Positions 1-64,000 of a stretch of DNA of 64,000 nucleotides are shown here, in pieces. The notes under the pieces were generated by a model that worked only from the letters and a program-made list of their open reading frames with translations, was not told the origin of the DNA and ran no database searches. The translations under genes were made by a program, and so were the position numbers. The first letter of the stretch is position 1. Every line of letters starts with the position of its first letter. The stretch lies in assembly GCF_013378055.1 (NCBI RefSeq), contig NZ_CP051130.1:992001-1056000 (forward strand), read 5' to 3'. This stretch comes from Parasphingopyxis sp. CP4 (lineage in GTDB: Bacteria > Pseudomonadota > Alphaproteobacteria > Sphingomonadales > Sphingomonadaceae).

Positions 1-150
1 GCACCAAAGCCGCGACCCCAGACCAATGTGCCGTCCGCCAAAACCAATACGCCCGTTGCTCCCTGGGGCGTGCTGGTTGATGTGGCGTCAGCCATGATGG
101 TCAGTCCCTATTTCAATAGTTTGCCGGGCGCGCAAACGGCTGTCAGCTAG
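1..150 (+). CDS. C-terminal fragment of an unidentified protein (gene starts before the window)
   Basis: An open frame runs from base 1 to a TAG at 148-150 and encodes 49 residues rich in Pro, Ala and Thr, ending in PYFNSLPGAQTAVS. No recognisable domain or motif is left, so I assign no function. It is on the same strand as the GatB/YqeY gene that follows after about 85 bp. The start is outside the window. Confidence 0.5.
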   Translation, partial: APKPRPQTNVPSAKTNTPVAPWGVLVDVASAMMVSPYFNSLPGAQTAVS

Positions 151-235
151 GGTGCCGTGCCGGTGCGGTCAATGGCTGTTCATTCGCTTTATCCCCAGCT
201 AGATGATGGCGATCAATTTTCAAAGGAACAAGACG

Positions 236-694
236 ATGCTCCGCGACGATATCAAGGCCGCTCAGGTGGCGGCGATGAAAGCGAAAGACAGTGGCCGCAC
301 AGCGGCGCTCCGGCTCATCCTGTCCAAGGTCAAGGATCGCGATATCGAGCTGCGTACCGAAGGCGGTGCCAAGGATGACGACACGATGGTTGTCGACGTT
401 CTCCAGAAAATGGTGAAACAGCGCCGCGAGTCGATTTCCATGTATGAAAGCGGCGGTCGCCAGGAACTGGCAGACGCTGAAAAAGCCGAGGTGGCGGTCA
501 TCGAAGAATTTTTACCGGCAATGATGAGCGACGATGAAGCCGGCAAGATTATCGATGCGCTTATCGAAGAGCTCGGTGCCCAGGGTCCTCAGGACATGGG
601 AAAAGTCATGGGTCAGCTCAAGGCGCGCCATGCCGGCGATATCGACATGGGCAAGGCCAGCGGATTAGTGAAAGCACGCCTGATTGGGGGCTAG
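236..694 (+). CDS. GatB/YqeY domain-containing protein
   Basis: This 152-residue protein matches the small stand-alone GatB/YqeY family, which shares the tRNA-binding C-terminal domain of the amidotransferase subunit GatB. Its exact role in cells is unsettled. The N-terminus MLRDDIKAAQVAAMKAKDS and the helical tail with QGPQDMGKVMGQLKARHAGDIDMGKAS are typical. I chose the ATG at 236 over the upstream ATG at 203 because an AAAGGA ribosome-binding sequence lies at 222-227 and the family is about 150 residues long. The order GatB/YqeY, dnaG, rpoD is usual in sphingomonads; here a lipoprotein gene is interposed before dnaG. Confidence 0.9.
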   Translation: MLRDDIKAAQVAAMKAKDSGRTAALRLILSKVKDRDIELRTEGGAKDDDTMVVDVLQKMVKQRRESISMYESGGRQELADAEKAEVAVIEEFLPAMMSDDEAGKIIDALIEELGAQGPQDMGKVMGQLKARHAGDIDMGKASGLVKARLIGG

Positions 695-768
695 TGACTT
701 GACGAGAAGGAACCCGGCCCCAACATGCCGCGTTGACTTCCAACACAGAACATAAAATCAGGACCGTC

Positions 769-1482
769 ATGAGTCGCGCCCCTCTATTGCTATCTACCCT
801 GCTTGTCGCAGCCTGTTCAGGCGCGCCAATCGAAGAGCCAGCCGATCCTGCAGAGGACGCCACACTGGCCGAACCGGACAATGTGATTGCTCCCACTGAT
901 TTCGCGTCGCTGACACTTGGCGGCACGATCCAGGGGCCGGTCGGGCCCGAGGTCGAAGCGTCGTTGAGTGCCGACGGCGTGGCGATCGCCGACATTGCGA
1001 GCCGCGTCCAATGTCCGGACGGCGTTGATCCGTGCGATCCGAATACCGCCGAAGAGGGCACGATCTATACCTATATATATGAGGTTCGCCCCGGCTTTGA
1101 CGGGCCGAATGATCCACCGTTCGAAATGCCTGAAACGGTACGGCCGATCGAAAGCGCATCCAGCTTTGCCCTCGGCTTTCCCGCGCATGGCTTTACCGGC
1201 GTTGCTGGCTATTCGGTCTATGATGCCGATGAAGTGCTCGCCGAAGGCTTTGTCGGCTCGATCAGCTGTGTCGACAATCAGATTACCTGGAGCTTCCCCG
1301 AAGAATCCGGCTGGAGCACCGGCGAAACGATCACATTTTTCTGGCAAACGACTCAGCCGCCAACCGGCCCGGATGGCGAGTATCGCTTTGTTGGAGACGA
1401 GTTGGAGGCAACTGGCCCAGGGCCATTGCCAGCAGAAGGCGGAGAAATCGCGGCTATCTGCGAAACAGCGCAAAGCGGGTAA
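769..1482 (+). CDS. Putative lipoprotein of unknown function
   Basis: The 237-residue product starts with a short lipoprotein signal, MSRAPLLLSTLLVAAC, with a lipobox LVAAC and Cys16 as the predicted lipidated residue. The mature part is acidic and contains several Cys, for example a CPDGVDPCDP segment. I do not recognise a family. I prefer the ATG at 769, preceded by an AGGA sequence, over the TTG 36 bases upstream because it puts the signal peptide at the N-terminus. The gene sits between GatB/YqeY and dnaG on the same strand. It is probably exported and membrane-anchored; function unknown. Confidence 0.7.
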   Translation: MSRAPLLLSTLLVAACSGAPIEEPADPAEDATLAEPDNVIAPTDFASLTLGGTIQGPVGPEVEASLSADGVAIADIASRVQCPDGVDPCDPNTAEEGTIYTYIYEVRPGFDGPNDPPFEMPETVRPIESASSFALGFPAHGFTGVAGYSVYDADEVLAEGFVGSISCVDNQITWSFPEESGWSTGETITFFWQTTQPPTGPDGEYRFVGDELEATGPGPLPAEGGEIAAICETAQSG

Positions 1483-1514
1483 TTGAATTTCGCTGCGCGA
1501 TGCGCTAGTCGCGT

Positions 1515-1526
1515 TATAATAGGGTC
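1515..1526 (+). promoter_or_regulatory. Putative -10 element directly before dnaG
   Basis: A perfect TATAAT at 1515-1520 lies only six bases before the dnaG ATG at 1527. A weak -35 candidate, TTCGCT at 1491-1496, is 18 bases upstream. If used, transcription would start at or next to the ATG, giving a leaderless mRNA. No well-placed Shine-Dalgarno sequence is seen (AGGG lies only two bases from the ATG). Confidence 0.5.
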
Positions 1527-3350
1527 ATGTCCCTCTCGCCTGCTTTTCTCGATGAACTTCGCATGCGCACGACGCTATCCAGCGTCATCGGGAAACATAC
1601 CAAACTCCAAAAGGCCGGTCGTGAGTGGAAGGCATGCTGTCCGTTCCACAAGGAAAAGACGCCATCCTTCACCGTCAATGATGAAAAAGGCTTTTATCAT
1701 TGCTTTGGCTGTGGCGCGCATGGCGATGCGATCAGCTTCCTTACAGAGACCCGCGGTCTGCCCTTTATCGATGCCGTAAAGGAATTGGCTGATGGCGCTG
1801 GGATGCAGGTTCCAGCACCCGATCCGCGGATGCGCGAGCGGCAGGAAAAATCGGCGTCACTGCGCGATGTGATGGAAGCGGCGGCGCGTTGGTATATCGA
1901 TCAGCTTGCCAGTCCGGCGGGCGCAGAAACGCGTGCCTATCTCGAAGAGCGCGGCATCACCCAGGAAACACAACAGGCGTTCGGTCTCGGATTTGCGCCC
2001 AATGCGCGCGGCAAGCTTGAGGAAGCGCTCAAGGAGTTTCCGCGCGAGATGCTCGTCGAAGCCGGCCTGATCGCCATCCCCGAAGAAGCCGATCGCTCAC
2101 CCTATGACCGGTTTCGCAGCCGGCTGATGTTCCCGATCCGCGATCAGCGCGGTCGTGTCATTGCCTTTAGCGGGCGCATCATTGGTGATGGCAAACCCAA
2201 ATATCTGAACTCGCCCGATACCCCGCTCTTCGACAAGGGTCGGACCATCTATAATTTCGATCGCGCGTCTCCGGCGGCGCGCGATACGAAGCGGATTATT
2301 GTCGTCGAGGGCCAGATGGACGTGATCGCGCTCGACCAGGCCGGGTTCAAGGAAGCCGTCGCGCCGCTCGGTACCGCGGTGACCGAGCACCAGCTCGTCA
2401 TGCTTTGGCGCGTCGATGAGACACCGATATTCTGCTTCGACGGCGATGCCGCCGGGCAAAAGGCCGCGATGCGCGCCGTCGAGCGCGCCCTTCCCGCTAT
2501 CCAGCCTGAACGCAGCCTGGCATTTGTTCAGATGCCTCCCGGTCAAGATCCCGATGATGTGATCCGTAGCGGCGGTACTGATCGCCTGCGTGCGCAATTT
2601 GATGCGCCGCTCAGCCTCGATGCATTTCTCTGGCGGTACGAAGCCGCGCAGATTGATCCGAAGAACCCGACTGACCGTGCAAAACTGAAACGTCGGCTTG
2701 CTGATGTTGCAGGCGCTATTGGCGACCCAGCCATGCGCGAAGAGTTTGGCCGGGATTTTCGCGAACGGTTTTGGGACGCTTTTGGCTGGAAAAAGAAAGA
2801 AGTCGATTTTGTCCGCGATGCTCTCGCCGCGACCGCAGGTCGCAATCAGCTCACAGGGCTTGATATTTATGTACGGGCGATTTTACTGGGACTGTCGCGC
2901 TATCCAGCAGTCGTGAAATCCAGAGCGGATCAAATACAGTCGTTGCAGATTGGCGAGGCCTTGCTGGGCCGCTGGCGCGATTTACTTGTCGGCGCGGCAT
3001 TTGAGCGGCCGGACCTTGATGCAGACATGATCGAAACCATATTGGCAGATGCGGAGTTAGAATCGGCGGAAAAGAGGCATTCTTGGCGCGATCTTGGATT
3101 CTCGTTCTTCAAGCGGAAGACGGATCCCGAAATTGCAGTGCGCGATCTGGAAGCCGCCATCGATACTATTGCCCGCAGCCAGGAGCTTGACGAAAATCTG
3201 GAATCTGTCCGTGCCAATCTCGAAAAGGCGGCGGATTCAGAAGATTTTGAAAGCGTCTGGAACAGGGAGTCGGAACGTCGCAAACAGCTGATGGAAGAAA
3301 AGCAGCGCTTGCACGATGAATTGGAGTTGTTAGGGGAAGCCGCAGCATAG
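1527..3350 (+). CDS. dnaG: DNA primase DnaG
   Basis: The 607-residue product is the replicative primase that makes RNA primers at the fork together with DnaB helicase. The N-terminal CHC2 zinc-binding domain shows Cys38, His41, Cys59 and Cys62. The catalytic Toprim core carries VVEGQMDVIALDQAGF at about residue 260 and FDGDAAGQKA at about residue 305. The charged C-terminal helical region would bind DnaB. The length is normal for an alphaproteobacterial DnaG. The N-terminus MSLSPAFLDEL is as in relatives, which supports ATG 1527. rpoD follows after 24 bp, an order kept widely in proteobacteria and seen here without rpsU. Confidence 0.97.
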   Translation: MSLSPAFLDELRMRTTLSSVIGKHTKLQKAGREWKACCPFHKEKTPSFTVNDEKGFYHCFGCGAHGDAISFLTETRGLPFIDAVKELADGAGMQVPAPDPRMRERQEKSASLRDVMEAAARWYIDQLASPAGAETRAYLEERGITQETQQAFGLGFAPNARGKLEEALKEFPREMLVEAGLIAIPEEADRSPYDRFRSRLMFPIRDQRGRVIAFSGRIIGDGKPKYLNSPDTPLFDKGRTIYNFDRASPAARDTKRIIVVEGQMDVIALDQAGFKEAVAPLGTAVTEHQLVMLWRVDETPIFCFDGDAAGQKAAMRAVERALPAIQPERSLAFVQMPPGQDPDDVIRSGGTDRLRAQFDAPLSLDAFLWRYEAAQIDPKNPTDRAKLKRRLADVAGAIGDPAMREEFGRDFRERFWDAFGWKKKEVDFVRDALAATAGRNQLTGLDIYVRAILLGLSRYPAVVKSRADQIQSLQIGEALLGRWRDLLVGAAFERPDLDADMIETILADAELESAEKRHSWRDLGFSFFKRKTDPEIAVRDLEAAIDTIARSQELDENLESVRANLEKAADSEDFESVWNRESERRKQLMEEKQRLHDELELLGEAAA

Positions 3351-3374
3351 GCGGCCAAGGACACAAGGTTTTAC

Positions 3375-5402
<2,028 letters not shown>

Positions 5403-5596
5403 CGCGATCAGCCTATTCATCAGCATGTCTGATCCCGGTTCGGCTTCGTCCAAACCTGGGCAGCGTGTTGACGCCCCTTAACCTCCGTCAATCCAAAGCT
5501 AATGCGCCGTAAACCCCGTATTTACGCGCTTCCCCTATCAGGGTGGCTTGCGCGTGCGGATATGCCTGTGCGTCAATGTTGTAGTGGGGAACAAAT

Positions 5597-6271
5597 ATGG
5601 TGCACGGCGTCGCAACTGCCGCAGTAAATCAAGGGCTTGGAACGATTCTGTCGGCGATGATCGCGCATGACGGGTCGGCCAGTCAGAGTTATATCTCTGG
5701 CCCTGCATTCAACGGTGACAGCGAAGCCGCTCGTAATTTGGCAGATGCCGCCCATTATCTCAGCATGCTGCATGGCCATCATCCGGGCGTGATTGAGCTC
5801 GCCTCATCGAAGACGGCAATCCCGGTTGCGCGCAGCTGGATCGAACAGGCCGAACTCGGATTTGCCCGCGAACGGCTGTTCCTGTCTCACCTTACGGTCG
5901 CCGCCGGTCCGCTTCCGAGCACCGCCGGTCATGACAAGAGCGAAGCCGCTGTGCTGAGCCAGCGCCACGCGATCGAAACGCTGGCATCGTCCGAACGCGT
6001 CGGTTGCGCCCTGGGCGCTGCAATTGCTTTGGTCCTCGATTGGCAAGCCATTCGGCCGGTTCTGCTTTCGGCAGCGGAAAAGCTCGACGTGGAAGCTCCT
6101 CTTTGCGCCCTGCCGGATTCAACTGAAACGGTTCAACTCGCCGATAGTCTTGGTGGTGAAGCCCCTGCCATTCAGCGGGCTGTAAACTTTGGCGCGGAAC
6201 AAATACTCGCCCAACATCGCGGATTATGGAATCTGCTTGAGGCCCGCGAAGCCGCTCGCGACATCTGGTAA
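5597..6271 (+). CDS. Conserved hypothetical protein downstream of rpoD
   Basis: The 224-residue product is mainly alpha-helical and Ala-rich, with no signal peptide or membrane segment. It has conserved-looking stretches such as HYLSMLHGHHPGVIEL and SWIEQAELGFARERLFLSHL and ends in EAREAARDIW. I recall similar uncharacterised proteins in sphingomonads but cannot name a characterised family. The ATG is preceded by GTGGGGAA. About 195 bp separate it from rpoD, so it probably has its own promoter. Function unknown; codon use looks like its neighbours. Confidence 0.7.
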   Translation: MVHGVATAAVNQGLGTILSAMIAHDGSASQSYISGPAFNGDSEAARNLADAAHYLSMLHGHHPGVIELASSKTAIPVARSWIEQAELGFARERLFLSHLTVAAGPLPSTAGHDKSEAAVLSQRHAIETLASSERVGCALGAAIALVLDWQAIRPVLLSAAEKLDVEAPLCALPDSTETVQLADSLGGEAPAIQRAVNFGAEQILAQHRGLWNLLEAREAARDIW

Positions 6272-6415
6272 ATCGCGCCAAGCAATCGATCTAACTCCAT
6301 TTTGAAACATCCTTGACGGTTGCAACTCGCAACCCGTCCGCCTATCGCTATTCGCTTGACGTTAACGGAAAGGCCAGTTTCCGGCCATACTCCAAGCTGA
6401 TGGGAAGGATCGCCC

Positions 6416-7261
6416 GTGCGTTTTGACGGTACCAAGGATTATGTCGCAACCGATGATTTGAAGGTTGCAGTCAATGCCGCAGTGACATTGCGGCGCCCAC
6501 TGCTGGTGAAGGGTGAACCAGGCACGGGCAAAACCGTCCTCGCCCATGAAGTGGCCAAGGCGATCGATGCACCGCTGATTGAGTGGAACATCAAATCGAC
6601 GACCAAGGCGCAGCAAGGCCTGTATGAATATGACGCCGTTGCCCGTTTGCGCGATGGCCAGCTTGGCGACGAACGCGTCCATGATATCAAGAATTACATC
6701 AAGCGCGGCAAGCTCTGGGAAGCATTTACGAGCGACGAACTGCCCGTCCTGCTGATCGACGAGATCGACAAGGCCGATATCGAATTCCCGAACGATCTTC
6801 TCCAGGAACTCGATCGGATGGAATTCTACGTTTATGAAACGAAGGAAGAGATCAAGGCCAAGGAACGGCCGATCGTCGTCATTACGTCGAACAATGAAAA
6901 AGAATTGCCGGACGCATTTCTGCGCCGCTGCTTCTTCCACTATATCAAGTTTCCGGAACGCGATACGATGCAGGAAATCATCGACGTGCATTTCCCGGAC
7001 ATCCAGAAGATGCTTGTCTCAAAGGCGATGGATATTTTCTACGAAGTCCGCGACGTACCGGGCCTGAAGAAGAAACCCAGCACCAGCGAGCTGCTGGATT
7101 GGCTCAAGCTTCTCCTGCACGAAGATATGCCGTTGGATGTTCTGACATCGCGCGATCCGAAAAAGCTTATCCCACCGCTTCACGGCGCATTGCTCAAGAA
7201 TGAGCAGGATGTGATGCTGTTCGAGCGGCTCGCGTTCATGAGCCGTCGCGAGGGGAATTAG
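6416..7261 (+). CDS. MoxR-family AAA+ ATPase
   Basis: The 281-residue product is an AAA+ ATPase of the MoxR/CoxD type, which remodels or activates partner proteins together with a VWA-domain protein. Walker A is GEPGTGKTVLAHE near residue 36, Walker B is VLLIDEIDKAD near residue 112, and sensor 1 is IVVITSNNEKELPDAFLRRC. The start is a GTG at 6416 with an AAGGA sequence 7 bases upstream. Its expected partner, a CoxE-like VWA protein, lies 2.4 kb downstream at 9684, separated by a DUF817 gene and a secreted-protein gene. The substrate of this pair is unknown. Confidence 0.92.
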   Translation: MRFDGTKDYVATDDLKVAVNAAVTLRRPLLVKGEPGTGKTVLAHEVAKAIDAPLIEWNIKSTTKAQQGLYEYDAVARLRDGQLGDERVHDIKNYIKRGKLWEAFTSDELPVLLIDEIDKADIEFPNDLLQELDRMEFYVYETKEEIKAKERPIVVITSNNEKELPDAFLRRCFFHYIKFPERDTMQEIIDVHFPDIQKMLVSKAMDIFYEVRDVPGLKKKPSTSELLDWLKLLLHEDMPLDVLTSRDPKKLIPPLHGALLKNEQDVMLFERLAFMSRREGN

Positions 7262-7374
7262 GAACCTACGCCAATCGGGCTAGTGGTGCGGACATAGACC
7301 CGGATTTGCCAAGTTTTGAACGGCAAGGATCGTAATGCTGCAGTTGCGCTGATTTTCGCGTAGAGCGTGAATCA

Positions 7375-8220
7375 ATGACACCCGCCAGCAAGACCACACG
7401 CTTCAGCAATGTTCGCGACGCGCTCGAAGCAATTGAGTTCGAGCAACGGTGGCAACGCTGGTTGTTCGAATTCCTGTTGTTTGGATTCAAGCAGGCTTGG
7501 GCCTGCCTGTTCGGCGGGCTCATGCTGGCGCTGCTGCTCGGGACATTCCTTTTCTATCCCGAAAACGCCTCTCTTGCGCGTTACGATTTCCTGACACTGG
7601 CGGCGATCGGCATTCAGGTCGCAATGCTGGCGCTACGGTTTGAAACGCTTGACGAAGCGAAGGTCATTTTGGTCTTCCATGCCGTCGGTACAGTCATGGA
7701 GCTCTTCAAAACCGCCAATGGTTCATGGATCTATCCCGAACACAGCGTCTTGCGGATCGGCGATGTACCGCTTTTTTCCGGATTCATGTACGCAGCAGTC
7801 GGTAGCTATATCGCCCGTATCTGGCGGATTTTCGATATGCGCTTCAGCCATTTTCCATCGCGCTGGACTACTGTTGCTCTGGCCATCGCCATCTATGTCA
7901 ATTTCTTCGCACATCACTGGCTACCGGATATCCGCTACGTATTGTTCCTTCTGACCGCCGTGCTTTTCTGGCGGTGCTGGGTTCATTACCATCCTTGGAA
8001 AAAGGCCCGCCGGATGCCTTTGTTACTCGGCTTCCTTCTCGTCGCACTGTTCATCTGGTTTGCCGAAAACATCAGTACCTATGCGCGCGCCTGGACCTAT
8101 CCGAGCCAAGAAACCGGATGGGAAATGGTATCGCTGGCGAAACTCGGCAGCTGGTATTTGCTGATGATTATCTCTTTCGTTCTTGTCTCGCTCGTCCATC
8201 GGCCACGGGCGCCACGATAG
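7375..8220 (+). CDS. DUF817 family integral membrane protein
   Basis: The 281-residue protein has about seven to eight hydrophobic segments and matches the DUF817 family, whose function is unknown. The characteristic central block reads EAKVILVFHAVGTVMELFKT, then SWIYPE and LRIGDVPLFSGFMYAAVGSY. The ATG at 7375 follows about 110 bp after the MoxR-type ATPase. Its position between an AAA+ ATPase and its VWA partner is unusual and may reflect insertion rather than a functional link. It acts in the inner membrane if expressed. Confidence 0.85.
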   Translation: MTPASKTTRFSNVRDALEAIEFEQRWQRWLFEFLLFGFKQAWACLFGGLMLALLLGTFLFYPENASLARYDFLTLAAIGIQVAMLALRFETLDEAKVILVFHAVGTVMELFKTANGSWIYPEHSVLRIGDVPLFSGFMYAAVGSYIARIWRIFDMRFSHFPSRWTTVALAIAIYVNFFAHHWLPDIRYVLFLLTAVLFWRCWVHYHPWKKARRMPLLLGFLLVALFIWFAENISTYARAWTYPSQETGWEMVSLAKLGSWYLLMIISFVLVSLVHRPRAPR

Positions 8221-8251
8221 CGCGATCCACTGGAGGACGGCGCTAGGAATC

Positions 8252-8358
8252 CTTTCCTACACCGCCTCATTCTGTCATAATTACCGCTAAAGGAACCTCA
8301 CTGGCTCGAATGCCAGCGGCTAGTGTCGACTAGTGTCAACTAACGACTCAACTACCTG
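8252..8358 (+). repeat. Direct repeat copy A, upstream of the secreted-protein gene
   Basis: This 107-bp intergenic block aligns without gaps to 9555-9661, with about three quarters of positions identical by eye. It includes a shared 14-base core AGTGTCAACTAACG and CATTCTG near its start. It lies about 90 bp before the ATG at 8451. In this copy TAGTGTCGAC and TAGTGTCAAC occur in tandem, which resembles operator half-sites. The copies flank one gene, so they are either duplicated promoters or remnants of a duplication. Confidence 0.75.
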
Positions 8359-8450
8359 TCACCCGCAATGAGATATTGGGCGACTGCGTAGGTTCGGCCT
8401 ACCCTCTTCGATGCATAGATTGCACACAGTGCGGGATCATGGAGAGGGAT

Positions 8451-9515
8451 ATGAGCATTCAAATCAAAGCGGCAGCAATTCTGGCGATCGTTTGCGGCGC
8501 GATTGCCTCCGCCCAGCCTGTGCACGCGCGGGGCACCGTTGTCACGAGCGACGCCAGCCAGGATTGGGCGCACGAACCGTCTGGAATCACCGTTCCATCT
8601 GTTTTGGCAGGCATGGCACGCGGCGAAATTCGGGATCTCTCCGAGAGCCTGCACGACGTGTTCATTCAGTTTCGGACGGCAGATGATCAGTCATTTGCGA
8701 CGCTCTATCTCTATCGCACTGGTTATCGCGATTTGGGTTTATGGTTTGACCAATCCTATTCTGCGATTTCGACAAACCCAGTTCTCGGCGCGCAGAGCGG
8801 AGGCACTCGAACACCAAATTTGGTCTCCTTGTTCGGCGAGCAAACCCCGGACTCGGGACTTGTCACCTTTCCCGTGGAAGGTGACTATCGGAGCACGGGG
8901 CTCGGACTAACAGAACGTAATGGCTGGCTGATCAAGGTGCGCCTGTCTTCACTCAACATGACACCAGACGAAAATCGCGTGGCGATTCGATCACTGATAA
9001 CCGGACTCCAATTGCCGGATCAGGCCATAGAAGCGGCCCCGCCGGCCAATATGCGCGAGTGCGACGAGCTGCTCTCATATACTGACGCAAGGACCGCCGA
9101 GGCCACCATGGAACTGTCACTGGCCGGGGCCCTCATGCTCGCTACGAGTGCCACGGAGATTCGCATCCCCTCCTGCCGCGATCAGCGATTTACGCCTACA
9201 TTCGCGGCGTATCGCGCAGGCGACGGCGATAGCGGCTATGTGGTTGCATTGGGCGACAGCGGGAAGGTAGCGCAAGTCTCGCAGTCCCTGACAGGCGCAG
9301 AATCCAACATCTATCAGGTGGATTATCATGGGCCAGAGGAAGCCATGGTTGTTGGTTTCTTTGAAGGAATGCCAACACCGCAACAGGCCGTGGCCGCCGT
9401 ATCTTCCGTGTTGGAAGGTGCCGCCCACCCCTATGCCACGGTTGCATTCTCTTCCCCCGATGGTGCGACGGCGATCACTGTCGATAGCTCGCTTACCGGT
9501 GACGCAACGGAATAG
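8451..9515 (+). CDS. Hypothetical secreted (periplasmic) protein
   Basis: The 354-residue product begins with a clear signal peptide, MSIQIKAAAILAIVCGAIAS, with likely cleavage after AQPVHA. The mature protein contains two Cys (MRECDELL and IPSCRDQ), could be periplasmic, and shows no domain I recognise. The ATG at 8451 has a GAGAGGG ribosome-binding sequence and directly starts the signal peptide, so I reject the longer frame from 8376. The gene is enclosed by two 107-bp direct repeats. No function can be given. Confidence 0.7.
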   Translation: MSIQIKAAAILAIVCGAIASAQPVHARGTVVTSDASQDWAHEPSGITVPSVLAGMARGEIRDLSESLHDVFIQFRTADDQSFATLYLYRTGYRDLGLWFDQSYSAISTNPVLGAQSGGTRTPNLVSLFGEQTPDSGLVTFPVEGDYRSTGLGLTERNGWLIKVRLSSLNMTPDENRVAIRSLITGLQLPDQAIEAAPPANMRECDELLSYTDARTAEATMELSLAGALMLATSATEIRIPSCRDQRFTPTFAAYRAGDGDSGYVVALGDSGKVAQVSQSLTGAESNIYQVDYHGPEEAMVVGFFEGMPTPQQAVAAVSSVLEGAAHPYATVAFSSPDGATAITVDSSLTGDATE

Positions 9516-9554
9516 CGTGTCCGCCTCTAGATCGCCTTTTCTTTTTCGCTATCG

Positions 9555-9661
9555 CTTTCCTACGCCGTTTCATTCTGCCATAGTTTCCGTTAACGGAAAC
9601 TCACCGGCTCGATAGCCAGCTGCCTGTGTTAACAAGTGTCAACTAACGGTCTAAAAGCCTG
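9555..9661 (+). repeat. Direct repeat copy B, upstream of the VWA-domain gene
   Basis: This is the second copy of the 107-bp block at 8252-8358, ungapped and 1,303 bp downstream of it. It sits just before the VWA gene (ATG at 9684), as copy A sits before the secreted-protein gene. It contains TTTCCGTTAACGGAAA, a perfect 16-base palindrome that is imperfect in copy A, and GTGTTAACAAGTGTCAAC. Shared spacing suggests a common regulatory function such as a repressor-binding promoter. Confidence 0.75.
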
Positions 9662-9683
9662 CCGCGCGAAAAAGAGATAATGC

Positions 9684-10865
9684 ATGTTCTTTTCCTTTGT
9701 CGATGAACTCCGCACCGCCGGGATCCAGGCCAGCCTGAAAGAGCATCTCACATTGCTAGATGCGCTCGACAAGGACGTGATCGAGCGGTCGCCGACCGAA
9801 TTTTACTATTTGGCACGCGCGACTTTCGTCAAAGACGAAGGATTGCTGGATCGCTTCGATCAGGTCTTCGCCAAGGTCTTCAAGGGAATTGAGACCACTT
9901 ATGGCGAAGAAGGTGCAGAAGTGCCTGAGGAATGGCTGCGCGCCGTTGCCGAACAATATCTTTCCGAAGAGGAAATGGCCGAGATCGAGAAGCTCGGTTC
10001 ATGGGAAGAGATTATGGAGACGCTCAAAGAGCGGCTTGAAGAGCAGCAGAAACGCCATGAAGGCGGCAATAAATGGGTCGGCACCGGTGGCACGTCGCCA
10101 TACGGGAACAGTGGCTATAATCCCGAAGGCGTGCGGATCGGCGGTAAGGCCAAACATGGCAAGGCCGTAAAGGTTTGGGAAAAGCGCGAATTCCAGAATC
10201 TCGATTCTACCAAGGAACTCGGAACCCGGAACATCAAGGTGGCGCTCCGACGCCTGCGGAAATTTGCCCGCGAAGGTGCCCAGGACGAACTCGATATCAA
10301 TTCGACCATCGACGGCACCGCTCGCAAAGGGTGGCTCGATATCCATATGCGCGCCGAACGCCGCAACGCGATCAAGGTGCTGCTCTGCCTCGATATCGGT
10401 GGCTCGATGGATCCGCATGTGAAACTGTGTGAGGAGCTGTTTTCAGCCGCGACGAGCGAGTTCAAAAATCTCGAATTCTTCTACTTCCACAACTGCCCCT
10501 ATGAAGGACTGTGGAAAGATAATCGGCGTCGTTTCAGCGAACGGACACCGACCTGGGACGTGCTGCACAAATTCGGCCATGATTATAAGCTGGTCTTTGT
10601 CGGCGATGCATCGATGAGCCCCTATGAGATCACTCATCCGGGTGGTTCGGTCGAGCATTTCAACGAAGAATCCGGCGCCGTCTGGATGCACCGCCTGACA
10701 AATACCTATCCAGCATCCGCTTGGCTCAATCCCGTACCGGAATCACAATGGGGCTATTCGCAGAGCACAAAGGTCATTCGCGAACTGATGAATGACCGAA
10801 TGTACCCTTTAACGCTCGGCGGCCTGGATGACGCCATGCGGGAGCTCACGCGCAAGCAGGGCTAA
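9684..10865 (+). CDS. CoxE-like VWA domain protein (MoxR partner)
   Basis: The 393-residue cytoplasmic protein has a helical N-terminal half and a C-terminal VWA domain. The metal-ion-dependent adhesion motif is degenerate in the CoxE manner, DIGGSM at about residue 240, within VLLCLDIGGSMDPHVKLC. Later blocks such as FYFHNCPYEGLWKDN and LVFVGDASMSPYE are typical of this family. VWA proteins of this type pair with MoxR ATPases, here encoded at 6416, to mature or activate client complexes. It overlaps the next gene by one base (TAATG), so the two are probably coupled. Confidence 0.9.
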   Translation: MFFSFVDELRTAGIQASLKEHLTLLDALDKDVIERSPTEFYYLARATFVKDEGLLDRFDQVFAKVFKGIETTYGEEGAEVPEEWLRAVAEQYLSEEEMAEIEKLGSWEEIMETLKERLEEQQKRHEGGNKWVGTGGTSPYGNSGYNPEGVRIGGKAKHGKAVKVWEKREFQNLDSTKELGTRNIKVALRRLRKFAREGAQDELDINSTIDGTARKGWLDIHMRAERRNAIKVLLCLDIGGSMDPHVKLCEELFSAATSEFKNLEFFYFHNCPYEGLWKDNRRRFSERTPTWDVLHKFGHDYKLVFVGDASMSPYEITHPGGSVEHFNEESGAVWMHRLTNTYPASAWLNPVPESQWGYSQSTKVIRELMNDRMYPLTLGGLDDAMRELTRKQG

Positions 10866-11251
10866 TGAGTGGATCGCGTATTCGCAAAATAGCGGTGTCG
10901 CTCGGCGCCGCTATTGGCGGATTATTCACGGGCAATCTGCTGTTTCCGCCAGAACCCGATCAAGGTGCGCTTGATGCGCTGCCTTTCACATTGATCGGTG
11001 CGTTCCTGATAATTTGGCCGGTCGATCACCAACTCGGTCGACGGATCGGTCATAGCGCCGGACGATGGATAGCGATAACGGGGCTCGCCGCAATAACCGG
11101 TGGAGTGATGCTCGGCTCGGTCCTGGCGCTCGCCGGCGTGTCACAACCCAAGGCACTGAAACTTGCCCTTATTGGCGCGAGCTATGGCGCGCTGACCGCT
11201 CTTTTTTGGCTAGTGCTGAACTGGGTCTCTGGTCGAACCGATCGTCAATAG
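10865..11251 (+). CDS. Small hypothetical membrane protein
   Basis: The 128-residue product has about four hydrophobic segments: around residues 10-27, 40-53, 67-90 and 98-120. The ends are short and positively charged. No family is recognised. The start codon overlaps the stop of the VWA gene by one base, which suggests translational coupling. It may therefore act with the MoxR/VWA pair at the membrane, but that is inference. It converges with the NamZ-like gene, overlapping its 3' end by 7 bp. Confidence 0.65.
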   Translation: MSGSRIRKIAVSLGAAIGGLFTGNLLFPPEPDQGALDALPFTLIGAFLIIWPVDHQLGRRIGHSAGRWIAITGLAAITGGVMLGSVLALAGVSQPKALKLALIGASYGALTALFWLVLNWVSGRTDRQ

Positions 11252-12450
11252 AGTAACGACGCGGATCGTTGGTCCGTCCAGGCGGCTTCGTCAAATTTGG
11301 CAATACCATCAAGATCGCCGGGTTCTGCCGCCGCATCATCGACCCATTCTCTCAGCAATGGACTGCCGTTGAGCACATCGATGGCAAGCACGTCCTGGGT
11401 ATACTCATAGGCAAAATCCTTGCCTCGCCACAGCTCATAATCCGGATAGAGGCGCCGGATCGCCTTGAAAGCCAACGCCTGTAACCGCCACGGTTTGAAG
11501 CGAGCGTGATCATAACCCATACCCTCGGCGTGGATATGGACACCGTGACACAGTTCTCCGACATGTTTGTGGAATGTCGGCTGGAACCAGATTTCGCGCA
11601 ACGTGCATCCGGCTAACCAATCCAGCGCAAGGCGTTCCATTTCAGCGAGCGTCGCGCGTGCATCAATGTCAGGTGCCCCAAAAATCTCAAGCGGACGGGT
11701 CGTACCCCTGCCTTCACTTAGTGTTGCCCCCTCCAGCATCACCGTACCGGCATAGGCGCGTGCCATGTTGAGGTTTGCCGCGTTGGGGCTCGGATTGACC
11801 CAGATGCGTTTGTCCAACGGCCATCCAAAGCCAGGTGCCGCGCCGGGTTGCCAATCCTCCATCTCGATCACGCGATAGTCGACGTCGAGATTGAGATGCT
11901 CAATAAACCAATGTCCCATTTCGCCAAGCGTTAGCCCGTGCCGCATTGGCATCGGTCCAGCACCGACAAAACTCTCCCATCCATCACGCAGCATCATGCC
12001 CTCGACAGGTCTCCCGGCAGGATTGGGGCGATCGAGCACCCAGACAGTCTTGCCATGCTCTTCGGCTGCTTCGAGCATGTAGCGAAGCGTGGTGATGAAG
12101 GTGTAGATACGGCAGCCAAGATCCTGCAGATCAATCAGCACCGTATCGAACGTGCCCATAGATTGACCGGTTGGGCGGCGTACTTCGCCATAGAGGCTGA
12201 ATATCGGGATACCGTGAACTGGATCGGTCTCATCAGCCGTCTCGACCATATTGTCCTGCTTATCGCCCTTGATGCCATGCTGTGGACCAAAAGCAGCCGT
12301 AATGTTCACGCCAGCATCCATTAGTGCATCGAGGGAATGGGTCAGGTCAGCGGTGACTGAGGCTGGATGCGCGAGCAACGCCACTCGCTGGCCGACAAGC
12401 GGCGCGCGTAGCTCTTGATCTTCGAGCAGGCGATCAATGCCAAACTTCAT
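11245..12450 (-). CDS. namZ: DUF1343 / NamZ-like exo-beta-N-acetylmuramidase, no signal peptide
   Basis: The 401-residue product matches the DUF1343 family, shown for Bacillus NamZ to remove MurNAc from the non-reducing ends of peptidoglycan fragments. Typical blocks are GQRVALLAHPASVT, FGPQHGIKGDKQDNM, TVLIDLQDLGCRIYTFI, VWVLDRPNPAGRPVEG and LSEGRGTTRPLEIFGAP. The start at 12450 forms an ATGA overlap with the upstream gene's stop, which rules out a signal peptide, so the enzyme is predicted to be cytoplasmic. It would fit a recycling route together with AmgK and MurU encoded about 28 kb away. It is co-transcribed with the DOMON-like gene. Confidence 0.88.
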   Translation of the reverse strand: MKFGIDRLLEDQELRAPLVGQRVALLAHPASVTADLTHSLDALMDAGVNITAAFGPQHGIKGDKQDNMVETADETDPVHGIPIFSLYGEVRRPTGQSMGTFDTVLIDLQDLGCRIYTFITTLRYMLEAAEEHGKTVWVLDRPNPAGRPVEGMMLRDGWESFVGAGPMPMRHGLTLGEMGHWFIEHLNLDVDYRVIEMEDWQPGAAPGFGWPLDKRIWVNPSPNAANLNMARAYAGTVMLEGATLSEGRGTTRPLEIFGAPDIDARATLAEMERLALDWLAGCTLREIWFQPTFHKHVGELCHGVHIHAEGMGYDHARFKPWRLQALAFKAIRRLYPDYELWRGKDFAYEYTQDVLAIDVLNGSPLLREWVDDAAAEPGDLDGIAKFDEAAWTDQRSASLLY

Positions 12451-12992
12451 GCTGCAACAGGTGGCGTCAAACGCGCCGCAAAGCAATCCGCATGATGAAA
12501 CTCCGGTTTGCCGTCGGGATGCCGATACCCCCAAAACGACTTGTGCCCATTGTTCGTCACGATGATGGCCGATACCGCGGCCGCCAATTTCGGAAGCACG
12601 CGATCATCTGGGAGCGTGAGCAGTGCCTCAAGTGCAAAGTAGGAGTCTCCGAAATCCAGAGCAATCTCCGGCGCTTGCGGTACGGCCATGTCGTGCATGC
12701 CCTCCCGAAAATCGGTGAAGCCGTAAGCCGCCCATCGACTCGAGGGCGATAGATTGAACTCGCAATAGGGAGAAGCGCCTGGCTCCCGAAGAAACAGCTC
12801 GAAACAGGTTGTATGCCAAAGATCGTCCATCCGCTCAGGTTCGGCCGGATCTGGTAGAAACAACTCAGAAAGAGGGATATCGACATGGTAACGCAGCCAC
12901 AGCTGACTGGCCGATCGCCATTCATGATGGACGGCAATCTGCTCGACGATCTGGGTTGGAGTTTCCGGGTGGTAAGTGAGCGCAAAGGTCAT
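12447..12992 (-). CDS. DOMON-like domain-containing protein
   Basis: The 181-residue protein resembles the small DOMON-like proteins found in alphaproteobacteria. The run WHTTCFELFLREPGASPYCEF followed by SSRWAAYGFTDFREGM is characteristic, as is a C-terminal KSFWGYRHPDGKPEFHHADCF. Its biochemical role is unknown; a beta-sandwich fold that binds a sugar or cofactor is suggested only by the domain name. I take the ATG at 12992 rather than a TTG 15 bases upstream. Its stop overlaps the NamZ start by four bases, so the two are coupled. It is divergent from tyrS, with a 77-bp gap. Confidence 0.75.
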   Translation of the reverse strand: MTFALTYHPETPTQIVEQIAVHHEWRSASQLWLRYHVDIPLSELFLPDPAEPERMDDLWHTTCFELFLREPGASPYCEFNLSPSSRWAAYGFTDFREGMHDMAVPQAPEIALDFGDSYFALEALLTLPDDRVLPKLAAAVSAIIVTNNGHKSFWGYRHPDGKPEFHHADCFAARLTPPVAA

Positions 12993-13069
12993 ACGGCCTA
13001 TTGGCAATTTTCACGCCGCTCGGATAGCCGCAATTGCACAGCCCGTGTCCAGCCTGTAACGGACCGGAC

Positions 13070-14296
13070 ATGACCGACTATCAATCCGATCTGTTGCGCC
13101 TCCTTGAAGAGCGTGGACATATCCATCAGCTCACCGATGCTGAAGGGCTTGAAGCGCTTGCGCTGAAGGAGACTGTAACCGGCTATGTAGGCTTCGATCC
13201 GACGGCACCGTCCCTGCATATCGGCAACCTTGCATCGATCATGCTGCTTCGGCGCGTGCAACAGGCTGGTCATCGACCGATCGTCATCATGGGCGGGGGT
13301 ACGGCAAAAGTCGGAGATCCTTCTGGCAAGGACGATGTTCGCAAGCTGCTGACCGATGAATTGCTCGATGCGAATATCGCATCCATTCAGGATAGCTTCG
13401 AGAAAATCCTCCGTTTCGACGATAGCGAAACTGGCGCACTTCTTATCAACAATGACGATTGGCTGAGTGAACTCAGCTATATCGAAATGCTCCGCAACGT
13501 CGGCAAGCATTTCACGATCAACCGCATGCTGACCTTCGACAGTGTCAAACTGCGCCTGGACCGCGAGCAGCCACTTACCTTCCTCGAATTCAACTATATG
13601 ATCCTCCAGGCGTACGATTTCCTTGTGCTGTCGCGCGAGTATGGCTGCCGACTGCAATTGGGTGGCAGCGATCAATGGGGCAATATCGTCAATGGTATCG
13701 AGCTAGGCCGTCGGATTGACGGTAGCGAGCTTTACGGTGCAACGGCCCCGCTGATTACCCGTGCGGACGGCGCGAAGATGGGCAAATCCGTTGATGGCGC
13801 CATTTGGCTGAACGAAGATCAGCTGCCAGCCTATGATTTCTGGCAATATTGGCGCAATACCGATGATCGAGACGTCGGCCGTTTCTTGCGCCTGTTTACC
13901 GATGTGCCGTTGGATGAGATCACGCGGATGGAAGCGCTGGAAGGCGCTGAAATCAATGACGCCAAGATCCGCCTGGCCAATGAGGTAACGGCAATGGTGC
14001 GCGGTGCAGACGCGGCGCAAGCTGCAGCTACAACTGCTGCACAAACGTTCGAACAGGGCGCGGTCGGCGAAGATCTGCCCACCGTGTCGGTTAGCGGTGA
14101 AATTGGGCTGCTGGATGCAATGGTCGAGCTTGGTCTTGTCGCTTCGAAAGGCGAAGCAAAGCGGCTCGTCAAAGGCGGCGGTGCGCGGATAGATGGCGAA
14201 CAGGTTTCCGATCTCGGTATGGTCGTATCAGTAAGCGACGAGCCCGTCCGAATATCCGCCGGCAAGAAAAAGCACGGGGTGCTAGTCCGCGCTTAG
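13070..14296 (+). CDS. tyrS: Tyrosyl-tRNA synthetase
   Basis: The 408-residue class I synthetase charges tRNA-Tyr with tyrosine. The HIGH-type motif is HIGN in FDPTAPSLHIGNLAS, the tyrosine-binding segment includes GGSDQWGNIVNGIEL, and the KMSKS-type motif appears as KMGKS in ADGAKMGKSVDG. A C-terminal S4 RNA-binding domain is visible in LVASKGEAKRLVKGGGARI. The ATG at 13070 gives the usual N-terminus; the longer frame from 13034 has no support. It is monocistronic and converges with the MATE gene, overlapping it by four bases. Confidence 0.97.
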   Translation: MTDYQSDLLRLLEERGHIHQLTDAEGLEALALKETVTGYVGFDPTAPSLHIGNLASIMLLRRVQQAGHRPIVIMGGGTAKVGDPSGKDDVRKLLTDELLDANIASIQDSFEKILRFDDSETGALLINNDDWLSELSYIEMLRNVGKHFTINRMLTFDSVKLRLDREQPLTFLEFNYMILQAYDFLVLSREYGCRLQLGGSDQWGNIVNGIELGRRIDGSELYGATAPLITRADGAKMGKSVDGAIWLNEDQLPAYDFWQYWRNTDDRDVGRFLRLFTDVPLDEITRMEALEGAEINDAKIRLANEVTAMVRGADAAQAAATTAAQTFEQGAVGEDLPTVSVSGEIGLLDAMVELGLVASKGEAKRLVKGGGARIDGEQVSDLGMVVSVSDEPVRISAGKKKHGVLVRA

Positions 14297-15651
14297 GCGG
14301 CAACGCGTTCCTTCTCGATCATTCTGGCGACCCAGCGGAATGTCAGCCACAAGATAACGCAACCGGCCAGCACATTAGCAATGGCAATGCCAACATATAC
14401 GCCTGTTGTGTCGAAAAGAGTGGTCGCAGTGAATGCCAGCGGAATATAGAAAACCAATGCACGCAGCAGATAAATGACCAGCCCTAGCGCCGGTCGTCCG
14501 AGCGCGTTGAAAGCAGCTGCGGCGACGATTGTGATCCCATAGCCAGCAAAAGTGATCGGAACGATCCAGAGATATTCCGTGGCTTCTGCGCCGACAACCG
14601 GAGCATCGCTAAACTGATTGGCTAGCCATTGGCCCCAGATCCAAAAGGTCACGGCCACGATGCCGCTCCACACGACGCACACAGCAAATGCGAAGCGGAT
14701 CGCCTCGCGGACACGATCAAAATTCCCGGCGCCCCAGTTCTGGCCGGCAACGGGACCGATTGAACCTGAAAGCGCCAGCATCGGAATAACGGCAAAACCC
14801 TCAAGGCGGCCGACAACGCCAAAACCAGCAACGACCTGATCGCCATATACTGCAAGAAATCCGGTCACCACGGCGATTGCAATCGGGCTCACAGCGTTCC
14901 CCAATGCTGCCGTCACACCGATCCGTGCGATCTCCCTCCAGCTTTCAAACACCTCGCCCCAGCTTGTCCGACGCAAGTTAATCAGCTTATCCCGAAACAA
15001 GAGCACGGGAATGATAGCAACCGGCATAACAACGCGTGAAGCAAAAGCGGCCCAGGCGGCGCCTTCAATCCCCATGCCTTCAATACCAAAGCCACCAAAT
15101 ATCAGTATCGGATCGAGCGCGACATTAACCGCCGCACCAGCGATCATGAGGCTGCTAGGGACAAGGGCATCGCCATTAGCGCGAAGAATGCTGCCTGCCA
15201 CTTGGGCAAGGACCAGCAACGGCAAGCCGTAGAACCAGATCCTCATATAGGTTTCGATATCGTCCAATACCGCACCCTCTGCACCCAACAATCCGAATAG
15301 CGGCCGGATAAGCGCGGTCCCGACAAAGGCCACCAAAATGCCCAACAGCAGTGCGAGGATCAGACTATGGGTTGTCAGGCTAACGATCCGGCTGCGATCA
15401 CCCTTGCCGATCGCGCGCGACAATACAGATCCCGTACCCGCTGACAGGCCGATGGCCAGGCTCATAACCGCAAATGCTACAGGGAATGCATAGCTGACCG
15501 CTGCAAGCGGCTGCGTACCCAATTGTCCCAAGAAAAACGTATCGACAATCGTGACCGCAAACATGGCGATAATGCCGACAGAAAGTGGGCTCGCCAGTCT
15601 GAAAAGCTGGAGACGCACCGAACCCTGCGTAAGATCGCGCTTATCGACCAT
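14293..15651 (-). CDS. MATE family efflux transporter
   Basis: The 452-residue inner-membrane protein has about twelve hydrophobic segments arranged in two similar halves, as in MATE transporters that export cationic drugs or metabolites by H+ or Na+ antiport. Diagnostic stretches are SPLSVGIIAMFAVTIVDTFF near the N-terminus, GTGSVLSRAIGKGD, and GPVAGQNWGAGNFDRVREAI in the second half. The ATG at 15651 is preferred; a GTG lies one codon earlier. It is divergent from the PilZ gene. Its substrate cannot be predicted, and no regulator gene is adjacent. Confidence 0.92.
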   Translation of the reverse strand: MVDKRDLTQGSVRLQLFRLASPLSVGIIAMFAVTIVDTFFLGQLGTQPLAAVSYAFPVAFAVMSLAIGLSAGTGSVLSRAIGKGDRSRIVSLTTHSLILALLLGILVAFVGTALIRPLFGLLGAEGAVLDDIETYMRIWFYGLPLLVLAQVAGSILRANGDALVPSSLMIAGAAVNVALDPILIFGGFGIEGMGIEGAAWAAFASRVVMPVAIIPVLLFRDKLINLRRTSWGEVFESWREIARIGVTAALGNAVSPIAIAVVTGFLAVYGDQVVAGFGVVGRLEGFAVIPMLALSGSIGPVAGQNWGAGNFDRVREAIRFAFAVCVVWSGIVAVTFWIWGQWLANQFSDAPVVGAEATEYLWIVPITFAGYGITIVAAAAFNALGRPALGLVIYLLRALVFYIPLAFTATTLFDTTGVYVGIAIANVLAGCVILWLTFRWVARMIEKERVAA

Positions 15652-15821
15652 CACAGGGCTGTGATCATTCGCTAAGCCGCTGGCAAGGCCATTTATCGAA
15701 ATCCTTGGAAGCGTACAGAAAATCTCATGGTAAACAGGTAATTATCCAGTTTGTTTGGCGAGCGCTTAAACAGTTTCTGCCATTAGGATTCTATGTTTCC
15801 AATGAATTGGAGTGTCGGAAC

Positions 15822-16166
15822 ATGAACGCGCAACCTCTTGCTCAGCATATCTTCGATGTGGAGAAGCGCCGTGCTGCGCGTGATGCAGTCTCAATTCGTG
15901 CCGCATTGCACGAGCCCAGCACGGTCAGTCATGAAATCCTGGTCGGCAACCTTTCGCCGTTTGGATTTATGGCGATTTCTCCTCGCGGTTACCGGGAAGG
16001 CACATTGGTGCGTCTCGATCTCCCGCTTATCGGTGAAGTGAATGCCCGTATCGTCTGGTCGCTCAGCGATCGTATCGGTGCCGAATTCATTCGTCCGTTC
16101 GATGCCCGCGGATATCGTGAACTACTCGATACTACGCCGCAAAAAGCCGGCAACGATACCGACTAG
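15822..16166 (+). CDS. PilZ domain protein (probable c-di-GMP receptor)
   Basis: The 114-residue protein is a stand-alone PilZ domain. It carries the two c-di-GMP-binding elements: an RxxxR-like cluster, RRAARDAVSIR, at about residues 17-27, and a N/DxSxxG motif, NLSPFGF, at about 45-51. The ATG at 15822 has TGGAG about nine bases upstream; the longer frame from 15705 has no such signal. Its output partner is unknown. It overlaps the 3' end of recG by four bases on the opposite strand. An EAL-domain phosphodiesterase gene lies 6 kb away and could act on the same messenger. Confidence 0.85.
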   Translation: MNAQPLAQHIFDVEKRRAARDAVSIRAALHEPSTVSHEILVGNLSPFGFMAISPRGYREGTLVRLDLPLIGEVNARIVWSLSDRIGAEFIRPFDARGYRELLDTTPQKAGNDTD

Positions 16167-18223
16167 CCTGAGCGCATAAGCGGCACGGCCGCATCCCGTT
16201 TGAACAGATAGAGCGCGATCCGCGCCGCCTCACCGCGCGCACTATCCAGGCCGCCTTCGTTTTCGATCAATAGTCTCGCATCGTCATTCGCGGTTGGTGC
16301 GAGGTCAGACACGAGTTCGGGCGATGCGACCCGAAAACCGACATCGCCAGACTGGCGCGTTCCGAGCAATTCCCCTGCCCCGCGCAGCCTGAGATCCTCC
16401 TCAGCGATCCGAAAGCCATCATTGGTTTCCCGCAACAGCTTCAACCGCGCCCGAGCGGTTTCGCTAAGCGTATCTCCACGCAGCAGCAAACATATCGATT
16501 GGGCATCGCCACGCCCAACCCGTCCGCGCAACTGATGCAGCTGAGCCAGCCCAAAGCGATCTGCTCCCTCGACGATCATCAACGTCGCATTGGGCACATC
16601 AACGCCCACTTCGATCACCGTCGTCGCTACGAGAACCGAAAGTTCTGCTCGCTGGAAACGCTCCATGACAGCGTCTTTTTCAGGCCCCTTCATCCGACCA
16701 TGGACCAATCCAACGCGATCTTCCCCAAAACGCGCCTGGAGCAAGCGGGCGCGCTCCTCTGCCGCAGCTTGATCTGAGAGTTCACTTTCTTCGACCAGGG
16801 GACACACCCAATAAGCCTGACCGCCCTTCGCAATGTGGCGACCAAGGCCGTCGACCACCTCGTCCAACCTTGCGCTGGCCAGCACACGGGTTTCGATGGG
16901 CTGCCTACCCGGCGGCATCTCGTCGAGACGGGACACATCCATTTCGCCATAATGGGTGAGGGTCAGGGTTCTGGGAATCGGTGTCGCGGTCATGACAAGG
17001 AGATGTGGTGGTCGCTGCGCCTTCTGCGCCAGCATCATGCGCTGTGCGACACCGAAACGATGCTGTTCATCGATCACCGCAAGCGCGAGTTTCTTGTATT
17101 GGACGGCTTCCTGGAAGATGGCATGGGTACCGATCAATATATCAACCGATCCATCGGCAAGCCCCATCAGGGTCGATTCCCGAACTTTGCCTTTGTCTCG
17201 TCCGGTCAGCACGGCGACATTGACTGGCAAGCCGGAGAGCATTGTCGAGATCGTGTCATAATGCTGGCGCGCGAGTATTTCGGTCGGCGCCAGCAACGCG
17301 CCCTGCGCTCCATACTCAACCGCCATCAATAGCGCATTTACCGCGACCAAAGTCTTTCCGGATCCGACGTCGCCCTGAAGCAAACGCAACATTGGCTGCT
17401 CTTGCTGGACATCGGCCTCCACTTCAGCCGTGCTGCGTTTCTGGGCACCCGTTGGTTCATAGGGCAATCGCAGCTGATCGCGCAGCCGGCCATCCGGCGA
17501 CAGCGCCTCCCCTCGGCGATTGCGGGTGGATTCCCGAACCAGTGCCAATGCCAGCTGGTTTGCAAAAATCTCGTCATAGGCAAGACGACGACGCCCCTTT
17601 TCATCGGCCGGGTTTCCGTGCGTGGTTTCGATTGCCTCGCGCCAGTCGGGCCAGCCTTCGCGTTCCTTCAACCCGGGTTCAATCCACTCCGGTAGCTGTG
17701 GCGCCCGCTCCAGCGCCTGGGCTGCGAGCTGACCAATGCGTTTGTTTGTCAGCCCTTCTGAGAGCGCGTAGACCGGCTCCCGTTTTGGAATTTCACCAAT
17801 CTCATCAGGTTTCACGACTATGTCGGGATGTACGATCTGCAATTCTTGGCCGTACAATTCCATACGACCGGAAATCGCACGCGGCTCATCCAGGGGTAGC
17901 AGTTTCTTCGCCCAGCCCGGATTGTTAAAATAAACAAGGCTGATCACATTGCCCTCGCCATCCACCGCCTGCACCCGGAGCGGGCTGCGCGGGCCGCGAG
18001 ACTGGTAATCGGTGGGTGTCACAATCGCCGTCACAATCCGGCCAGCGTCGGCCATATCGAGCGTCTCGACATGTTTCCGGTCGATCCATCCGGTCGGCAG
18101 ATGAAACAGAATATCGACGATCTGCTCAAGCTTCAGGCGGCCCAGGGGCTTGGCAAGGCCTTTGCCTACTCCCTTGAGTGCCTCGATTTCGGCAAAGAGC
18201 GGATTGAGAATTTCGGGGCGCAT
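16163..18223 (-). CDS. recG: ATP-dependent DNA helicase RecG
   Basis: The 686-residue helicase reverses stalled replication forks and processes Holliday junctions. The N-terminal wedge/OB domain contains GVGKGLAKPLGRLKLEQIVD and the DIVVKPDEIGEIPKREPVYAL region. Helicase motifs follow: Walker A LLQGDVGSGKTLVA, the DEQH box in VIDEQHRFGVAQRM, motif III MTATPIPRTL, and motif VI QLRGRVGRGDAQS. The C-terminal domain with LRLRGAGELLGTRQSGDVGF is shared with Mfd. The length is normal. It is divergent from sdhE, with about 70 bp between them. Confidence 0.97.
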   Translation of the reverse strand: MRPEILNPLFAEIEALKGVGKGLAKPLGRLKLEQIVDILFHLPTGWIDRKHVETLDMADAGRIVTAIVTPTDYQSRGPRSPLRVQAVDGEGNVISLVYFNNPGWAKKLLPLDEPRAISGRMELYGQELQIVHPDIVVKPDEIGEIPKREPVYALSEGLTNKRIGQLAAQALERAPQLPEWIEPGLKEREGWPDWREAIETTHGNPADEKGRRRLAYDEIFANQLALALVRESTRNRRGEALSPDGRLRDQLRLPYEPTGAQKRSTAEVEADVQQEQPMLRLLQGDVGSGKTLVAVNALLMAVEYGAQGALLAPTEILARQHYDTISTMLSGLPVNVAVLTGRDKGKVRESTLMGLADGSVDILIGTHAIFQEAVQYKKLALAVIDEQHRFGVAQRMMLAQKAQRPPHLLVMTATPIPRTLTLTHYGEMDVSRLDEMPPGRQPIETRVLASARLDEVVDGLGRHIAKGGQAYWVCPLVEESELSDQAAAEERARLLQARFGEDRVGLVHGRMKGPEKDAVMERFQRAELSVLVATTVIEVGVDVPNATLMIVEGADRFGLAQLHQLRGRVGRGDAQSICLLLRGDTLSETARARLKLLRETNDGFRIAEEDLRLRGAGELLGTRQSGDVGFRVASPELVSDLAPTANDDARLLIENEGGLDSARGEAARIALYLFKRDAAVPLMRSG

Positions 18224-18294
18224 GATTAGATGACCCTATACCGAAGCCGGCAGGCCGCGCTAGCGCCCGTCGGCCTTTTGCTGTTGGAGCCGTT

Positions 18295-18561
18295 ATGAAT
18301 CACGCAGACCGCCTAAAGCGCCTCAAGTTCCGAGCTTGGCATCGGGGCACCAAAGAAGCAGACCTGCTGATTGGGGGGTTTTTTGATCGCTTTTCTGATA
18401 GTTGGACCAACGATCAAACCGATTGGTTTGAGCGATTGCTGGAAATTGACGATGTTTCGATCATGGCATGGGCAATCGGAACGGAAGTTCCGCCTGAAAA
18501 TATTGACGGACCGATGATGAAACGGATGCAACAGCTGGATTACATCCCCATCTCCGAATGA
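18295..18561 (+). CDS. sdhE: SdhE/Sdh5 FAD assembly factor (succinate dehydrogenase assembly factor 2)
   Basis: The 88-residue protein belongs to the family that promotes covalent flavinylation of succinate dehydrogenase SdhA. The conserved RGxxE motif appears in WHRGTKEADLLIGGFFDRF at about residues 19-37. GGAG at 18286-18289 serves as ribosome-binding site. Its stop overlaps the mfd start by four bases (ATGA), so the two are coupled, an arrangement I recall as common in alphaproteobacteria. Confidence 0.92.
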   Translation: MNHADRLKRLKFRAWHRGTKEADLLIGGFFDRFSDSWTNDQTDWFERLLEIDDVSIMAWAIGTEVPPENIDGPMMKRMQQLDYIPISE

Positions 18562-21500
18562 CCGACATCCAGAAACTTCTCAATACGTCAGAACCGGTGA
18601 CGCTCGCCAGTACGCCGGCAGGATTTCTGCCGGCGCTGATGGCCGATATCGCGCGCGCGGCCGCTTTTCAGGACCGTCCAGCTGTATACGTCGCCGCCGA
18701 CGATGCGGGCATGCGTGGCCTTATGGATGCTGCCGGATATTTTGCACCTGAATTGGAAGTGATTGCGTTTCCTGCATGGGATTGCCTGCCCTTTGATCGC
18801 GCCAGTCCTAGCCTACGTATCTCTGCCGAGCGACTGGCGGCGCTGGCGGCACTGCAACGCGATACCGAAAAGCCCCGCCTCGTCGTCACCACCATCAATG
18901 CGGTAACGCAGCGCACACTCACACCATTTCGTATTCGGCAACTCGTGGCCAATCTTGCACCCGGTGAGCGCATCGATCGCGATGCCCTGACCGCAAGACT
19001 CCAAGCCAATGGTTATATTCTCGTCGAGAGTGTGGCGGATGCTGGCGAGTTTGCGGTGCGCGGTGGAATTCTGGACCTGTTTCCGTCGGGCGCAAAGGCA
19101 GCATTGCGGCTCGATTTCTTTGGCGATGAGATTGAGAGCATCCGTCGGTTTGATCCCGCTGATCAGCGGACAACCGGCCGCGCAGATCGATTCACGCTGT
19201 TGCCCGCCTCCGAAGCATTACTCGATGCCGAGAATATAACGCGATTTCGTGGCCAATATCGTGAGCTATTTGGCGCCACTGCAACCGGTGATCCGCTGTA
19301 TCAGGCGATCAGCGAGGGTCGCAGGCTCGCCGGCATGGAGCATTGGCTCCCCTTGTTCGAAGACTCATTGGCTACCGTTTTCGATCATCTGGGCGACGGC
19401 GCTGTCATTGTTCGCGACAGTGGATCGCCGGCGGCCGCGGAATCCCGCTTCGAGGCAATCGCCGACTATTATCGTAATCGCGAAAATGTTCGCACAAGCG
19501 ATCCCGGCAGTTATCGTCCGCTCACCCCTGAAACGCTCTATCTGTCCGAAGCGCAGTGGCAGAATCGCATCAGCGAATCTCCGCTGCATATCACGAGCCC
19601 CTATCGCGAACCCGAAAGCGCAACCGTCATCGACCTTGGCGTTGAAAGCGCCCGTGATTTTGCACCGGAACGCAAGGCCAATGCTAATATCTACGAAGCT
19701 GTCGTCGCCCATATCGCTGCCCTGAGATCGCAAGGCAAAACCGTTACGCTGGCAAGCTACAGTGTTGGCGCGCGTGAACGCCTTGGCGGCCTGCTCGAGG
19801 AGCATGGACTGCCAGCCGCGCAAATGGTCGACGATTGGCAAAGCGCCCAGACGGCCGATATCACGCTTGCGGTTATTCCGCTCGATCACGGCTATGCTGC
19901 GCAGAATATCGCGGTCCTGACCGAGCAGGACATGCTCGGCGATCGGTTACGACGCCGCACGCGCCGAAGAAAGGATGCGGATGCATTCTTCAATGAACTC
20001 GCAACGCTCTCTCCTGGTGATCTGGTTGTCCACAGCGAGCATGGGATCGGCCGTTACGAGGGCCTGATGTCGATACCCGTCGGCAATGCGCCACATGACT
20101 GTGTGGCACTCGAATATGCGGGTGGCGACAAGCTTTACGTCCCTGTTGAAAATCTGGACGTCCTGTCTCGCTACGGCGCGCACACCGAAGGTGTCCAACT
20201 CGACAAATTGGGTGGTGAAGGGTGGCAACGGCGTAAGGCACGGATGAAGGATCGCATTCGCGCCATTGCGGGCGATCTTATCGAAACCGCCGCCGCCCGT
20301 GCCCTGCGCAAAGCCGATATTGCAGAACCGGACAGCAGCTATGCGAGCTTTGTCGACCGCTTCCCCTATGCCGAAACCGAAGATCAGGATCGGGCTATCG
20401 ACCAGGTGATTACAGATCTTGGCAAGGGCACACCGATGGATCGGTTGGTCTGCGGCGATGTTGGCTTCGGCAAAACCGAAGTTGCATTGCGAGCGGCTTA
20501 TGTCGCGGCCATGGCTGGGATGCAGGTTGCCTTGGTCTGTCCGACCACGCTTCTCGCACGCCAACATTTCACAAATTTCACGGAGCGTTTTTCCGGCTTT
20601 CCAATGAAGATCGGAAGGCTCTCACGACTGGTGCCAACCGGCGAAGCAAAACAGACCCGCGAAGGCGTTGCGGATGGCTCGATAGATATCGTGATCGGTA
20701 CCCATGCCCTGCTCGCCAAGTCGATCGACTTCAAACGCCTTGGCCTCGTGATTGTCGATGAAGAACAGCATTTTGGGGTGGTTCACAAAGAGCGCCTGAA
20801 AACCCTGAAATCTGACGTCCATGTCCTGACTCTGACCGCCACCCCGATTCCACGCACCCTGCAGATGGCGATGTCAGGATTACGTGAACTCTCGGTAATC
20901 CAAACTCCGCCAATCGATCGCCTCGCTGTCCGTACCTATGTCATGCCTTGGGATCCCGTCGTTTTGCGCGAAGCCTTGCTGCGCGAACATTATCGCGGTG
21001 GACAGAGCTTTTTTGTCGCACCGCGAATTTCCGACTTACCGGATCTTGAGGAGTTTTTGCGCGAGGAGATTCCGGAAGTCAGCTTTATCACCGCCCATGG
21101 TCAAATGGCCCCGACCATGGTCGAGGAACGGATGAGCGCATTTTACGACAAGAAATATGATATACTTTTGTCGACCACGATCGTCGAAAGCGGTCTTGAT
21201 ATCCCTTCGGCGAACACATTGATCATTCACCGCGCCAATCAATTCGGGTTGTCCCAGTTGTACCAGTTGCGCGGTCGTGTCGGGCGATCGAAAGAGCGCG
21301 CATATGCCTATCTGACGACGCCAGCCAATCGCATCGTCACCGAAGCCGCGGAAAAACGGCTCGGCGTGCTCTCCGATCTCGAATCATTAGGTGCGGGTTT
21401 CCAACTTGCCAGCCATGACCTTGACCAGCGTGGGGCAGGCAACCTGCTTGGCGATGAACAGTCCGGCCATATCAAGGAGGTTGGCTTCGAGCTGTACCAA

Positions 21501-22016
21501 TCGATGCTGGAAGATGCGATTGTCGCTGCCAAGGCTGGCGACATAGGCATCGATAGCAGTTCAACCGATTTCTCACCGCAGATTACTGTCGACGCGCCAA
21601 TCCTGATCCCTGATGATTATGTCCCTGATCTCGATCTGCGTATGGGCCTCTATCGCCGGATGAATGATCTCGAAAATCGCCAGGAGGTAGAAGCGTTCGC
21701 GGCAGAGTTGATCGATCGGTTCGGTGAGATCCCTGCTCCGACATCCAATCTGCTCAAGATCATCGAAACCAAGCTCAACGCCAAGGTCGCCAATGTGTCC
21801 AAGATCGATGTGGGGCCACGCGGCGCACTGGTCAGCTTCTTCCAGGACAGCGTACCAAACCCGGCCGGGCTGATTGACTATGTTGAGCGTCTGAAAGGTA
21901 CGGCAAAGCTGCGCCCAGACCACAAGATGGTCATCACGCGCAATTGGGGCGACCCGCAGGCGCGGCTTAACGCGGCTCTGCAGTTGTCGAAGGGACTGGC
22001 CAAGGCAGCCAGCTAA
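18558..22016 (+). CDS. mfd: Transcription-repair coupling factor Mfd
   Basis: The 1,152-residue translocase removes RNA polymerase stalled at DNA lesions and recruits UvrA. The N-terminal UvrB-like module contains PAWDCLPFDRASPS. The CarD/RID domain that binds RNA polymerase starts at about LSPGDLVVHSEHGIGRYEGL. The RecG-like motor has Walker A CGDVGFGKTEVAL, a DEEQHFGVVHKER motif, TATPIPRTLQMAMSGLRELS, and QLYQLRGRVGRSKERAYAYL. The C-terminal TRCF domain begins near DYVPDLDLRMGLYRRMND. Length is typical. It is coupled to sdhE upstream and converges with the EAL-domain gene, overlapping it by four bases. Confidence 0.98.
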   Translation: MTDIQKLLNTSEPVTLASTPAGFLPALMADIARAAAFQDRPAVYVAADDAGMRGLMDAAGYFAPELEVIAFPAWDCLPFDRASPSLRISAERLAALAALQRDTEKPRLVVTTINAVTQRTLTPFRIRQLVANLAPGERIDRDALTARLQANGYILVESVADAGEFAVRGGILDLFPSGAKAALRLDFFGDEIESIRRFDPADQRTTGRADRFTLLPASEALLDAENITRFRGQYRELFGATATGDPLYQAISEGRRLAGMEHWLPLFEDSLATVFDHLGDGAVIVRDSGSPAAAESRFEAIADYYRNRENVRTSDPGSYRPLTPETLYLSEAQWQNRISESPLHITSPYREPESATVIDLGVESARDFAPERKANANIYEAVVAHIAALRSQGKTVTLASYSVGARERLGGLLEEHGLPAAQMVDDWQSAQTADITLAVIPLDHGYAAQNIAVLTEQDMLGDRLRRRTRRRKDADAFFNELATLSPGDLVVHSEHGIGRYEGLMSIPVGNAPHDCVALEYAGGDKLYVPVENLDVLSRYGAHTEGVQLDKLGGEGWQRRKARMKDRIRAIAGDLIETAAARALRKADIAEPDSSYASFVDRFPYAETEDQDRAIDQVITDLGKGTPMDRLVCGDVGFGKTEVALRAAYVAAMAGMQVALVCPTTLLARQHFTNFTERFSGFPMKIGRLSRLVPTGEAKQTREGVADGSIDIVIGTHALLAKSIDFKRLGLVIVDEEQHFGVVHKERLKTLKSDVHVLTLTATPIPRTLQMAMSGLRELSVIQTPPIDRLAVRTYVMPWDPVVLREALLREHYRGGQSFFVAPRISDLPDLEEFLREEIPEVSFITAHGQMAPTMVEERMSAFYDKKYDILLSTTIVESGLDIPSANTLIIHRANQFGLSQLYQLRGRVGRSKERAYAYLTTPANRIVTEAAEKRLGVLSDLESLGAGFQLASHDLDQRGAGNLLGDEQSGHIKEVGFELYQSMLEDAIVAAKAGDIGIDSSSTDFSPQITVDAPILIPDDYVPDLDLRMGLYRRMNDLENRQEVEAFAAELIDRFGEIPAPTSNLLKIIETKLNAKVANVSKIDVGPRGALVSFFQDSVPNPAGLIDYVERLKGTAKLRPDHKMVITRNWGDPQARLNAALQLSKGLAKAAS

Positions 22017-24094
22017 TCGTCCTGAGAAACAAGCTTCGCGAGCTCGTCCGATGAAACCGGCGGCGCGAAAAGATACCCCTGATAGAGTTCGCACCCTTGC
22101 TCCGCGAGCAGTGCCAACTGCTCTTCGGTTTCCACGCCTTCGGCAATTACAGACAGGCCTAACGACCGCGCCATTTCGATTACGCCAGTGACGACAATGC
22201 GGTCCCGGGCGCTGCCGGTTATATCCTGACTGAGCCGACGGTCGATCTTGAGATAGTCCATAGGCAAGGACTTAAGATAGGCTAGGCTCGAATAGCCCGT
22301 CCCAAAATCGTCGATTGCGACGCGGAAGTCATCGGCGCGAAGCTCCGCCAGATGGTCAGCGGCGACGCCAAGATCTTCGATCAAACCGCTCTCTGTTACT
22401 TCTGCGGTCACAAGATTTCGGCTCAATGCTGCATCATCGACCATCGCGGCAAATCGCTGGACAAAGCCTTGTTCAGCCATATCCGCCGCCGTTACGTTAA
22501 TGGACACGCGCAGGTTGGCGCGGGCGTCATTCCAGCTGGCCGCGACCTCAACCGCCTTACGCTGAACATGGGTCGACAATTCGGTGAGATAGTCGGACCT
22601 TTCTGCGGCAGCGAACAATGCCACTGCACCAAGTTCGCCAAAGCCTGGATGTTGCCACCGCGCAAGTGCTTCCACTCCGATTACCTTGCCAGATGTAATC
22701 GATACCTGAGGCTGAAAAAGAATTTCGATTTCGTCCCGGTCCAGCGCCAGTCGAAGGTCAATCTCGAGTCGGCTGTCTCTGGCCGCTTCAATCTCTTCGT
22801 CGCGACCGAACACGCTGATTGCGCTGCCATCTGCGGACCGTGCATCGGCCAAGGCTACACTTGCGCGTCTCATAATCCCGGCAGCATTTGCATCCGTCTC
22901 TATGCTTGTAACAATGCCGCAACGCGCCTTCAGCCGGATAACCTGACCATCGGTAATAAACGGCTGCTCTATCACGCCATTTAACTGCTGTGCGACGAAT
23001 TCGGCTTCATCGAGCGAGACCCCCGGCGCAAGGCCAATAGCGAATTCGGCACCTGCCAACCTGGCAATCAACTTGTTGCGCATTGGCATTCCCATAACCA
23101 ATCGCTCAATGCGCCGCGCCATGCCCTGCAAGGCAGCATCGCCTATGGCACTGCCATAGGCTTGGTTGATCCGTTCAAATCGATGCAAGGACAGCAGGAT
23201 CAGTGCAAAATTTTGCTCAGCTTCTTCCTGCGCGCCAAGCTGTGTGTCCAGCCATCGATGCGCAGCCCGAACATCGCCAATACCGGTAAGATAATCTCGG
23301 TCGGCTGTAGATCGACTGGATGCTTCTTCATCGGGGAGCTCGACACGTCCGTCGACCTGATTGCCGGTCTCATCCAGAGCCAAATGGTGCACCATCCGGC
23401 TCGCTCCACCATTCGGGGTGTCGTGCGCAAAGGCTGTAGGCTCGCGATTGGCCAACAGTTTTTCAATCGCCCGCGCGGAATCTCCCTGTGCGTCGTCATC
23501 GAGCAGCTCGGCAAAGTTGGACCAAGGCATTGGCTCGCCCGGCCCACCCGGCAAACCAAGATGCGCATGAAGTGCCGGGGTTGGTGTGACCAGGCCTGTC
23601 GTTCGGTCATAACGCCAACCCAGTTCAGCGCCCATCGAAGGTGCGCGCTGAGCAGCCTGATGAAATCTACCGCCAACACGGACCGTATATCTGTCAGCAA
23701 ACCGCAGTGCCTGAACGAGTTCCTGTTCTCCAAACGGGCTCGCCAAATAATGCGTCGCTCCAGCGGCAAGTACGGAATCAATCCGATCAGTATCGGTTTT
23801 GGATATCAACACCAGCAACGCTGCGGCATTGGCTTCAACCGCTTCAGCCAGCAACTGGACCGCTTTTATTCCGTCATCAAACGCACCACGCGCGTCAACA
23901 ACTGCAATTCTGGCACCCGAAAGCGTAAACCGTCTTTCGGCTTTATCGAGCCGCCGTGCGGCGATCGGTGACCACCCCGCCCGCTCCGCAATGGCCGCCA
24001 TTTCGTTTCGCTGCCGAAAAGACAGCAGAAAGAGCGGGTTTCCGGTGGAAGATGCAAAAGTCGAAATATTGGGCCTCCCCGCCCGAGCGGCCAT
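22013..24094 (-). CDS. EAL-domain c-di-GMP phosphodiesterase with degenerate GGDEF and receiver-like N-terminus
   Basis: The 693-residue protein seems cytoplasmic. Residues of about 25-140 look like a response-regulator fold (LVLISKTDTDRIDSVLAAGATHYLASPF). A PAS-like stretch follows. A GGDEF domain at about 250-415 has the degenerate signature AGAEF (ARLAGAEFAIGL), so cyclase activity is unlikely. The C-terminal EAL domain is intact: GVEALARWQHP, then DDFGTGYSSLAYLKSLPMDY and LKIDRRLSQD, ending in EGVETEEQLALL. It should hydrolyse c-di-GMP, possibly with the GGDEF part sensing GTP. It stands alone between mfd and moaA. Confidence 0.88.
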   Translation of the reverse strand: MAARAGRPNISTFASSTGNPLFLLSFRQRNEMAAIAERAGWSPIAARRLDKAERRFTLSGARIAVVDARGAFDDGIKAVQLLAEAVEANAAALLVLISKTDTDRIDSVLAAGATHYLASPFGEQELVQALRFADRYTVRVGGRFHQAAQRAPSMGAELGWRYDRTTGLVTPTPALHAHLGLPGGPGEPMPWSNFAELLDDDAQGDSARAIEKLLANREPTAFAHDTPNGGASRMVHHLALDETGNQVDGRVELPDEEASSRSTADRDYLTGIGDVRAAHRWLDTQLGAQEEAEQNFALILLSLHRFERINQAYGSAIGDAALQGMARRIERLVMGMPMRNKLIARLAGAEFAIGLAPGVSLDEAEFVAQQLNGVIEQPFITDGQVIRLKARCGIVTSIETDANAAGIMRRASVALADARSADGSAISVFGRDEEIEAARDSRLEIDLRLALDRDEIEILFQPQVSITSGKVIGVEALARWQHPGFGELGAVALFAAAERSDYLTELSTHVQRKAVEVAASWNDARANLRVSINVTAADMAEQGFVQRFAAMVDDAALSRNLVTAEVTESGLIEDLGVAADHLAELRADDFRVAIDDFGTGYSSLAYLKSLPMDYLKIDRRLSQDITGSARDRIVVTGVIEMARSLGLSVIAEGVETEEQLALLAEQGCELYQGYLFAPPVSSDELAKLVSQDD

Positions 24095-24188
24095 CGATAG
24101 GCCAACTTCAGTCTATCCTACCCGAGTGTCGGCGCAATGATCCGATCCACACTTGCCCGCATCACTGCCCCGTTTTAGGGCATAGCAT

Positions 24189-25205
24189 ATGAATCCGGAC
24201 ACGATCCCACAGAATCGGCCACTTACGGACAGTTTTGGCCGACATGTCAGCTATTTGCGCATATCGGTGACCGATCGCTGCGACCTAAGGTGCCGCTATT
24301 GCATGTCCGAGAAGATGCAGTTCCTGCCGCGGAGCGAGATTCTGTCATTCGAAGAGATTGACCAGATCGCGACTGCGTTCATCGATCGTGGAGTCCGCAA
24401 GATCCGCCTTTCGGGCGGCGAACCGCTGGTTCGCAGAGGCGTTCTCGACTTGGTAGATATGCTGGGACGCCATCTCGACAGTGGCAATCTCGACGAACTG
24501 ACGATGACAACAAACGCGTCGCGCTTGGCAGAATTCGCTGAGCGATTGGTGGATGCCGGTGTTAGGCGCGTCAATGTGAGTCTCGATACTCTTGATTCCG
24601 AAACCTTTCGCTACATCACGCGCTGGGGCGACCTCGACAAAACTTTGCAGGGCATAGCCGCCGCAAAATCGGCTGGCCTGAAGGTGAAGATCAATATGGT
24701 CGGCTTGAAAGGCCTGAACGACGACCAGATTGTCCCAATGATGCGCTGGTGCGCCGATCAAGGCCACGACCTGACGCTGATCGAAACAATGCCGCTAGGT
24801 CAGATCGACGATGATCGGCAAGATCGGTATCTCCCGCTTGATAGTGTGCAGCGTCAGCTAGAAAATCAATTCTCGCTCAACCCTCTGGCCGAACGGACCG
24901 GCGGACCGGCCCGTTATTGGCAGGTTGAGCAACTCGGTTTGAAACTGGGCCTTATCACGCCCTTGACGAATAATTTCTGCGACGGCTGCAATCGCGTTCG
25001 GATCACTGTGTCTGGGAAGATCTATATGTGCCTTGGACATGACGATAATCTCGATTTGCGCACAGCCCTGCGCAAGGGCGGTCGCGAGGCGCTGGACGCA
25101 CTGCTTGATCGCGCGATGCTCATGAAGCCTAAACGTCATGATTTCGCCATTGGAAGCGATTCGAGGCCATCGGTTGAGCGGCATATGAGCGTAACCGGCG
25201 GATGA
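24189..25205 (+). CDS. moaA: GTP 3',8-cyclase MoaA (molybdenum cofactor biosynthesis)
   Basis: The 338-residue radical-SAM enzyme converts GTP into 3',8-cyclo-GTP, the first step of molybdopterin synthesis. The SAM-cluster motif is CDLRCRYCMSE (CxxxCxxC) near residue 32. The C-terminal second [4Fe-4S] cluster motif is FCDGCNRVRITVSGKIYMC. The protein ends in Gly-Gly, the conserved tail needed for catalysis. Its stop overlaps the nadK start by four bases (ATGA). No other moa gene is nearby. Confidence 0.97.
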   Translation: MNPDTIPQNRPLTDSFGRHVSYLRISVTDRCDLRCRYCMSEKMQFLPRSEILSFEEIDQIATAFIDRGVRKIRLSGGEPLVRRGVLDLVDMLGRHLDSGNLDELTMTTNASRLAEFAERLVDAGVRRVNVSLDTLDSETFRYITRWGDLDKTLQGIAAAKSAGLKVKINMVGLKGLNDDQIVPMMRWCADQGHDLTLIETMPLGQIDDDRQDRYLPLDSVQRQLENQFSLNPLAERTGGPARYWQVEQLGLKLGLITPLTNNFCDGCNRVRITVSGKIYMCLGHDDNLDLRTALRKGGREALDALLDRAMLMKPKRHDFAIGSDSRPSVERHMSVTGG

Positions 25206-25978
25206 CGATCGATAGCAAATATGCGCTCGTCGCCTCGCCGACAGAAGAAGCCCAGACCGCAGAAGCCGCCCTGCGCGAACGGCACAGCTTTGCCGACATG
25301 GCTGACGCTGAGGCCGCGATTGTCCTGGGCGGTGACGGTTTCATGCTGCAGACACTGCATCAAATGCTTTCAGAACGTCGGATCCTTCCGGTGTTCGGCA
25401 TGAACCTCGGTACTGTCGGTTTCCTGATGAACGAATGGCGGCCCGATGGGCTCGAAGAGCGATTGTCTAAAGCCAAGTCCTTTACAGTGATGCCATTGCG
25501 AATGGATGCGGTGACGGTAGAGGGTGAAACGGTTTCCAGTCCCGCGATCAACGAAGTCTCGCTGCTCAGGGAAACCCGCCAGACGGCAAAGCTCGAAGTG
25601 ATGGCAGGCGATAATGTCGTCATTGAAGAACTGGTCTGTGACGGCGTGATTGTCGCCACACCGGCCGGATCGACGGCATATAACCTGTCTGCCCGCGGTC
25701 CGATCCTGCCGATGGGATCGAACATGGTGGCGTTGACACCGATCAGCCCGTTTCGTCCGCGGCGCTGGCGAGGCGCCATTTTGCCGGACAATACGCGGAT
25801 CGCTTTTCGCGTGCTCGAACCGCTGAAACGCCCGGTCAGCGCGGTTGCGGACCAACGCGAAGTACGCGATGTGGCGACCGTTGAGGTCCGTTTGGACGCC
25901 AGCCTCGCCCTGACATTAATGTTTGATCCCGAACACGCACTCGACGAACGGATCGCCCGCGAACAATTCATCGTCTGA
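25202..25978 (+). CDS. nadK: NAD kinase
   Basis: The 258-residue enzyme phosphorylates NAD to NADP. It shows the GGDG motif in VLGGDGFMLQTLHQ at about residue 43, then FGMNLGTVGFLMNEW, and the glycine-rich TPAGSTAYNLSARGPILP. The family length of about 255-260 residues for alphaproteobacteria fits. Translation is coupled to moaA by the four-base overlap. tRNA-Asn follows 85 bp downstream. Confidence 0.96.
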   Translation: MTIDSKYALVASPTEEAQTAEAALRERHSFADMADAEAAIVLGGDGFMLQTLHQMLSERRILPVFGMNLGTVGFLMNEWRPDGLEERLSKAKSFTVMPLRMDAVTVEGETVSSPAINEVSLLRETRQTAKLEVMAGDNVVIEELVCDGVIVATPAGSTAYNLSARGPILPMGSNMVALTPISPFRPRRWRGAILPDNTRIAFRVLEPLKRPVSAVADQREVRDVATVEVRLDASLALTLMFDPEHALDERIAREQFIV

Positions 25979-25983
25979 GACGC

Positions 25984-26012
25984 TTGCATCGCCCCATAAA
26001 GCGTTGCTATAG
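25984..26012 (+). promoter_or_regulatory. Sigma-70 type promoter for tRNA-Asn
   Basis: TTGCAT at 25984-25989 and CTATAG at 26007-26012 are separated by 17 bases, close to the alphaproteobacterial consensus TTGACA-17-CTATAT. The GC-rich GCGCGCC just after the -10 element is typical of stringently controlled stable-RNA promoters. It is about 50 bp before the mature tRNA 5' end. Confidence 0.7.
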
Positions 26013-26063
26013 GCGCGCCTCTGCCAGACGATCCGTGAATCGCGAGGCAGGTTTCAAGGGCAT

Positions 26064-26138
26064 TCCCCGGTAGCTCAGTGGTAGAGCAATCGGCTGTTAA
26101 CCGATCGGTCGTCTGTTCGAATCAGACCCGGGGAGCCA
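26064..26138 (+). tRNA. tRNA-Asn (anticodon GTT)
   Basis: The 75-nt sequence folds as a cloverleaf with acceptor arms TCCCCGG and CCGGGGA, a D arm with GCTC..GAGC, and an anticodon stem ATCGG/CCGAT enclosing CTGTTAA with anticodon GTT. The T arm is GTCTG-TTCGAAT-CAGAC, and discriminator G precedes an encoded CCA at 26136-26138. It reads AAC and AAU codons. It has its own promoter upstream, and the cyclase gene ends convergently 8 bp downstream. I see no attachment-site duplication at its 3' end. Confidence 0.97.
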
Positions 26139-26146
26139 CCCTTTCC

Positions 26147-27925
26147 TTACAGATCGAGATTACGCCGGCTGAGCTTGTACATCGCAAGCGTGCCATAATT
26201 CTTTGCGAGCTGTACCCGGCCAACATAGTGCGTTCCAAATGGCCGATCCGACTCCAACGATAATATCGCTGCAAATGCTTCGGTCGCATAGACTTCGCCG
26301 GTCGGCGTTACCGGTTCGATCCGGGCAGTTCGCGTAACCTCCGTGCCAAAGAATGTCGTCCGCATCATTACTGCATCATGGCCGCGATAGATCGGACCGT
26401 GATGGACCCCGATACGCATCCCACAATTCCCGCCGGCACATTCCTGCAACAGGTCGGGAATTTCGGCAAACTGAGTTTGTAGTTTCAGGACGATTTCAGC
26501 CGCATCTTTTGGTGTCGAAACAACGGCGTAAAGCGCATCGCCCCAGCTGTTACGGTAGAGAATCTTATCACCATATTCGTCTAGCACTTTGCCCGCCCGT
26601 CCAAAGATATCGCGCGCAAACAGCGGCAGGGCCGCTTCCGACAGTTTCGAGAAACCGGCAAAGTCCGCAAAGATCATCGAATGTGCGACGCGCGTAACCC
26701 CTTCAGGCATTGAGATTTCTGGCGGCCGATCAAGATTGCGATCGATCTCACTTGGATCAATGATCCTGCTTTCATGGCCGAGACTGTTCCACGTCGAAAC
26801 GTCGCTATTGGTGCCGACAGGCAGCGCGTTGTCTTCAGTCTGAGCAATCGCTAGCTGCACGGCGCTTGTCCGCAAATGCCTGGCCCGCATCCGTGCAAGG
26901 CCCATTGCAACGGCCGAGCCATAGCTGAACATATTGGGGTCACCTATATAGCTCATATCAGTCGCAAAGCTGACGCTGGTCGCCCGCTCCATGCATTTCT
27001 CAAATCGGGGCACCCAGTCTTCGCCACCTGGGCGAACAGATTGAGTGATGAAATCCTCGCGCTCAAATGGCAGGACGACGTGCAGCTCTAACCCGCGCCG
27101 GATTACGGCTTCTGCAACCAATATGTCAGCACCGCAGGCAAGAGCGCCATAGGCCGTATCCGGTTCAAGCTCATCCAACGCCGCATCTATTTGGGCCGTC
27201 AAAGCCTCCTCGGCTTTAAGGTCGGCACGAAACATATGGCCGGTGAAAACCAATACCGGCGAGGGGCGGAGCACCTCGATTATCGGTGCAATAATTTCTG
27301 CCATGTCCGGCACAATTTTTGCGATCAACATCATTTGCCGGAATGTCGACGCCTTGGATCCCACACTCGCATCTGACCAGCGCACCGCCGCCGATATTGC
27401 ATCCAACGCATCCTCACCACGGCCGAGCAATATATTGGCTTCAGCCGCCGTCGCGGTGGCGTAGAATCCCGTCGGTTTTGCTACTGCAGGATCGTCGAGG
27501 ATTTTCTCGGCCAGCTCTTCAGCCGATACCCGATCTCCGGCGAGAAGCGCCGTCGTGGCGGCATTGATGCCGGTAAAATAGCTTTCGCGATTTTCGTAAA
27601 CTTCGCGATAAGCACGGCTTGCCTCAGCAAACAACTCCGCCTGATCTCTGGCTTTTGCTGTTTCAGCCAGATCTTTCTTAAGGCGTCCCAAAAGCGCCAG
27701 AATATCGTCATCATCGATATCGCCAAGCCCCGCCTTGTCATAATAATCCAGCGCCATATTCGTGTCGCCCATACGCGCAAGGGCGAGCGTCGCGATATAG
27801 GCAAGGCGTGGCCTTTGCTGGCCCTCCGCCTCGGCGGAAATGGCGATATCATATGCCTCGAGATTATCGCCGCGCGACAGCGCGTCGTCCGCAAGAACGA
27901 CCGGATCGGCGGCCGTCGTCATCAT
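26147..27925 (-). CDS. TPR + SLOG-like + class III adenylate/guanylate cyclase fusion protein
   Basis: The 592-residue soluble protein has three parts. Residues 1-215 are helical TPR-like repeats of the TRAFs-binding/TPR-S type. Residues 222-355 look like a Rossmannoid SLOG nucleotide-sensor fold, with VLVFTGHMFRA, ACGADILVAEAVIRRGLELHVVLPF and a terminal FSYGSAVAMGLA helix. Residues of about 410-592 form a class III cyclase domain. The metal-binding Asp421 (IFADFAGFSK) and Asp463 (SWGDALYA) are present. The purine-selecting Lys is replaced by Asn459, and the transition-state Asn by Thr531 (EVTRTARIE, Arg kept). The start is the ATG at 27925 or the next codon, 37 bp after the secA stop. It is probably co-transcribed with secA. 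The product nucleotide is uncertain. Confidence 0.8.
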   Translation of the reverse strand: MMTTAADPVVLADDALSRGDNLEAYDIAISAEAEGQQRPRLAYIATLALARMGDTNMALDYYDKAGLGDIDDDDILALLGRLKKDLAETAKARDQAELFAEASRAYREVYENRESYFTGINAATTALLAGDRVSAEELAEKILDDPAVAKPTGFYATATAAEANILLGRGEDALDAISAAVRWSDASVGSKASTFRQMMLIAKIVPDMAEIIAPIIEVLRPSPVLVFTGHMFRADLKAEEALTAQIDAALDELEPDTAYGALACGADILVAEAVIRRGLELHVVLPFEREDFITQSVRPGGEDWVPRFEKCMERATSVSFATDMSYIGDPNMFSYGSAVAMGLARMRARHLRTSAVQLAIAQTEDNALPVGTNSDVSTWNSLGHESRIIDPSEIDRNLDRPPEISMPEGVTRVAHSMIFADFAGFSKLSEAALPLFARDIFGRAGKVLDEYGDKILYRNSWGDALYAVVSTPKDAAEIVLKLQTQFAEIPDLLQECAGGNCGMRIGVHHGPIYRGHDAVMMRTTFFGTEVTRTARIEPVTPTGEVYATEAFAAILSLESDRPFGTHYVGRVQLAKNYGTLAMYKLSRRNLDL

Positions 27926-27962
27926 ATGCGTGGCCGCCGAATATGTGCCAGATGAGCAGCGC

Positions 27963-30710
27963 CTATTTGAGCGCTCCGTGACAATGTTTGTATTTGCGTC
28001 CCGAGCCACATGGGCACGGCGCATTGCGGCTAACTTTGCCTTTCCAATCCTCAGGATTGCCGGCAGCTAGCTCGTCCAAGCGTGGAGCGCCTGTTTGGCG
28101 TGGCGGTAGTTTGGATGTCACCAATCCCAAATCGCCCCCATCGATGTCAGCACTGTTATCTTCACCTGTCAGCGGATCGATGTGGGTGGTGATGAAGTCT
28201 GGCAGATCCGGCAATGGCGGCGGTTCGGCGGGTGTAAACCGCGCGAATGCCAAAGTCTTGGTCACCTCCTCGCGAATATTCACCAGCATCTGCTGGAACA
28301 TCATGAAGGCTTCGCGCTTATACTCGTCAATCGGTTTCTTCTGCGCATAGGACCGCAGGTTCACGACCTGGCGAAGCGCATCCAGAGTGGAGAGATGTTC
28401 TTTCCACTGGATATCGAGATTCTGCAGCAGGATGCTCTTTTCAACCTCAACCCAGTCAGGAGCCGGAATGTCCTTGGACTTATCGTCGACCTGACGGTCG
28501 GTGAGTTCTAACAGCCGCTCTTCAAGAAGATCGGGAGCCACTTCCTCTTCGCGCATCCAATCGTCGAACGGCGGTTGCATTCCCAGAAGATCATCAACCG
28601 TCTTCTTCAGGCCCTCTACGTCCCATTGCTCAGGATAGGTGCCATGCGGGCAGTGATCGGCCACAATGCCATTCACTGTCTCCTGACGCATATCGACAAC
28701 GATATCATCAACATCCTCGGCATCCATGATGTCACCACGCTGCTGATAAATGACCTTGCGCTGGTCATTCATCACGTCATCATATTCGACGACCTGTTTG
28801 CGGATATCATAGTTGCGCGCTTCGACTTTTTTCTGCGCGGTCTCGATCGCCTTGGCTACCCACGGGCTAACAATCGCCTCGCCCTCTTCGAGATTGCTGC
28901 GAACCATTTTGGCAAACATTGTCTGCGGGCCGAAGATACGCAGCAGGTCATCATCGAGTGAAAGATAGAAACGCGACAGACCTGGGTCACCCTGTCGTCC
29001 CGAGCGACCACGGAGCTGGTTGTCGATCCGGCGGCTCTCATGGCGTTCGGTCGCGAGAACAAACAGGCCGCCAGCGGCTTTCACCCGCTCTTTCTCTTCG
29101 CTCACTTCTTTGGTGATGCGCTCAATCGCAGCGTCGCGCTCCGACCCCTCTTCCATATCGGAAAGTTCGTCTTCAATCCGGAATTCAACATTACCGCCAA
29201 GCTGAATATCGGTGCCACGACCCGCCATATTTGTCGCGATAGTGACCGCACCGGTGCGTCCGGCTTGCGCAACAATATGGGCTTCGCGCTCATGATGTCG
29301 TGCATTAAGAACGGCGTGCTCAACCTTCTCTTTATTCAGAAACTCCGACAAGAGCTCGGATTTTTCGATTGAAACCGTACCGACCAGAACCGGCTGTCCG
29401 CGTTCAGCCGCCTCGCCAATAGCCTTGGCAATTGCCGCAAACTTATCCATCTCATCTTTGTAGAATTCGTCGGTATCGTCGATGCGCTGGATCGGGACAT
29501 TGGTCGGGATCGTCGTCACATTCATTTGATAGATATCGAAAAACTCCGGCGCTTCGGTCAGCGCGGTACCGGTCATACCAGCGAGTTTGGGATACATCCG
29601 GAAATAGTTCTGGAAGGTGATTGACGCCAAAGTCTGGTTTTCCGGCTTGATCGGCACGCCTTCTTTGGCTTCAACAGCTTGGTGGAGACCATCTGACCAG
29701 CGTCGTCCGTCCATCATGCGGCCGGTAAACTCGTCGATGATTACGATCTCATCATTCTTGACGAGATACTCCTTGTCGCGCTTCTGCAGCGTGTTGGCGC
29801 GGAGAGCCTGTTGCAAATGGTGAACGACGAGCGTGTTCTCATAATCATAGAGATTGGCACCTTCGAGCAGTCCCGCCTCTTCAAGCAGTCGCTCGGCTTT
29901 TTCAGTACCGTCTTCGGTGAGGGTTACAGCACGCTGCTTTTCATCGAGCTCATAATCGTCTTCGACGAGCTTCTTCACGACAGCGTCAACGCCGATATAC
30001 AGCTCAGATTTATCTTCGGTCGGACCAGAGATGATGAGCGGTGTCCGCGCCTCATCGATCAAGATAGAATCCACCTCATCGACGATCGAGAAATTGAACG
30101 GGCGGTGGACCATCTGCGTGCGCGAATATTTCATGTTATCGCGCAGATAATCGAAACCATATTCGTTGTTCGTGCCGTAAGTGATGTCCGCTGCATAGGC
30201 AGCACGGCGCTCTTCTTCCGGCAAGTTCGGGACGATCACGCCAACTTCCATGCCGAGGAAATTATAGACCTGTCCCATCCATTCCGCGTCGCGGCGAGCC
30301 AGATAGTCGTTGACCGTGACGACATGAACGCCCTTGCCTTCCAAGGCGTTCAGATAGCAGGGCAGCGTCGCGACGAGCGTTTTACCCTCGCCAGTTGCCA
30401 TCTCTGCAATCTCGCCACGGTGGAGCACAATTCCACCCAGCATCTGCACATCATAGTGCCGCTGGCCGAGTGTGCGTACGGCTGCTTCGCGCACGGTTGC
30501 AAAGGCCTCGGGTAGGATATCCTCAAGCGTCGCACCGGCGGCAAGGAGATCCTTCAATTTTGGCGTTTGGGCCTTGAGTTGATCATCGTTGAGAGCCTGA
30601 ATCTCGGGCTCTAGCGCATTGATCTGCGCGACGATCTTTTCGAGCTTTTTGATGTACCGATCATTGCTCGATCCGAATATCGATTTGGCAATACCGCCAA
30701 ACATGGGCAT
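27963..30710 (-). CDS. secA: Protein translocase ATPase SecA
   Basis: The 915-residue motor drives preproteins through SecYEG using ATP. It has Walker A in [14 protein letters not shown], the DEVD box in [20 protein letters not shown], the second nucleotide-binding fold with [18 protein letters not shown], and the C-terminal zinc-binding tail [17 protein letters not shown] that contacts SecB. Length and order are normal. It is divergent from argJ across 141 bp. A cyclase fusion gene follows 37 bp downstream on the same strand. Confidence 0.98.
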
Positions 30711-30775
30711 TCCTGACTATTTATGTTGGGAGGGCCATGTGAAACGGCCTGAAATCCCCGAAAACCTAGGCGCGC

Positions 30776-30804
30776 GATGTAGGGATCGGGGGGAGGATAG
30801 TCAA
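30776..30804 (-). promoter_or_regulatory. Candidate sigma-70 promoter for secA
   Basis: On the minus strand, TTGACT (30804-30799) and TACATC (30781-30776) are separated by 17 bases. Transcription would start about 60 bases before the secA ATG. The assignment rests on spacing and a good -35 element only. Confidence 0.45.
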
Positions 30805-30851
30805 TTGGATGGTGACGCGTTAAGGCAAGCCAAAATCACGGAAACCTTGTC

Positions 30852-32081
30852 ATGGAAATTGCCGCCTCTCCCCTAAGCCCCGCTGAATTTCGCCAACCGG
30901 CATCGATTGACGGTGTGACAATCCGCGTCTCACGCGCTCAATACAAACACTGGGATCGTTGCGATTTGACCTTTTTTGAGCTGAATCCGGGAACTGTTGT
31001 CGCCGGCGTCACCACCCAATCGCGCTGTCCTTCACCCGAGGTTGAATGGTGCAGGGACGCTCTATCGACCGGTACGGCGCGCGCACTGATCGTCAATGCT
31101 GGCAATGCCAATGCTTTCACAGGTAATCGCGGACGAGCGGCTGTTGAGGCGATAACTGCGAAAGTATCCGATCATCTCGGCTGCACACCGAATGAAGTCT
31201 TTATCGCGTCGACTGGAGTCATAGGCGAGCCGCTGCCCATCGACAAAGCAGAAGCGGGCCTCGAGGCTGCTTTCTCTGCGGGCAACGCGAACTGGGAGGA
31301 CGCGGCTCTGGCGATCTCCACCACCGACACATTTCCGAAGGGTGCAACGGCAAGCGCTGTAATCGGTGATACAACAGTGCAGATCAGCGGTATCGTCAAA
31401 GGCTCGGGTATGATCGCGCCCGATATGGCGACAATGCTTGGCTTCATTTTCACCGATGCAGCAATCGACAGTGCGTTGTTGCAAGACATGCTGACCCGGT
31501 CCGCTGCCAAGACATTCAATTGCATCACCGTTGATAGCGATACATCGACGTCGGATACGGTGCTTCTGTTCGCCACGGGCAAAGCCGGGAACGCCGCCCT
31601 CACCGCCATTGATGAGGCCGGTGTTGATGGTTTCGTTGCTGCTCTCGATCAGGTCTGTCTCACTCTTGCGCAACTCGTGGTCCGTGATGGAGAAGGCGCA
31701 ACGAAGTTCATCGAAATCAAGGTTGATGGCGCAGAGAGCGACGAAAGCGCGCGGCGGGTGGCCCTGTCGGTCGCTAATTCTCCGCTCGTGAAAACGGCCA
31801 TTGCAGGCGAAGACGCGAATTGGGGTCGAGTTGTAATGGCGGTTGGAAAAGCTGGAGAGCCGGCGGATCGCGATGCACTGGGCATCCGTTTCGGCGCCAC
31901 ACAAGTGGCCCAAAACGGATTGGCGGTCGAAGGCTATGACGAAACGCCAGTTGCCGCCCATCTAGCAGGCGACGAAATCGAAATCGGTATCGATCTGGGA
32001 ATTGGTGACGGGCGAGCGACCGTTTGGACGTGCGACCTGACGCATGGCTATATCTCGATCAACGCCGATTATCGCACATGA
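30852..32081 (+). CDS. argJ: Bifunctional ornithine acetyltransferase / N-acetylglutamate synthase ArgJ
   Basis: The 409-residue enzyme recycles the acetyl group in arginine biosynthesis, transferring it from N-acetylornithine to glutamate. The self-cleavage site that yields alpha and beta chains is Ala193-Thr194 in APDMATMLGFIFTDA, preceded by GIVKGSGM. The N-terminus and the block LIVNAGNANAFTGNRG are typical, as is the C-terminal HGYISINADYRT. Its stop overlaps the next gene's start by four bases (ATGA). Confidence 0.97.
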   Translation: MEIAASPLSPAEFRQPASIDGVTIRVSRAQYKHWDRCDLTFFELNPGTVVAGVTTQSRCPSPEVEWCRDALSTGTARALIVNAGNANAFTGNRGRAAVEAITAKVSDHLGCTPNEVFIASTGVIGEPLPIDKAEAGLEAAFSAGNANWEDAALAISTTDTFPKGATASAVIGDTTVQISGIVKGSGMIAPDMATMLGFIFTDAAIDSALLQDMLTRSAAKTFNCITVDSDTSTSDTVLLFATGKAGNAALTAIDEAGVDGFVAALDQVCLTLAQLVVRDGEGATKFIEIKVDGAESDESARRVALSVANSPLVKTAIAGEDANWGRVVMAVGKAGEPADRDALGIRFGATQVAQNGLAVEGYDETPVAAHLAGDEIEIGIDLGIGDGRATVWTCDLTHGYISINADYRT

Positions 32082-32878
32082 CGATGCATAGCCTGCACGG
32101 CGCGGTTTCGGATCTAATGATCGAAGTCGGACGTGAGATCATCATGCCACGGTTTCAGGCACTCGCGGCGCATGAAATCTCTGAAAAATCGCCGGGAGAA
32201 ATAGTCACAATTGCCGACGAAGAAAGCGAGGAACGGATCGCCGAGCAATTGAGCAGGATCCTGCCCGAAGCACGTATTGTAGGTGAGGAAGCAACCGCGG
32301 CCGACGCGTCATTGTTGGACACGCTCGGGGCCGGGTTATCCTGGCTAGTCGACCCTGTAGACGGCACAACCAATTTCTCAGAAGGCAAGACGCCCTTCGC
32401 CGTCATGATCGCCTTGTTGGAAGATGGCGAGGCCCAGGCTGGCTGGATTTATGATCCGGTCACGCAACGCATGTGTCATGCCCATCGCGGTCACGGCGCC
32501 TTTGTTGGTGATGAAAGGGTTCGAACGGAACCCACCAAAGGCCCGATGCCAATTGCCGCTCTTGGCATGCATTTTTTGCCAGCTGAGCGCCGCAAAATGT
32601 TGGAGGAGCGGGCTTCGGGCAAACTCGACATTGTTGCCATTCCCCGTTGCGCTGGCGAGCAATATCCCCGGCTGGCGCTCGGCGTGAATGATATCTCGCT
32701 TTATGAACGCGTGCTGCCCTGGGACCATGCACCCGGCGCTTTGTTTTTGTCAGAAGCGGGCGGAAAAACGGCGCGCCCTGATGGCACGCCGTTTTCTCCG
32801 ACTGATCAGCGTCCGGGACTACTCTCGGCCGCCACACCGCAGCTCTGGGAGCAGGCTGCGGAAATTTTGTTCGCCTAG
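32078..32878 (+). CDS. Inositol monophosphatase family protein
   Basis: The 266-residue metal-dependent phosphatase carries the family's signatures: GEE in RIVGEEATAAD, DPVDGTTNF in LVDPVDGTTNFSEGKTPFA, and WDHAPGALFLSEAGG near the C-terminus. Substrate could be inositol phosphate, histidinol phosphate or 3'-phosphoadenosine 5'-phosphate; sequence alone does not decide. The start at 32078 is fixed by the ATGA overlap with argJ. Near its 3' end the coding sequence contains a terminator-like hairpin (32765-32795). It converges with trxA end to end with no gap. Confidence 0.92.
   Translation: MTMHSLHGAVSDLMIEVGREIIMPRFQALAAHEISEKSPGEIVTIADEESEERIAEQLSRILPEARIVGEEATAADASLLDTLGAGLSWLVDPVDGTTNFSEGKTPFAVMIALLEDGEAQAGWIYDPVTQRMCHAHRGHGAFVGDERVRTEPTKGPMPIAALGMHFLPAERRKMLEERASGKLDIVAIPRCAGEQYPRLALGVNDISLYERVLPWDHAPGALFLSEAGGKTARPDGTPFSPTDQRPGLLSAATPQLWEQAAEILFA
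32765..32795. terminator. Terminator-like hairpin inside the 3' end of the phosphatase gene
   Basis: AAAACGGCG-C-GCC and GGC-A-CGCCGTTTT pair around the loop CTGAT, with one internal mismatch. On the minus strand a T5 tract follows the stem, about 84 bp past the trxA stop. It could end the long divL-trxA transcript while still coding for protein on the plus strand. Confidence 0.5.
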
Positions 32879-33205
<327 letters not shown>

Positions 33206-33258
33206 GATCATTATCTCCTTATCGGTTAGTCGCCATTTAGGGTGCCACGGGCTTTCAC

Positions 33259-36200
33259 TCAACCGCCCGGCGACAAACTTTGCTCCATGGGGGGCAAGCC
33301 CGGCTTGTTCGCTTCGAGTTGATCGGCGGACACGCTGATCAGTTTCGGGCCAGACGTATATAGCAAGCTTGCTTCGATATCACGTTCGGGGAAGATCACA
33401 CGCAATGCCGCAGCATAGGCTGCCATTTGGCGGACATGCGTCACGGGAACCGCGTCTGGCCCAGACGGTACAAAGCCGCCGGTCTTGAAATCGACGACCT
33501 GCACCCGCTCATCGTCAACCAGCAATCGGTCGACCGTGCCTGACACAACAATATCTCCAACAACCGCAGCAATCGGCGCTTCAGCGAGCGCATCGGACGA
33601 GAATATCTCAGAGAAATCGTCATTCTCCACTATAGCGAGTGCATGACCGACAATCTCATCCCGGATGGTCTGGTTTTCTATGCCCGCATTGCGCTCCAGC
33701 CAGTGATGCGCTGCATCTGTACGATCGGGCTTCGCCACGTCCGGCAGGCGTTCGAACAAGCTATGAAGCAACCGCCCCCTCTCGGCGGCGAAACGCATTG
33801 CATCGCTTGGCGGTGGATCGGGAACTTTATCGTCGGCCAAAGACGATGGTGCTAACGGACGCGGAGGACATTCTTCGTCGGGGGCCGGCATATCGAGCCA
33901 ACCGGGTTTTGCGATAACTGGCGGAACTGAGCGGCTGGCAACGGAACGGCGACGCTTCGTATCAACCGGCTGGTGTCCCTCAAACCGCATCACGCCGGAC
34001 CAGTGAGCATCGTCTTCCCATTCTCGATCAAGCGTTTGCATTGCTTGCTCGACAGCATTGTACCAGCTGTCTTGCGGAGCGCCGTCTTTGTTACGTGGGC
34101 CCAGTGACCCAGCGACCACCAATTGTTCTTCAGCCCGCGTCAGCGCGACATACAACAGCCGCCAATGTTCTTCGCGATCTGCCAGCTGCTGACGCTCGAC
34201 GGCATCGGCAAGCATATCGACCTGCTCGACCTTCCTAGGTCGCGGCAATGGAACCGCAGGCAGATTTTCTGCAAGTTGGAAATCAACACTCGAACTGCGC
34301 GCAAGATTGGGATCGAAGGTCGCATCGGCGAGGATTACCAATGGCGCCTGCAGGCCTTTGGCGCCGTGCACCGTCATGACTCGGACGGCATCTAGCGGGG
34401 CCGCAGGATCTCGTTTGATCTCCGCGTCACCGCGATCAAACCAATCAAGAAAATGCTGAAGCGATGGCGAGTTTTCGGTTTCAAACACCAATGCCGTGTT
34501 CAACAGCTCATCAATCGGATCACGGGCCTCTTCTCCAAGACGGGAGAGAAGATTCTGACGACCTTGCAGTGGCCCGGAGAGAATATGTTCGAGCAACTGA
34601 TAGGGGGTGATGAAATCCGCACGATCCAACAGTTCCTGCAACAATTGCACGGTCGCAGCTGCACCATCGATCGCCTGACCTTTTTGTTGCGCTGCATCAC
34701 GCAACACACTCCAAAGCCCAGATTTTCTGCCAAAGGATAGAGCGTAGAGCTGATCCTGCGACCAACCAATCAACGGCGAAACGAGCAAATTTGCAAGATT
34801 CAGATCGTCCTCGGGCTGCAGGACAAACCGCAATGTCGCTAGCAAGTCTTGCACGACCAATGGGTCGGTAAGCATGAGCCGATCGACGCCGGCCACGGGG
34901 ACCGCCTCTTCATGCAAGCGCGCCACGAGCAATGAGGCAAGCTCGCCGCGGCTCCGCATCAGAATCAGCACGTCTTCCGGCCGCAACGGACGCCCTTTGC
35001 CGGAAACCCAGATTTGATCGGGCCCGTCGGCAATCCAGCGCTTCACCTGCTGGGCAATTTTTCGCGCCAAGGCGAGCTTGGCATCGGCTAGCCACCCCTC
35101 TTCACCTGCATCAACCTCATCCAGCGTCTCGCCCCGCACTGGCTTGAAAATGCTGACCTGGCCGGGGCGTCCCGCATGCGCAGAAACATGACTCCGAAGT
35201 GCGTCCGGCAGGCCGATCGCATCCGCTCCGACATTTTTCAGCACCGCATCGACGAGTTCGAGGATCGGCGCCGAAGACCGGTAGCTCTTATCCAAACTAA
35301 GATTTTGGAGCGCCCGTTGCCGCTCTTCGATATGCTGTGCAAATCGTGTCCGCGCATCTGTAAACGCCTGCGGGTTTGTGCCCTGGAAACCGAAGATCGC
35401 CTGCTTGAAGTCACCTACGGCAAAGATCGTCCTGTGCACAGCATCTGCGCTGTCAGGATCCAGCTCGAAAAACTCGGCGCTCAAGCCTTCGATGATGGAC
35501 CATTGCGCACTGTTTGTATCTTGCGCCTCATCAACCAGAATATGATCGATGCTTTGGTCCAGCTTGTAGCGCACCCACTCTCCAATGCCGTCCTGGGTGA
35601 GTAGAAACCGGACAATGGTGATCATGTCATTGAAATCGAGAGCGCCCCGCCGGCGCTTGGCTACGGCATAATCCTCTGCAAAACGCCGGCCGGAGCGAAG
35701 TGCGGCACCAGCGAATTGGGAAAACTCGGCCTTGATGCGCATGGCCAACATGGCGCCAACTTGCTCGTCTAACGACGCACAAATTTCAGGATAGTCGGGC
35801 GCGTTATCGATCAGTTTCTGACTGAACTTTCTGAGATCTCCCTGCTTTGTCGCCCAAACATTGCGAAGATCCGAGAGCATCACGGATCGCTGTTCGGCAT
35901 CTGCGGCGAGCCAGGTCGATATGGTTTGCGCTCCAGCAAGGCCGGTTTTGGTCCCCCATTGAGAATTTGCATCTGCGATCTTGCTCAGCGCGTCGATATC
36001 AAACGCAGTATCGGAACACGTTTCAATGATGGCCTGATCCACATCACCGGCCGGCAAGTCGAAGCCGCGGCGCAATACGTCATTAAACAGCTCTGGGGGG
36101 CCAACGGCGGCCAATGCTTCAAAGTTGTGAGCGCAATGACGGAGAAAATTCTCGGCCCCCTCCTCGCCCATTCGGCGACTGAGATGTTGGACATCGGATA

Positions 36201-36750
36201 TCAGGTCCGTGTCACCACCTTCTTCGGCGCTGACGAGCATTGCCGCCAATGTATCCCGGATCAGGAGCGATTGTTCGCGCCCTTCGATCGGTCGGAATCC
36301 GGGTACTATTCGTGCTTCGGCCGGAAATGCGGCCAACAGGCTCTGCGCGAAGGCATGGATAGTCTGTATTCTCAATCCACCGCCTGTCGCATCGAGCACC
36401 CGGGCAAATAATTTGCGAGCCTCGGCGACGGAATCGGGATCATGCGCCTCCCCAAGCGCCATCAACTCTTGAGCCAAGACGGGATTTTTCAGCCGAACCC
36501 AATGCGCCAAACGCGCATGAATCCGATCCGCCATTTCTGCGGCGCCGGCCTTGGTGAAGGTCAGACACAAGATCGCGGCTGGATCGACACCCGACAACAG
36601 CAACCGCATGACCCGCGCTGTGAGCACCTGGGTTTTTCCTGTGCCAGCAGAAGCCGACAGCCAGGCAAGTTCGGCTGGGTCTGAAGCGTCGCGCTGTTCA
36701 TCGGTCAGCGGATAGAGCGGAGATAGGCGTTTACCCATCACTGCGCCCAT
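33259..36750 (-). CDS. addA: Double-strand break repair helicase-nuclease subunit AddA
   Basis: The 1,163-residue subunit is a UvrD-type helicase fused to a C-terminal RecB-like nuclease, acting with AddB to resect DNA ends for RecA. Walker A is [16 protein letters not shown], motif II is [18 protein letters not shown], motif V/VI include [17 protein letters not shown] and [17 protein letters not shown]. The nuclease core is seen in [18 protein letters not shown] near the C-terminus. The ATG at 36750 overlaps addB by 20 bp; an ATG four codons later overlaps by 8 bp and is equally possible. Confidence 0.96.
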
Positions 36751-39709
36751 ACCATTCTTGCAACCGCATCAGCTGATCATAATCACCATAGGGCGCATAT
36801 TCGGGATGGAGTTTTGCGGTGAAAGGCTCGTCACCGATCAACCACAGCTCGGCAGCATCGGCGAACACCGAGGCTGCATGTGCGACGAAGTTCTCGGCGG
36901 TGATCTCAGCGTCACCGCGTTTACGAAATGGTTCTTTGACATAACCAAAGCCATCGCCATCTTTTCCAAGGGACCAGTACTCAAAGAGAGCGGCGCTGCC
37001 ATCGATCCCTGCAAACGCACCGCGATCTGCCAATAGTCCCAGCAAGCCAAGCTGCATCGCGAAGCCCGCTTCGACGGCTGCTGGGCTCGGAGGCTGGCCG
37101 GTTTTATAGTCAACTATCGCAAGGCTGCTATCTGGCAGAGTGTCGATGCGATCGACTTTTCCGGTCAGCACAACGCCGGAAATCTCGGTTTTGCCATCGG
37201 CCTCCGCGGCCACGGGAATTCGACCCGCTGCTATCTGAGCCCGGACCCGCTCACCAATCCAGCGGATCGGTTCGGTCAGTCGCGGTCGCCACATGGCGCG
37301 CATCAATGGATGCGCATCGCTCGCATCGAGAAGCGCTTCCGCCCGCGCTATTAACTTGTCCGGGTCGCAATCATCTTCGCGGAACCAGTCTTCCAATATC
37401 TGATGCACAGCTGACCCCCGCCATGCAGGGCTCGGATCTGAATCGAGCGGATCGAGCGCGGACAGTCGCAACATGGTCTGCGCGTAGAAAGCGAAGGGGT
37501 CGGCCTTAAGCCGATCAACCTTGGTGACTGATATCTGCTTCGGACGGTCAGCCATGGGTGGAGCGGGAGCCGGCCGCGCAGCCGATTGTGTCTGGTGATC
37601 GGCATGATCAATAGATGTGCCCCATGCCTTGAATCGCGGAGCGCGCGTTAGGCCTCCTGTCATGGCTTCAAGGCGCAACCAGAAGCGCGAGGCAATTGCG
37701 GGTGCGCTCGCATCCCTGCGCGCCCGCGTCACTAAAACCTGACGACCACCCAAGGCACTGGCAAAATCATGGGCAGCTAACCCGATACGCCGTTCCAGGC
37801 CCGGCAGTTCCAGCTCAGCGCGTAAGCGCGGAGCGAGCCAGGGGTCTGGTGCCGGAAGATTGGGCCAAATGCCTTCGTTCAAGCCTCCAAGGATCATTAA
37901 ATCCGCCTGCTGCAGCCGCGCTTCGAGAACCCCCCAGATGGAAAGGCGCGGATGACCACCCTGTGGCGGGCGGACTGCGATATCACCCATCAAGTGGGTC
38001 AGCAGCGGTGCCATATCGGAAATCTCCGCAGCTGCCGGACCAAGAGCGGATTGCATCTCACAATCGGCAATAAACCGCGCGGCTTCGCGCCCGGTTGGGC
38101 CAGACCAAACGACATCTCCAGCCAGTCTGCTTGCGGCATCGCGTATTGCGGCAATGAGCGCGGACAATGTCGCGCTGGCTTGTGCTGCACCTTGCAGCGG
38201 GCGCAGCAGATCAGCTGTGTCGTCCCACCATCGCTGAACTGACAATAACGCTTCGCGCTCTCGATCGCGCGCCTGGGCGGTCATGGATCGAAGATGCTCG
38301 CTGACGCCTTCAAGCCCTGCCCGGGGTCGAGGACCTCGCAAAGCTATATCAAGTTGCCGCACATCGTTGAGCCATGTGCCGCGGCCGTCTCCGGCCTGAA
38401 CAAGGGGATGCTTCAACAAGGCCAGCAGTGAAATGGGAGCAAATCGGTCGGCCGCGGCCGTTGCCAGCGCAACTAGTAATGTTCCAGGCGGTTGCTCCGA
38501 CAAGGGACGCCCGGCGGAATCATCTGCCTCGACTCCCCAGCGGCGCAAGTGGGCTGATACTCTTCGAGCCAAAGCACGATCAGGCGTGACCAGTGCGGCC
38601 GTGCGCCCGGGCGTCTCAAGCACCTCTCGCATCGCAATTGCAATGACTTGCGCTTCTTCGCGCGGGGTAGCCAATTCCAGCCCTCGGACCCCTGAAAGTC
38701 GACGTTCGCGAGGTGGAAGATCATTCCATTTGCCGGTGAAATTTGCGGGCGCCATCACATTGCTGATCGCGCGTGTCCGAACAGCGGGAGAGTCATGTCC
38801 ACCGCCCCAACGCCAAGGCCTAACTTCGTCACGCGCTACTCCAACGCGATCCAGCAACAGTTTTAGCGCGAATTGCGGATGGGTCTCAATCGAACGTTTT
38901 CTGAAGCCGGACTGTGGATCACGGTCATGAGGTCCCAGTGCCTCCCATTCACAGTCCGGCATCACTGTGTCTAAACCCGGCAGCACAACGCTACCCTGCT
39001 CCATTCGGGCAACAGTACGCAGGACTTGGGCAACAGACGGTGACGTTGACGCAATACCAGCCGCAACGACAAATCCATCAGGCGGGCTAATCCGCCAACG
39101 CTCCGCCATATGATCGAGTAGTCGATTACGCCGTTCGGCCATGTCGATCTTACCAAGCTTGAGTAGTTCGGCCGGCCATTCGGTCAATATCATCTCGAGC
39201 TGGTCAAGCGAGACTTTCCAGTGTTCGGCAAGCTCTCCCTCGACGCCATCGGCCAATGCCTCGGGATTCACTTTTTCGATCAACAGCTGATCGAGCGTCG
39301 TCGCTAGATCGCGCGCCAACCGAACCGCTTCGCCAGCGTCAACGGGCTCGCCCAATCTTTCGCGGGTTCGCTGAACAATTGTTGCAAGCCGCATGGTCCG
39401 TTCAAGCGGCGCGACTGCCGGCGGGATATCAGCACAGATGCCGATAGGATCGAGCGCGCTGCCCAATGTCTCGACAATTTCCGGATCGCCGATTGGTACA
39501 AGACGGGGCAATACCAATCCAGCCGACGACCGGCGAACAAAGGCATCCTGAATCGCACGTGCTGTGCGATTGGTTGGTACCAGAATGATGCCGCCCGCTA
39601 ACCCGAGGGGATCTTTCCCATGCATCCGCAAAAGGCCGGCCGCGAGCGCGTCCGAAAAGGCCCGATGGGGCGGGATTGTAAAAATGTTTGGGTGGACGGC
39701 CTTAGCCAT
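36731..39709 (-). CDS. addB: Double-strand break repair protein AddB (alphaproteobacterial type)
   Basis: The 992-residue partner of AddA has an N-terminal helicase-like fold without a clear Walker A (IILVPTNRTARAIQDAF in its place), central blocks such as DLMILGGLNEGIWPNLPAPDPWLA, and a C-terminal nuclease with GKVDRIDTLPDSSLAIVDYKTGQPPS. This matches the alphaproteobacterial AddB group. It starts 8 bp inside the 3' end of murU and overlaps addA downstream, so the genes are coupled. Confidence 0.94.
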   Translation of the reverse strand: MAKAVHPNIFTIPPHRAFSDALAAGLLRMHGKDPLGLAGGIILVPTNRTARAIQDAFVRRSSAGLVLPRLVPIGDPEIVETLGSALDPIGICADIPPAVAPLERTMRLATIVQRTRERLGEPVDAGEAVRLARDLATTLDQLLIEKVNPEALADGVEGELAEHWKVSLDQLEMILTEWPAELLKLGKIDMAERRNRLLDHMAERWRISPPDGFVVAAGIASTSPSVAQVLRTVARMEQGSVVLPGLDTVMPDCEWEALGPHDRDPQSGFRKRSIETHPQFALKLLLDRVGVARDEVRPWRWGGGHDSPAVRTRAISNVMAPANFTGKWNDLPPRERRLSGVRGLELATPREEAQVIAIAMREVLETPGRTAALVTPDRALARRVSAHLRRWGVEADDSAGRPLSEQPPGTLLVALATAAADRFAPISLLALLKHPLVQAGDGRGTWLNDVRQLDIALRGPRPRAGLEGVSEHLRSMTAQARDREREALLSVQRWWDDTADLLRPLQGAAQASATLSALIAAIRDAASRLAGDVVWSGPTGREAARFIADCEMQSALGPAAAEISDMAPLLTHLMGDIAVRPPQGGHPRLSIWGVLEARLQQADLMILGGLNEGIWPNLPAPDPWLAPRLRAELELPGLERRIGLAAHDFASALGGRQVLVTRARRDASAPAIASRFWLRLEAMTGGLTRAPRFKAWGTSIDHADHQTQSAARPAPAPPMADRPKQISVTKVDRLKADPFAFYAQTMLRLSALDPLDSDPSPAWRGSAVHQILEDWFREDDCDPDKLIARAEALLDASDAHPLMRAMWRPRLTEPIRWIGERVRAQIAAGRIPVAAEADGKTEISGVVLTGKVDRIDTLPDSSLAIVDYKTGQPPSPAAVEAGFAMQLGLLGLLADRGAFAGIDGSAALFEYWSLGKDGDGFGYVKEPFRKRGDAEITAENFVAHAASVFADAAELWLIGDEPFTAKLHPEYAPYGDYDQLMRLQEWYGRSDG

Positions 39710-40463
39710 CCAACAGAAGGGCCTCAGCCTTCTTTATTGCAGGCGGCGTGCCGATATCGAACCATAGGCCCTGGTGGGCCAAGCCGAATACTCGACCCTG
39801 TTCAATGGCTCTATCCCAGAGGATATTTGTCGAGAACGGACCAGCTGGCGGATCAACAAACAATCGCTTCGAAACCAGTTGAATGCCCGAGTAAACGAAT
39901 GGCGCGATTTTGCCGCGATTCCGACGGGTGAGCCGACCGAGGCTATCCATGTGAAAATCGCCACGGCCTTTGTGGCAGTGCGCATGGGCCTGAGGAACCA
40001 GTAACAATAATGCGTCCATCTTGTCCGGATCCCAACGCGCCGCAAGGAGGCGCAGTGTGTCGGTCGGACCATCGACCCACAGGACGTCAGAGTTCATGAC
40101 GAAGAAGGGGTCTGCATCAATTAAAGGCAAAGCCTTGGTGACACCGCCGCCTGTTTCGAGCAGCTCGGACCGTTCGTCAGATACGGTGATGCCGACATCA
40201 CCATCTCGTCGCGCCAAATGGGCTTCGACCGCATCCGCCAGATAGTGAACGTTAATGATAGCTTTTGACACGCCAGCATCGCGAAGTCGGTCCAGAACAT
40301 GATCAAGCAGGGCTCGACCTTTCACCTGAATAAGCGGTTTGGGCGTTGTCGCTGTCAGCGGTCGCATCCTCTTGCCGAGGCCTGCTGCCATTACCATGGC
40401 CGTGTCGACATTCGGGCCTTCAGTGGCCGGACGGATGGCTAACGGCGCACTGAATTTGTTCAT
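39702..40463 (-). CDS. murU: Nucleotidyltransferase, probable N-acetylmuramate-1-phosphate uridylyltransferase MurU
   Basis: The 253-residue sugar-1-phosphate nucleotidyltransferase starts with the activator loop AAGLGKRMRPLTATTPKPLIQV. NSDVLWVDGP matches the metal-binding region of the family. With AmgK directly upstream, the likely reaction is MurNAc-1-phosphate plus UTP giving UDP-MurNAc, as shown in Pseudomonas putida. This feeds recycled sugar into peptidoglycan synthesis past the MurA step. The start at 40463 is set by an ATGA overlap with amgK. Another hexose-1-phosphate remains possible as substrate, but the pairing supports MurU. Confidence 0.85.
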   Translation of the reverse strand: MNKFSAPLAIRPATEGPNVDTAMVMAAGLGKRMRPLTATTPKPLIQVKGRALLDHVLDRLRDAGVSKAIINVHYLADAVEAHLARRDGDVGITVSDERSELLETGGGVTKALPLIDADPFFVMNSDVLWVDGPTDTLRLLAARWDPDKMDALLLLVPQAHAHCHKGRGDFHMDSLGRLTRRNRGKIAPFVYSGIQLVSKRLFVDPPAGPFSTNILWDRAIEQGRVFGLAHQGLWFDIGTPPAIKKAEALLLDG

Positions 40464-41464
40464 CGTGGCGAGCCTCCTTGCCAAGCATCAGACCGTTTTC
40501 CGCTTGGAACATTGGATGAAAACCATGCTGTCACCGGTGCAAGTGCCGGGTGCCTCAAATCCCGTTCAAGATATTTCCACACCCGCGCCTGATAGGAAAG
40601 GTAGCGCGATTTTCCATCGCGCTTCCAAAGCCTGGTGAAAATACCCAGGATCTTCACGTTTCGCTGCGCTCCGAGAATGGCATAGGCGGCGTCAAACTCT
40701 GGCCCTGTCACGACGGGATTGGTTACCCGATAGTGCGTTATCATGTTTTCCTCGAGTTCCCGCGACACGTCGCGACGCGCATCTTGCAAAAGCGAAACCA
40801 GATCATAAGCTGGATGACCGGCTAGTGCGTCCTGGAAATCCAGCAAACCAAGCGATCCAATTCCATGTCGCCCCTCAAGCAGCATCAGATTCTCGGCATG
40901 ATAGTCCCGCAAGACAGTCACAGGATCGGACTGTTCTACGACCGGACCCAGCACCTTGTGCCATGCGGCATCAAATCCGGCTTCGTCGACAGTCAAATCG
41001 AGCGCCGGGGCGTACCATTCAGTAAACAATCGGGCCTCGCGGAGATACTCGTCCATCGTGTAGCTTGGCAGATCACCTGCGCCAGAACGGTGAAGCACGC
41101 CCAACAGGGTTACTGCATCCCGGTAAATTCGCGCTTCACTTTCAGGCGCTGCATCGACAACTTCGCGCATGCGAGCGTCACCGAAATCTTCCAGCAGGAT
41201 AAGACCTTCCTCAAGATTGCTCGCCATGATCTTCGGTGCGGCAAACCCGAGCCGATTCAGATGATCTGCGACGTCGATAAAGGGCTGGCTATCTTCCTTG
41301 TCTGCCGGAGCATGCATCAACACTGCGGTTCGACCGGGAGCGACGACTCGGAAATAGCGCCGAAAGGAAGCATCGCCGGCGAGCGGTAGCAGCGCCCCAT
41401 CTCCCCAGCCATTGGCTTGGAGAAATTCTGGAGCAGACTCGGGGTTTTTCATGCTGGTGGCCAT
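40460..41464 (-). CDS. amgK: APH-family sugar kinase, probable N-acetylmuramate/N-acetylglucosamine kinase AmgK
   Basis: The 334-residue protein has the aminoglycoside-phosphotransferase fold but the AmgK signature PLAGDASFRRYFRV at the N-terminus. The catalytic loop is LRDYHAENLML and the metal-binding aspartate lies in LLDFQDALAGHPAYDLVSLL. AmgK phosphorylates MurNAc at the anomeric carbon for MurU. I choose the ATG at 41464 because GGGAG lies five bases upstream; an ATG at 41452 overlapping the tsaE stop is the alternative. It is flanked by tsaE and murU in the operon. There is no reason to read it as antibiotic resistance. Confidence 0.86.
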   Translation of the reverse strand: MATSMKNPESAPEFLQANGWGDGALLPLAGDASFRRYFRVVAPGRTAVLMHAPADKEDSQPFIDVADHLNRLGFAAPKIMASNLEEGLILLEDFGDARMREVVDAAPESEARIYRDAVTLLGVLHRSGAGDLPSYTMDEYLREARLFTEWYAPALDLTVDEAGFDAAWHKVLGPVVEQSDPVTVLRDYHAENLMLLEGRHGIGSLGLLDFQDALAGHPAYDLVSLLQDARRDVSRELEENMITHYRVTNPVVTGPEFDAAYAILGAQRNVKILGIFTRLWKRDGKSRYLSYQARVWKYLERDLRHPALAPVTAWFSSNVPSGKRSDAWQGGSPR

Positions 41465-41919
41465 CGGGTCTCCCAAGCGGGCGGAACCGTCGCTGTCAAG
41501 GACCGTGCGGCAGGTCGCCCTTCTCCCTGCGATTCAATGTTCAAATAGAGGCGCAACGTGTCGTTCCAGAGATTTGCGCCAAGTCGCTCAGGCCACTCAA
41601 TCAGCATCGCCACTTCACGACGTGCTTCATCTAAACCCAGCTCCAACGCTTCGTCTGGATCCTCAAGACGATACAGATCGACATGCCATACCGGGATCCG
41701 TGTTTCGGGAGCGTCATATGGTTGCACAATCGCAAAGGTTGGGCTTGGCGCCTCACTATTTAGGCCCAGGCCCTGAAGAATTCCACGAGCAAGCGTCGTC
41801 TTTCCAGCGCCCAGATCGCCAAACAGCGCAACCGCATCTCCCTGCCGCAGGGTCGGTGCAATTGATGCACCAAATGCGACCGTCGCTTCTTCGTCTTCGA
41901 GCGGTATCGCGTCCGGCAT
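41449..41919 (-). CDS. tsaE: tRNA threonylcarbamoyladenosine biosynthesis ATPase TsaE
   Basis: The 156-residue P-loop ATPase works with TsaB and TsaD to make t6A at position 37 of tRNAs reading ANN codons. Walker A is FGDLGAGKTTLARGIL at about residue 33, followed by SPTFAIVQPYD and VWHVDLYRL, and a Walker B-like EWPERLG. It starts two bases after divL's stop and overlaps amgK by about 16 bp, so it is in the same transcript. Confidence 0.95.
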   Translation of the reverse strand: MPDAIPLEDEEATVAFGASIAPTLRQGDAVALFGDLGAGKTTLARGILQGLGLNSEAPSPTFAIVQPYDAPETRIPVWHVDLYRLEDPDEALELGLDEARREVAMLIEWPERLGANLWNDTLRLYLNIESQGEGRPAARSLTATVPPAWETRWPPA

Positions 41920-41921
41920 CG

Positions 41922-44273
41922 TTACTGCTGACCTTCGCGGGGTAGAGCGATTGTTACAAACGTCCCCTCGCCCGGTTCGCTATTGAGTTCCAATGTTCCC
42001 GCATGAGCTTCGACGAACTGTTTCGTCAGCGGTAATCCAAGTCCCAAAGCTCGGGATTGCTGTTCGCCCGAACCACGATGAAAACGGTCAAATACTCGAG
42101 CCCGATCCTCTTCGGTGATGCCGACACCATTGTCTGAAACGGTTATTCGGGCCTCACCGGTAGAGCCCTCGGCATGCAACAAAACTCGTCCGCCCTCCGG
42201 GGTGTATCGGATCGCATTGCGAAGTAAGTGGTCAAGGGATTGGCGCAGCCGACGGGCATCGCCGATCACGCTCCCCACGGACCAGTCGATTTCCGCGACA
42301 AACTCATGGTGCCGGGCCGCCGCTCTAACCCGGGCGTCCGCTGCTGCTTCCTCGCATAGCAATTGTAGATCGACCTCCTCTTTCGCCATTGGCAGGTCTT
42401 CCGCCTCGCCTTGTGTCAGATCCAGAACCTCGTCGATCTGCACCCGCAGCGTCGCGACGGAATCAAGGATCGACTTCACATATTCAGCGGCTTGTTCAGG
42501 AAGGTCACCGGCATAGCCGCCGTCGAGCATCTCTGCGAAACCGGCGATTGAAGTCAGGGGCGTGCGCAGCTCATAACTGATATTCGAAACAAAGGCAGTC
42601 TTAAGTCGATCACCAGCTTCCAGCGCTTCATTCCGTTCAAGGAGCGCCGCCTCTATTCGCTTGCTATCGGAGATGTCGAGCAGTGTGAACAAGGCGTTCC
42701 CATCCGGCAGCGGGACAGCCGCAAAGTCAAAATAGCGCCCATCGTGAAGAGATAAGCGGCCGCTGGCTTGTTGCCGCTCGGCGGTGGCTGATCGGACGGC
42801 TGTTTGAATCGCATCAGCGCTCCCTGCAGAGCGAAACCGTTCGGCAATTGTATCAGTAAGCTCATCAACCCGAGGATGATTGGAAAGGATGTCTTCATCC
42901 AGATCCCAAACTTCTCGGAAACGGCGATTCCAGATGTGCAGTCGACCGTCTGCAGCGAACACGCCTATTGCTTCGGAAAGATTGTCGAAGGTGGCCGTCC
43001 GAACCTGAAGTAACGTGTCGCGCGCACTTGCGAGCTGAGCTTGCTCCGTGCGATCTTCAAAAATCAGCAGCAAGCCGCCATCAGGCAACGGTTGCGCAAC
43101 GACCCGCAAATGCGTCCCATCCGCTAACAACCAATTTTCCTCAGCGGGCCCATCAGCAGCTAGAAACCAATCGCGTCGTTCAGCTTTCCATTCAGGGAAA
43201 TCCCTAACTTCCGGGACCCTGTCTGCTTCCCGCATACGATCTAGCACACGGTCAAACTCAGGCCTGTCTGTCAGCCACTCGTTCTTCATCTCGAATATTC
43301 GTTGGAAGGGTTGATTCGAGAAAATAAGTGTCCTGTCGAGGTCGAATTGTGCAACGCCGGCCGATAGCAGATCGAGCATGTCGCGCTGCGCCCTGGCAAA
43401 GCGCGCCAGCTCGGCCCGAGCACCCTCAAGCTGGTCAACATCGATGGAATAGCCGGCAACACCCACCTCACCGAGTGGTACGTCGACGATCTGCATCATC
43501 CGCCGTTCGCCACGGATGGTCGCCGGTACAGTCCGCGAATGGGGCTCACCATCCTCGCGAACGCGAGCGGCCACAGCGCGCGCACTATCCTTGCCTGGCA
43601 TGTCAATCAGTTCCAGGCCGCGGCTAATAGCTTCGGCTGAGTTTTCCGCTTCGACGGCGCGGACATAGGCCTTATTTACGAGCGTTAGCCTTAGATCCGG
43701 GGCTCGGTGCCACATCGGAAATGGGGCGGCTTCGATAAGGGCTGATAAAGCATTCAAGGCTTCATGGGCTTGATCAGCGCGGCTCGACAAGGCGAGGATC
43801 TCGCTGCGGGTTTCTGTCGCGTCAAATATCCAGATCATCGAGGCTTGATTGCCGCCGAGTTCATCTGGCGCGGGACCACCTTGTGAAAACAGGATGCGAT
43901 CTGAACCGGTGACACGCAATTCCATGCCAAAGGATTTGGCGGTGCGGCAAGCGGTGATCACGGTATCGGAAAAACTGTCGAAGCGATCTTCGCCAAGCAG
44001 GTCTTTGAACTCGATCAGGCGCTTTGGTGGTGATGAAAGACCCAACCATTCTTCGAGGCCTGGGCCAGCATTTATGCGGCCCTTGGCGTCGACCAGCATG
44101 AACACGGCCGGGGTATTTTCCAACAGCAGCCCGCCACGCCGCGCTGCCGCAGCCGCGCGTTCGCCCGCTGCTTTCCGGCGCAAGCCCAGCACCGTCGCCC
44201 ACACAGCCACGCCGAGCCAGGCTGCAAGCAGCATGCCCGTTACGACAGCAGCGGTCGTCGAGATGGTAATCAT
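41922..44273 (-). CDS. divL: DivL-type PAS-domain histidine kinase homologue with Tyr at the phospho-acceptor site
   Basis: The 783-residue protein has one N-terminal transmembrane segment (residues of about 5-28), several PAS-like domains, and a C-terminal kinase core. The H-box reads FVSNISYELRTPLTSI, so the usual phospho-acceptor His is Tyr567. The ATPase boxes are intact: N box LLRNAIRYTP, G1 DNGVGI, G2 GLGLPLTK. This is the hallmark of Caulobacter DivL, which controls CckA and thereby CtrA in the cell cycle. Length and synteny with tsaE agree. It begins the operon running to trxA; the TonB receptor gene ends 118 bp upstream. Confidence 0.9.
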   Translation of the reverse strand: MITISTTAAVVTGMLLAAWLGVAVWATVLGLRRKAAGERAAAAARRGGLLLENTPAVFMLVDAKGRINAGPGLEEWLGLSSPPKRLIEFKDLLGEDRFDSFSDTVITACRTAKSFGMELRVTGSDRILFSQGGPAPDELGGNQASMIWIFDATETRSEILALSSRADQAHEALNALSALIEAAPFPMWHRAPDLRLTLVNKAYVRAVEAENSAEAISRGLELIDMPGKDSARAVAARVREDGEPHSRTVPATIRGERRMMQIVDVPLGEVGVAGYSIDVDQLEGARAELARFARAQRDMLDLLSAGVAQFDLDRTLIFSNQPFQRIFEMKNEWLTDRPEFDRVLDRMREADRVPEVRDFPEWKAERRDWFLAADGPAEENWLLADGTHLRVVAQPLPDGGLLLIFEDRTEQAQLASARDTLLQVRTATFDNLSEAIGVFAADGRLHIWNRRFREVWDLDEDILSNHPRVDELTDTIAERFRSAGSADAIQTAVRSATAERQQASGRLSLHDGRYFDFAAVPLPDGNALFTLLDISDSKRIEAALLERNEALEAGDRLKTAFVSNISYELRTPLTSIAGFAEMLDGGYAGDLPEQAAEYVKSILDSVATLRVQIDEVLDLTQGEAEDLPMAKEEVDLQLLCEEAAADARVRAAARHHEFVAEIDWSVGSVIGDARRLRQSLDHLLRNAIRYTPEGGRVLLHAEGSTGEARITVSDNGVGITEEDRARVFDRFHRGSGEQQSRALGLGLPLTKQFVEAHAGTLELNSEPGEGTFVTIALPREGQQ

Positions 44274-44336
44274 AGCGCGCGCGTGCCCCGGATCATGACA
44301 GCGCTTCTAGACCCTCAAACGGGGGTTCGGGAAGAT

Positions 44337-44376
44337 GCGATCACCCCCGGGCTGGGAGTGATCGCTCAATTTTTTT
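44337..44376 (+). terminator. Strong hairpin with T-run, plus-strand orientation
   Basis: GCGATCAC (44337-44344) pairs with GTGATCGC (44358-44365) around a C/G-rich loop, and a run of seven T follows at 44370-44376. The T-run is on the plus strand, although both neighbouring genes (divL and the TonB receptor) are on the minus strand. It may still limit read-through as a hairpin, or end an antisense transcript. Confidence 0.4.
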
Positions 44377-44391
44377 GCCGCAGATAGCGCC

Positions 44392-46536
44392 TTAGAAGCT
44401 GAAGCGTGCACCGACCCGGAAGTCGCGGCCGGCCAGCGGCACGAAATCCTTGGTGAAGGAGGCATGGCGCCGCGCATTAACGTCGAAGATATTGTTCACC
44501 GACGCGAATAGCGACGTACCCGCTGCGCGACCCCAAGGTCGCCAGGCCACAGACGCGTTCACGAAGGTGAAGTCATCCGTCGTTGTTTCAAAAGCTGCAA
44601 CGCGATTCTGCTCGGCCGCCCATTCGATTTCGCCGCGCACATCAAAAGCATCCGATGTTGCTTCGATACCGCCACGGACCCGGAACGGTGGGATCCGGGG
44701 AACCGGCCCACCGCCATTGTCGATGGTCGCACGGACATAATCGGCAACCGCATCGGCATTGATGCTGACCGAGCCGACTTCGGCGATCGTCGCCGAAATC
44801 TCGGCCTCAAAGCCATAATAGCTCGCGTCACTTTGAAAATATTGGAAGACCGGGAGATCATCTTCTTCCGCGCCAGTGGCCGCATCAAAGATGAAATCGT
44901 CAAACCAGTTGGCAAAGCCGGTGAGCGCAAAATTTACCCCACCAATATCACCGCGGACATAGGCTTCCAGGCCGAGGCTCTTCTCAGTGTTGAAATTGGG
45001 ATTGCCGATCTCAAATGCCTGGGTCGCGATATGCGGGCCGTTGGAAAACAGTTCTTCAGCCGATGGGGCACGTTCCGCGCGCGACAGGTTCAGGCCGATA
45101 CGGAGATCTTCCTCGAAATTATAATGCAGGCCGCCGGCAATCGAGAAGGAGTTGAAGCTCCGGTCAATCGCAAGATCGGGCGCAGACACGCTGGTATGTT
45201 CGAACCGCGCCGCTGCTTCCACACCCAGCTGGCCAAAGGTGAATTCCTGCAGCGTGAAAATGCCGACCTGTTCGGTGTCGTTGCGCGGTACAAAGGCTTC
45301 TGCACCGATCGCATTGAAATCGCGGACATACATCTGGCCGCCGATAACTCCGCGCCAGCCGTCCTGATCCGCTTGAACCAGCTCTAATCGGCCTTCAAGT
45401 CCTTCGACAAAGAACAAGGTACCGACCTCATCACCCTCAAATTCGGTATGGGTATAGTCGGAATAGCCGAGGCGAACGCGAATACTCTCAAAGAAACCGC
45501 CGCCAGTGATGATCTCGCCACGCAGGTCCAAGCGAACCTGTTCGAGATCGATGGTGACTGGGCCTTCTTCTTCCTCTTCTTCTTCGCCCTCTTCTTCGCC
45601 TTCTTCGTGATGATGTTCAGCACCCGGACGTGCCGGAATGCCATAATTGGTATCGAAGAAGCTGATCGAGGCGCCGATGCTGCCCCAGCTGTCGATTAAC
45701 GCCAGGCCTGCACCCGCGGTCCAGGTCTCGGTCGCGCTATTCGGTACAGTGCCGGCCAAGTTGGCGAGTTCGAGGGCCTCAGCCGCTTCGTCCAGGTTAC
45801 CTTCTTCGGTTTCTTCGGCCACAATTTCGAGCTGTTCGGCACGCAAGGCTGGTGACAGTGTAAAGCCGGAAATGTCCAGATCGTTGCTCTCGCGGTAGCT
45901 GCCATCGACATGCAGCACCAGCTTGGAGGTCAGTGGCAGGTCTACACCACCGGCGATGCTCCGCTCATCGGCAGCCGAACCGTAGGAGGTGACGGCATCA
46001 ATATGCACAGGCTCATCCGGCACTTCGATCGGAATGCGGCGATCAAATACATTGACTGCACCACCAATGGCCTGGCTACCAAAGAGCAAGGCAGCCGGAC
46101 CGCGCAACACTTCGATACGATAGGCCGTAATCGGATCAATCGTCACGGCATGGTCGGCCGAGGTGTTCGACGCATCGATGGCTCCGATACCATCGGTGAG
46201 CACGCGGATGCGTTCACCCTGGAAACCACGGAGCACCGGGCGCGATGCGCCTGGCGTAAAGGAGGTTGCCGACACACCTGGCAGCGCGGTCAGCGTATCG
46301 CCGATCTGCGGCCGGATACTCTGATCGAGAGCCTGGCCCGATAGCGTTGACGTACCGGCAATCAAATCCAGCTCTTCAACAAAGCGCGCCGTAACGACGA
46401 TCCCGGCGGTTGCATCACCATGAAAATCATCGCCCGAAGACTGTTCGTTTGTGTCCTGAGCGATGGCAGGAACCGCAAGAAATGCGGCGCCAGCCGCCAA
46501 TACGGCCTTGGCCGATAGCGTGTGTGCGTTGTTCAT
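44392..46536 (-). CDS. TonB-dependent outer-membrane receptor, ZnuD-like
   Basis: The 714-residue protein has a signal peptide (MNNAHTLSAKAVLAAGAAFL, cleaved after AIAQ), a plug domain with ALPGVSATSFTPGASRPVLRG and IEVLRGPAALLFGSQAIGG, a beta-barrel, and a C-terminal RDFRVGARFSF. An extracellular-type loop at about residues 304-324 is packed with His and Glu (HHH, then long E runs), as in zinc receptors of the ZnuD type. It likely imports zinc or a zinc chelate using TonB energy. A palindromic operator candidate lies 18 bp before the ATG. Other substrates such as another metal are possible. Confidence 0.85.
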   Translation of the reverse strand: MNNAHTLSAKAVLAAGAAFLAVPAIAQDTNEQSSGDDFHGDATAGIVVTARFVEELDLIAGTSTLSGQALDQSIRPQIGDTLTALPGVSATSFTPGASRPVLRGFQGERIRVLTDGIGAIDASNTSADHAVTIDPITAYRIEVLRGPAALLFGSQAIGGAVNVFDRRIPIEVPDEPVHIDAVTSYGSAADERSIAGGVDLPLTSKLVLHVDGSYRESNDLDISGFTLSPALRAEQLEIVAEETEEGNLDEAAEALELANLAGTVPNSATETWTAGAGLALIDSWGSIGASISFFDTNYGIPARPGAEHHHEEGEEEGEEEEEEEGPVTIDLEQVRLDLRGEIITGGGFFESIRVRLGYSDYTHTEFEGDEVGTLFFVEGLEGRLELVQADQDGWRGVIGGQMYVRDFNAIGAEAFVPRNDTEQVGIFTLQEFTFGQLGVEAAARFEHTSVSAPDLAIDRSFNSFSIAGGLHYNFEEDLRIGLNLSRAERAPSAEELFSNGPHIATQAFEIGNPNFNTEKSLGLEAYVRGDIGGVNFALTGFANWFDDFIFDAATGAEEDDLPVFQYFQSDASYYGFEAEISATIAEVGSVSINADAVADYVRATIDNGGGPVPRIPPFRVRGGIEATSDAFDVRGEIEWAAEQNRVAAFETTTDDFTFVNASVAWRPWGRAAGTSLFASVNNIFDVNARRHASFTKDFVPLAGRDFRVGARFSF

Positions 46537-46553
46537 GCGGCGGAGCTAAACGG

Positions 46554-46567
46554 TATGTGACAACATA
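46554..46567 (-). promoter_or_regulatory. Palindromic operator candidate (Zur-like) upstream of the TonB receptor
   Basis: TATGT-GACA-ACATA is a perfect inverted repeat with a 4-base spacer. Read on the minus strand, ATGTTGTCACAT resembles Zur boxes of the ATGTTATAACAT type. A minus-strand promoter candidate (TTCGAC-17-TATTGA) ends just upstream, so the palindrome would overlap the transcription start. The regulator is inferred only from the receptor's probable zinc role. Confidence 0.45.
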
Positions 46568-46636
46568 TCAATAGGATTTTTCACCAGTTCGTCGAATGAA
46601 CGCGTCGATTTGTCGTTATCTGAGCAAATTCAATGC

Positions 46637-46672
46637 AAAAAGGGCGCCCATCCGGTTCTGGATGGACGCCCT
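46637..46672 (-). terminator. Intrinsic terminator of ahcY
   Basis: On the minus strand GGGCGTCCATCC pairs with GGATGGGCGCCC (one mismatch) around AGAACC and is followed by five T. It starts 24 bp past the ahcY stop, the expected place for a rho-independent terminator. Confidence 0.85.
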
Positions 46673-46695
46673 CAAGAGCCAAAATGGCCGATTTG

Positions 46696-48087
46696 CTAGT
46701 AGCGATACTGATCCGTCTTGAACGGGCCATGCGATTCCACGCCAATATAATCGGCCTGTTCTTTCGAAAGCTCGCTCAGCTGGACGCCCAGCTTGTCGAG
46801 ATGGAGTTTCGCCACCTTCTCGTCGAGATGCTTGGGCAGCACATAGACCTGGTGGCCATAGGTGCCGTGATTGTTGAACAGTTCGATCTGCGCCAGCACC
46901 TGGTTGGTGAAGCTGGCCGACATCACAAAGCTTGGATGGCCAGTGGCGTTACCGAGATTGAGCAGACGACCCTGGGACAGCAGCAACATCCGCTTGCCGT
47001 CCGGGAAGGTGTACATATCAACCTGCGGTTTCACTTCGACATGTTCGAGATTGGCGAGATTGCCGACCTGAATTTCATTGTCGAAATGGCCAATATTGCC
47101 GACGATCGCCATGTCTTTCATCGCGCGCATATGCTCGATGGTGATGACATCCTTGTTGCCGGTGGCGGTGACGAAGATGTCGGCGCGCGGTGCGGCCTCT
47201 TCCATCGTCACAACTTCAAAACCGTCCATTGCGGCCTGCAGCGCACAGATCGGATCGATTTCAGTGACGATCACACGGGCACCAGCGCCGCTCAGTGAGG
47301 CCGCCGATCCCTTGCCGACATCGCCATAACCGGCGACGCATGCCGTCTTGCCGGCCATCATCACATCGGTACCGCGACGAATGCCGTCGACGAGCGATTC
47401 CTTACAGCCATATTTATTGTCGAACTTCGACTTGGTTACGCTGTCATTCACGTTGATTGCCGGGAATGGCAATTTGTGTTCGCGTGCCAGTTCATAAAGG
47501 CGGTGCACACCGGTCGTCGTTTCTTCCGAAACGCCTTTGATCGCATCGCGCGTCTTGGTGAAGAAACCCGGAGTATCCGCAAGGCGCTTCTTCAGCACCT
47601 TCTGCATTTCCTCTTCTTCTTCATTGGTCGGAGCCGGCAATTCTTCGCCGTCTTCAACCCGTGCACCCCAGATAATATACATGGTGGCATCGCCGCCATC
47701 GTCGAGGATCATGTTGCACGGCTCATCGCCCCACTGGAAAATATGATCGACATATTCCCAATATTCAGCGAGCGTTTCGCCTTTCTTGGCGAATACAGGA
47801 ACGCCGGAGGCTGCGATTACGGCAGCGGCATGATCCTGGGTGGAATAGATGTTGCACGACGCCCAGCGAACGTCCGCACCCAGCGCGGTCAGCGTTTCAA
47901 TCAACGCAGCCGTCTGGATCGTCATATGCAGGCAGCCGGCAATGCGTGCGCCATTAAGTGGTTTTTCTTCGCCATATTCTTCGCGCGTGGCCATCAGGCC
48001 TGGCATTTCGGTTTCAGCGATATCGAGTTCGCGCCGGCCGAATTCGGCAAGCGAGATATCAGCAATAATATAGTCCTGATCGGCCAT
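46696..48087 (-). CDS. ahcY: Adenosylhomocysteinase
   Basis: The 463-residue NAD-dependent enzyme splits S-adenosylhomocysteine into adenosine and homocysteine, keeping methylation running. It shows [22 protein letters not shown], the NAD-binding [20 protein letters not shown], and the C-terminal [20 protein letters not shown]. The insertion after about residue 150 is normal for proteobacterial forms. CAGGAG precedes the ATG. A perfect 20-bp palindrome lies 110 bp upstream, and an intrinsic terminator follows, so it is probably a single-gene unit under its own control. Confidence 0.98.
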
Positions 48088-48153
48088 TACGGGCTCCTGT
48101 TGGGGCGTCTATCCATCAAAAAGAAAGGCCGCGCGACAAGACCGGCGACCGTT

Positions 48154-48191
48154 ATGAGCGCTCATTTACCGAGCCGGTGCCGCGATTGCAA
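48154..48191 (-). promoter_or_regulatory. Candidate ahcY promoter region
   Basis: On the minus strand TTGCAA (48191-48186) is followed 17 bases later by TAAATG (48168-48163). A 12-base palindrome ATGAGCGCTCAT (48154-48165) overlaps the -10 element. The 20-bp palindrome lies 6 bp upstream of the -35. The -10 match is poor, so this is tentative. Confidence 0.35.
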
Positions 48192-48196
48192 ATGGA

Positions 48197-48216
48197 ATAT
48201 AAAGAATTCTTTATAT
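48197..48216 (-). promoter_or_regulatory. Perfect 20-bp palindrome upstream of ahcY (SahR-like operator candidate)
   Basis: ATATAAAGAA is followed directly by its exact reverse complement TTCTTTATAT. The surrounding DNA is GC-rich, so this AT-rich palindrome stands out. It resembles operators of ArsR-family regulators of the SAM cycle (SahR type) as I recall them. It lies between the yqgE stop and ahcY and is best placed to control ahcY. Confidence 0.55.
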
Positions 48217-48232
48217 GCGGAGCTGGAGACGC

Positions 48233-48832
48233 TCAGGCATGCCCCGCATCATGGGCGAGCAGCGCCGGATCGACGCCGGACTTGCGATAGCTGGCTGCCC
48301 AGCGGTCTTCGGCTTCGGTTTCGAACAATATCTCACTGTCGCCATCGGCGGTGAACCATCCATGGCGGGTCATTTCCTCGTCGAGCTGGCCGGCAGACCA
48401 GCCCGCATAGCCCAGCGCCGAGAGCCAGTGTTTCGGCCCCTTCCCTTCTGAGATTGCCCGCAGGATATCCAAGGTGCCGGTGAGCCCCCATTTGTCACCG
48501 ACTTGGACACTGTCTTCGCCGCCCCAATCCAGGCTGTGCAGGATGAAGCCGCGCTGCGGCTCGACCGGCCCGCCCATATGGACCGGCACATCGGGAGCTT
48601 CGCCGACCTCGATATCAAGCTGTTTGAGCAAGCTGTGAAACCCGACATTAGCGATCACATCGCCCACCCCAATGCCGAGCGCGCCTTCTTCGTCATGCGC
48701 GCACATCGCAATCACCGCGCGTTCGAACCGCGGATCGCCCATGCCCGGCAAGGCGAGCAATAGCTGGCCCGAATAGAAGGGCGGCGTTTCGTTGGTCAGC
48801 GGCTCAGCTCCCTTTGTGTCGTTCTTACCCAA
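48233..48832 (-). CDS. YqgE/AlgH family protein
   Basis: The protein of up to 199 residues belongs to the YqgE/AlgH family (DUF179), whose function is not settled although AlgH was linked to alginate control in Pseudomonas. Signatures are FYSGQLLLALPGMGDPRF, VHMGGPVEPQRGFILHS and LGYAGWSAGQLDEEM. The start is uncertain. A TTG at 48832 lies inside the upstream TPR gene. Relatives begin close to the LTNETPPFYSG segment, where a CTG at 48799 overlaps the TPR stop (CTGA) and has AAAGGGAG eight bases upstream. Confidence 0.9.
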   Translation of the reverse strand: MGKNDTKGAEPLTNETPPFYSGQLLLALPGMGDPRFERAVIAMCAHDEEGALGIGVGDVIANVGFHSLLKQLDIEVGEAPDVPVHMGGPVEPQRGFILHSLDWGGEDSVQVGDKWGLTGTLDILRAISEGKGPKHWLSALGYAGWSAGQLDEEMTRHGWFTADGDSEILFETEAEDRWAASYRKSGVDPALLAHDAGHA

Positions 48833-49542
48833 TCGAGGATAGGTTTGTCGTCGCCAATCTGGGTCCGGTCCATCTGCCGGCTATTGTGCAGAATTTCATC
48901 AAGCTGCGCTTTGGCCTCATCGTTCCGGCCCATTTTGAGGAGCAGGCCCGCATAGCGGCCGCGCGCTTCTATTCCAGCCAGCCGGGTCACAATATCGGCA
49001 AACAGGTCTGCCGCCTCTTCGTTGCGATCAAGATGTTCGAGGATGCGTGCCTTGAGCAACCATCGGCGGTCCTGCGTACTGACTTGCTCGACCGGTTCAA
49101 TCTCATCGAACAGATCGAGCGCTTTTTGCGCATTCCCATTCTCAAACAAGGCAGACGCATACCGAACCAGCAACTTGTCTTCCCGTCCATGCGGCCCGGA
49201 TAATATATGCTCATAATGCTCGATCGCACCTGCGTGATCCCCAATTTTTGCCAGGGCATCCGCAAGACGGGTCCGATTTGCCAAGCTGTCCGTTATCTCT
49301 AGCTGTTCCCGCGCTTGGCGAAGCTCGCGCTCCGGATCGATCTTTTCCAGCGCTTTCTTCTCGGCATAGCGCACATGCCGGTTTCCGCGCATGCCTGGCA
49401 GAACCTCAAGCAAGAAATAGGCAAGACTGCCCAATAAGGGCGCTATCATGATTCCCAGAATCCAGAGTTTGGGCCGATCGGTGCGGATGACGTGAATGAC
49501 AGTCACCAGCTGAATAGCACCGACAAGAATGAAATAACCCAA
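48796..49542 (-). CDS. Membrane-anchored tetratricopeptide repeat protein
   Basis: The 248-residue protein has two hydrophobic segments at the N-terminus (residues of about 2-17 and 27-48), similar in layout to the N-terminal domain of phospholipase-D-like membrane proteins. A charged linker and TPR-like helices follow, for example RTRLADALAKIGDHAGAIEHY and RYASALFENGNAQKALDLFD. It likely scaffolds protein contacts on the cytoplasmic face. The start is a TTG at 49542 with AAAGGA upstream at unusual distance, so it is tentative. yqgE overlaps its 3' end. Confidence 0.75.
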   Translation of the reverse strand: MGYFILVGAIQLVTVIHVIRTDRPKLWILGIMIAPLLGSLAYFLLEVLPGMRGNRHVRYAEKKALEKIDPERELRQAREQLEITDSLANRTRLADALAKIGDHAGAIEHYEHILSGPHGREDKLLVRYASALFENGNAQKALDLFDEIEPVEQVSTQDRRWLLKARILEHLDRNEEAADLFADIVTRLAGIEARGRYAGLLLKMGRNDEAKAQLDEILHNSRQMDRTQIGDDKPILDWVRTTQRELSR

Positions 49543-49582
49543 TTAACGTGATCCTTTCGTAAGGATTTGTGTGCGGTCCGCC

Positions 49583-49864
49583 TTAGTCCTCTTCCGGCGG
49601 CTGGTAGCGGGAGCGGTTGTAATAAAGGTCGTCGCAATATTCGCGCTCATTATCTTCCATACATTCGCGCCAATCACGGCCAAGCTCTTCTTCTTCCTCG
49701 CGGATTTCGCGCCCGCGATTGCGATCGGCTTCGTCCTGGCTCGTGGTGGCCCAATCGGCCACCTGGCCAACGGCACGCACGGGTGCGGTCACGACATCTA
49801 CCGCTGTGCGGGCGATGCAACCGCTCAACAGCAGGGCCATCAGGGCGACAATCATGATACGCAT
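49583..49864 (-). CDS. Small putative lipoprotein
   Basis: The 93-residue product begins MRIMIVALMALLLSGC, a lipoprotein signal with Cys16 at the lipobox LLSGC. The mature part is highly charged, with REIREEEEELGRDWRECMEDN and a C-terminal YNRSRYQPPEED, and has two further Cys. I chose the ATG at 49864, preceded by AAGGGAG, over the much longer frame from 50020. No family is recognised. It lies 40 bp before the TPR gene on the same strand and is divergent from the peroxiredoxin gene. Confidence 0.7.
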   Translation of the reverse strand: MRIMIVALMALLLSGCIARTAVDVVTAPVRAVGQVADWATTSQDEADRNRGREIREEEEELGRDWRECMEDNEREYCDDLYYNRSRYQPPEED

Positions 49865-50054
49865 TTCACTCTCCCTTGGCAGAAACACCCCGCCCAAGAC
49901 TCGGGTTCCTGCAATAGCCGTGTTAGCCGATGGCGGGCAATGATAAGGATGGCGAGACGGCTTTTTGCGGCGAATAGCGCTGGACGTCCGCAAAGTTTCA
50001 TGGTTGATCACGAGCAACAAATACCAATATCCCCCTGAGCAACAGGAGATTCAA

Positions 50055-50531
50055 ATGACGATTAGCGAAGGCGATACGCTTCCCCAGACCGGTTTTGTGA
50101 CAATGACGGAAAATGGCCCGCAGCCTGTGGACCATGGCCAGTTCTTTGGTGGCCGCCGCGTCGCCCTATTCTCGGTACCGGGCGCATTCACGCCAACTTG
50201 CTCCGCCAAGCATCTGCCAAGCTATGTCGAAAAGGCCGATGAACTGAAAGCCAAGGGCATCGATGAGATTGCGACGACCGCGGTCAACGACGCTTTTGTG
50301 ATGGGCGAATGGACCAAGGACGCTGACCAGGTCACCGCACTCGCCGACGGCAATGGCGATTTTGTGGAAGCCGTTGGCCTGACCATGGACGGAACCGGAT
50401 TTGGCATGGGCAAACGCGGCCAGCGTTTCTCGATGATCGTCAATGATGGCGTGGTTGAAAAGCTCAACGTCGAAGCACCGGGCGAATACAAGGTCAGCTC
50501 CGCAGAGCATATGCTGGCACAGCTTGACTGA
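50055..50531 (+). CDS. 1-Cys peroxiredoxin of the Prx5 type
   Basis: The 158-residue protein reduces peroxides. The peroxidatic Cys49 is in VPGAFTPTCSAKHLPSY, the Prx5 signature, and there is no other Cys in the protein, so a resolving thiol must come from glutathione or glutaredoxin. The block NDAFVMGEWTKD and RFSMIVNDGVV are typical. The start at 50055 has AGGAG about eight bases upstream. It overlaps the AMP nucleosidase start by 8 bp. Confidence 0.93.
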   Translation: MTISEGDTLPQTGFVTMTENGPQPVDHGQFFGGRRVALFSVPGAFTPTCSAKHLPSYVEKADELKAKGIDEIATTAVNDAFVMGEWTKDADQVTALADGNGDFVEAVGLTMDGTGFGMGKRGQRFSMIVNDGVVEKLNVEAPGEYKVSSAEHMLAQLD

Positions 50532-51984
50532 GGCCGAAACAAACGCGGCCGTTACCAAGGTCATTGATGCGCTCGACCTGCATTATGGTGAGAGCATAGA
50601 CCGGCTGCGTGCGGCCCTGCGCGCCTATATTGATGATGGTTCCCTGCCCGACCAAAAGGTCCGGGCGACGGGCGGCTTTGCCTATCCGGAGATCCGGCTG
50701 AGTTATGACGGTTCGGGCGCGCTCGGCGATCGCCCGCCGCGGTCTTTTGGCCGGCTCGGCGAAGAAGGAACCTATGCGATCACCGTGACGCGGCCGGAAA
50801 TGTTCCGCAATTATCTTGCCGATCAGCTCGGCATCCTGATGACCGACTATCCGGTCAGTGTCGAAGTGGGACCAAGTCATCAGGATATCCCCTTTCCCTA
50901 TGTGCTGGACGGCAGCGGGATCGAGCTGGGCGAGCTGCGTGCCGAGGAACTGGCGCGTCATTTCCCGGCGACCGAGCTTTCGCATATCGGCGATGAGCTG
51001 GCCGACGGGACCTGGGACGATAGCCTTGCCAAATATCGCCCGCTCGCGCTGTTCGATGCGCTGCGCACCGATTTCAGCCTGGCCCGGCTGCGCCATTACA
51101 CGGGCACGCCGCCGGAACATGTCCAGCGCTATATCCTGTTCACCAACTATCAGCGCTATGTCGACGAGTTCGTGCAATGGGGTTGCGAACAACTCAAGAG
51201 CGGCGATCGTTATCTGACATTATCCGGTGCGGGCGGCGTCGAACTGACCGCGGACCATGCCGATCCGGCGGCGCTCGAAACCGCAGCGGCAGCGCGCAAG
51301 CACCAGATGCCGGCCTATCACCTGACCGCCAAAGGCCGGGCCGGGATCACGATCGTCAATATCGGCGTCGGGCCAAGCAATGCGAAGACGATCACCGATC
51401 ATCTTGCGGTTCTGCGCCCCGAAGCCTGGCTGATGATCGGCCATTGCGGCGGGTTACGACCGAGCCAGCGGATCGGCGATTATGTGCTCGCCCATGCCTA
51501 TCTGCGCGACGACAATGTGCTGAACGCGGTGCTCCCGCCCGAAATCCCGATCCCGCCAATCGCGGAAGTGCAGCAGGCGCTGGAGACCGCCGCACGCGGT
51601 GTGACGGGCGAAGAGGCCGATGCGCTCAAGCGCCGGATGCGGACGGGCACGCTGGTCACCACCGATGATCGCAATTGGGAGCTGCGCTACAGCCAGTCAG
51701 CGCTGCGCTTCTCGCTCTCCCGCGCCGTCGCCATCGATATGGAATCCGCGACCATCGCGGCCCAGGGCTATCGCTATCGTGTGCCCTATGGGACGCTGCT
51801 CTGCGTCTCGGACAAACCGCTTCATGGCGAGCTCAAACTGCCGGGCCAGGCGAACCTCTTCTACGATCAGGCGGTGAGCGAGCATATCCAGATCGGCATC
51901 GCCGCCGTTGACGAACTGCGCGGCTTTGGCACCCGGCTTCATAGTCGAAAGCTGCGCGCCTTCGACGAACCGCCCTTTCGATAG
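50524..51984 (+). CDS. amn: AMP nucleosidase
   Basis: The 486-residue enzyme splits AMP into adenine and ribose-5-phosphate and helps set the adenylate pool. The N-terminal domain includes YAITVTRPEMFRNYLADQL, and the catalytic half contains WLMIGHCGGLRPSQRIGDYV and AVAIDMESATIAAQGYRYRV, both typical of Amn. No ATG fits; the TTG at 50524, inside the end of the peroxiredoxin gene, gives the usual length. A longer frame from 50443 would run through the peroxiredoxin coding sequence and is rejected. Coupling to a peroxidase gene is unusual. Confidence 0.92.
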   Translation: MTEAETNAAVTKVIDALDLHYGESIDRLRAALRAYIDDGSLPDQKVRATGGFAYPEIRLSYDGSGALGDRPPRSFGRLGEEGTYAITVTRPEMFRNYLADQLGILMTDYPVSVEVGPSHQDIPFPYVLDGSGIELGELRAEELARHFPATELSHIGDELADGTWDDSLAKYRPLALFDALRTDFSLARLRHYTGTPPEHVQRYILFTNYQRYVDEFVQWGCEQLKSGDRYLTLSGAGGVELTADHADPAALETAAAARKHQMPAYHLTAKGRAGITIVNIGVGPSNAKTITDHLAVLRPEAWLMIGHCGGLRPSQRIGDYVLAHAYLRDDNVLNAVLPPEIPIPPIAEVQQALETAARGVTGEEADALKRRMRTGTLVTTDDRNWELRYSQSALRFSLSRAVAIDMESATIAAQGYRYRVPYGTLLCVSDKPLHGELKLPGQANLFYDQAVSEHIQIGIAAVDELRGFGTRLHSRKLRAFDEPPFR

Positions 51985-52093
51985 GATAGTTTTCACCAAT
52001 GTCGTTCAGCCTTGTTTCAGGGGCCTGCGACTATTGCTACGCTTTGCACCCCGCACGCCGCCGGCCCGATGGGCCTGAAGGAGATCGAAAATC

Positions 52094-52414
52094 ATGACTG
52101 ACGAAGCCACCCAAGTGACCAAAACCGAAAAACTGGCCGAGACGGCGAAATCCGTGTCCGAGAAAGCCGGTGAAACGGCCAAGGGTGCTGCCGCCAAAGT
52201 CAGCAGCGGAGCGAAGGATGCCGCCGCCAAGGTTTCGAGCGGCGCGAAAGCCGCCAAGTCCAAAGTGGCAGATGGCGCAAAGGCCGCCACCGAAACGGTG
52301 AAGAAACACCCGATCAAAACGGCTGCAGCCGTCGGCGGTGTTGCCGCCGCAGCAGCAGGCGCGGTTGTCGGCAAGAAAATGTACGACAAGCGCAAGGCCA
52401 ACAAGGAAGGCTAG
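52094..52414 (+). CDS. Lys/Ala-rich 11-residue repeat protein with C-terminal membrane anchor
   Basis: The 106-residue protein holds 11-residue units, GAAAKVSSGAK, DAAAKVSSGAK and AAKSKVADGAK at residues 31-63, that would form a long amphipathic helix as in LEA-type stress proteins. A glycine/alanine-rich hydrophobic segment follows at residues 75-93, then a basic tail. The layout resembles the ElaB/YqjD (DUF883-like) ribosome-linked membrane proteins, but the match is loose. GGAGAT precedes the ATG. It stands alone, probably induced by stress; function not proven. Confidence 0.7.
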   Translation: MTDEATQVTKTEKLAETAKSVSEKAGETAKGAAAKVSSGAKDAAAKVSSGAKAAKSKVADGAKAATETVKKHPIKTAAAVGGVAAAAAGAVVGKKMYDKRKANKEG

Positions 52415-52507
52415 ACCGCCAGCCCTTACGGTAGAACACTAAGACCGCGATGATCCGCATCCCGACCGTCATAAGCGACGGCGCGGGACGCGGATATTAT
52501 CGCGCGT

Positions 52508-54343
52508 TTACCAGCCGCACTGACGCCCTTCATTCTGCTCTTCGAGCCAGCTCTGCAGCGGCTGGAAGTAAGCAAGCAGCGGTTCGGCCGACATTTCGCG
52601 GGTGCCGGTAAAGGCTTCCAGCGCTTCGGGCCAAGGCCGTGACGATCCCATTTCGAGCATCGCGTTCAAACGCTCGCCGACTTCCTCATTCCCGTAGAAG
52701 GAACAGCGGTGCAGCGGGCCATCCCAACCGGCCTGTTCACAGGCGGCTTGGTAGAATTGGAACTGCAGGATCCGCGCGAGGAAATAGCGCGTGTAGGACA
52801 CATTGTTCGGCACATGATATTTTGCACCGGGATCGAAATTCTCTTCGCTTCGCTCGGTTGGCGGGGTGATCCCCTGATAGCGAAGACGCATTTCATTCCA
52901 TGCGGCGTTGTAATTGTCCGGCGTGATCGAACCGTCGAACACACCCCAGCGCCAGCGATCGATCAGCAAGCCGAATGGCAGGAAGGCTACCTTGTCCATC
53001 GCCTGGCGAAGCAACAGGCCGGTATCCCGATCGGCGCCCGGCACATTGGCTTCATCCAACAGACCAACCTGCACCAGATATTCCGGCGTCACGCTCAAGG
53101 CGATCATATCGCCAATCGCTTCGTGGAATCCGTCATTGGCGCTGTTCCGGAAGATCATCGGCTGCTGGTTATAGGCGCGCTGATAATAGTTATGACCGAG
53201 CTCATGATGCACGGTGACAAAGTCATCGGCATTGACGCGCGTGCACATCTTGATCCGCAGATCATCGACATTGTCGAGGTTCCATGCGCTCGCATGGCAC
53301 ACCACATTACGATCGCGCGGTTCGGTAATCTGTGAGCGTTCCCAGAAGGTTTCAGGTAACGGATCAAAGCCAAGCGAGCTGAAAAAGCCTTCGCCCTGAC
53401 GGACAATCTGTTCCGGTGTGTAGTCGGCGGCTTCCAGCAATGCCGTCAGGTCATATCCGACATCGCCAGCACCTTCCGGCGCCACGATATCGTAGATATT
53501 GCCCCATTCCTGAGCCCACATATTGCCAAGCAGATCAGCACGGATCGGGCCGGTTTCACCCTGCACCTCGTCGCCATATTCCTCGTTCAGCTCAGCGCGC
53601 ACATAGCAATGCAGCTGTTCGTAGAGCGGCCGGGTCTCGTTCCACAGACGCTCGGTCAGCGCGGCAAATTCATCCGGACTCATATCATAGCCGGATCGCC
53701 ACAGATCGCCGACATTGTCATAGCCAAGTTCGGTGGCACCTTCGTTGGCGATGGTAACAATCCGCGAATATTGATCGCGCATATCGGCGGCATCATTGTG
53801 CCAGCTCGTCCACATCTCGGCGAGTAGCGACGGATCGCGCACCGAGCCCATCCGAGCTTCGGCTTCATTGCCGTTGATCTCTTCGCCATTCATCGTCGCA
53901 CGGCCTGTCGAATAGGCGGTGCTCAGCGCGGTTGCGATCTCGTTGAGCTCAGCGGCAGCGCCATCGCGGGTCGGTGCGGGCATACCGATACCAGAGCGCA
54001 TCTGATCGAGTTGGCGGCTGGTGCCATAGTCGAGACCATCGACTTCGGCCCAACGGGCAGACTCATTGGCAAGACGGACCAGCATCTCGGTAATCTGGGT
54101 CCCGAAATAGGTGTTTAACCGATCGGTATCCGTGTTGAGATAGGTGGAATTCACCCAGGCAGCGCGAGCCGCAATATCAAACAGATCGAGCAATTCCTGA
54201 TTGGCCTCTGCAACAAAGGCTTGCGCAGCCTCCGGCGTGCGTTCGACACTTTCGCCCGCATGATTATCGGCCAGTGCCGGTGATGCAGCCAGGACAGTGC
54301 CAACCGCCAGCACCGACGCGCCAAGCTTTCCAAAGATTTTCAT
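52508..54343 (-). CDS. M2 family peptidyl-dipeptidase (ACE-like zinc metallopeptidase)
   Basis: The 611-residue secreted enzyme has a signal peptide (MKIFGKLGASVLAVGTVLAA, cleaved after ALA). The zinc motif HHELGHNYYQ (HExxH) is at about residue 379, with the third ligand glutamate in GFHEAIGDMIALS 24 or so residues on. This is the angiotensin-converting-enzyme family, which removes C-terminal dipeptides. It would act in the periplasm on small peptides. The start at 54343 is chosen for the signal peptide; the longer frame runs into repeat DNA. A 491-bp gap with repeats follows upstream. Confidence 0.93.
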   Translation of the reverse strand: MKIFGKLGASVLAVGTVLAASPALADNHAGESVERTPEAAQAFVAEANQELLDLFDIAARAAWVNSTYLNTDTDRLNTYFGTQITEMLVRLANESARWAEVDGLDYGTSRQLDQMRSGIGMPAPTRDGAAAELNEIATALSTAYSTGRATMNGEEINGNEAEARMGSVRDPSLLAEMWTSWHNDAADMRDQYSRIVTIANEGATELGYDNVGDLWRSGYDMSPDEFAALTERLWNETRPLYEQLHCYVRAELNEEYGDEVQGETGPIRADLLGNMWAQEWGNIYDIVAPEGAGDVGYDLTALLEAADYTPEQIVRQGEGFFSSLGFDPLPETFWERSQITEPRDRNVVCHASAWNLDNVDDLRIKMCTRVNADDFVTVHHELGHNYYQRAYNQQPMIFRNSANDGFHEAIGDMIALSVTPEYLVQVGLLDEANVPGADRDTGLLLRQAMDKVAFLPFGLLIDRWRWGVFDGSITPDNYNAAWNEMRLRYQGITPPTERSEENFDPGAKYHVPNNVSYTRYFLARILQFQFYQAACEQAGWDGPLHRCSFYGNEEVGERLNAMLEMGSSRPWPEALEAFTGTREMSAEPLLAYFQPLQSWLEEQNEGRQCGW

Positions 54344-54460
54344 GAGCTCATTCCCCTCTGAACATATATGCTGCGCGTTTGACCAAGGCACCGGACACGG
54401 GTCAAGGCCGTTGGTCGAAAGATCTCGCCATCGAGGGGGTTGGCGGGGCTCGTTCGCGCT

Positions 54461-54555
54461 CGTCATTGCGAGCACAGCGAAGCAATCCCGAGCGGATAGA
54501 CTCAGTACATGCGGCTCTGGATTGCCACGTCGCCTAACGGCTCCTCGCAATAACG
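54461..54555. repeat. Dispersed palindromic repeat, family 1 copy A
   Basis: The 95-bp element starts CGTCATTGCGAGC-AGCGAAGCAATCC and ends with the inverted counterpart GGATTGCC..CTCGCAATAACG. It matches a second element at 59969-60063 in length and sequence, somewhat diverged. I recall such palindromes as common intergenic repeats in sphingomonads. It lies upstream of the M2 peptidase gene and has no coding potential. Confidence 0.8.
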
Positions 54556-54576
54556 GATGTGGATTGAGGGTGCATT

Positions 54577-54664
54577 GTGCTCCGGCGCAGGCCGGAGCCT
54601 AGCGCTGGTAGAGATACGTTATGCGGTTGGTGCGGGACTGGGCTCCGGCATTGCGCCGGAGCAC
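54577..54664. repeat. Palindromic repeat, family 2
   Basis: GTGCTCCGGCGCAGGCCGGAGCC at the left end is matched by its near-exact reverse complement GGCTCCGGCATTGCGCCGGAGCAC at the right end, about 40 bp apart. Each half can also fold on itself. No other copy is seen in this window. Confidence 0.75.
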
Positions 54665-54695
54665 AAAGCGGCAAATCGACCCGCAAGCCTGTTTC

Positions 54696-54783
54696 GTCAC
54701 CCTGAACTTGTTTCAGGGTCCACCGCGCCATTGGCACAGTCGGTGCGATCTGATGGGTGGATGCTGAAACGAGTTCAGCATGA
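54696..54783. repeat. Palindromic repeat, family 3 (cruciform type)
   Basis: The left arm CCCTGAACTTGTTTCAGGG and the right arm ATGCTGAAACGAGTTCAGCAT are each hairpins and are also complementary to each other with a few mismatches, allowing a cruciform. I recall similar elements in sphingomonad intergenic regions. It is one of three different palindromic families packed into about 320 bp. Confidence 0.75.
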
Positions 54784-54806
54784 AGGGTTATGGAGGAACG
54801 CGACTC

Positions 54807-54827
54807 CCCTCCCCTTGATGGGGAGGG
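54807..54827. terminator. Hairpin CCCTCCCC-TTGAT-GGGGAGGG downstream of the hydrolase gene
   Basis: A perfect 8-bp GC stem around TTGAT lies 8 bp past the stop of the minus-strand alpha/beta hydrolase gene. No T-run follows, so it could be a weak transcription stop or an mRNA 3'-end stabiliser, or another repeat element. The stretch 54344-54834 holds only this, the three repeats and no gene. Confidence 0.4.
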
Positions 54828-54834
54828 CTAACGG

Positions 54835-55608
54835 CTAGACAACCTCGCCCAGCCAATTCGCCAATGCCGCACCGAAATCGGGCTTCACAATGCAGCTCAT
54901 ATGACCGCCGGGCACTTGAACGTGCATCGCATTGGGGAGCACAGCCGTCAGATCCGCATGACTGCCATTATCTTCATCTTCTTCGCCGGCCAGGACCAGG
55001 GTCGGCATTGTGATCTCGCGGAGCGCATCCTCGGGCGTGTTGGTGAAGACGTTCAAGACCTGGAGCAATGCTTCGGGATCGCCCTTTGTGGTCTTCAGAA
55101 AGGCTTCGGCCATCCATTCGGGCGAATGTTTCGGATGATTGCCGAGATTGGTCAGGATATGCCGGAAATGATCGGCACGACTGGCAAGACTGGTCAGCCC
55201 TGATAGCCCCATGCCGGAAATGATAAGTCGCGCCGGCCGGGCACCAAGCACGTGCATGCGGACAACAGTCCGCGCGCCAAGCGAATATCCGCCGAGATCA
55301 TAATCGGTGAGACCAAGGTGCGCGATCAGCCCAAGGCTGTCGCGCGCCAATATGTCGGCCGGATAGGCGGCTGGATCGTGCGGCTTGGCGCTGTCTCCAT
55401 GAGCGCGCAAATCCGGCATGATGACGCGATAGCCCTGTGCAACCAGCATCTCGGCATGGCCGTATCGGATCCAGTTTGTATGCGCGTTGGAGAAAAAGCC
55501 GTGCAGCAACAGCAACGGTCGCCCTTCCCCCATCTCGCGATAGGCGAGCGCGTAACCGTCCTCGCTCTCATAATGGTGGATCGGCAGGTTATTCGGGGAG
55601 TTTGCCAA
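54835..55608 (-). CDS. Alpha/beta hydrolase
   Basis: The 257-residue enzyme has the fold's landmarks: oxyanion strand LLLLHGFFSNAHTNW at about residue 30, nucleophile elbow GGYSLGARTV (Ser in GYSLG), an acidic turn TLVLAGEEDEDNG, and the catalytic His in VPGGHMSCIV. The substrate is unknown. Context suggests an ester in glutathione-linked metabolism. The start is a TTG at 55608 with AAGGA six bases upstream, inside the 3' end of the preceding GFA gene; longer frames from 55746 have no support. It is last in the four-gene operon. Confidence 0.85.
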   Translation of the reverse strand: MANSPNNLPIHHYESEDGYALAYREMGEGRPLLLLHGFFSNAHTNWIRYGHAEMLVAQGYRVIMPDLRAHGDSAKPHDPAAYPADILARDSLGLIAHLGLTDYDLGGYSLGARTVVRMHVLGARPARLIISGMGLSGLTSLASRADHFRHILTNLGNHPKHSPEWMAEAFLKTTKGDPEALLQVLNVFTNTPEDALREITMPTLVLAGEEDEDNGSHADLTAVLPNAMHVQVPGGHMSCIVKPDFGAALANWLGEVV

Positions 55609-56062
55609 TTGTGTCCTTCCAGCGTTTGACGAGCGGCTCATATTCATCGGTGCGCTTGCGCGGCAGCGCGCGGGTGTCGAGCCAGGCTTCGTGAATATTC
55701 TCAGCGCCGAAATGATGCGTCGGCGTGAAGCGGATGGGATCATCAAAGGATCCGATCGTCAGATCGATATGCTCGCTATCCGGATAATCGAATGTCAGCG
55801 GTGTGCCGCAGTCTGCGCAATGGCCGCGGCGCGCGATTGGTGAGCTCTTATAATAATCGGGTTCTGGCGTCGTCCAAGTCACACTGTCTTTGGGCACATT
55901 CTTGAAGGCAATCGCCAAGCCGCCTCCTGCCCGCTGGCACATGCGACAATGGCACAGATAGCCGTCATTATCAGTAATCGAGACCGCGTAACGGACCCTT
56001 CCGCACATGCAGCCACCTTCTACGGATGTCTCGTTGCGAGCTCCTTTTGTATCCTCGCTCAT
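55589..56062 (-). CDS. GFA family zinc-binding protein, copy 2
   Basis: The 157-residue protein belongs to the glutathione-dependent formaldehyde-activating (GFA/CENP-V) family. Its zinc-binding Cys clusters are all present: GGCMCGRVRY, CHCRMCQRAGG and HCADCGTPLTF. The start at 56062 overlaps the stop of copy 1 by four bases (ATGA). Proven GFA proteins add glutathione to formaldehyde, but many family members have no known reaction. It overlaps the hydrolase start by 20 bp. Confidence 0.9.
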   Translation of the reverse strand: MSEDTKGARNETSVEGGCMCGRVRYAVSITDNDGYLCHCRMCQRAGGGLAIAFKNVPKDSVTWTTPEPDYYKSSPIARRGHCADCGTPLTFDYPDSEHIDLTIGSFDDPIRFTPTHHFGAENIHEAWLDTRALPRKRTDEYEPLVKRWKDTIGKLPE

Positions 56063-56514
56063 CCGGCTTCTAGCCTGTTTTTCGTATCGAGAATTTCGAA
56101 CCAGTCGGCTTCGCTCGGCATCTTTTCGAACACCCGATGACCATCCGGAATTTCTAGCCATTCTTGTTTCGACCGCACCCAGATATGCGCGACGGGAGTG
56201 AGGGTCTTGCTGTTATCCAATGTCCCTGCTCGAACTGTGACCAACCCCTCGCGACCGGTCACTTTCGCAAAAAGGCGTACCAAGCAGGTGGCGCAGCAAT
56301 GGATGGTACTGACCCGGCCATTTGGGAGATCTTGGTCGGCGGTAACAACCTTCCCTTCGATGATGAATTTATTTGCGAATACAGGCATTTGAAGGACGAA
56401 CGCACTGCCACTATGGGTCTGACATTCGGTGCAGTGGCACGCATAGCAAGGCGGTGAATCCTCCTCGATGCGATAACGCACCGCTCCACACAGGCATCCG
56501 CCTTCCAAGCTCAT
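56059..56514 (-). CDS. GFA family zinc-binding protein, copy 1
   Basis: The 151-residue paralogue has GGCLCGAVRY, CYACHCTECQTHSG and HCCATCLVRLF, keeping the Cys pairs but lacking the CGTPL form of the last motif seen in copy 2. This suggests the two copies have different substrates. The start at 56514 is fixed by an ATGA overlap with the upstream gene. It is second in the operon 57158-54835. Confidence 0.9.
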   Translation of the reverse strand: MSLEGGCLCGAVRYRIEEDSPPCYACHCTECQTHSGSAFVLQMPVFANKFIIEGKVVTADQDLPNGRVSTIHCCATCLVRLFAKVTGREGLVTVRAGTLDNSKTLTPVAHIWVRSKQEWLEIPDGHRVFEKMPSEADWFEILDTKNRLEAG

Positions 56515-57158
56515 CGTTCCGTCAGGCCTTTCTGTTTCATCCGCCAAAGGGCCAGTTCGATCCGATCTTGGCCAAAAAACGGCTCGCCATCGAAGACCAG
56601 GGTCGGGACGCCCCAATGGCCGGCAGCTTCGAGCGCCTCTTGATTGGCAGCGATTTCGGCGTCGAGTTCTTCCGGTTCCGCTTCTGCCTCGGCATCCAGC
56701 TCGGCTAAATCCAGCCCGGCGCGCTCAACCGCCTTGGCGAGATGATCACCCTCGTGCCAATTTGGCGTCCCACCCCAGATGAGCTGCGAAACCTCATCGG
56801 CAAATTCAAATCCCTTGCCCCTGCGTGCAGCCGCCTGGCCCGCGCGCAGCAGTCGGAAGATATACGGCTGATCATCGGAAATCTTGCGGGTCGCGATATC
56901 CTGGACAATCGGATCGGGATTGGGCGGCCCCATCGGGATCCCTTCAAACTGCGCGACCCGAAAAATGTCCTGGAATGTATAGCCAAGCCAGTTGGGGTGG
57001 TTTTTTTCGAAGAAATCCGGCTCGCGGATCGCCAGCGGATAGACAGGCTTGAGCGCGATTTCGAGGTCATAATCGACCATCAATTGGCGATATCGCCCGG
57101 TTGCCAAATAGCTGTAAGGGCTGCGGAAAGACCAATAAAGATCGGCATGCAGGGTCAT
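56511..57158 (-). CDS. DsbA-fold 2-hydroxychromene-2-carboxylate isomerase / kappa-GST-like protein
   Basis: The 215-residue protein has the thioredoxin-like fold of kappa-class glutathione transferases. The active-site segment WSFRSPYSYLA has the family's SPYSY serine instead of a CxxC pair. GHWGVPTLVFDGEPFFGQDR and the C-terminal RIELALWRM are typical. Known relatives isomerise hydroxychromene carboxylate during naphthalene breakdown or use glutathione; no aromatic-degradation genes are nearby. I take the ATG at 57158 over one six codons earlier. It is first in the operon and divergent from emrA. Confidence 0.85.
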   Translation of the reverse strand: MTLHADLYWSFRSPYSYLATGRYRQLMVDYDLEIALKPVYPLAIREPDFFEKNHPNWLGYTFQDIFRVAQFEGIPMGPPNPDPIVQDIATRKISDDQPYIFRLLRAGQAAARRGKGFEFADEVSQLIWGGTPNWHEGDHLAKAVERAGLDLAELDAEAEAEPEELDAEIAANQEALEAAGHWGVPTLVFDGEPFFGQDRIELALWRMKQKGLTER

Positions 57159-57190
57159 ATGGGCAGTTCCTGTCAATTCGTCGAAATGCT

Positions 57191-57247
57191 GTGCCCTAGT
57201 GATAATGGCTATTCGCCATCAGGGCCACTGTGACTCAAAAGACTCAC
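57191..57247. promoter_or_regulatory. Inverted-repeat region between the divergent operons
   Basis: Within 57191-57228, GTGCCCT and ATGGC are mirrored by GCCAT and AGGGCCAC. Next, GTGACTC-AAAA-GACTCAC at 57230-57247 is a near palindrome that also contains GACTCA twice nine bases apart. The region separates the glutathione-linked operon from emrAB and could bind a MarR- or TetR-type repressor. The imperfect symmetry keeps this tentative. Confidence 0.35.
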
Positions 57248-57330
57248 TTTGGTGGCGATTTTCCAATTATGTCTCGCCAAAGCGCACACTCTGTGCGATT
57301 CTTCGGGTTCGTCTGAGAGGATGTCGCATA

Positions 57331-58407
57331 GTGGCCGAGCAAGACCCGCAAATAACCGCGGATACAATGGCTGACGGGGTGGAGACGGAGAAGAAACGTT
57401 CTCCGCTCAAGCTATTCATGATGCTGCTGGTGCCCGCCTTGGTCATCGGTTTCGGCGTCTATTGGTACATGACATCGGGTCGATATGTGTCGACCGACAA
57501 TGCCTATGTGCAGCAGAATATTGTCGAAATCAGCCCGGAAGTCGGCGGCCGGATCGTTGCCGTCATGGTCGAAGAAAACCAGCAGGTTGAAGCTGGGGAC
57601 ATCCTGTTCCGGATCGATCCTGAACCCTATCGGATCGCCGTACAGCAAGCCGAAGCCGATATCAGCGACGCCCAGCTTGCGCTTGAACAGGCCGAAACCT
57701 CGGTCTCGACCAGCGGCGTCGATATCTCGACGGCCCAGGCCAATGTGGAGTTTGCCCAGCGCAATCTCGCGCGGGAACGCGAACTCATGGATCGCGGTTT
57801 CAATACCCGCGCACGGGTTGAGTCATTTGAAAACCAGCTTTCCGAAGCCCGCGCACGACTGAACGCAGCGCGCGCGGCGCAGCAGGATGCACGTGCCGCA
57901 GTCGGCAGTGCCAGCAGCCGTGGTGCACGATCCGAATTTCCGGCAATTGCCGCTGCCCGCGCGATGCGCGAAGAAGCGCAGCTCAACCTCGAACGCACCG
58001 TTATCCGAGCCCCAGTGAGCGGAACGATCAGTGAGGTTGATCGCCTGCAGATCGGCCAGATGGCGAGCTCCGGCACGACAGTGGTCAGCATTGTCGCGCG
58101 CGACGCGACCTGGATCGAAGCCAATTTCAAGGAAACCGACCTCAATCATATGCGGGTCGGCCAGCCAGCCGAAGTAACGTTCGATGCCTATCCCGATCTT
58201 GTGGTTGAAGGCCGGGTCGGCAGCATTGGCGCAGGCACGGGCTCGGAATTCTCAATCCTGCCGCCGCAAAATGCGACCGGCAATTGGGTCAAAGTCACCC
58301 AGCGCGTGCCGGTCCGTATCGAGATTGACGGAACGCCAGCACGGCAAATGATCACCGGGCTGAGCGCCGAAGTACGCGTCGATATTCGCGACGATGGCGG
58401 ACAATAG
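57331..58407 (+). CDS. emrA: HlyD/EmrA-type membrane fusion protein
   Basis: The 358-residue periplasmic adaptor has one N-terminal transmembrane segment (KLFMMLLVPALVIGFGVYWY), then a biotinyl-lipoyl motif in RYVSTDNAYVQQNIVEISPEV, a coiled-coil hairpin rich in Ala, Gln and Arg, and the beta-barrel with RAPVSGTISEVDRLQIGQ. It links the inner-membrane pump EmrB to an outer-membrane channel. The start is a GTG at 57331 after GAGAGGA; the frame from 57199 is less likely. It overlaps emrB by 14 bp. Confidence 0.92.
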   Translation: MAEQDPQITADTMADGVETEKKRSPLKLFMMLLVPALVIGFGVYWYMTSGRYVSTDNAYVQQNIVEISPEVGGRIVAVMVEENQQVEAGDILFRIDPEPYRIAVQQAEADISDAQLALEQAETSVSTSGVDISTAQANVEFAQRNLARERELMDRGFNTRARVESFENQLSEARARLNAARAAQQDARAAVGSASSRGARSEFPAIAAARAMREEAQLNLERTVIRAPVSGTISEVDRLQIGQMASSGTTVVSIVARDATWIEANFKETDLNHMRVGQPAEVTFDAYPDLVVEGRVGSIGAGTGSEFSILPPQNATGNWVKVTQRVPVRIEIDGTPARQMITGLSAEVRVDIRDDGGQ

Positions 58408-59962
58408 CACCGCCGAGCCGGAGGACGATGCTCTCCTCCAGGTCCGCTATAAAGGGCTGCTGACCTTCGCCATCATGCTGGCGATGACGATGCAGATCAT
58501 CGACACCACGATCATCAACGTCGCACTGCCGCATATGCGCACGAGCCTCGGCGCGACGATCGATTCCATTGCCTGGGTGCTGACCAGCTACATCGTCGCG
58601 ACCGCGGTCGCTATCCCGATCACCGGCTGGCTGTCCGACCGGATCGGATCGCGCAACCTGTTCCTGGGCGCGGTCGCTTTCTTCATCGTGGCGTCGGTGC
58701 TGTGCGGTGCGGCGACGACACTGGAGCAGATGGTTCTGTTCCGCATCTTGCAGGGCATCGCCGCGGCCTTCATTGGCCCGATCTCGCAAACCGCGATGCT
58801 CGACATCAACCCCTCGCATAAACATGGCCAGGCAATGGCGATCTGGAGCCTGGGTGCGGTGCTCGGCCCGATCATCGGCCCGGTGATCGGTGGCTATATC
58901 ACCGAGAGCTATAGCTGGCGCTGGGTCTTCTATGTGAACGTACCGCTGGGCGGGCTGATCCTCGTATTGCTCTGGTTCCTGCTGCCGACCCGCAAGATCG
59001 ATCGGCGCGGCTTCGATCTGTTCGGCTTCTCGATGTTTGCGCTTGGCCTTGCAGCGCTGCAGCTCGTTCTCGACCGTGGCCAGACCCTGGACTGGCTCGA
59101 CAGCACCGAAATCTGGATCGGGATTGGTTGCATAATCATCGGCTTCTGGGTGTTCACCGTACATATGATCGGCGGCCGCAATACGCTGCTCTCACCGGCG
59201 ATATTCAGGGATCGCAACCTTGTCGCATCGCTGGTGAACCTGCTGCTTGTCGGCATTGTCGTCTTCGCGATCATGGCGCTGATCGCGCCCCTCCTCCAAG
59301 GCGTACTCAACTATCCGGTGATCACCGCCGGCCTGCTGCTCGCGCCCAGAGGCATCGGCGTGATCATCGCCATGGCACTGGCTGCGCGGCTGATGAACAT
59401 GATGGACGCGCGCATCCTGCTCGCGCTGGGTTGGGCGATCTGCGGCTGGTCCTGCTATATGATGATCGGCTGGTCGATCGAGATGGACTGGTGGCCGGTC
59501 TTCACGGTCGGCGTGATCCAGGGGCTCGGCATCGGCTTCATCTTCGTACCGCTGAACGTGATCGCCTTTGCGACGCTCCCGATCAGCCTCCGGCCGGAAG
59601 GCGCAGCGCTCATGAACCTCGCCCGCAATGTCGGTGCATCCCTCGGCATTTCGATCACGGCGAGTAACGTCGCGCGCGCGCAGCAGATCAGTCATGCCGA
59701 TCTCGGCGCCAATATCACGCCATCCACCCTACCCTCGCTCGGCCTCGAACGGCTTAACCTGCCCGCCGGCCAAGTCGCCATGCTGGTTGATGCCGAGATC
59801 AACCGCCAGGCGCTGATGATCGGTTATCTCAACAATTTCTGGCTTATCATGTGGGGCTGCATCATCGCCGTACCCGCCGCAATGCTGCTCAAAAAGATAC
59901 CCCCGACCGGAACGGCGACAGTCGACAAGGAACCGGACGGCGAATTGAAGCCAGCGGAGTAG
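58394..59962 (+). CDS. emrB: DHA2-family multidrug exporter EmrB-type
   Basis: The 522-residue proton-driven exporter has about fourteen membrane segments. Family motifs include TTIINVALPHM near the N-terminus, GWLSDRIGSRNLFLGAV (motif A), and LGPIIGPVIGGYITESYSWRW (motif C). With EmrA it expels hydrophobic drugs and uncouplers. The start overlaps emrA by 14 bp. A palindromic repeat follows 7 bp after its stop. No TolC or regulator gene is adjacent. Confidence 0.94.
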   Translation: MADNSTAEPEDDALLQVRYKGLLTFAIMLAMTMQIIDTTIINVALPHMRTSLGATIDSIAWVLTSYIVATAVAIPITGWLSDRIGSRNLFLGAVAFFIVASVLCGAATTLEQMVLFRILQGIAAAFIGPISQTAMLDINPSHKHGQAMAIWSLGAVLGPIIGPVIGGYITESYSWRWVFYVNVPLGGLILVLLWFLLPTRKIDRRGFDLFGFSMFALGLAALQLVLDRGQTLDWLDSTEIWIGIGCIIIGFWVFTVHMIGGRNTLLSPAIFRDRNLVASLVNLLLVGIVVFAIMALIAPLLQGVLNYPVITAGLLLAPRGIGVIIAMALAARLMNMMDARILLALGWAICGWSCYMMIGWSIEMDWWPVFTVGVIQGLGIGFIFVPLNVIAFATLPISLRPEGAALMNLARNVGASLGISITASNVARAQQISHADLGANITPSTLPSLGLERLNLPAGQVAMLVDAEINRQALMIGYLNNFWLIMWGCIIAVPAAMLLKKIPPTGTATVDKEPDGELKPAE

Positions 59963-59968
59963 CAGATT

Positions 59969-60063
59969 GTCATTGCGAGCGTAGCGAAGCAATCCAGAGC
60001 GGCAGGCAATAGCGTTTACGGCTCTGGATTGCCGCACCGGCTTTCGGCCGCCTCGCAATGACG
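59969..60063. repeat. Dispersed palindromic repeat, family 1 copy B
   Basis: This 95-bp copy begins GTCATTGCGAGCGTAGCGAAG and ends in CTCGCAATGACG. Inner arms AATCCAGAGC and GCTCTGGATT are exact complements. It is more symmetric than copy A at 54461-54555. It lies between the convergent emrB and asd genes, where it might also act as a transcription stop. Confidence 0.85.
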
Positions 60064-60073
60064 TAGCTTTCGA

Positions 60074-61102
60074 CTAAGCAGCCTTTTTCAGGTGCCGGCG
60101 ACCGAGCAGTTCGGCGATCTGGACCGCATTGAGCGCCGCGCCCTTGCGCAGATTGTCCGACACACACCACAAGCTCAGGCCGTTATCGACGGTGGGATCG
60201 TCGCGCACGCGGCTGATGAACGTTGCGCCATCGCCGACGCATTCGATCGGCGTGACATACCCGCCATCTTCGCGCTTATCGACGAGCATGATGCCCGGTG
60301 CCTCGCGCAGAATTGCCTGCGCGTCTTCGGCCGAGAGTTCATCCTCAAATTCGATATTCACCGCTTCGGCATGACCGACAAAGACCGGCACGCGAACACA
60401 GGTAGCGCTGAGCTTGATCTTCGGATCGAGGATCTTCTTCGTCTCGACCATCATCTTCCACTCTTCCTTGGTCGATCCATCTTCCAGGAAGACATCGATA
60501 TGCGGAATGACGTTGAATGCGATCTGCTTGGTGAATTTGTCTGCCTCGGCCGTATCGCCGACAAAAATGTCGCGCGATTGCTTGAACAGCTCATCCATGC
60601 CCGATTTCCCGGCACCGGACGTCGACTGATAGGTCGCCACGACGACGCGTTTGATCTTGGCGACATCGTGGAGCGGCTTCAGCGCCACAACGAGCTGCGC
60701 CGTCGAACAATTGGGATTGGCGATGATATTCTTCGCCCGATAGCCATCAATCGCCTCGGGATTTACCTCCGGTACGATCAGCGGAACATCCGGATCCATC
60801 CGGAAGAGCGAACTATTGTCGATGACCGTGCATCCGGCTTCGGCTGCCTTGGGGCCATATTCCTGAGCCGGTCCGGAACCCGCGGCAAACAGCGCAATAT
60901 CCCATTCGGAAAAATCGAAATGTTCGATGTTCTGGCATTTGAGCATGCGCTCGGTTTCGCCGAATTCGACTTCCATACCGTGCGAGCGCGACGATGCGAC
61001 CGCGGCAATTTCGTCTGCCGGAAACTCACGTTCGGCAAGACAGGCGAGCATTTCGCGCCCGACATTCCCCGTCGCTCCGACAACAGCAACCCGATAACCC
61101 AT
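60074..61102 (-). CDS. asd: Aspartate-semialdehyde dehydrogenase
   Basis: The 342-residue enzyme reduces aspartyl phosphate to the semialdehyde, feeding lysine, threonine, methionine and diaminopimelate synthesis. The NADP-binding GATGNVGREML is at the N-terminus, the catalytic Cys is in NIIANPNCSTAQL, and SGAGKSGMDELF is in the middle. I chose ATG 61102, preceded by AAGGAAG, over the longer frame from 61135. It is monocistronic and divergent from the esterase-like gene. Confidence 0.97.
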   Translation of the reverse strand: MGYRVAVVGATGNVGREMLACLAEREFPADEIAAVASSRSHGMEVEFGETERMLKCQNIEHFDFSEWDIALFAAGSGPAQEYGPKAAEAGCTVIDNSSLFRMDPDVPLIVPEVNPEAIDGYRAKNIIANPNCSTAQLVVALKPLHDVAKIKRVVVATYQSTSGAGKSGMDELFKQSRDIFVGDTAEADKFTKQIAFNVIPHIDVFLEDGSTKEEWKMMVETKKILDPKIKLSATCVRVPVFVGHAEAVNIEFEDELSAEDAQAILREAPGIMLVDKREDGGYVTPIECVGDGATFISRVRDDPTVDNGLSLWCVSDNLRKGAALNAVQIAELLGRRHLKKAA

Positions 61103-61226
61103 AATCCCAAACTTCCTTGTTAGCAGGCGCACCATTTAGGGTGTGTCCAACCATTCGCCAAGCCAGTCTTTTTATAGCCCGGACAAACTCCCCTTCTCTC
61201 TTGACCCGATCAGCCTTCCTTGCCTA

Positions 61227-61248
61227 CTGTATTATATAAATAATACAG
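61227..61248 (+). promoter_or_regulatory. Perfect inverted repeat (operator) before the esterase-like gene
   Basis: CTGTATTAT and its exact reverse complement ATAATACAG are separated by ATAA. TTGACC at 61201-61206 and TACTGT at 61225-61230 (18 apart) form a possible promoter whose -10 element overlaps the palindrome. It resembles operators of GntR-family YtrA-type regulators. The distance to the GTG start is 14 bp. Confidence 0.6.
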
Positions 61249-61262
61249 CGGGAGACGACTAC

Positions 61263-62498
61263 GTGCTCAAGGGACTTTCAATAGCTGCAATCCTTCTCGC
61301 CTCGACCACGGCCGGACACGCCCAATCTGAGACCGAACCCGATCCGCTGCGCGCAGCCGCCGAAGAAAATGTCCTTGAGATCACACGCAATGCAGATGGA
61401 TCCATATCCGGTGCCGGTTGGGATCAGCTGATTACCGATGGATCGGAAGCCCAATTCTTCCTGGTCGGCGAGCAGCATGCCACGGCCGATATCGGCGAAG
61501 TCTCACGCGCCCTGTATCGCGCGCTGGACCCGCAAGGTTATGACTATATGGCGATGGAAGTCGGGCCCTATGGCATGGCTTCAGCAGAAGCGATGCTGGC
61601 GGAAAGTCCGACGGCCCTGCGGGATTATATCGCAACCCCGGGAAACGGTCTTGTGATCCCCTTTCTCTTTTTCTCCGAAGATCTCGATATTGTCGAAGAT
61701 GCCGCGCGATTGTCTGATGCACCTTCGGAGATTTTCTGGGGCATCGATCAGGAGTTTATCGCTGGCGGGCCATTGCTTGCGGCCCGCTTGGCCGAACTCA
61801 GCCGCACCGATGCGCAACGCGCGGCAGTCGCGGACTTCACCAGCCTTGCCCAGACCAACCAGATGGCTGTCGGGATGACGCCGCCCGAAGAGTTCGCCGC
61901 ATTGCGATCCGCCTTTGATACCGGGCAAGACGCCGAGGCGCTCGAAATCGTTGAAGCGATACTGCTGACCAATGAAATCTACGCGCCATTCACCGGCCGT
62001 GGCGGGGCGATCTACTCCGCAAATCTCACCCGCGAAAACTATATGAAGGCCAATTTTCTGCGCGCATTTGAACGGGCCGAAGCGCGCGACGGCGAGGCTC
62101 CCCGCGTCTATTTCAAGTTCGGCGCCAGCCATATGATGCGCGGGCTGAGCAACACGAATGTGCCAGCGCTCGGCAACTTCCTTGTCGAGTGGGGGCGTAC
62201 GCGCGCCTTCCAGGTCGTCAATGTGATGATCGATTGTCTGGGCGGCGAAGCGCGCGATCCGAGGTCCGGCGAAACAACCCCGTGCGAATCCTATCTGCTT
62301 GAGGAAGATTCGCTGATCGGCAATGTTCTGGATGACAGGCCGCTCGCGTTGATTGATTTGCGGCCCCTGCGCCCACTCATCCGCCGATCTACTGAAATCG
62401 ACGCTGGATCACGCGCCCTGATCTTCGGCTTCGACTATTATCTGGCCATCCGCGATGTGCGGCCCGCGACATTGGTCGGCACTTCGGCAGGCGAATAG
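61263..62498 (+). CDS. Secreted erythromycin-esterase/TraB-superfamily-like protein
   Basis: The 411-residue product begins at a GTG (61263) after GGGAGA, with a signal peptide (LKGLSIAAILLASTTAGHAQ). LVGEQHATADIGEVSRALYR and MAMEVGP resemble the GExxH...E and catalytic acidic motifs of erythromycin-esterase-like proteins, and YFKFGASHMMRGL adds a conserved His. Substrate unknown; macrolide hydrolysis is not established for such relatives. A strong palindromic operator lies directly upstream. It converges with rplS, sharing a terminator. Confidence 0.65.
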   Translation: MLKGLSIAAILLASTTAGHAQSETEPDPLRAAAEENVLEITRNADGSISGAGWDQLITDGSEAQFFLVGEQHATADIGEVSRALYRALDPQGYDYMAMEVGPYGMASAEAMLAESPTALRDYIATPGNGLVIPFLFFSEDLDIVEDAARLSDAPSEIFWGIDQEFIAGGPLLAARLAELSRTDAQRAAVADFTSLAQTNQMAVGMTPPEEFAALRSAFDTGQDAEALEIVEAILLTNEIYAPFTGRGGAIYSANLTRENYMKANFLRAFERAEARDGEAPRVYFKFGASHMMRGLSNTNVPALGNFLVEWGRTRAFQVVNVMIDCLGGEARDPRSGETTPCESYLLEEDSLIGNVLDDRPLALIDLRPLRPLIRRSTEIDAGSRALIFGFDYYLAIRDVRPATLVGTSAGE

Positions 62499-62519
62499 GG
62501 CCTGCGCTCGGCCCAAAGA

Positions 62520-62549
62520 AAAAGGGCCGCTCAATCGAGCGACCCTTTT
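62520..62549. terminator. Bidirectional intrinsic terminator
   Basis: AAAAGGG-C-CGCTC and GAGCG-A-CCCTTTT pair around AATC, with T-runs on both strands. It lies 22 bp past the esterase-like gene stop and 24 bp past the rplS stop, and serves both convergent units. Confidence 0.85.
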
Positions 62550-62572
62550 GCTGTCTTGCAAGACGGAGCGAC

Positions 62573-62992
62573 TTAGCTTTCAGCGGTTTCCGCTGCTTCA
62601 GGCGCTTCGGTCTTGATCGTTTCTTTCTCGCGATCGTCACGGGCTTCGGCGATACGCGCGCTCTTACCGGTGCGACCACGCAGATAGTAAAGCTTGGCGC
62701 GACGCACGATGCCGCGCTTCAGCACGGTCACGCTGTCGACATTCGGGCTGTACAGCGGGAATACACGCTCAACGCCTTCGCCGAACGAGATTTTGCGAAC
62801 CGTGAAGCTCGATCCCATGCCGCGATTGGTACGCGCGATGCACACGCCTTCGAAATTCTGAATACGGGTTCGGGTGCCTTCGACAACCTTCACACCCACA
62901 CGAACAGTGTCGCCCGCTTTGAATTCGGGGAGCTTCTTGTCCGTCGTAATGCTCTCAATGGCTTCCGCCTCGAGCTGTTCGATGAGATTCAT
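62573..62992 (-). CDS. rplS: 50S ribosomal protein L19
   Basis: The 139-residue protein sits at the 30S-50S interface. [12 protein letters not shown] opens it, and the core block [43 protein letters not shown] and [17 protein letters not shown] is diagnostic. The acidic tail of about 25 residues ([17 protein letters not shown]) is longer than in E. coli, as in other sphingomonads. The start at 62992 follows trmD's stop by one base, with AAAGGA inside the trmD end. Confidence 0.98.
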
Positions 62993-62993
62993 C

Positions 62994-63737
62994 TCATTCG
63001 TCCTTTGCTTTATCGCGTTGCGCGCCAGAGGGCGACTGATCCGAAGCGCCAGAGTAGCGCTCCCAAAGATCCGGCCGCCGTGACCGTGTAATCGCTTCTG
63101 CCTGGCGTTTCCGCCACGAAGCGATTTTCGCATGATCCCCCGATCGCAACACTTCAGGGATCGTGCGCCCTTCCCATTCAACAGGCCGGGTATAGTGCGG
63201 ATATTCAAGAAGCCCCTGTTCGAAGCTTTCTTCATCACCGCTTGAAGCCGCGCCCATTACCCCGGGAAGCAGCCTTATGCAAGCGTCTAACAGCGCCAAA
63301 GCGCCGATTTCGCCACCAGAGAGCACATAATCGCCGATTGAGACCTCCTCAACCGGGCGCCCTTCGAAAATCCGCTCGTCAAAACCCTCAAAGCGCCCGC
63401 ACAGGATGGATACCCCGGAACCGGCTGAGAGCTCCCGCACCCGCGCTTGGGAGAGCGGCGTTCCGCGTGGTGACATCGCCAGTACCGGCGCATTCGGTTC
63501 GCGTTCCAACGCGGCATCGATTGCTGCGCCTAGCACATCCGCCTTCATCACCATGCCGGCACCGCCGCCTGCTGGTGTATCATCCACCGTATGATGCTTG
63601 TCAGTCGCGAAATCGCGGATTTGCAGGGTTTCGAGCGACCAAAGCCCCTCATCCCGCGCCCGCCCGGCAATCGAATGACCGAGCGGCCCGGGAAACATTT
63701 CCGGGTACAGGGTGAGGATGGTGGCGGCGAAGGTCAT
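62994..63737 (-). CDS. trmD: tRNA (guanine-N1)-methyltransferase TrmD
   Basis: The 247-residue SPOUT methyltransferase puts m1G at position 37 of tRNAs reading CNN codons. It shows [30 protein letters not shown] and the knot segment [20 protein letters not shown]. It overlaps rimM by four bases and directly precedes rplS, the usual rpsP-rimM-trmD-rplS order. Confidence 0.98.
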
Positions 63738-64000
63738 GGCAGGAAATCGTTATCCAGTATGATCTCAGTATCCGATGCGGTGATCGCCCGTATCGGTACC
63801 ATGAAATCGGATCCATCGGGCTGTTTGATCTCGATTATGTCACCGGCGCCGAAATTTTCGACATTGACCACTTCGCCGATCGGATCACCCTCTTCGCTGA
63901 CGCACGGCAGGCCCAACAGGTCCGCATGATAATATTCGCCCTCTTCCAAAGGCGGGAGGGCGGAGCGCGGAACTGTCAGCTCGGTACCGCGCAAGGCCTC
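63734..64000 (-). CDS. rimM: Ribosome maturation factor RimM (C-terminal part)
   Basis: The frame is open from the window edge to the TAA/TGA at 63734 and encodes the last 88 residues. [15 protein letters not shown] and [17 protein letters not shown] match the PRC-barrel domain of RimM, which assists 30S head assembly. The start lies outside the window. Its stop overlaps the trmD start by four bases. Confidence 0.93.

What the first reader, a model, noticed from the sequence alone, without database searches (positions are those of the whole stretch)
26147..27925. TPR-SLOG-cyclase fusion with altered cyclase active-site residues, behind secA
The protein joins a TRAFs-binding/TPR-S type N-terminus, a SLOG-like nucleotide-sensor fold and a class III cyclase. 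Both metal Asp are kept, but the purine-selecting Lys is Asn459 and the transition-state Asn is Thr531, with the following Arg kept. TPR-S and SLOG domains occur in nucleotide-centred signalling and conflict systems. The protein may make an unusual cyclic nucleotide, or sense one nucleotide and make another, and its position directly after secA is odd.
Basis: partly seen in the sequence, partly recalled or inferred. Interest (0 to 1): 0.65.

Follow-up and report, generated by a model that had tools for sequence, protein, structure and literature searches.

The report
Orphan TIR-linked TPR-SLOG-cyclase sensor enzyme
A marine bacterium carries, just behind secA, a real three-part protein (repeat scaffold, nucleotide-sensor fold, cyclic-nucleotide-making enzyme) whose relatives in other bacteria mostly sit next to a TIR gene, which points to a relay from an NAD-derived alarm signal to a cyclic nucleotide, with the TIR partner no longer next door in this genus.

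Summary
The minus strand at 26147-27925 encodes a 592-aa TPR-S + SLOG + class III cyclase fusion. Modelled alone, residues 215-398 match B. subtilis YpsA (Z 18.1, 2.5 A, 154 residues) and carry the YpsA-clade GxD motif. Metal Asp421/Asp463 and Arg535 are kept; the base-selecting Lys/Glu is Asn459, the transition-state Asn is Thr531. These are family traits, not quirks: N-x-W-G-D is nearly invariant in about 95 homologs and selection on the cyclase is strongly purifying, so it is most likely an active enzyme of unknown substrate. The main new result is context. Of 57 non-genus homologs with adequate flanks, 43 have a TIR gene nearby (under 1% expected). Eleven further loci have TIR upstream, some a pNTSase1 gene between, ten a convergent CRP-type gene; seven of them have a degenerate cyclase. 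In Parasphingopyxis the gene is fixed behind secA without TIR, nested inside the TIR-linked radiation. Best reading: a Thoeris-like relay (TIR product, SLOG, cyclase, cNMP receptor) whose TIR link was lost here. No function was tested; such conflict systems are already predicted in the literature.

The parts
26147..27925 (-). TPR-S/SLOG/class III cyclase protein, 592 aa (P0001)
   Evidence: full-length model pLDDT 90.1
27269..27904 (-). all-helical TPR/TPR-S scaffold, residues 8-219 (Pfam TPR-S 36-124)
26732..27265 (-). YpsA-clade SLOG domain, residues 221-398
27125..27133 (-). G265-A-D267, the GxD/E motif predicted to bind ligand in YpsA-clade SLOG domains
   Evidence: 97-98 of 98 homologs; motif described in PMC6459960
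26156..26707 (-). class III nucleotide cyclase domain, residues 407-590
26663..26665 (-). metal Asp421
   Evidence: D in 93 of 94 homologs with a residue here
26549..26551 (-). Asn459 at the base-selecting Lys/Glu position (N-x-W-G-D)
   Evidence: N in 92 of 97; invariant in 33
26537..26539 (-). metal Asp463
26333..26335 (-). Thr531 at the transition-state Asn position (family: S 52, T 26, A 9, N 5)
26321..26323 (-). Arg535, transition-state Arg
   Evidence: R in 93 of 97
27963..30710 (-). secA, upstream on the same strand, 37-nt gap, no terminator-like site between on this strand
   Evidence: gaps 22-49 nt in genus orthologs L021, L023, L024, L025

Best explanation
It is a soluble sensor-enzyme. 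The SLOG domain binds a nucleotide-type ligand, most likely an ADP-ribose or cyclic ADP-ribose-like product of a TIR NADase. The TPR-S scaffold relays this, perhaps by dimerisation. The class III cyclase domains pair and turn an NTP into a cyclic mononucleotide, which a CRP/FNR-type (cNMP-binding) regulator reads. In most relatives the TIR gene is beside it. In Parasphingopyxis the gene was fixed behind secA, away from any TIR gene, so a TIR partner would have to act in trans (the genome has TIR proteins of the same type). Shown here: the domain folds (by prediction), the conserved active-site and ligand-motif residues, purifying selection, the TIR/CRP/pNTSase1 gene linkage in relatives, and the genus-specific secA synteny. 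Inferred: ligand, activation, product, receptor, and any role in defence.
For: Folds. SLOG GxD motif. Catalytic D/D/R kept in about 93 homologs. dN/dS about 0.05-0.11 in the cyclase (dS near saturation). TIR neighbour in 43 of 57 named non-genus homologs with at least 2.5 kb on both sides, versus about 107 TIR_2 hits in about 185 Mb of 60 relatives, i.e. about 0.008 expected per 14 kb. Among the relatives, 12 of the 13 non-genus members that cover the TPR-S/SLOG part have a TIR gene upstream on the same strand (the exception is G027). TIR types, positions and orientations differ; the tree needs 7-14 changes of the label. CRP-type gene convergent next door in ten loci, L103-L112 except L102 counted once in L039, i.e. 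L103-L112, Pfam-confirmed in two. pNTSase1 (PF20301): all 6 hits in 60 genomes sit between the TIR and this gene. Own genome: 11 TIR_2 hits, at least four matching the profile of linked TIRC-type TIRs (E 9e-43 to 5e-52; one compared directly, 50% identity over 117 residues to the linked TIR of L031) and 7 cNMP-binding domain hits. Precedent: a TIR product binds SLOG in Thoeris (PMC9503650).
Against: In the window genome no TIR or CRP gene is linked; 14 of 57 other homologs also lack a nearby TIR. Fixed, syntenic presence in the genus is unlike a typical defence gene. One clade has lost the metal Asp yet keeps TIR and CRP neighbours, so cyclase activity is dispensable there. No CRP-type gene is next door in most of the closer relatives. 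No ligand, product or phenotype was tested. Gene order shows association, not direction of signalling, and the SLOG motif does not identify the ligand.
Confidence: 0.5

Rival explanations
1. Ordinary regulatory adenylate (or guanylate) cyclase: the N/T substitutions are tolerated variants, the product is cAMP or cGMP, and the SLOG/TPR part senses a housekeeping metabolite; the TIR link in relatives no longer matters in this genus, where the protein has been domesticated.
For: Fixed single-copy gene behind secA in the genus under strong purifying selection. Rv1900c shows that the canonical Asn is dispensable (PMC4886424). Seven cNMP-binding domain hits in the genome.
Against: TIR linkage dominates in relatives and the genus clade is nested among them. 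Asn459 is nearly invariant rather than drifting, which suggests selected specificity. The organism already has three other class III cyclases that by motif inspection keep Lys at this position.
Confidence: 0.3
2. A cyclase of non-standard base specificity (for example pyrimidine, Pycsar-like) driven by an NAD-derived signal.
For: The base-selecting position is neither Lys nor Glu; the positions at metal Asp minus 4 and minus 2, which are Arg and Gln in the CTP-specific EaPycC, are nearly invariant Asn and Trp here. 12 of 33 members touch the PADLOC PycC model weakly (best 1.6e-4).
Against: The PycC match is very weak and absent for the full-length protein. N/W matches none of the specificity sets given for BcPycC, EaPycC or AnPycC. 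No PycTIR/PycTM gene is linked here.
Confidence: 0.13
3. Catalytically dead nucleotide-binding protein; the cyclase domain serves only as a dimerising or sensing module.
For: A sister clade has lost the metal Asp (L101, L103, L107-L111).
Against: Both Asp, Arg535 and the N-x-W-G-D motif are kept in about 93 homologs, including all genus orthologs whose cyclase domain is held; the cyclase is the most constrained domain.
Confidence: 0.07

Closest known systems
Thoeris (ThsB TIR + ThsA SLOG effector)
   Same: TIR gene beside a gene with a YpsA-like SLOG sensor (in relatives); most linked TIRs scanned match Pfam ThsB_TIR as well as TIR_2
   Different: The output domain is a cyclase, not sirtuin/TM; a TPR-S scaffold is present; many partner TIRs are longer proteins with TPRs; in the window no TIR is linked
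TPR-S / nucleotide-centric conflict systems (Burroughs and Aravind; Pfam TPR-S and pNTSase1)
   Same: TPR-S, SLOG, TIR and pNTSase1 parts
   Different: Whether this exact fusion was described could not be checked (the papers are not held); the window copy is a core gene without linked partners
Pycsar PycC
   Same: Class III fold with an altered base pocket; TIR proteins take part in the signalling
   Different: Different specificity residues, no PycTIR/PycTM pair, only weak profile match
Rv1900c mycobacterial adenylyl cyclase
   Same: Class III enzyme without the canonical transition-state Asn (His); close fold (Z 20.5)
   Different: No TPR-S or SLOG domain; makes cAMP (from memory)

Membership tests
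Class III nucleotide cyclase | cyclase fold | tested here: met
   PF00211 above cut-off; Z about 20 to sGC, CyaB, Rv1900c
Class III nucleotide cyclase | two metal Asp and transition-state Arg | tested here: met
   D421, D463, R535
Class III nucleotide cyclase | canonical base-selecting Lys/Glu and transition-state Asn | tested here: not met
   N459 and T531; a variable trait within the class, so the class call rests on fold and metal site and not on these residues
SLOG superfamily, YpsA clade | Rossmannoid SLOG fold | tested here: met
   YpsA Z 18.1, rmsd 2.5, 154 aligned
SLOG superfamily, YpsA clade | GxD/E ligand motif | tested here: met
   G265-A-D267, 97-98 of 98 (motif per PMC6459960)
TPR-S (PF20308) | match above Pfam gathering score | tested here: met
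   41.7 vs 27.6 bits
Thoeris | adjacent TIR (ThsB) gene | tested here: not met
   none near the gene in the window genome; present in most relatives
Thoeris | ThsA architecture: SLOG plus sirtuin/TM effector | tested here: not met
   SLOG is fused to a cyclase
Thoeris | SLOG binds a cADPR isomer | not testable with these tools
   needs biochemistry
Pycsar PycC | PycC profile match | tested here: not met
   none for the full protein, E 0.019 for its cyclase domain, best 1.6e-4 among 33 members
Pycsar PycC | adjacent cNMP-gated effector (PycTIR/PycTM) | tested here: not met
   neighbours are secA and a convergent NAD-kinase-like gene; the TIRs scanned in relatives show no cNMP-binding domain
Pycsar PycC | makes cCMP or cUMP | not testable with these tools
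   needs enzyme assay

The most novel reading that the evidence does not exclude
A two-messenger relay in one protein: an NAD-derived TIR signal switches on a class III cyclase with a new base pocket (Asn/Trp) that makes a cyclic nucleotide other than cAMP or cGMP for a CRP-type receptor, and one genus has turned this conflict system into a core, secA-linked gene.
Probability: 0.12. Interest if true: 0.85.

Novelty: new variant of a known kind. Interest (0 to 1): 0.5.

Why it matters
It makes a concrete, testable case for TIR and cNMP signalling being wired in series: SLOG input, cyclase output, CRP reader. It gives a large family with a nearly invariant non-canonical cyclase pocket whose substrate cannot be inferred from sequence, plus a natural contrast set: intact and dead cyclases, TIR-linked and orphan copies.

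Tried and rejected
Plus-strand reading of the interval: stops in frame, rejected. Pycsar membership: rejected on profile and neighbours. Mobile-element origin: no phage match, only 2 near-full-length plasmid matches at 28% identity. Functional link with secA: considered and rejected, since the adjacency was found only in Parasphingopyxis. Pfam on the SLOG segment alone gave nothing useful, and a profile of 40 homologs found LOG in the PDB only at E 0.7; structure was needed. ThsA did not appear among the listed PDB matches of the SLOG model, which is no evidence against. Prior-art papers (Burroughs 2015; Burroughs and Aravind 2020) could not be read (for the latter), nor the Rv1900c structure paper. 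A first automated ORF extraction mis-handled minus-strand loci and was replaced. One alignment call failed on wrong coordinates and was redone.

Full report
WHAT IS THERE. The interval 26147-27925 holds one gene on the minus strand, 592 aa, ATG at 27925, 37 nt behind the secA stop. No terminator-like site is found on that strand between them, so co-transcription with secA is possible but not shown. Relatives named by public records place the genome in or next to Parasphingopyxis (Sphingomonadales).

DOMAINS. Pfam finds TPR-S at 36-124 and Guanylate_cyc at 416-584. The full-length AlphaFold2 model on 11 homologs has mean pLDDT 90. The region between has no Pfam match of note, so residues 215-398 were modelled alone with 40 homologs (pLDDT 94.5). 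The best structural match is B. subtilis YpsA (Z 18.1, 2.5 A over 154 residues), followed at Z 10-12 by DprA, LOG and the TRPM2 N-terminal SLOG domain. The YpsA-clade GxD/E motif, predicted to bind ligand (PMC6459960), is G265-A-D267, kept in 97-98 of 98 homologs. The SLOG assignment is therefore solid.

ACTIVE SITE. Profile alignment to solved cyclases is gapless around both key motifs. Asp421, Asp463 and Arg535 are kept. Asn459 takes the place of the base-selecting Lys (AC) or Glu (GC), and Thr531 the place of the transition-state Asn. Across 100 loci N459-x-W461-G-D463 is almost invariant (92 N, 92 W, 93 D), whereas position 531 is S 52, T 26, A 9, N 5 and position 524 (the second base-selecting site) is mostly T, N or S. 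The change is thus a trait of a whole family. Loss of the Asn does not rule out catalysis: Rv1900c has His there (PMC4886424). From memory, Rv1900c also has Asn at the Lys position; this was not checked here. EaPycC uses Arg and Gln at the positions that are Asn459 and Trp461 here (metal Asp minus 4 and minus 2; numbering), so the pocket matches neither AC, GC nor EaPycC. In the genus the cyclase domain is the most constrained part (dN/dS about 0.05-0.11, dS near saturation).

FAMILY. At least 404 stretches in genome contigs encode a relative; the best 80 are mostly Alphaproteobacteria, with a few Gammaproteobacteria and other phyla. In the window's own taxonomic family, 76 of 298 genomes have a strong SLOG-profile match (E below 1e-30, counted by hand). 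In the genus every genome at least 90% complete has it.

CONTEXT. The neighbourhood is the most informative result. Of 57 named homologs outside the genus with at least 2.5 kb on both sides, 43 have a TIR-domain gene in the fetched flank of up to about 6 kb. The genome-wide TIR_2 density in 60 relatives is about 0.58 per Mb, so under 1% would be expected by chance. TIR genes of three sequence types lie upstream or downstream and on either strand; homologs are not independent, but the tree requires 7-14 changes of the label. Among the unnamed relatives, 12 of 13 non-genus members covering the TPR-S/SLOG part have a TIR gene upstream on the same strand; one of these, L102, is the same locus as the named L039. 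In the eleven others (L101, L103-L112), ten (all but L101, whose flank is short) also have a convergent CRP-type gene next door (cNMP_binding plus HTH_Crp_2 confirmed by Pfam in two). A pNTSase1 gene (PF20301) lies between TIR and the cyclase gene in all six pNTSase1-bearing genomes of 60. Seven of these loci (L101, L103, L107-L111) form one clade with a degenerate cyclase domain that has lost the metal Asp.

THE WINDOW COPY. The six genus rows of the tree form one clade (support 100), behind secA (gaps 22-49 nt in the four measured), with no TIR or CRP nearby, nested within the TIR-linked radiation (the rooting is by midpoint, so loss rather than primary absence is inferred). The genome has only this one TPR-S protein, four class III cyclase hits (the other three show K at the base-selecting position by motif inspection), seven cNMP-binding domain hits and eleven TIR_2 hits. 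At least four of the TIRs score strongly against the TIRC profile built from linked TIRs (E 9e-43 to 5e-52), and the one compared directly is 50% identical over 117 residues to the TIR linked in L031. A partner in trans is possible but not shown.

MECHANISM. Most likely: TIR product, then SLOG, then TPR-S relay, then cyclase dimer, then cNMP, then CRP-type regulator. The first step is modelled on Thoeris, where a TIR product binds the SLOG of ThsA (PMC9503650). The order of steps is inference from domain content and gene order. A simpler rival is a housekeeping AC/GC domesticated in this genus.

NOVELTY. SLOG, TIR and cNMP cyclases as parts of nucleotide-centred conflict systems are established predictions (PMC7159879, PMC9503650, PMC6459960). 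I recall that Burroughs and Aravind (2020) defined TPR-S as a sensor of NAD-derived signals; that paper is not held, so whether this exact fusion was listed is open. I file it as a new variant of a known kind.

Noticed in passing
L101, L103, L107-L111 (relatives in the same family or order): TPR-S/SLOG proteins of about 475-555 aa with a degenerate cyclase domain lacking the metal Asp, still beside TIR genes and, in six of the seven, CRP-type genes; a single clade.
   Followed up: partly
L101, L103, L108 and genomes G051, G039, G011: A pNTSase1 (predicted novel nucleotide synthetase) gene sits exactly between the TIR and the TPR-S/SLOG gene; all six hits in 60 genomes are at this place.
   Followed up: partly
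L121 and L122 (own genome, C1:1603000-1607000 and 2474500-2478500): Two tandem pairs of TIR proteins related to the TIRs linked to this cyclase in L030/L031/L073; the genome has 11 TIR_2 hits, many for 3 Mb.
   Followed up: partly
window 25202-25978 (+): NAD-kinase-like gene convergent with the cyclase gene; identified by reading the sequence only, found beside it in four of six genus loci.
   Followed up: no
L034, L036, L043: Serine/threonine kinase gene on the opposite strand next to the TIR gene beside the cyclase homolog; the L036 TIR protein seems to carry a C-terminal FHA-like stretch (by reading only).
   Followed up: no
G110, G109, G137 and about 20 other family genomes: A second group of mostly 570-740 aa proteins matches the later part of the SLOG profile weakly (E 1e-9 to 1e-4); identity not determined.
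   Followed up: no
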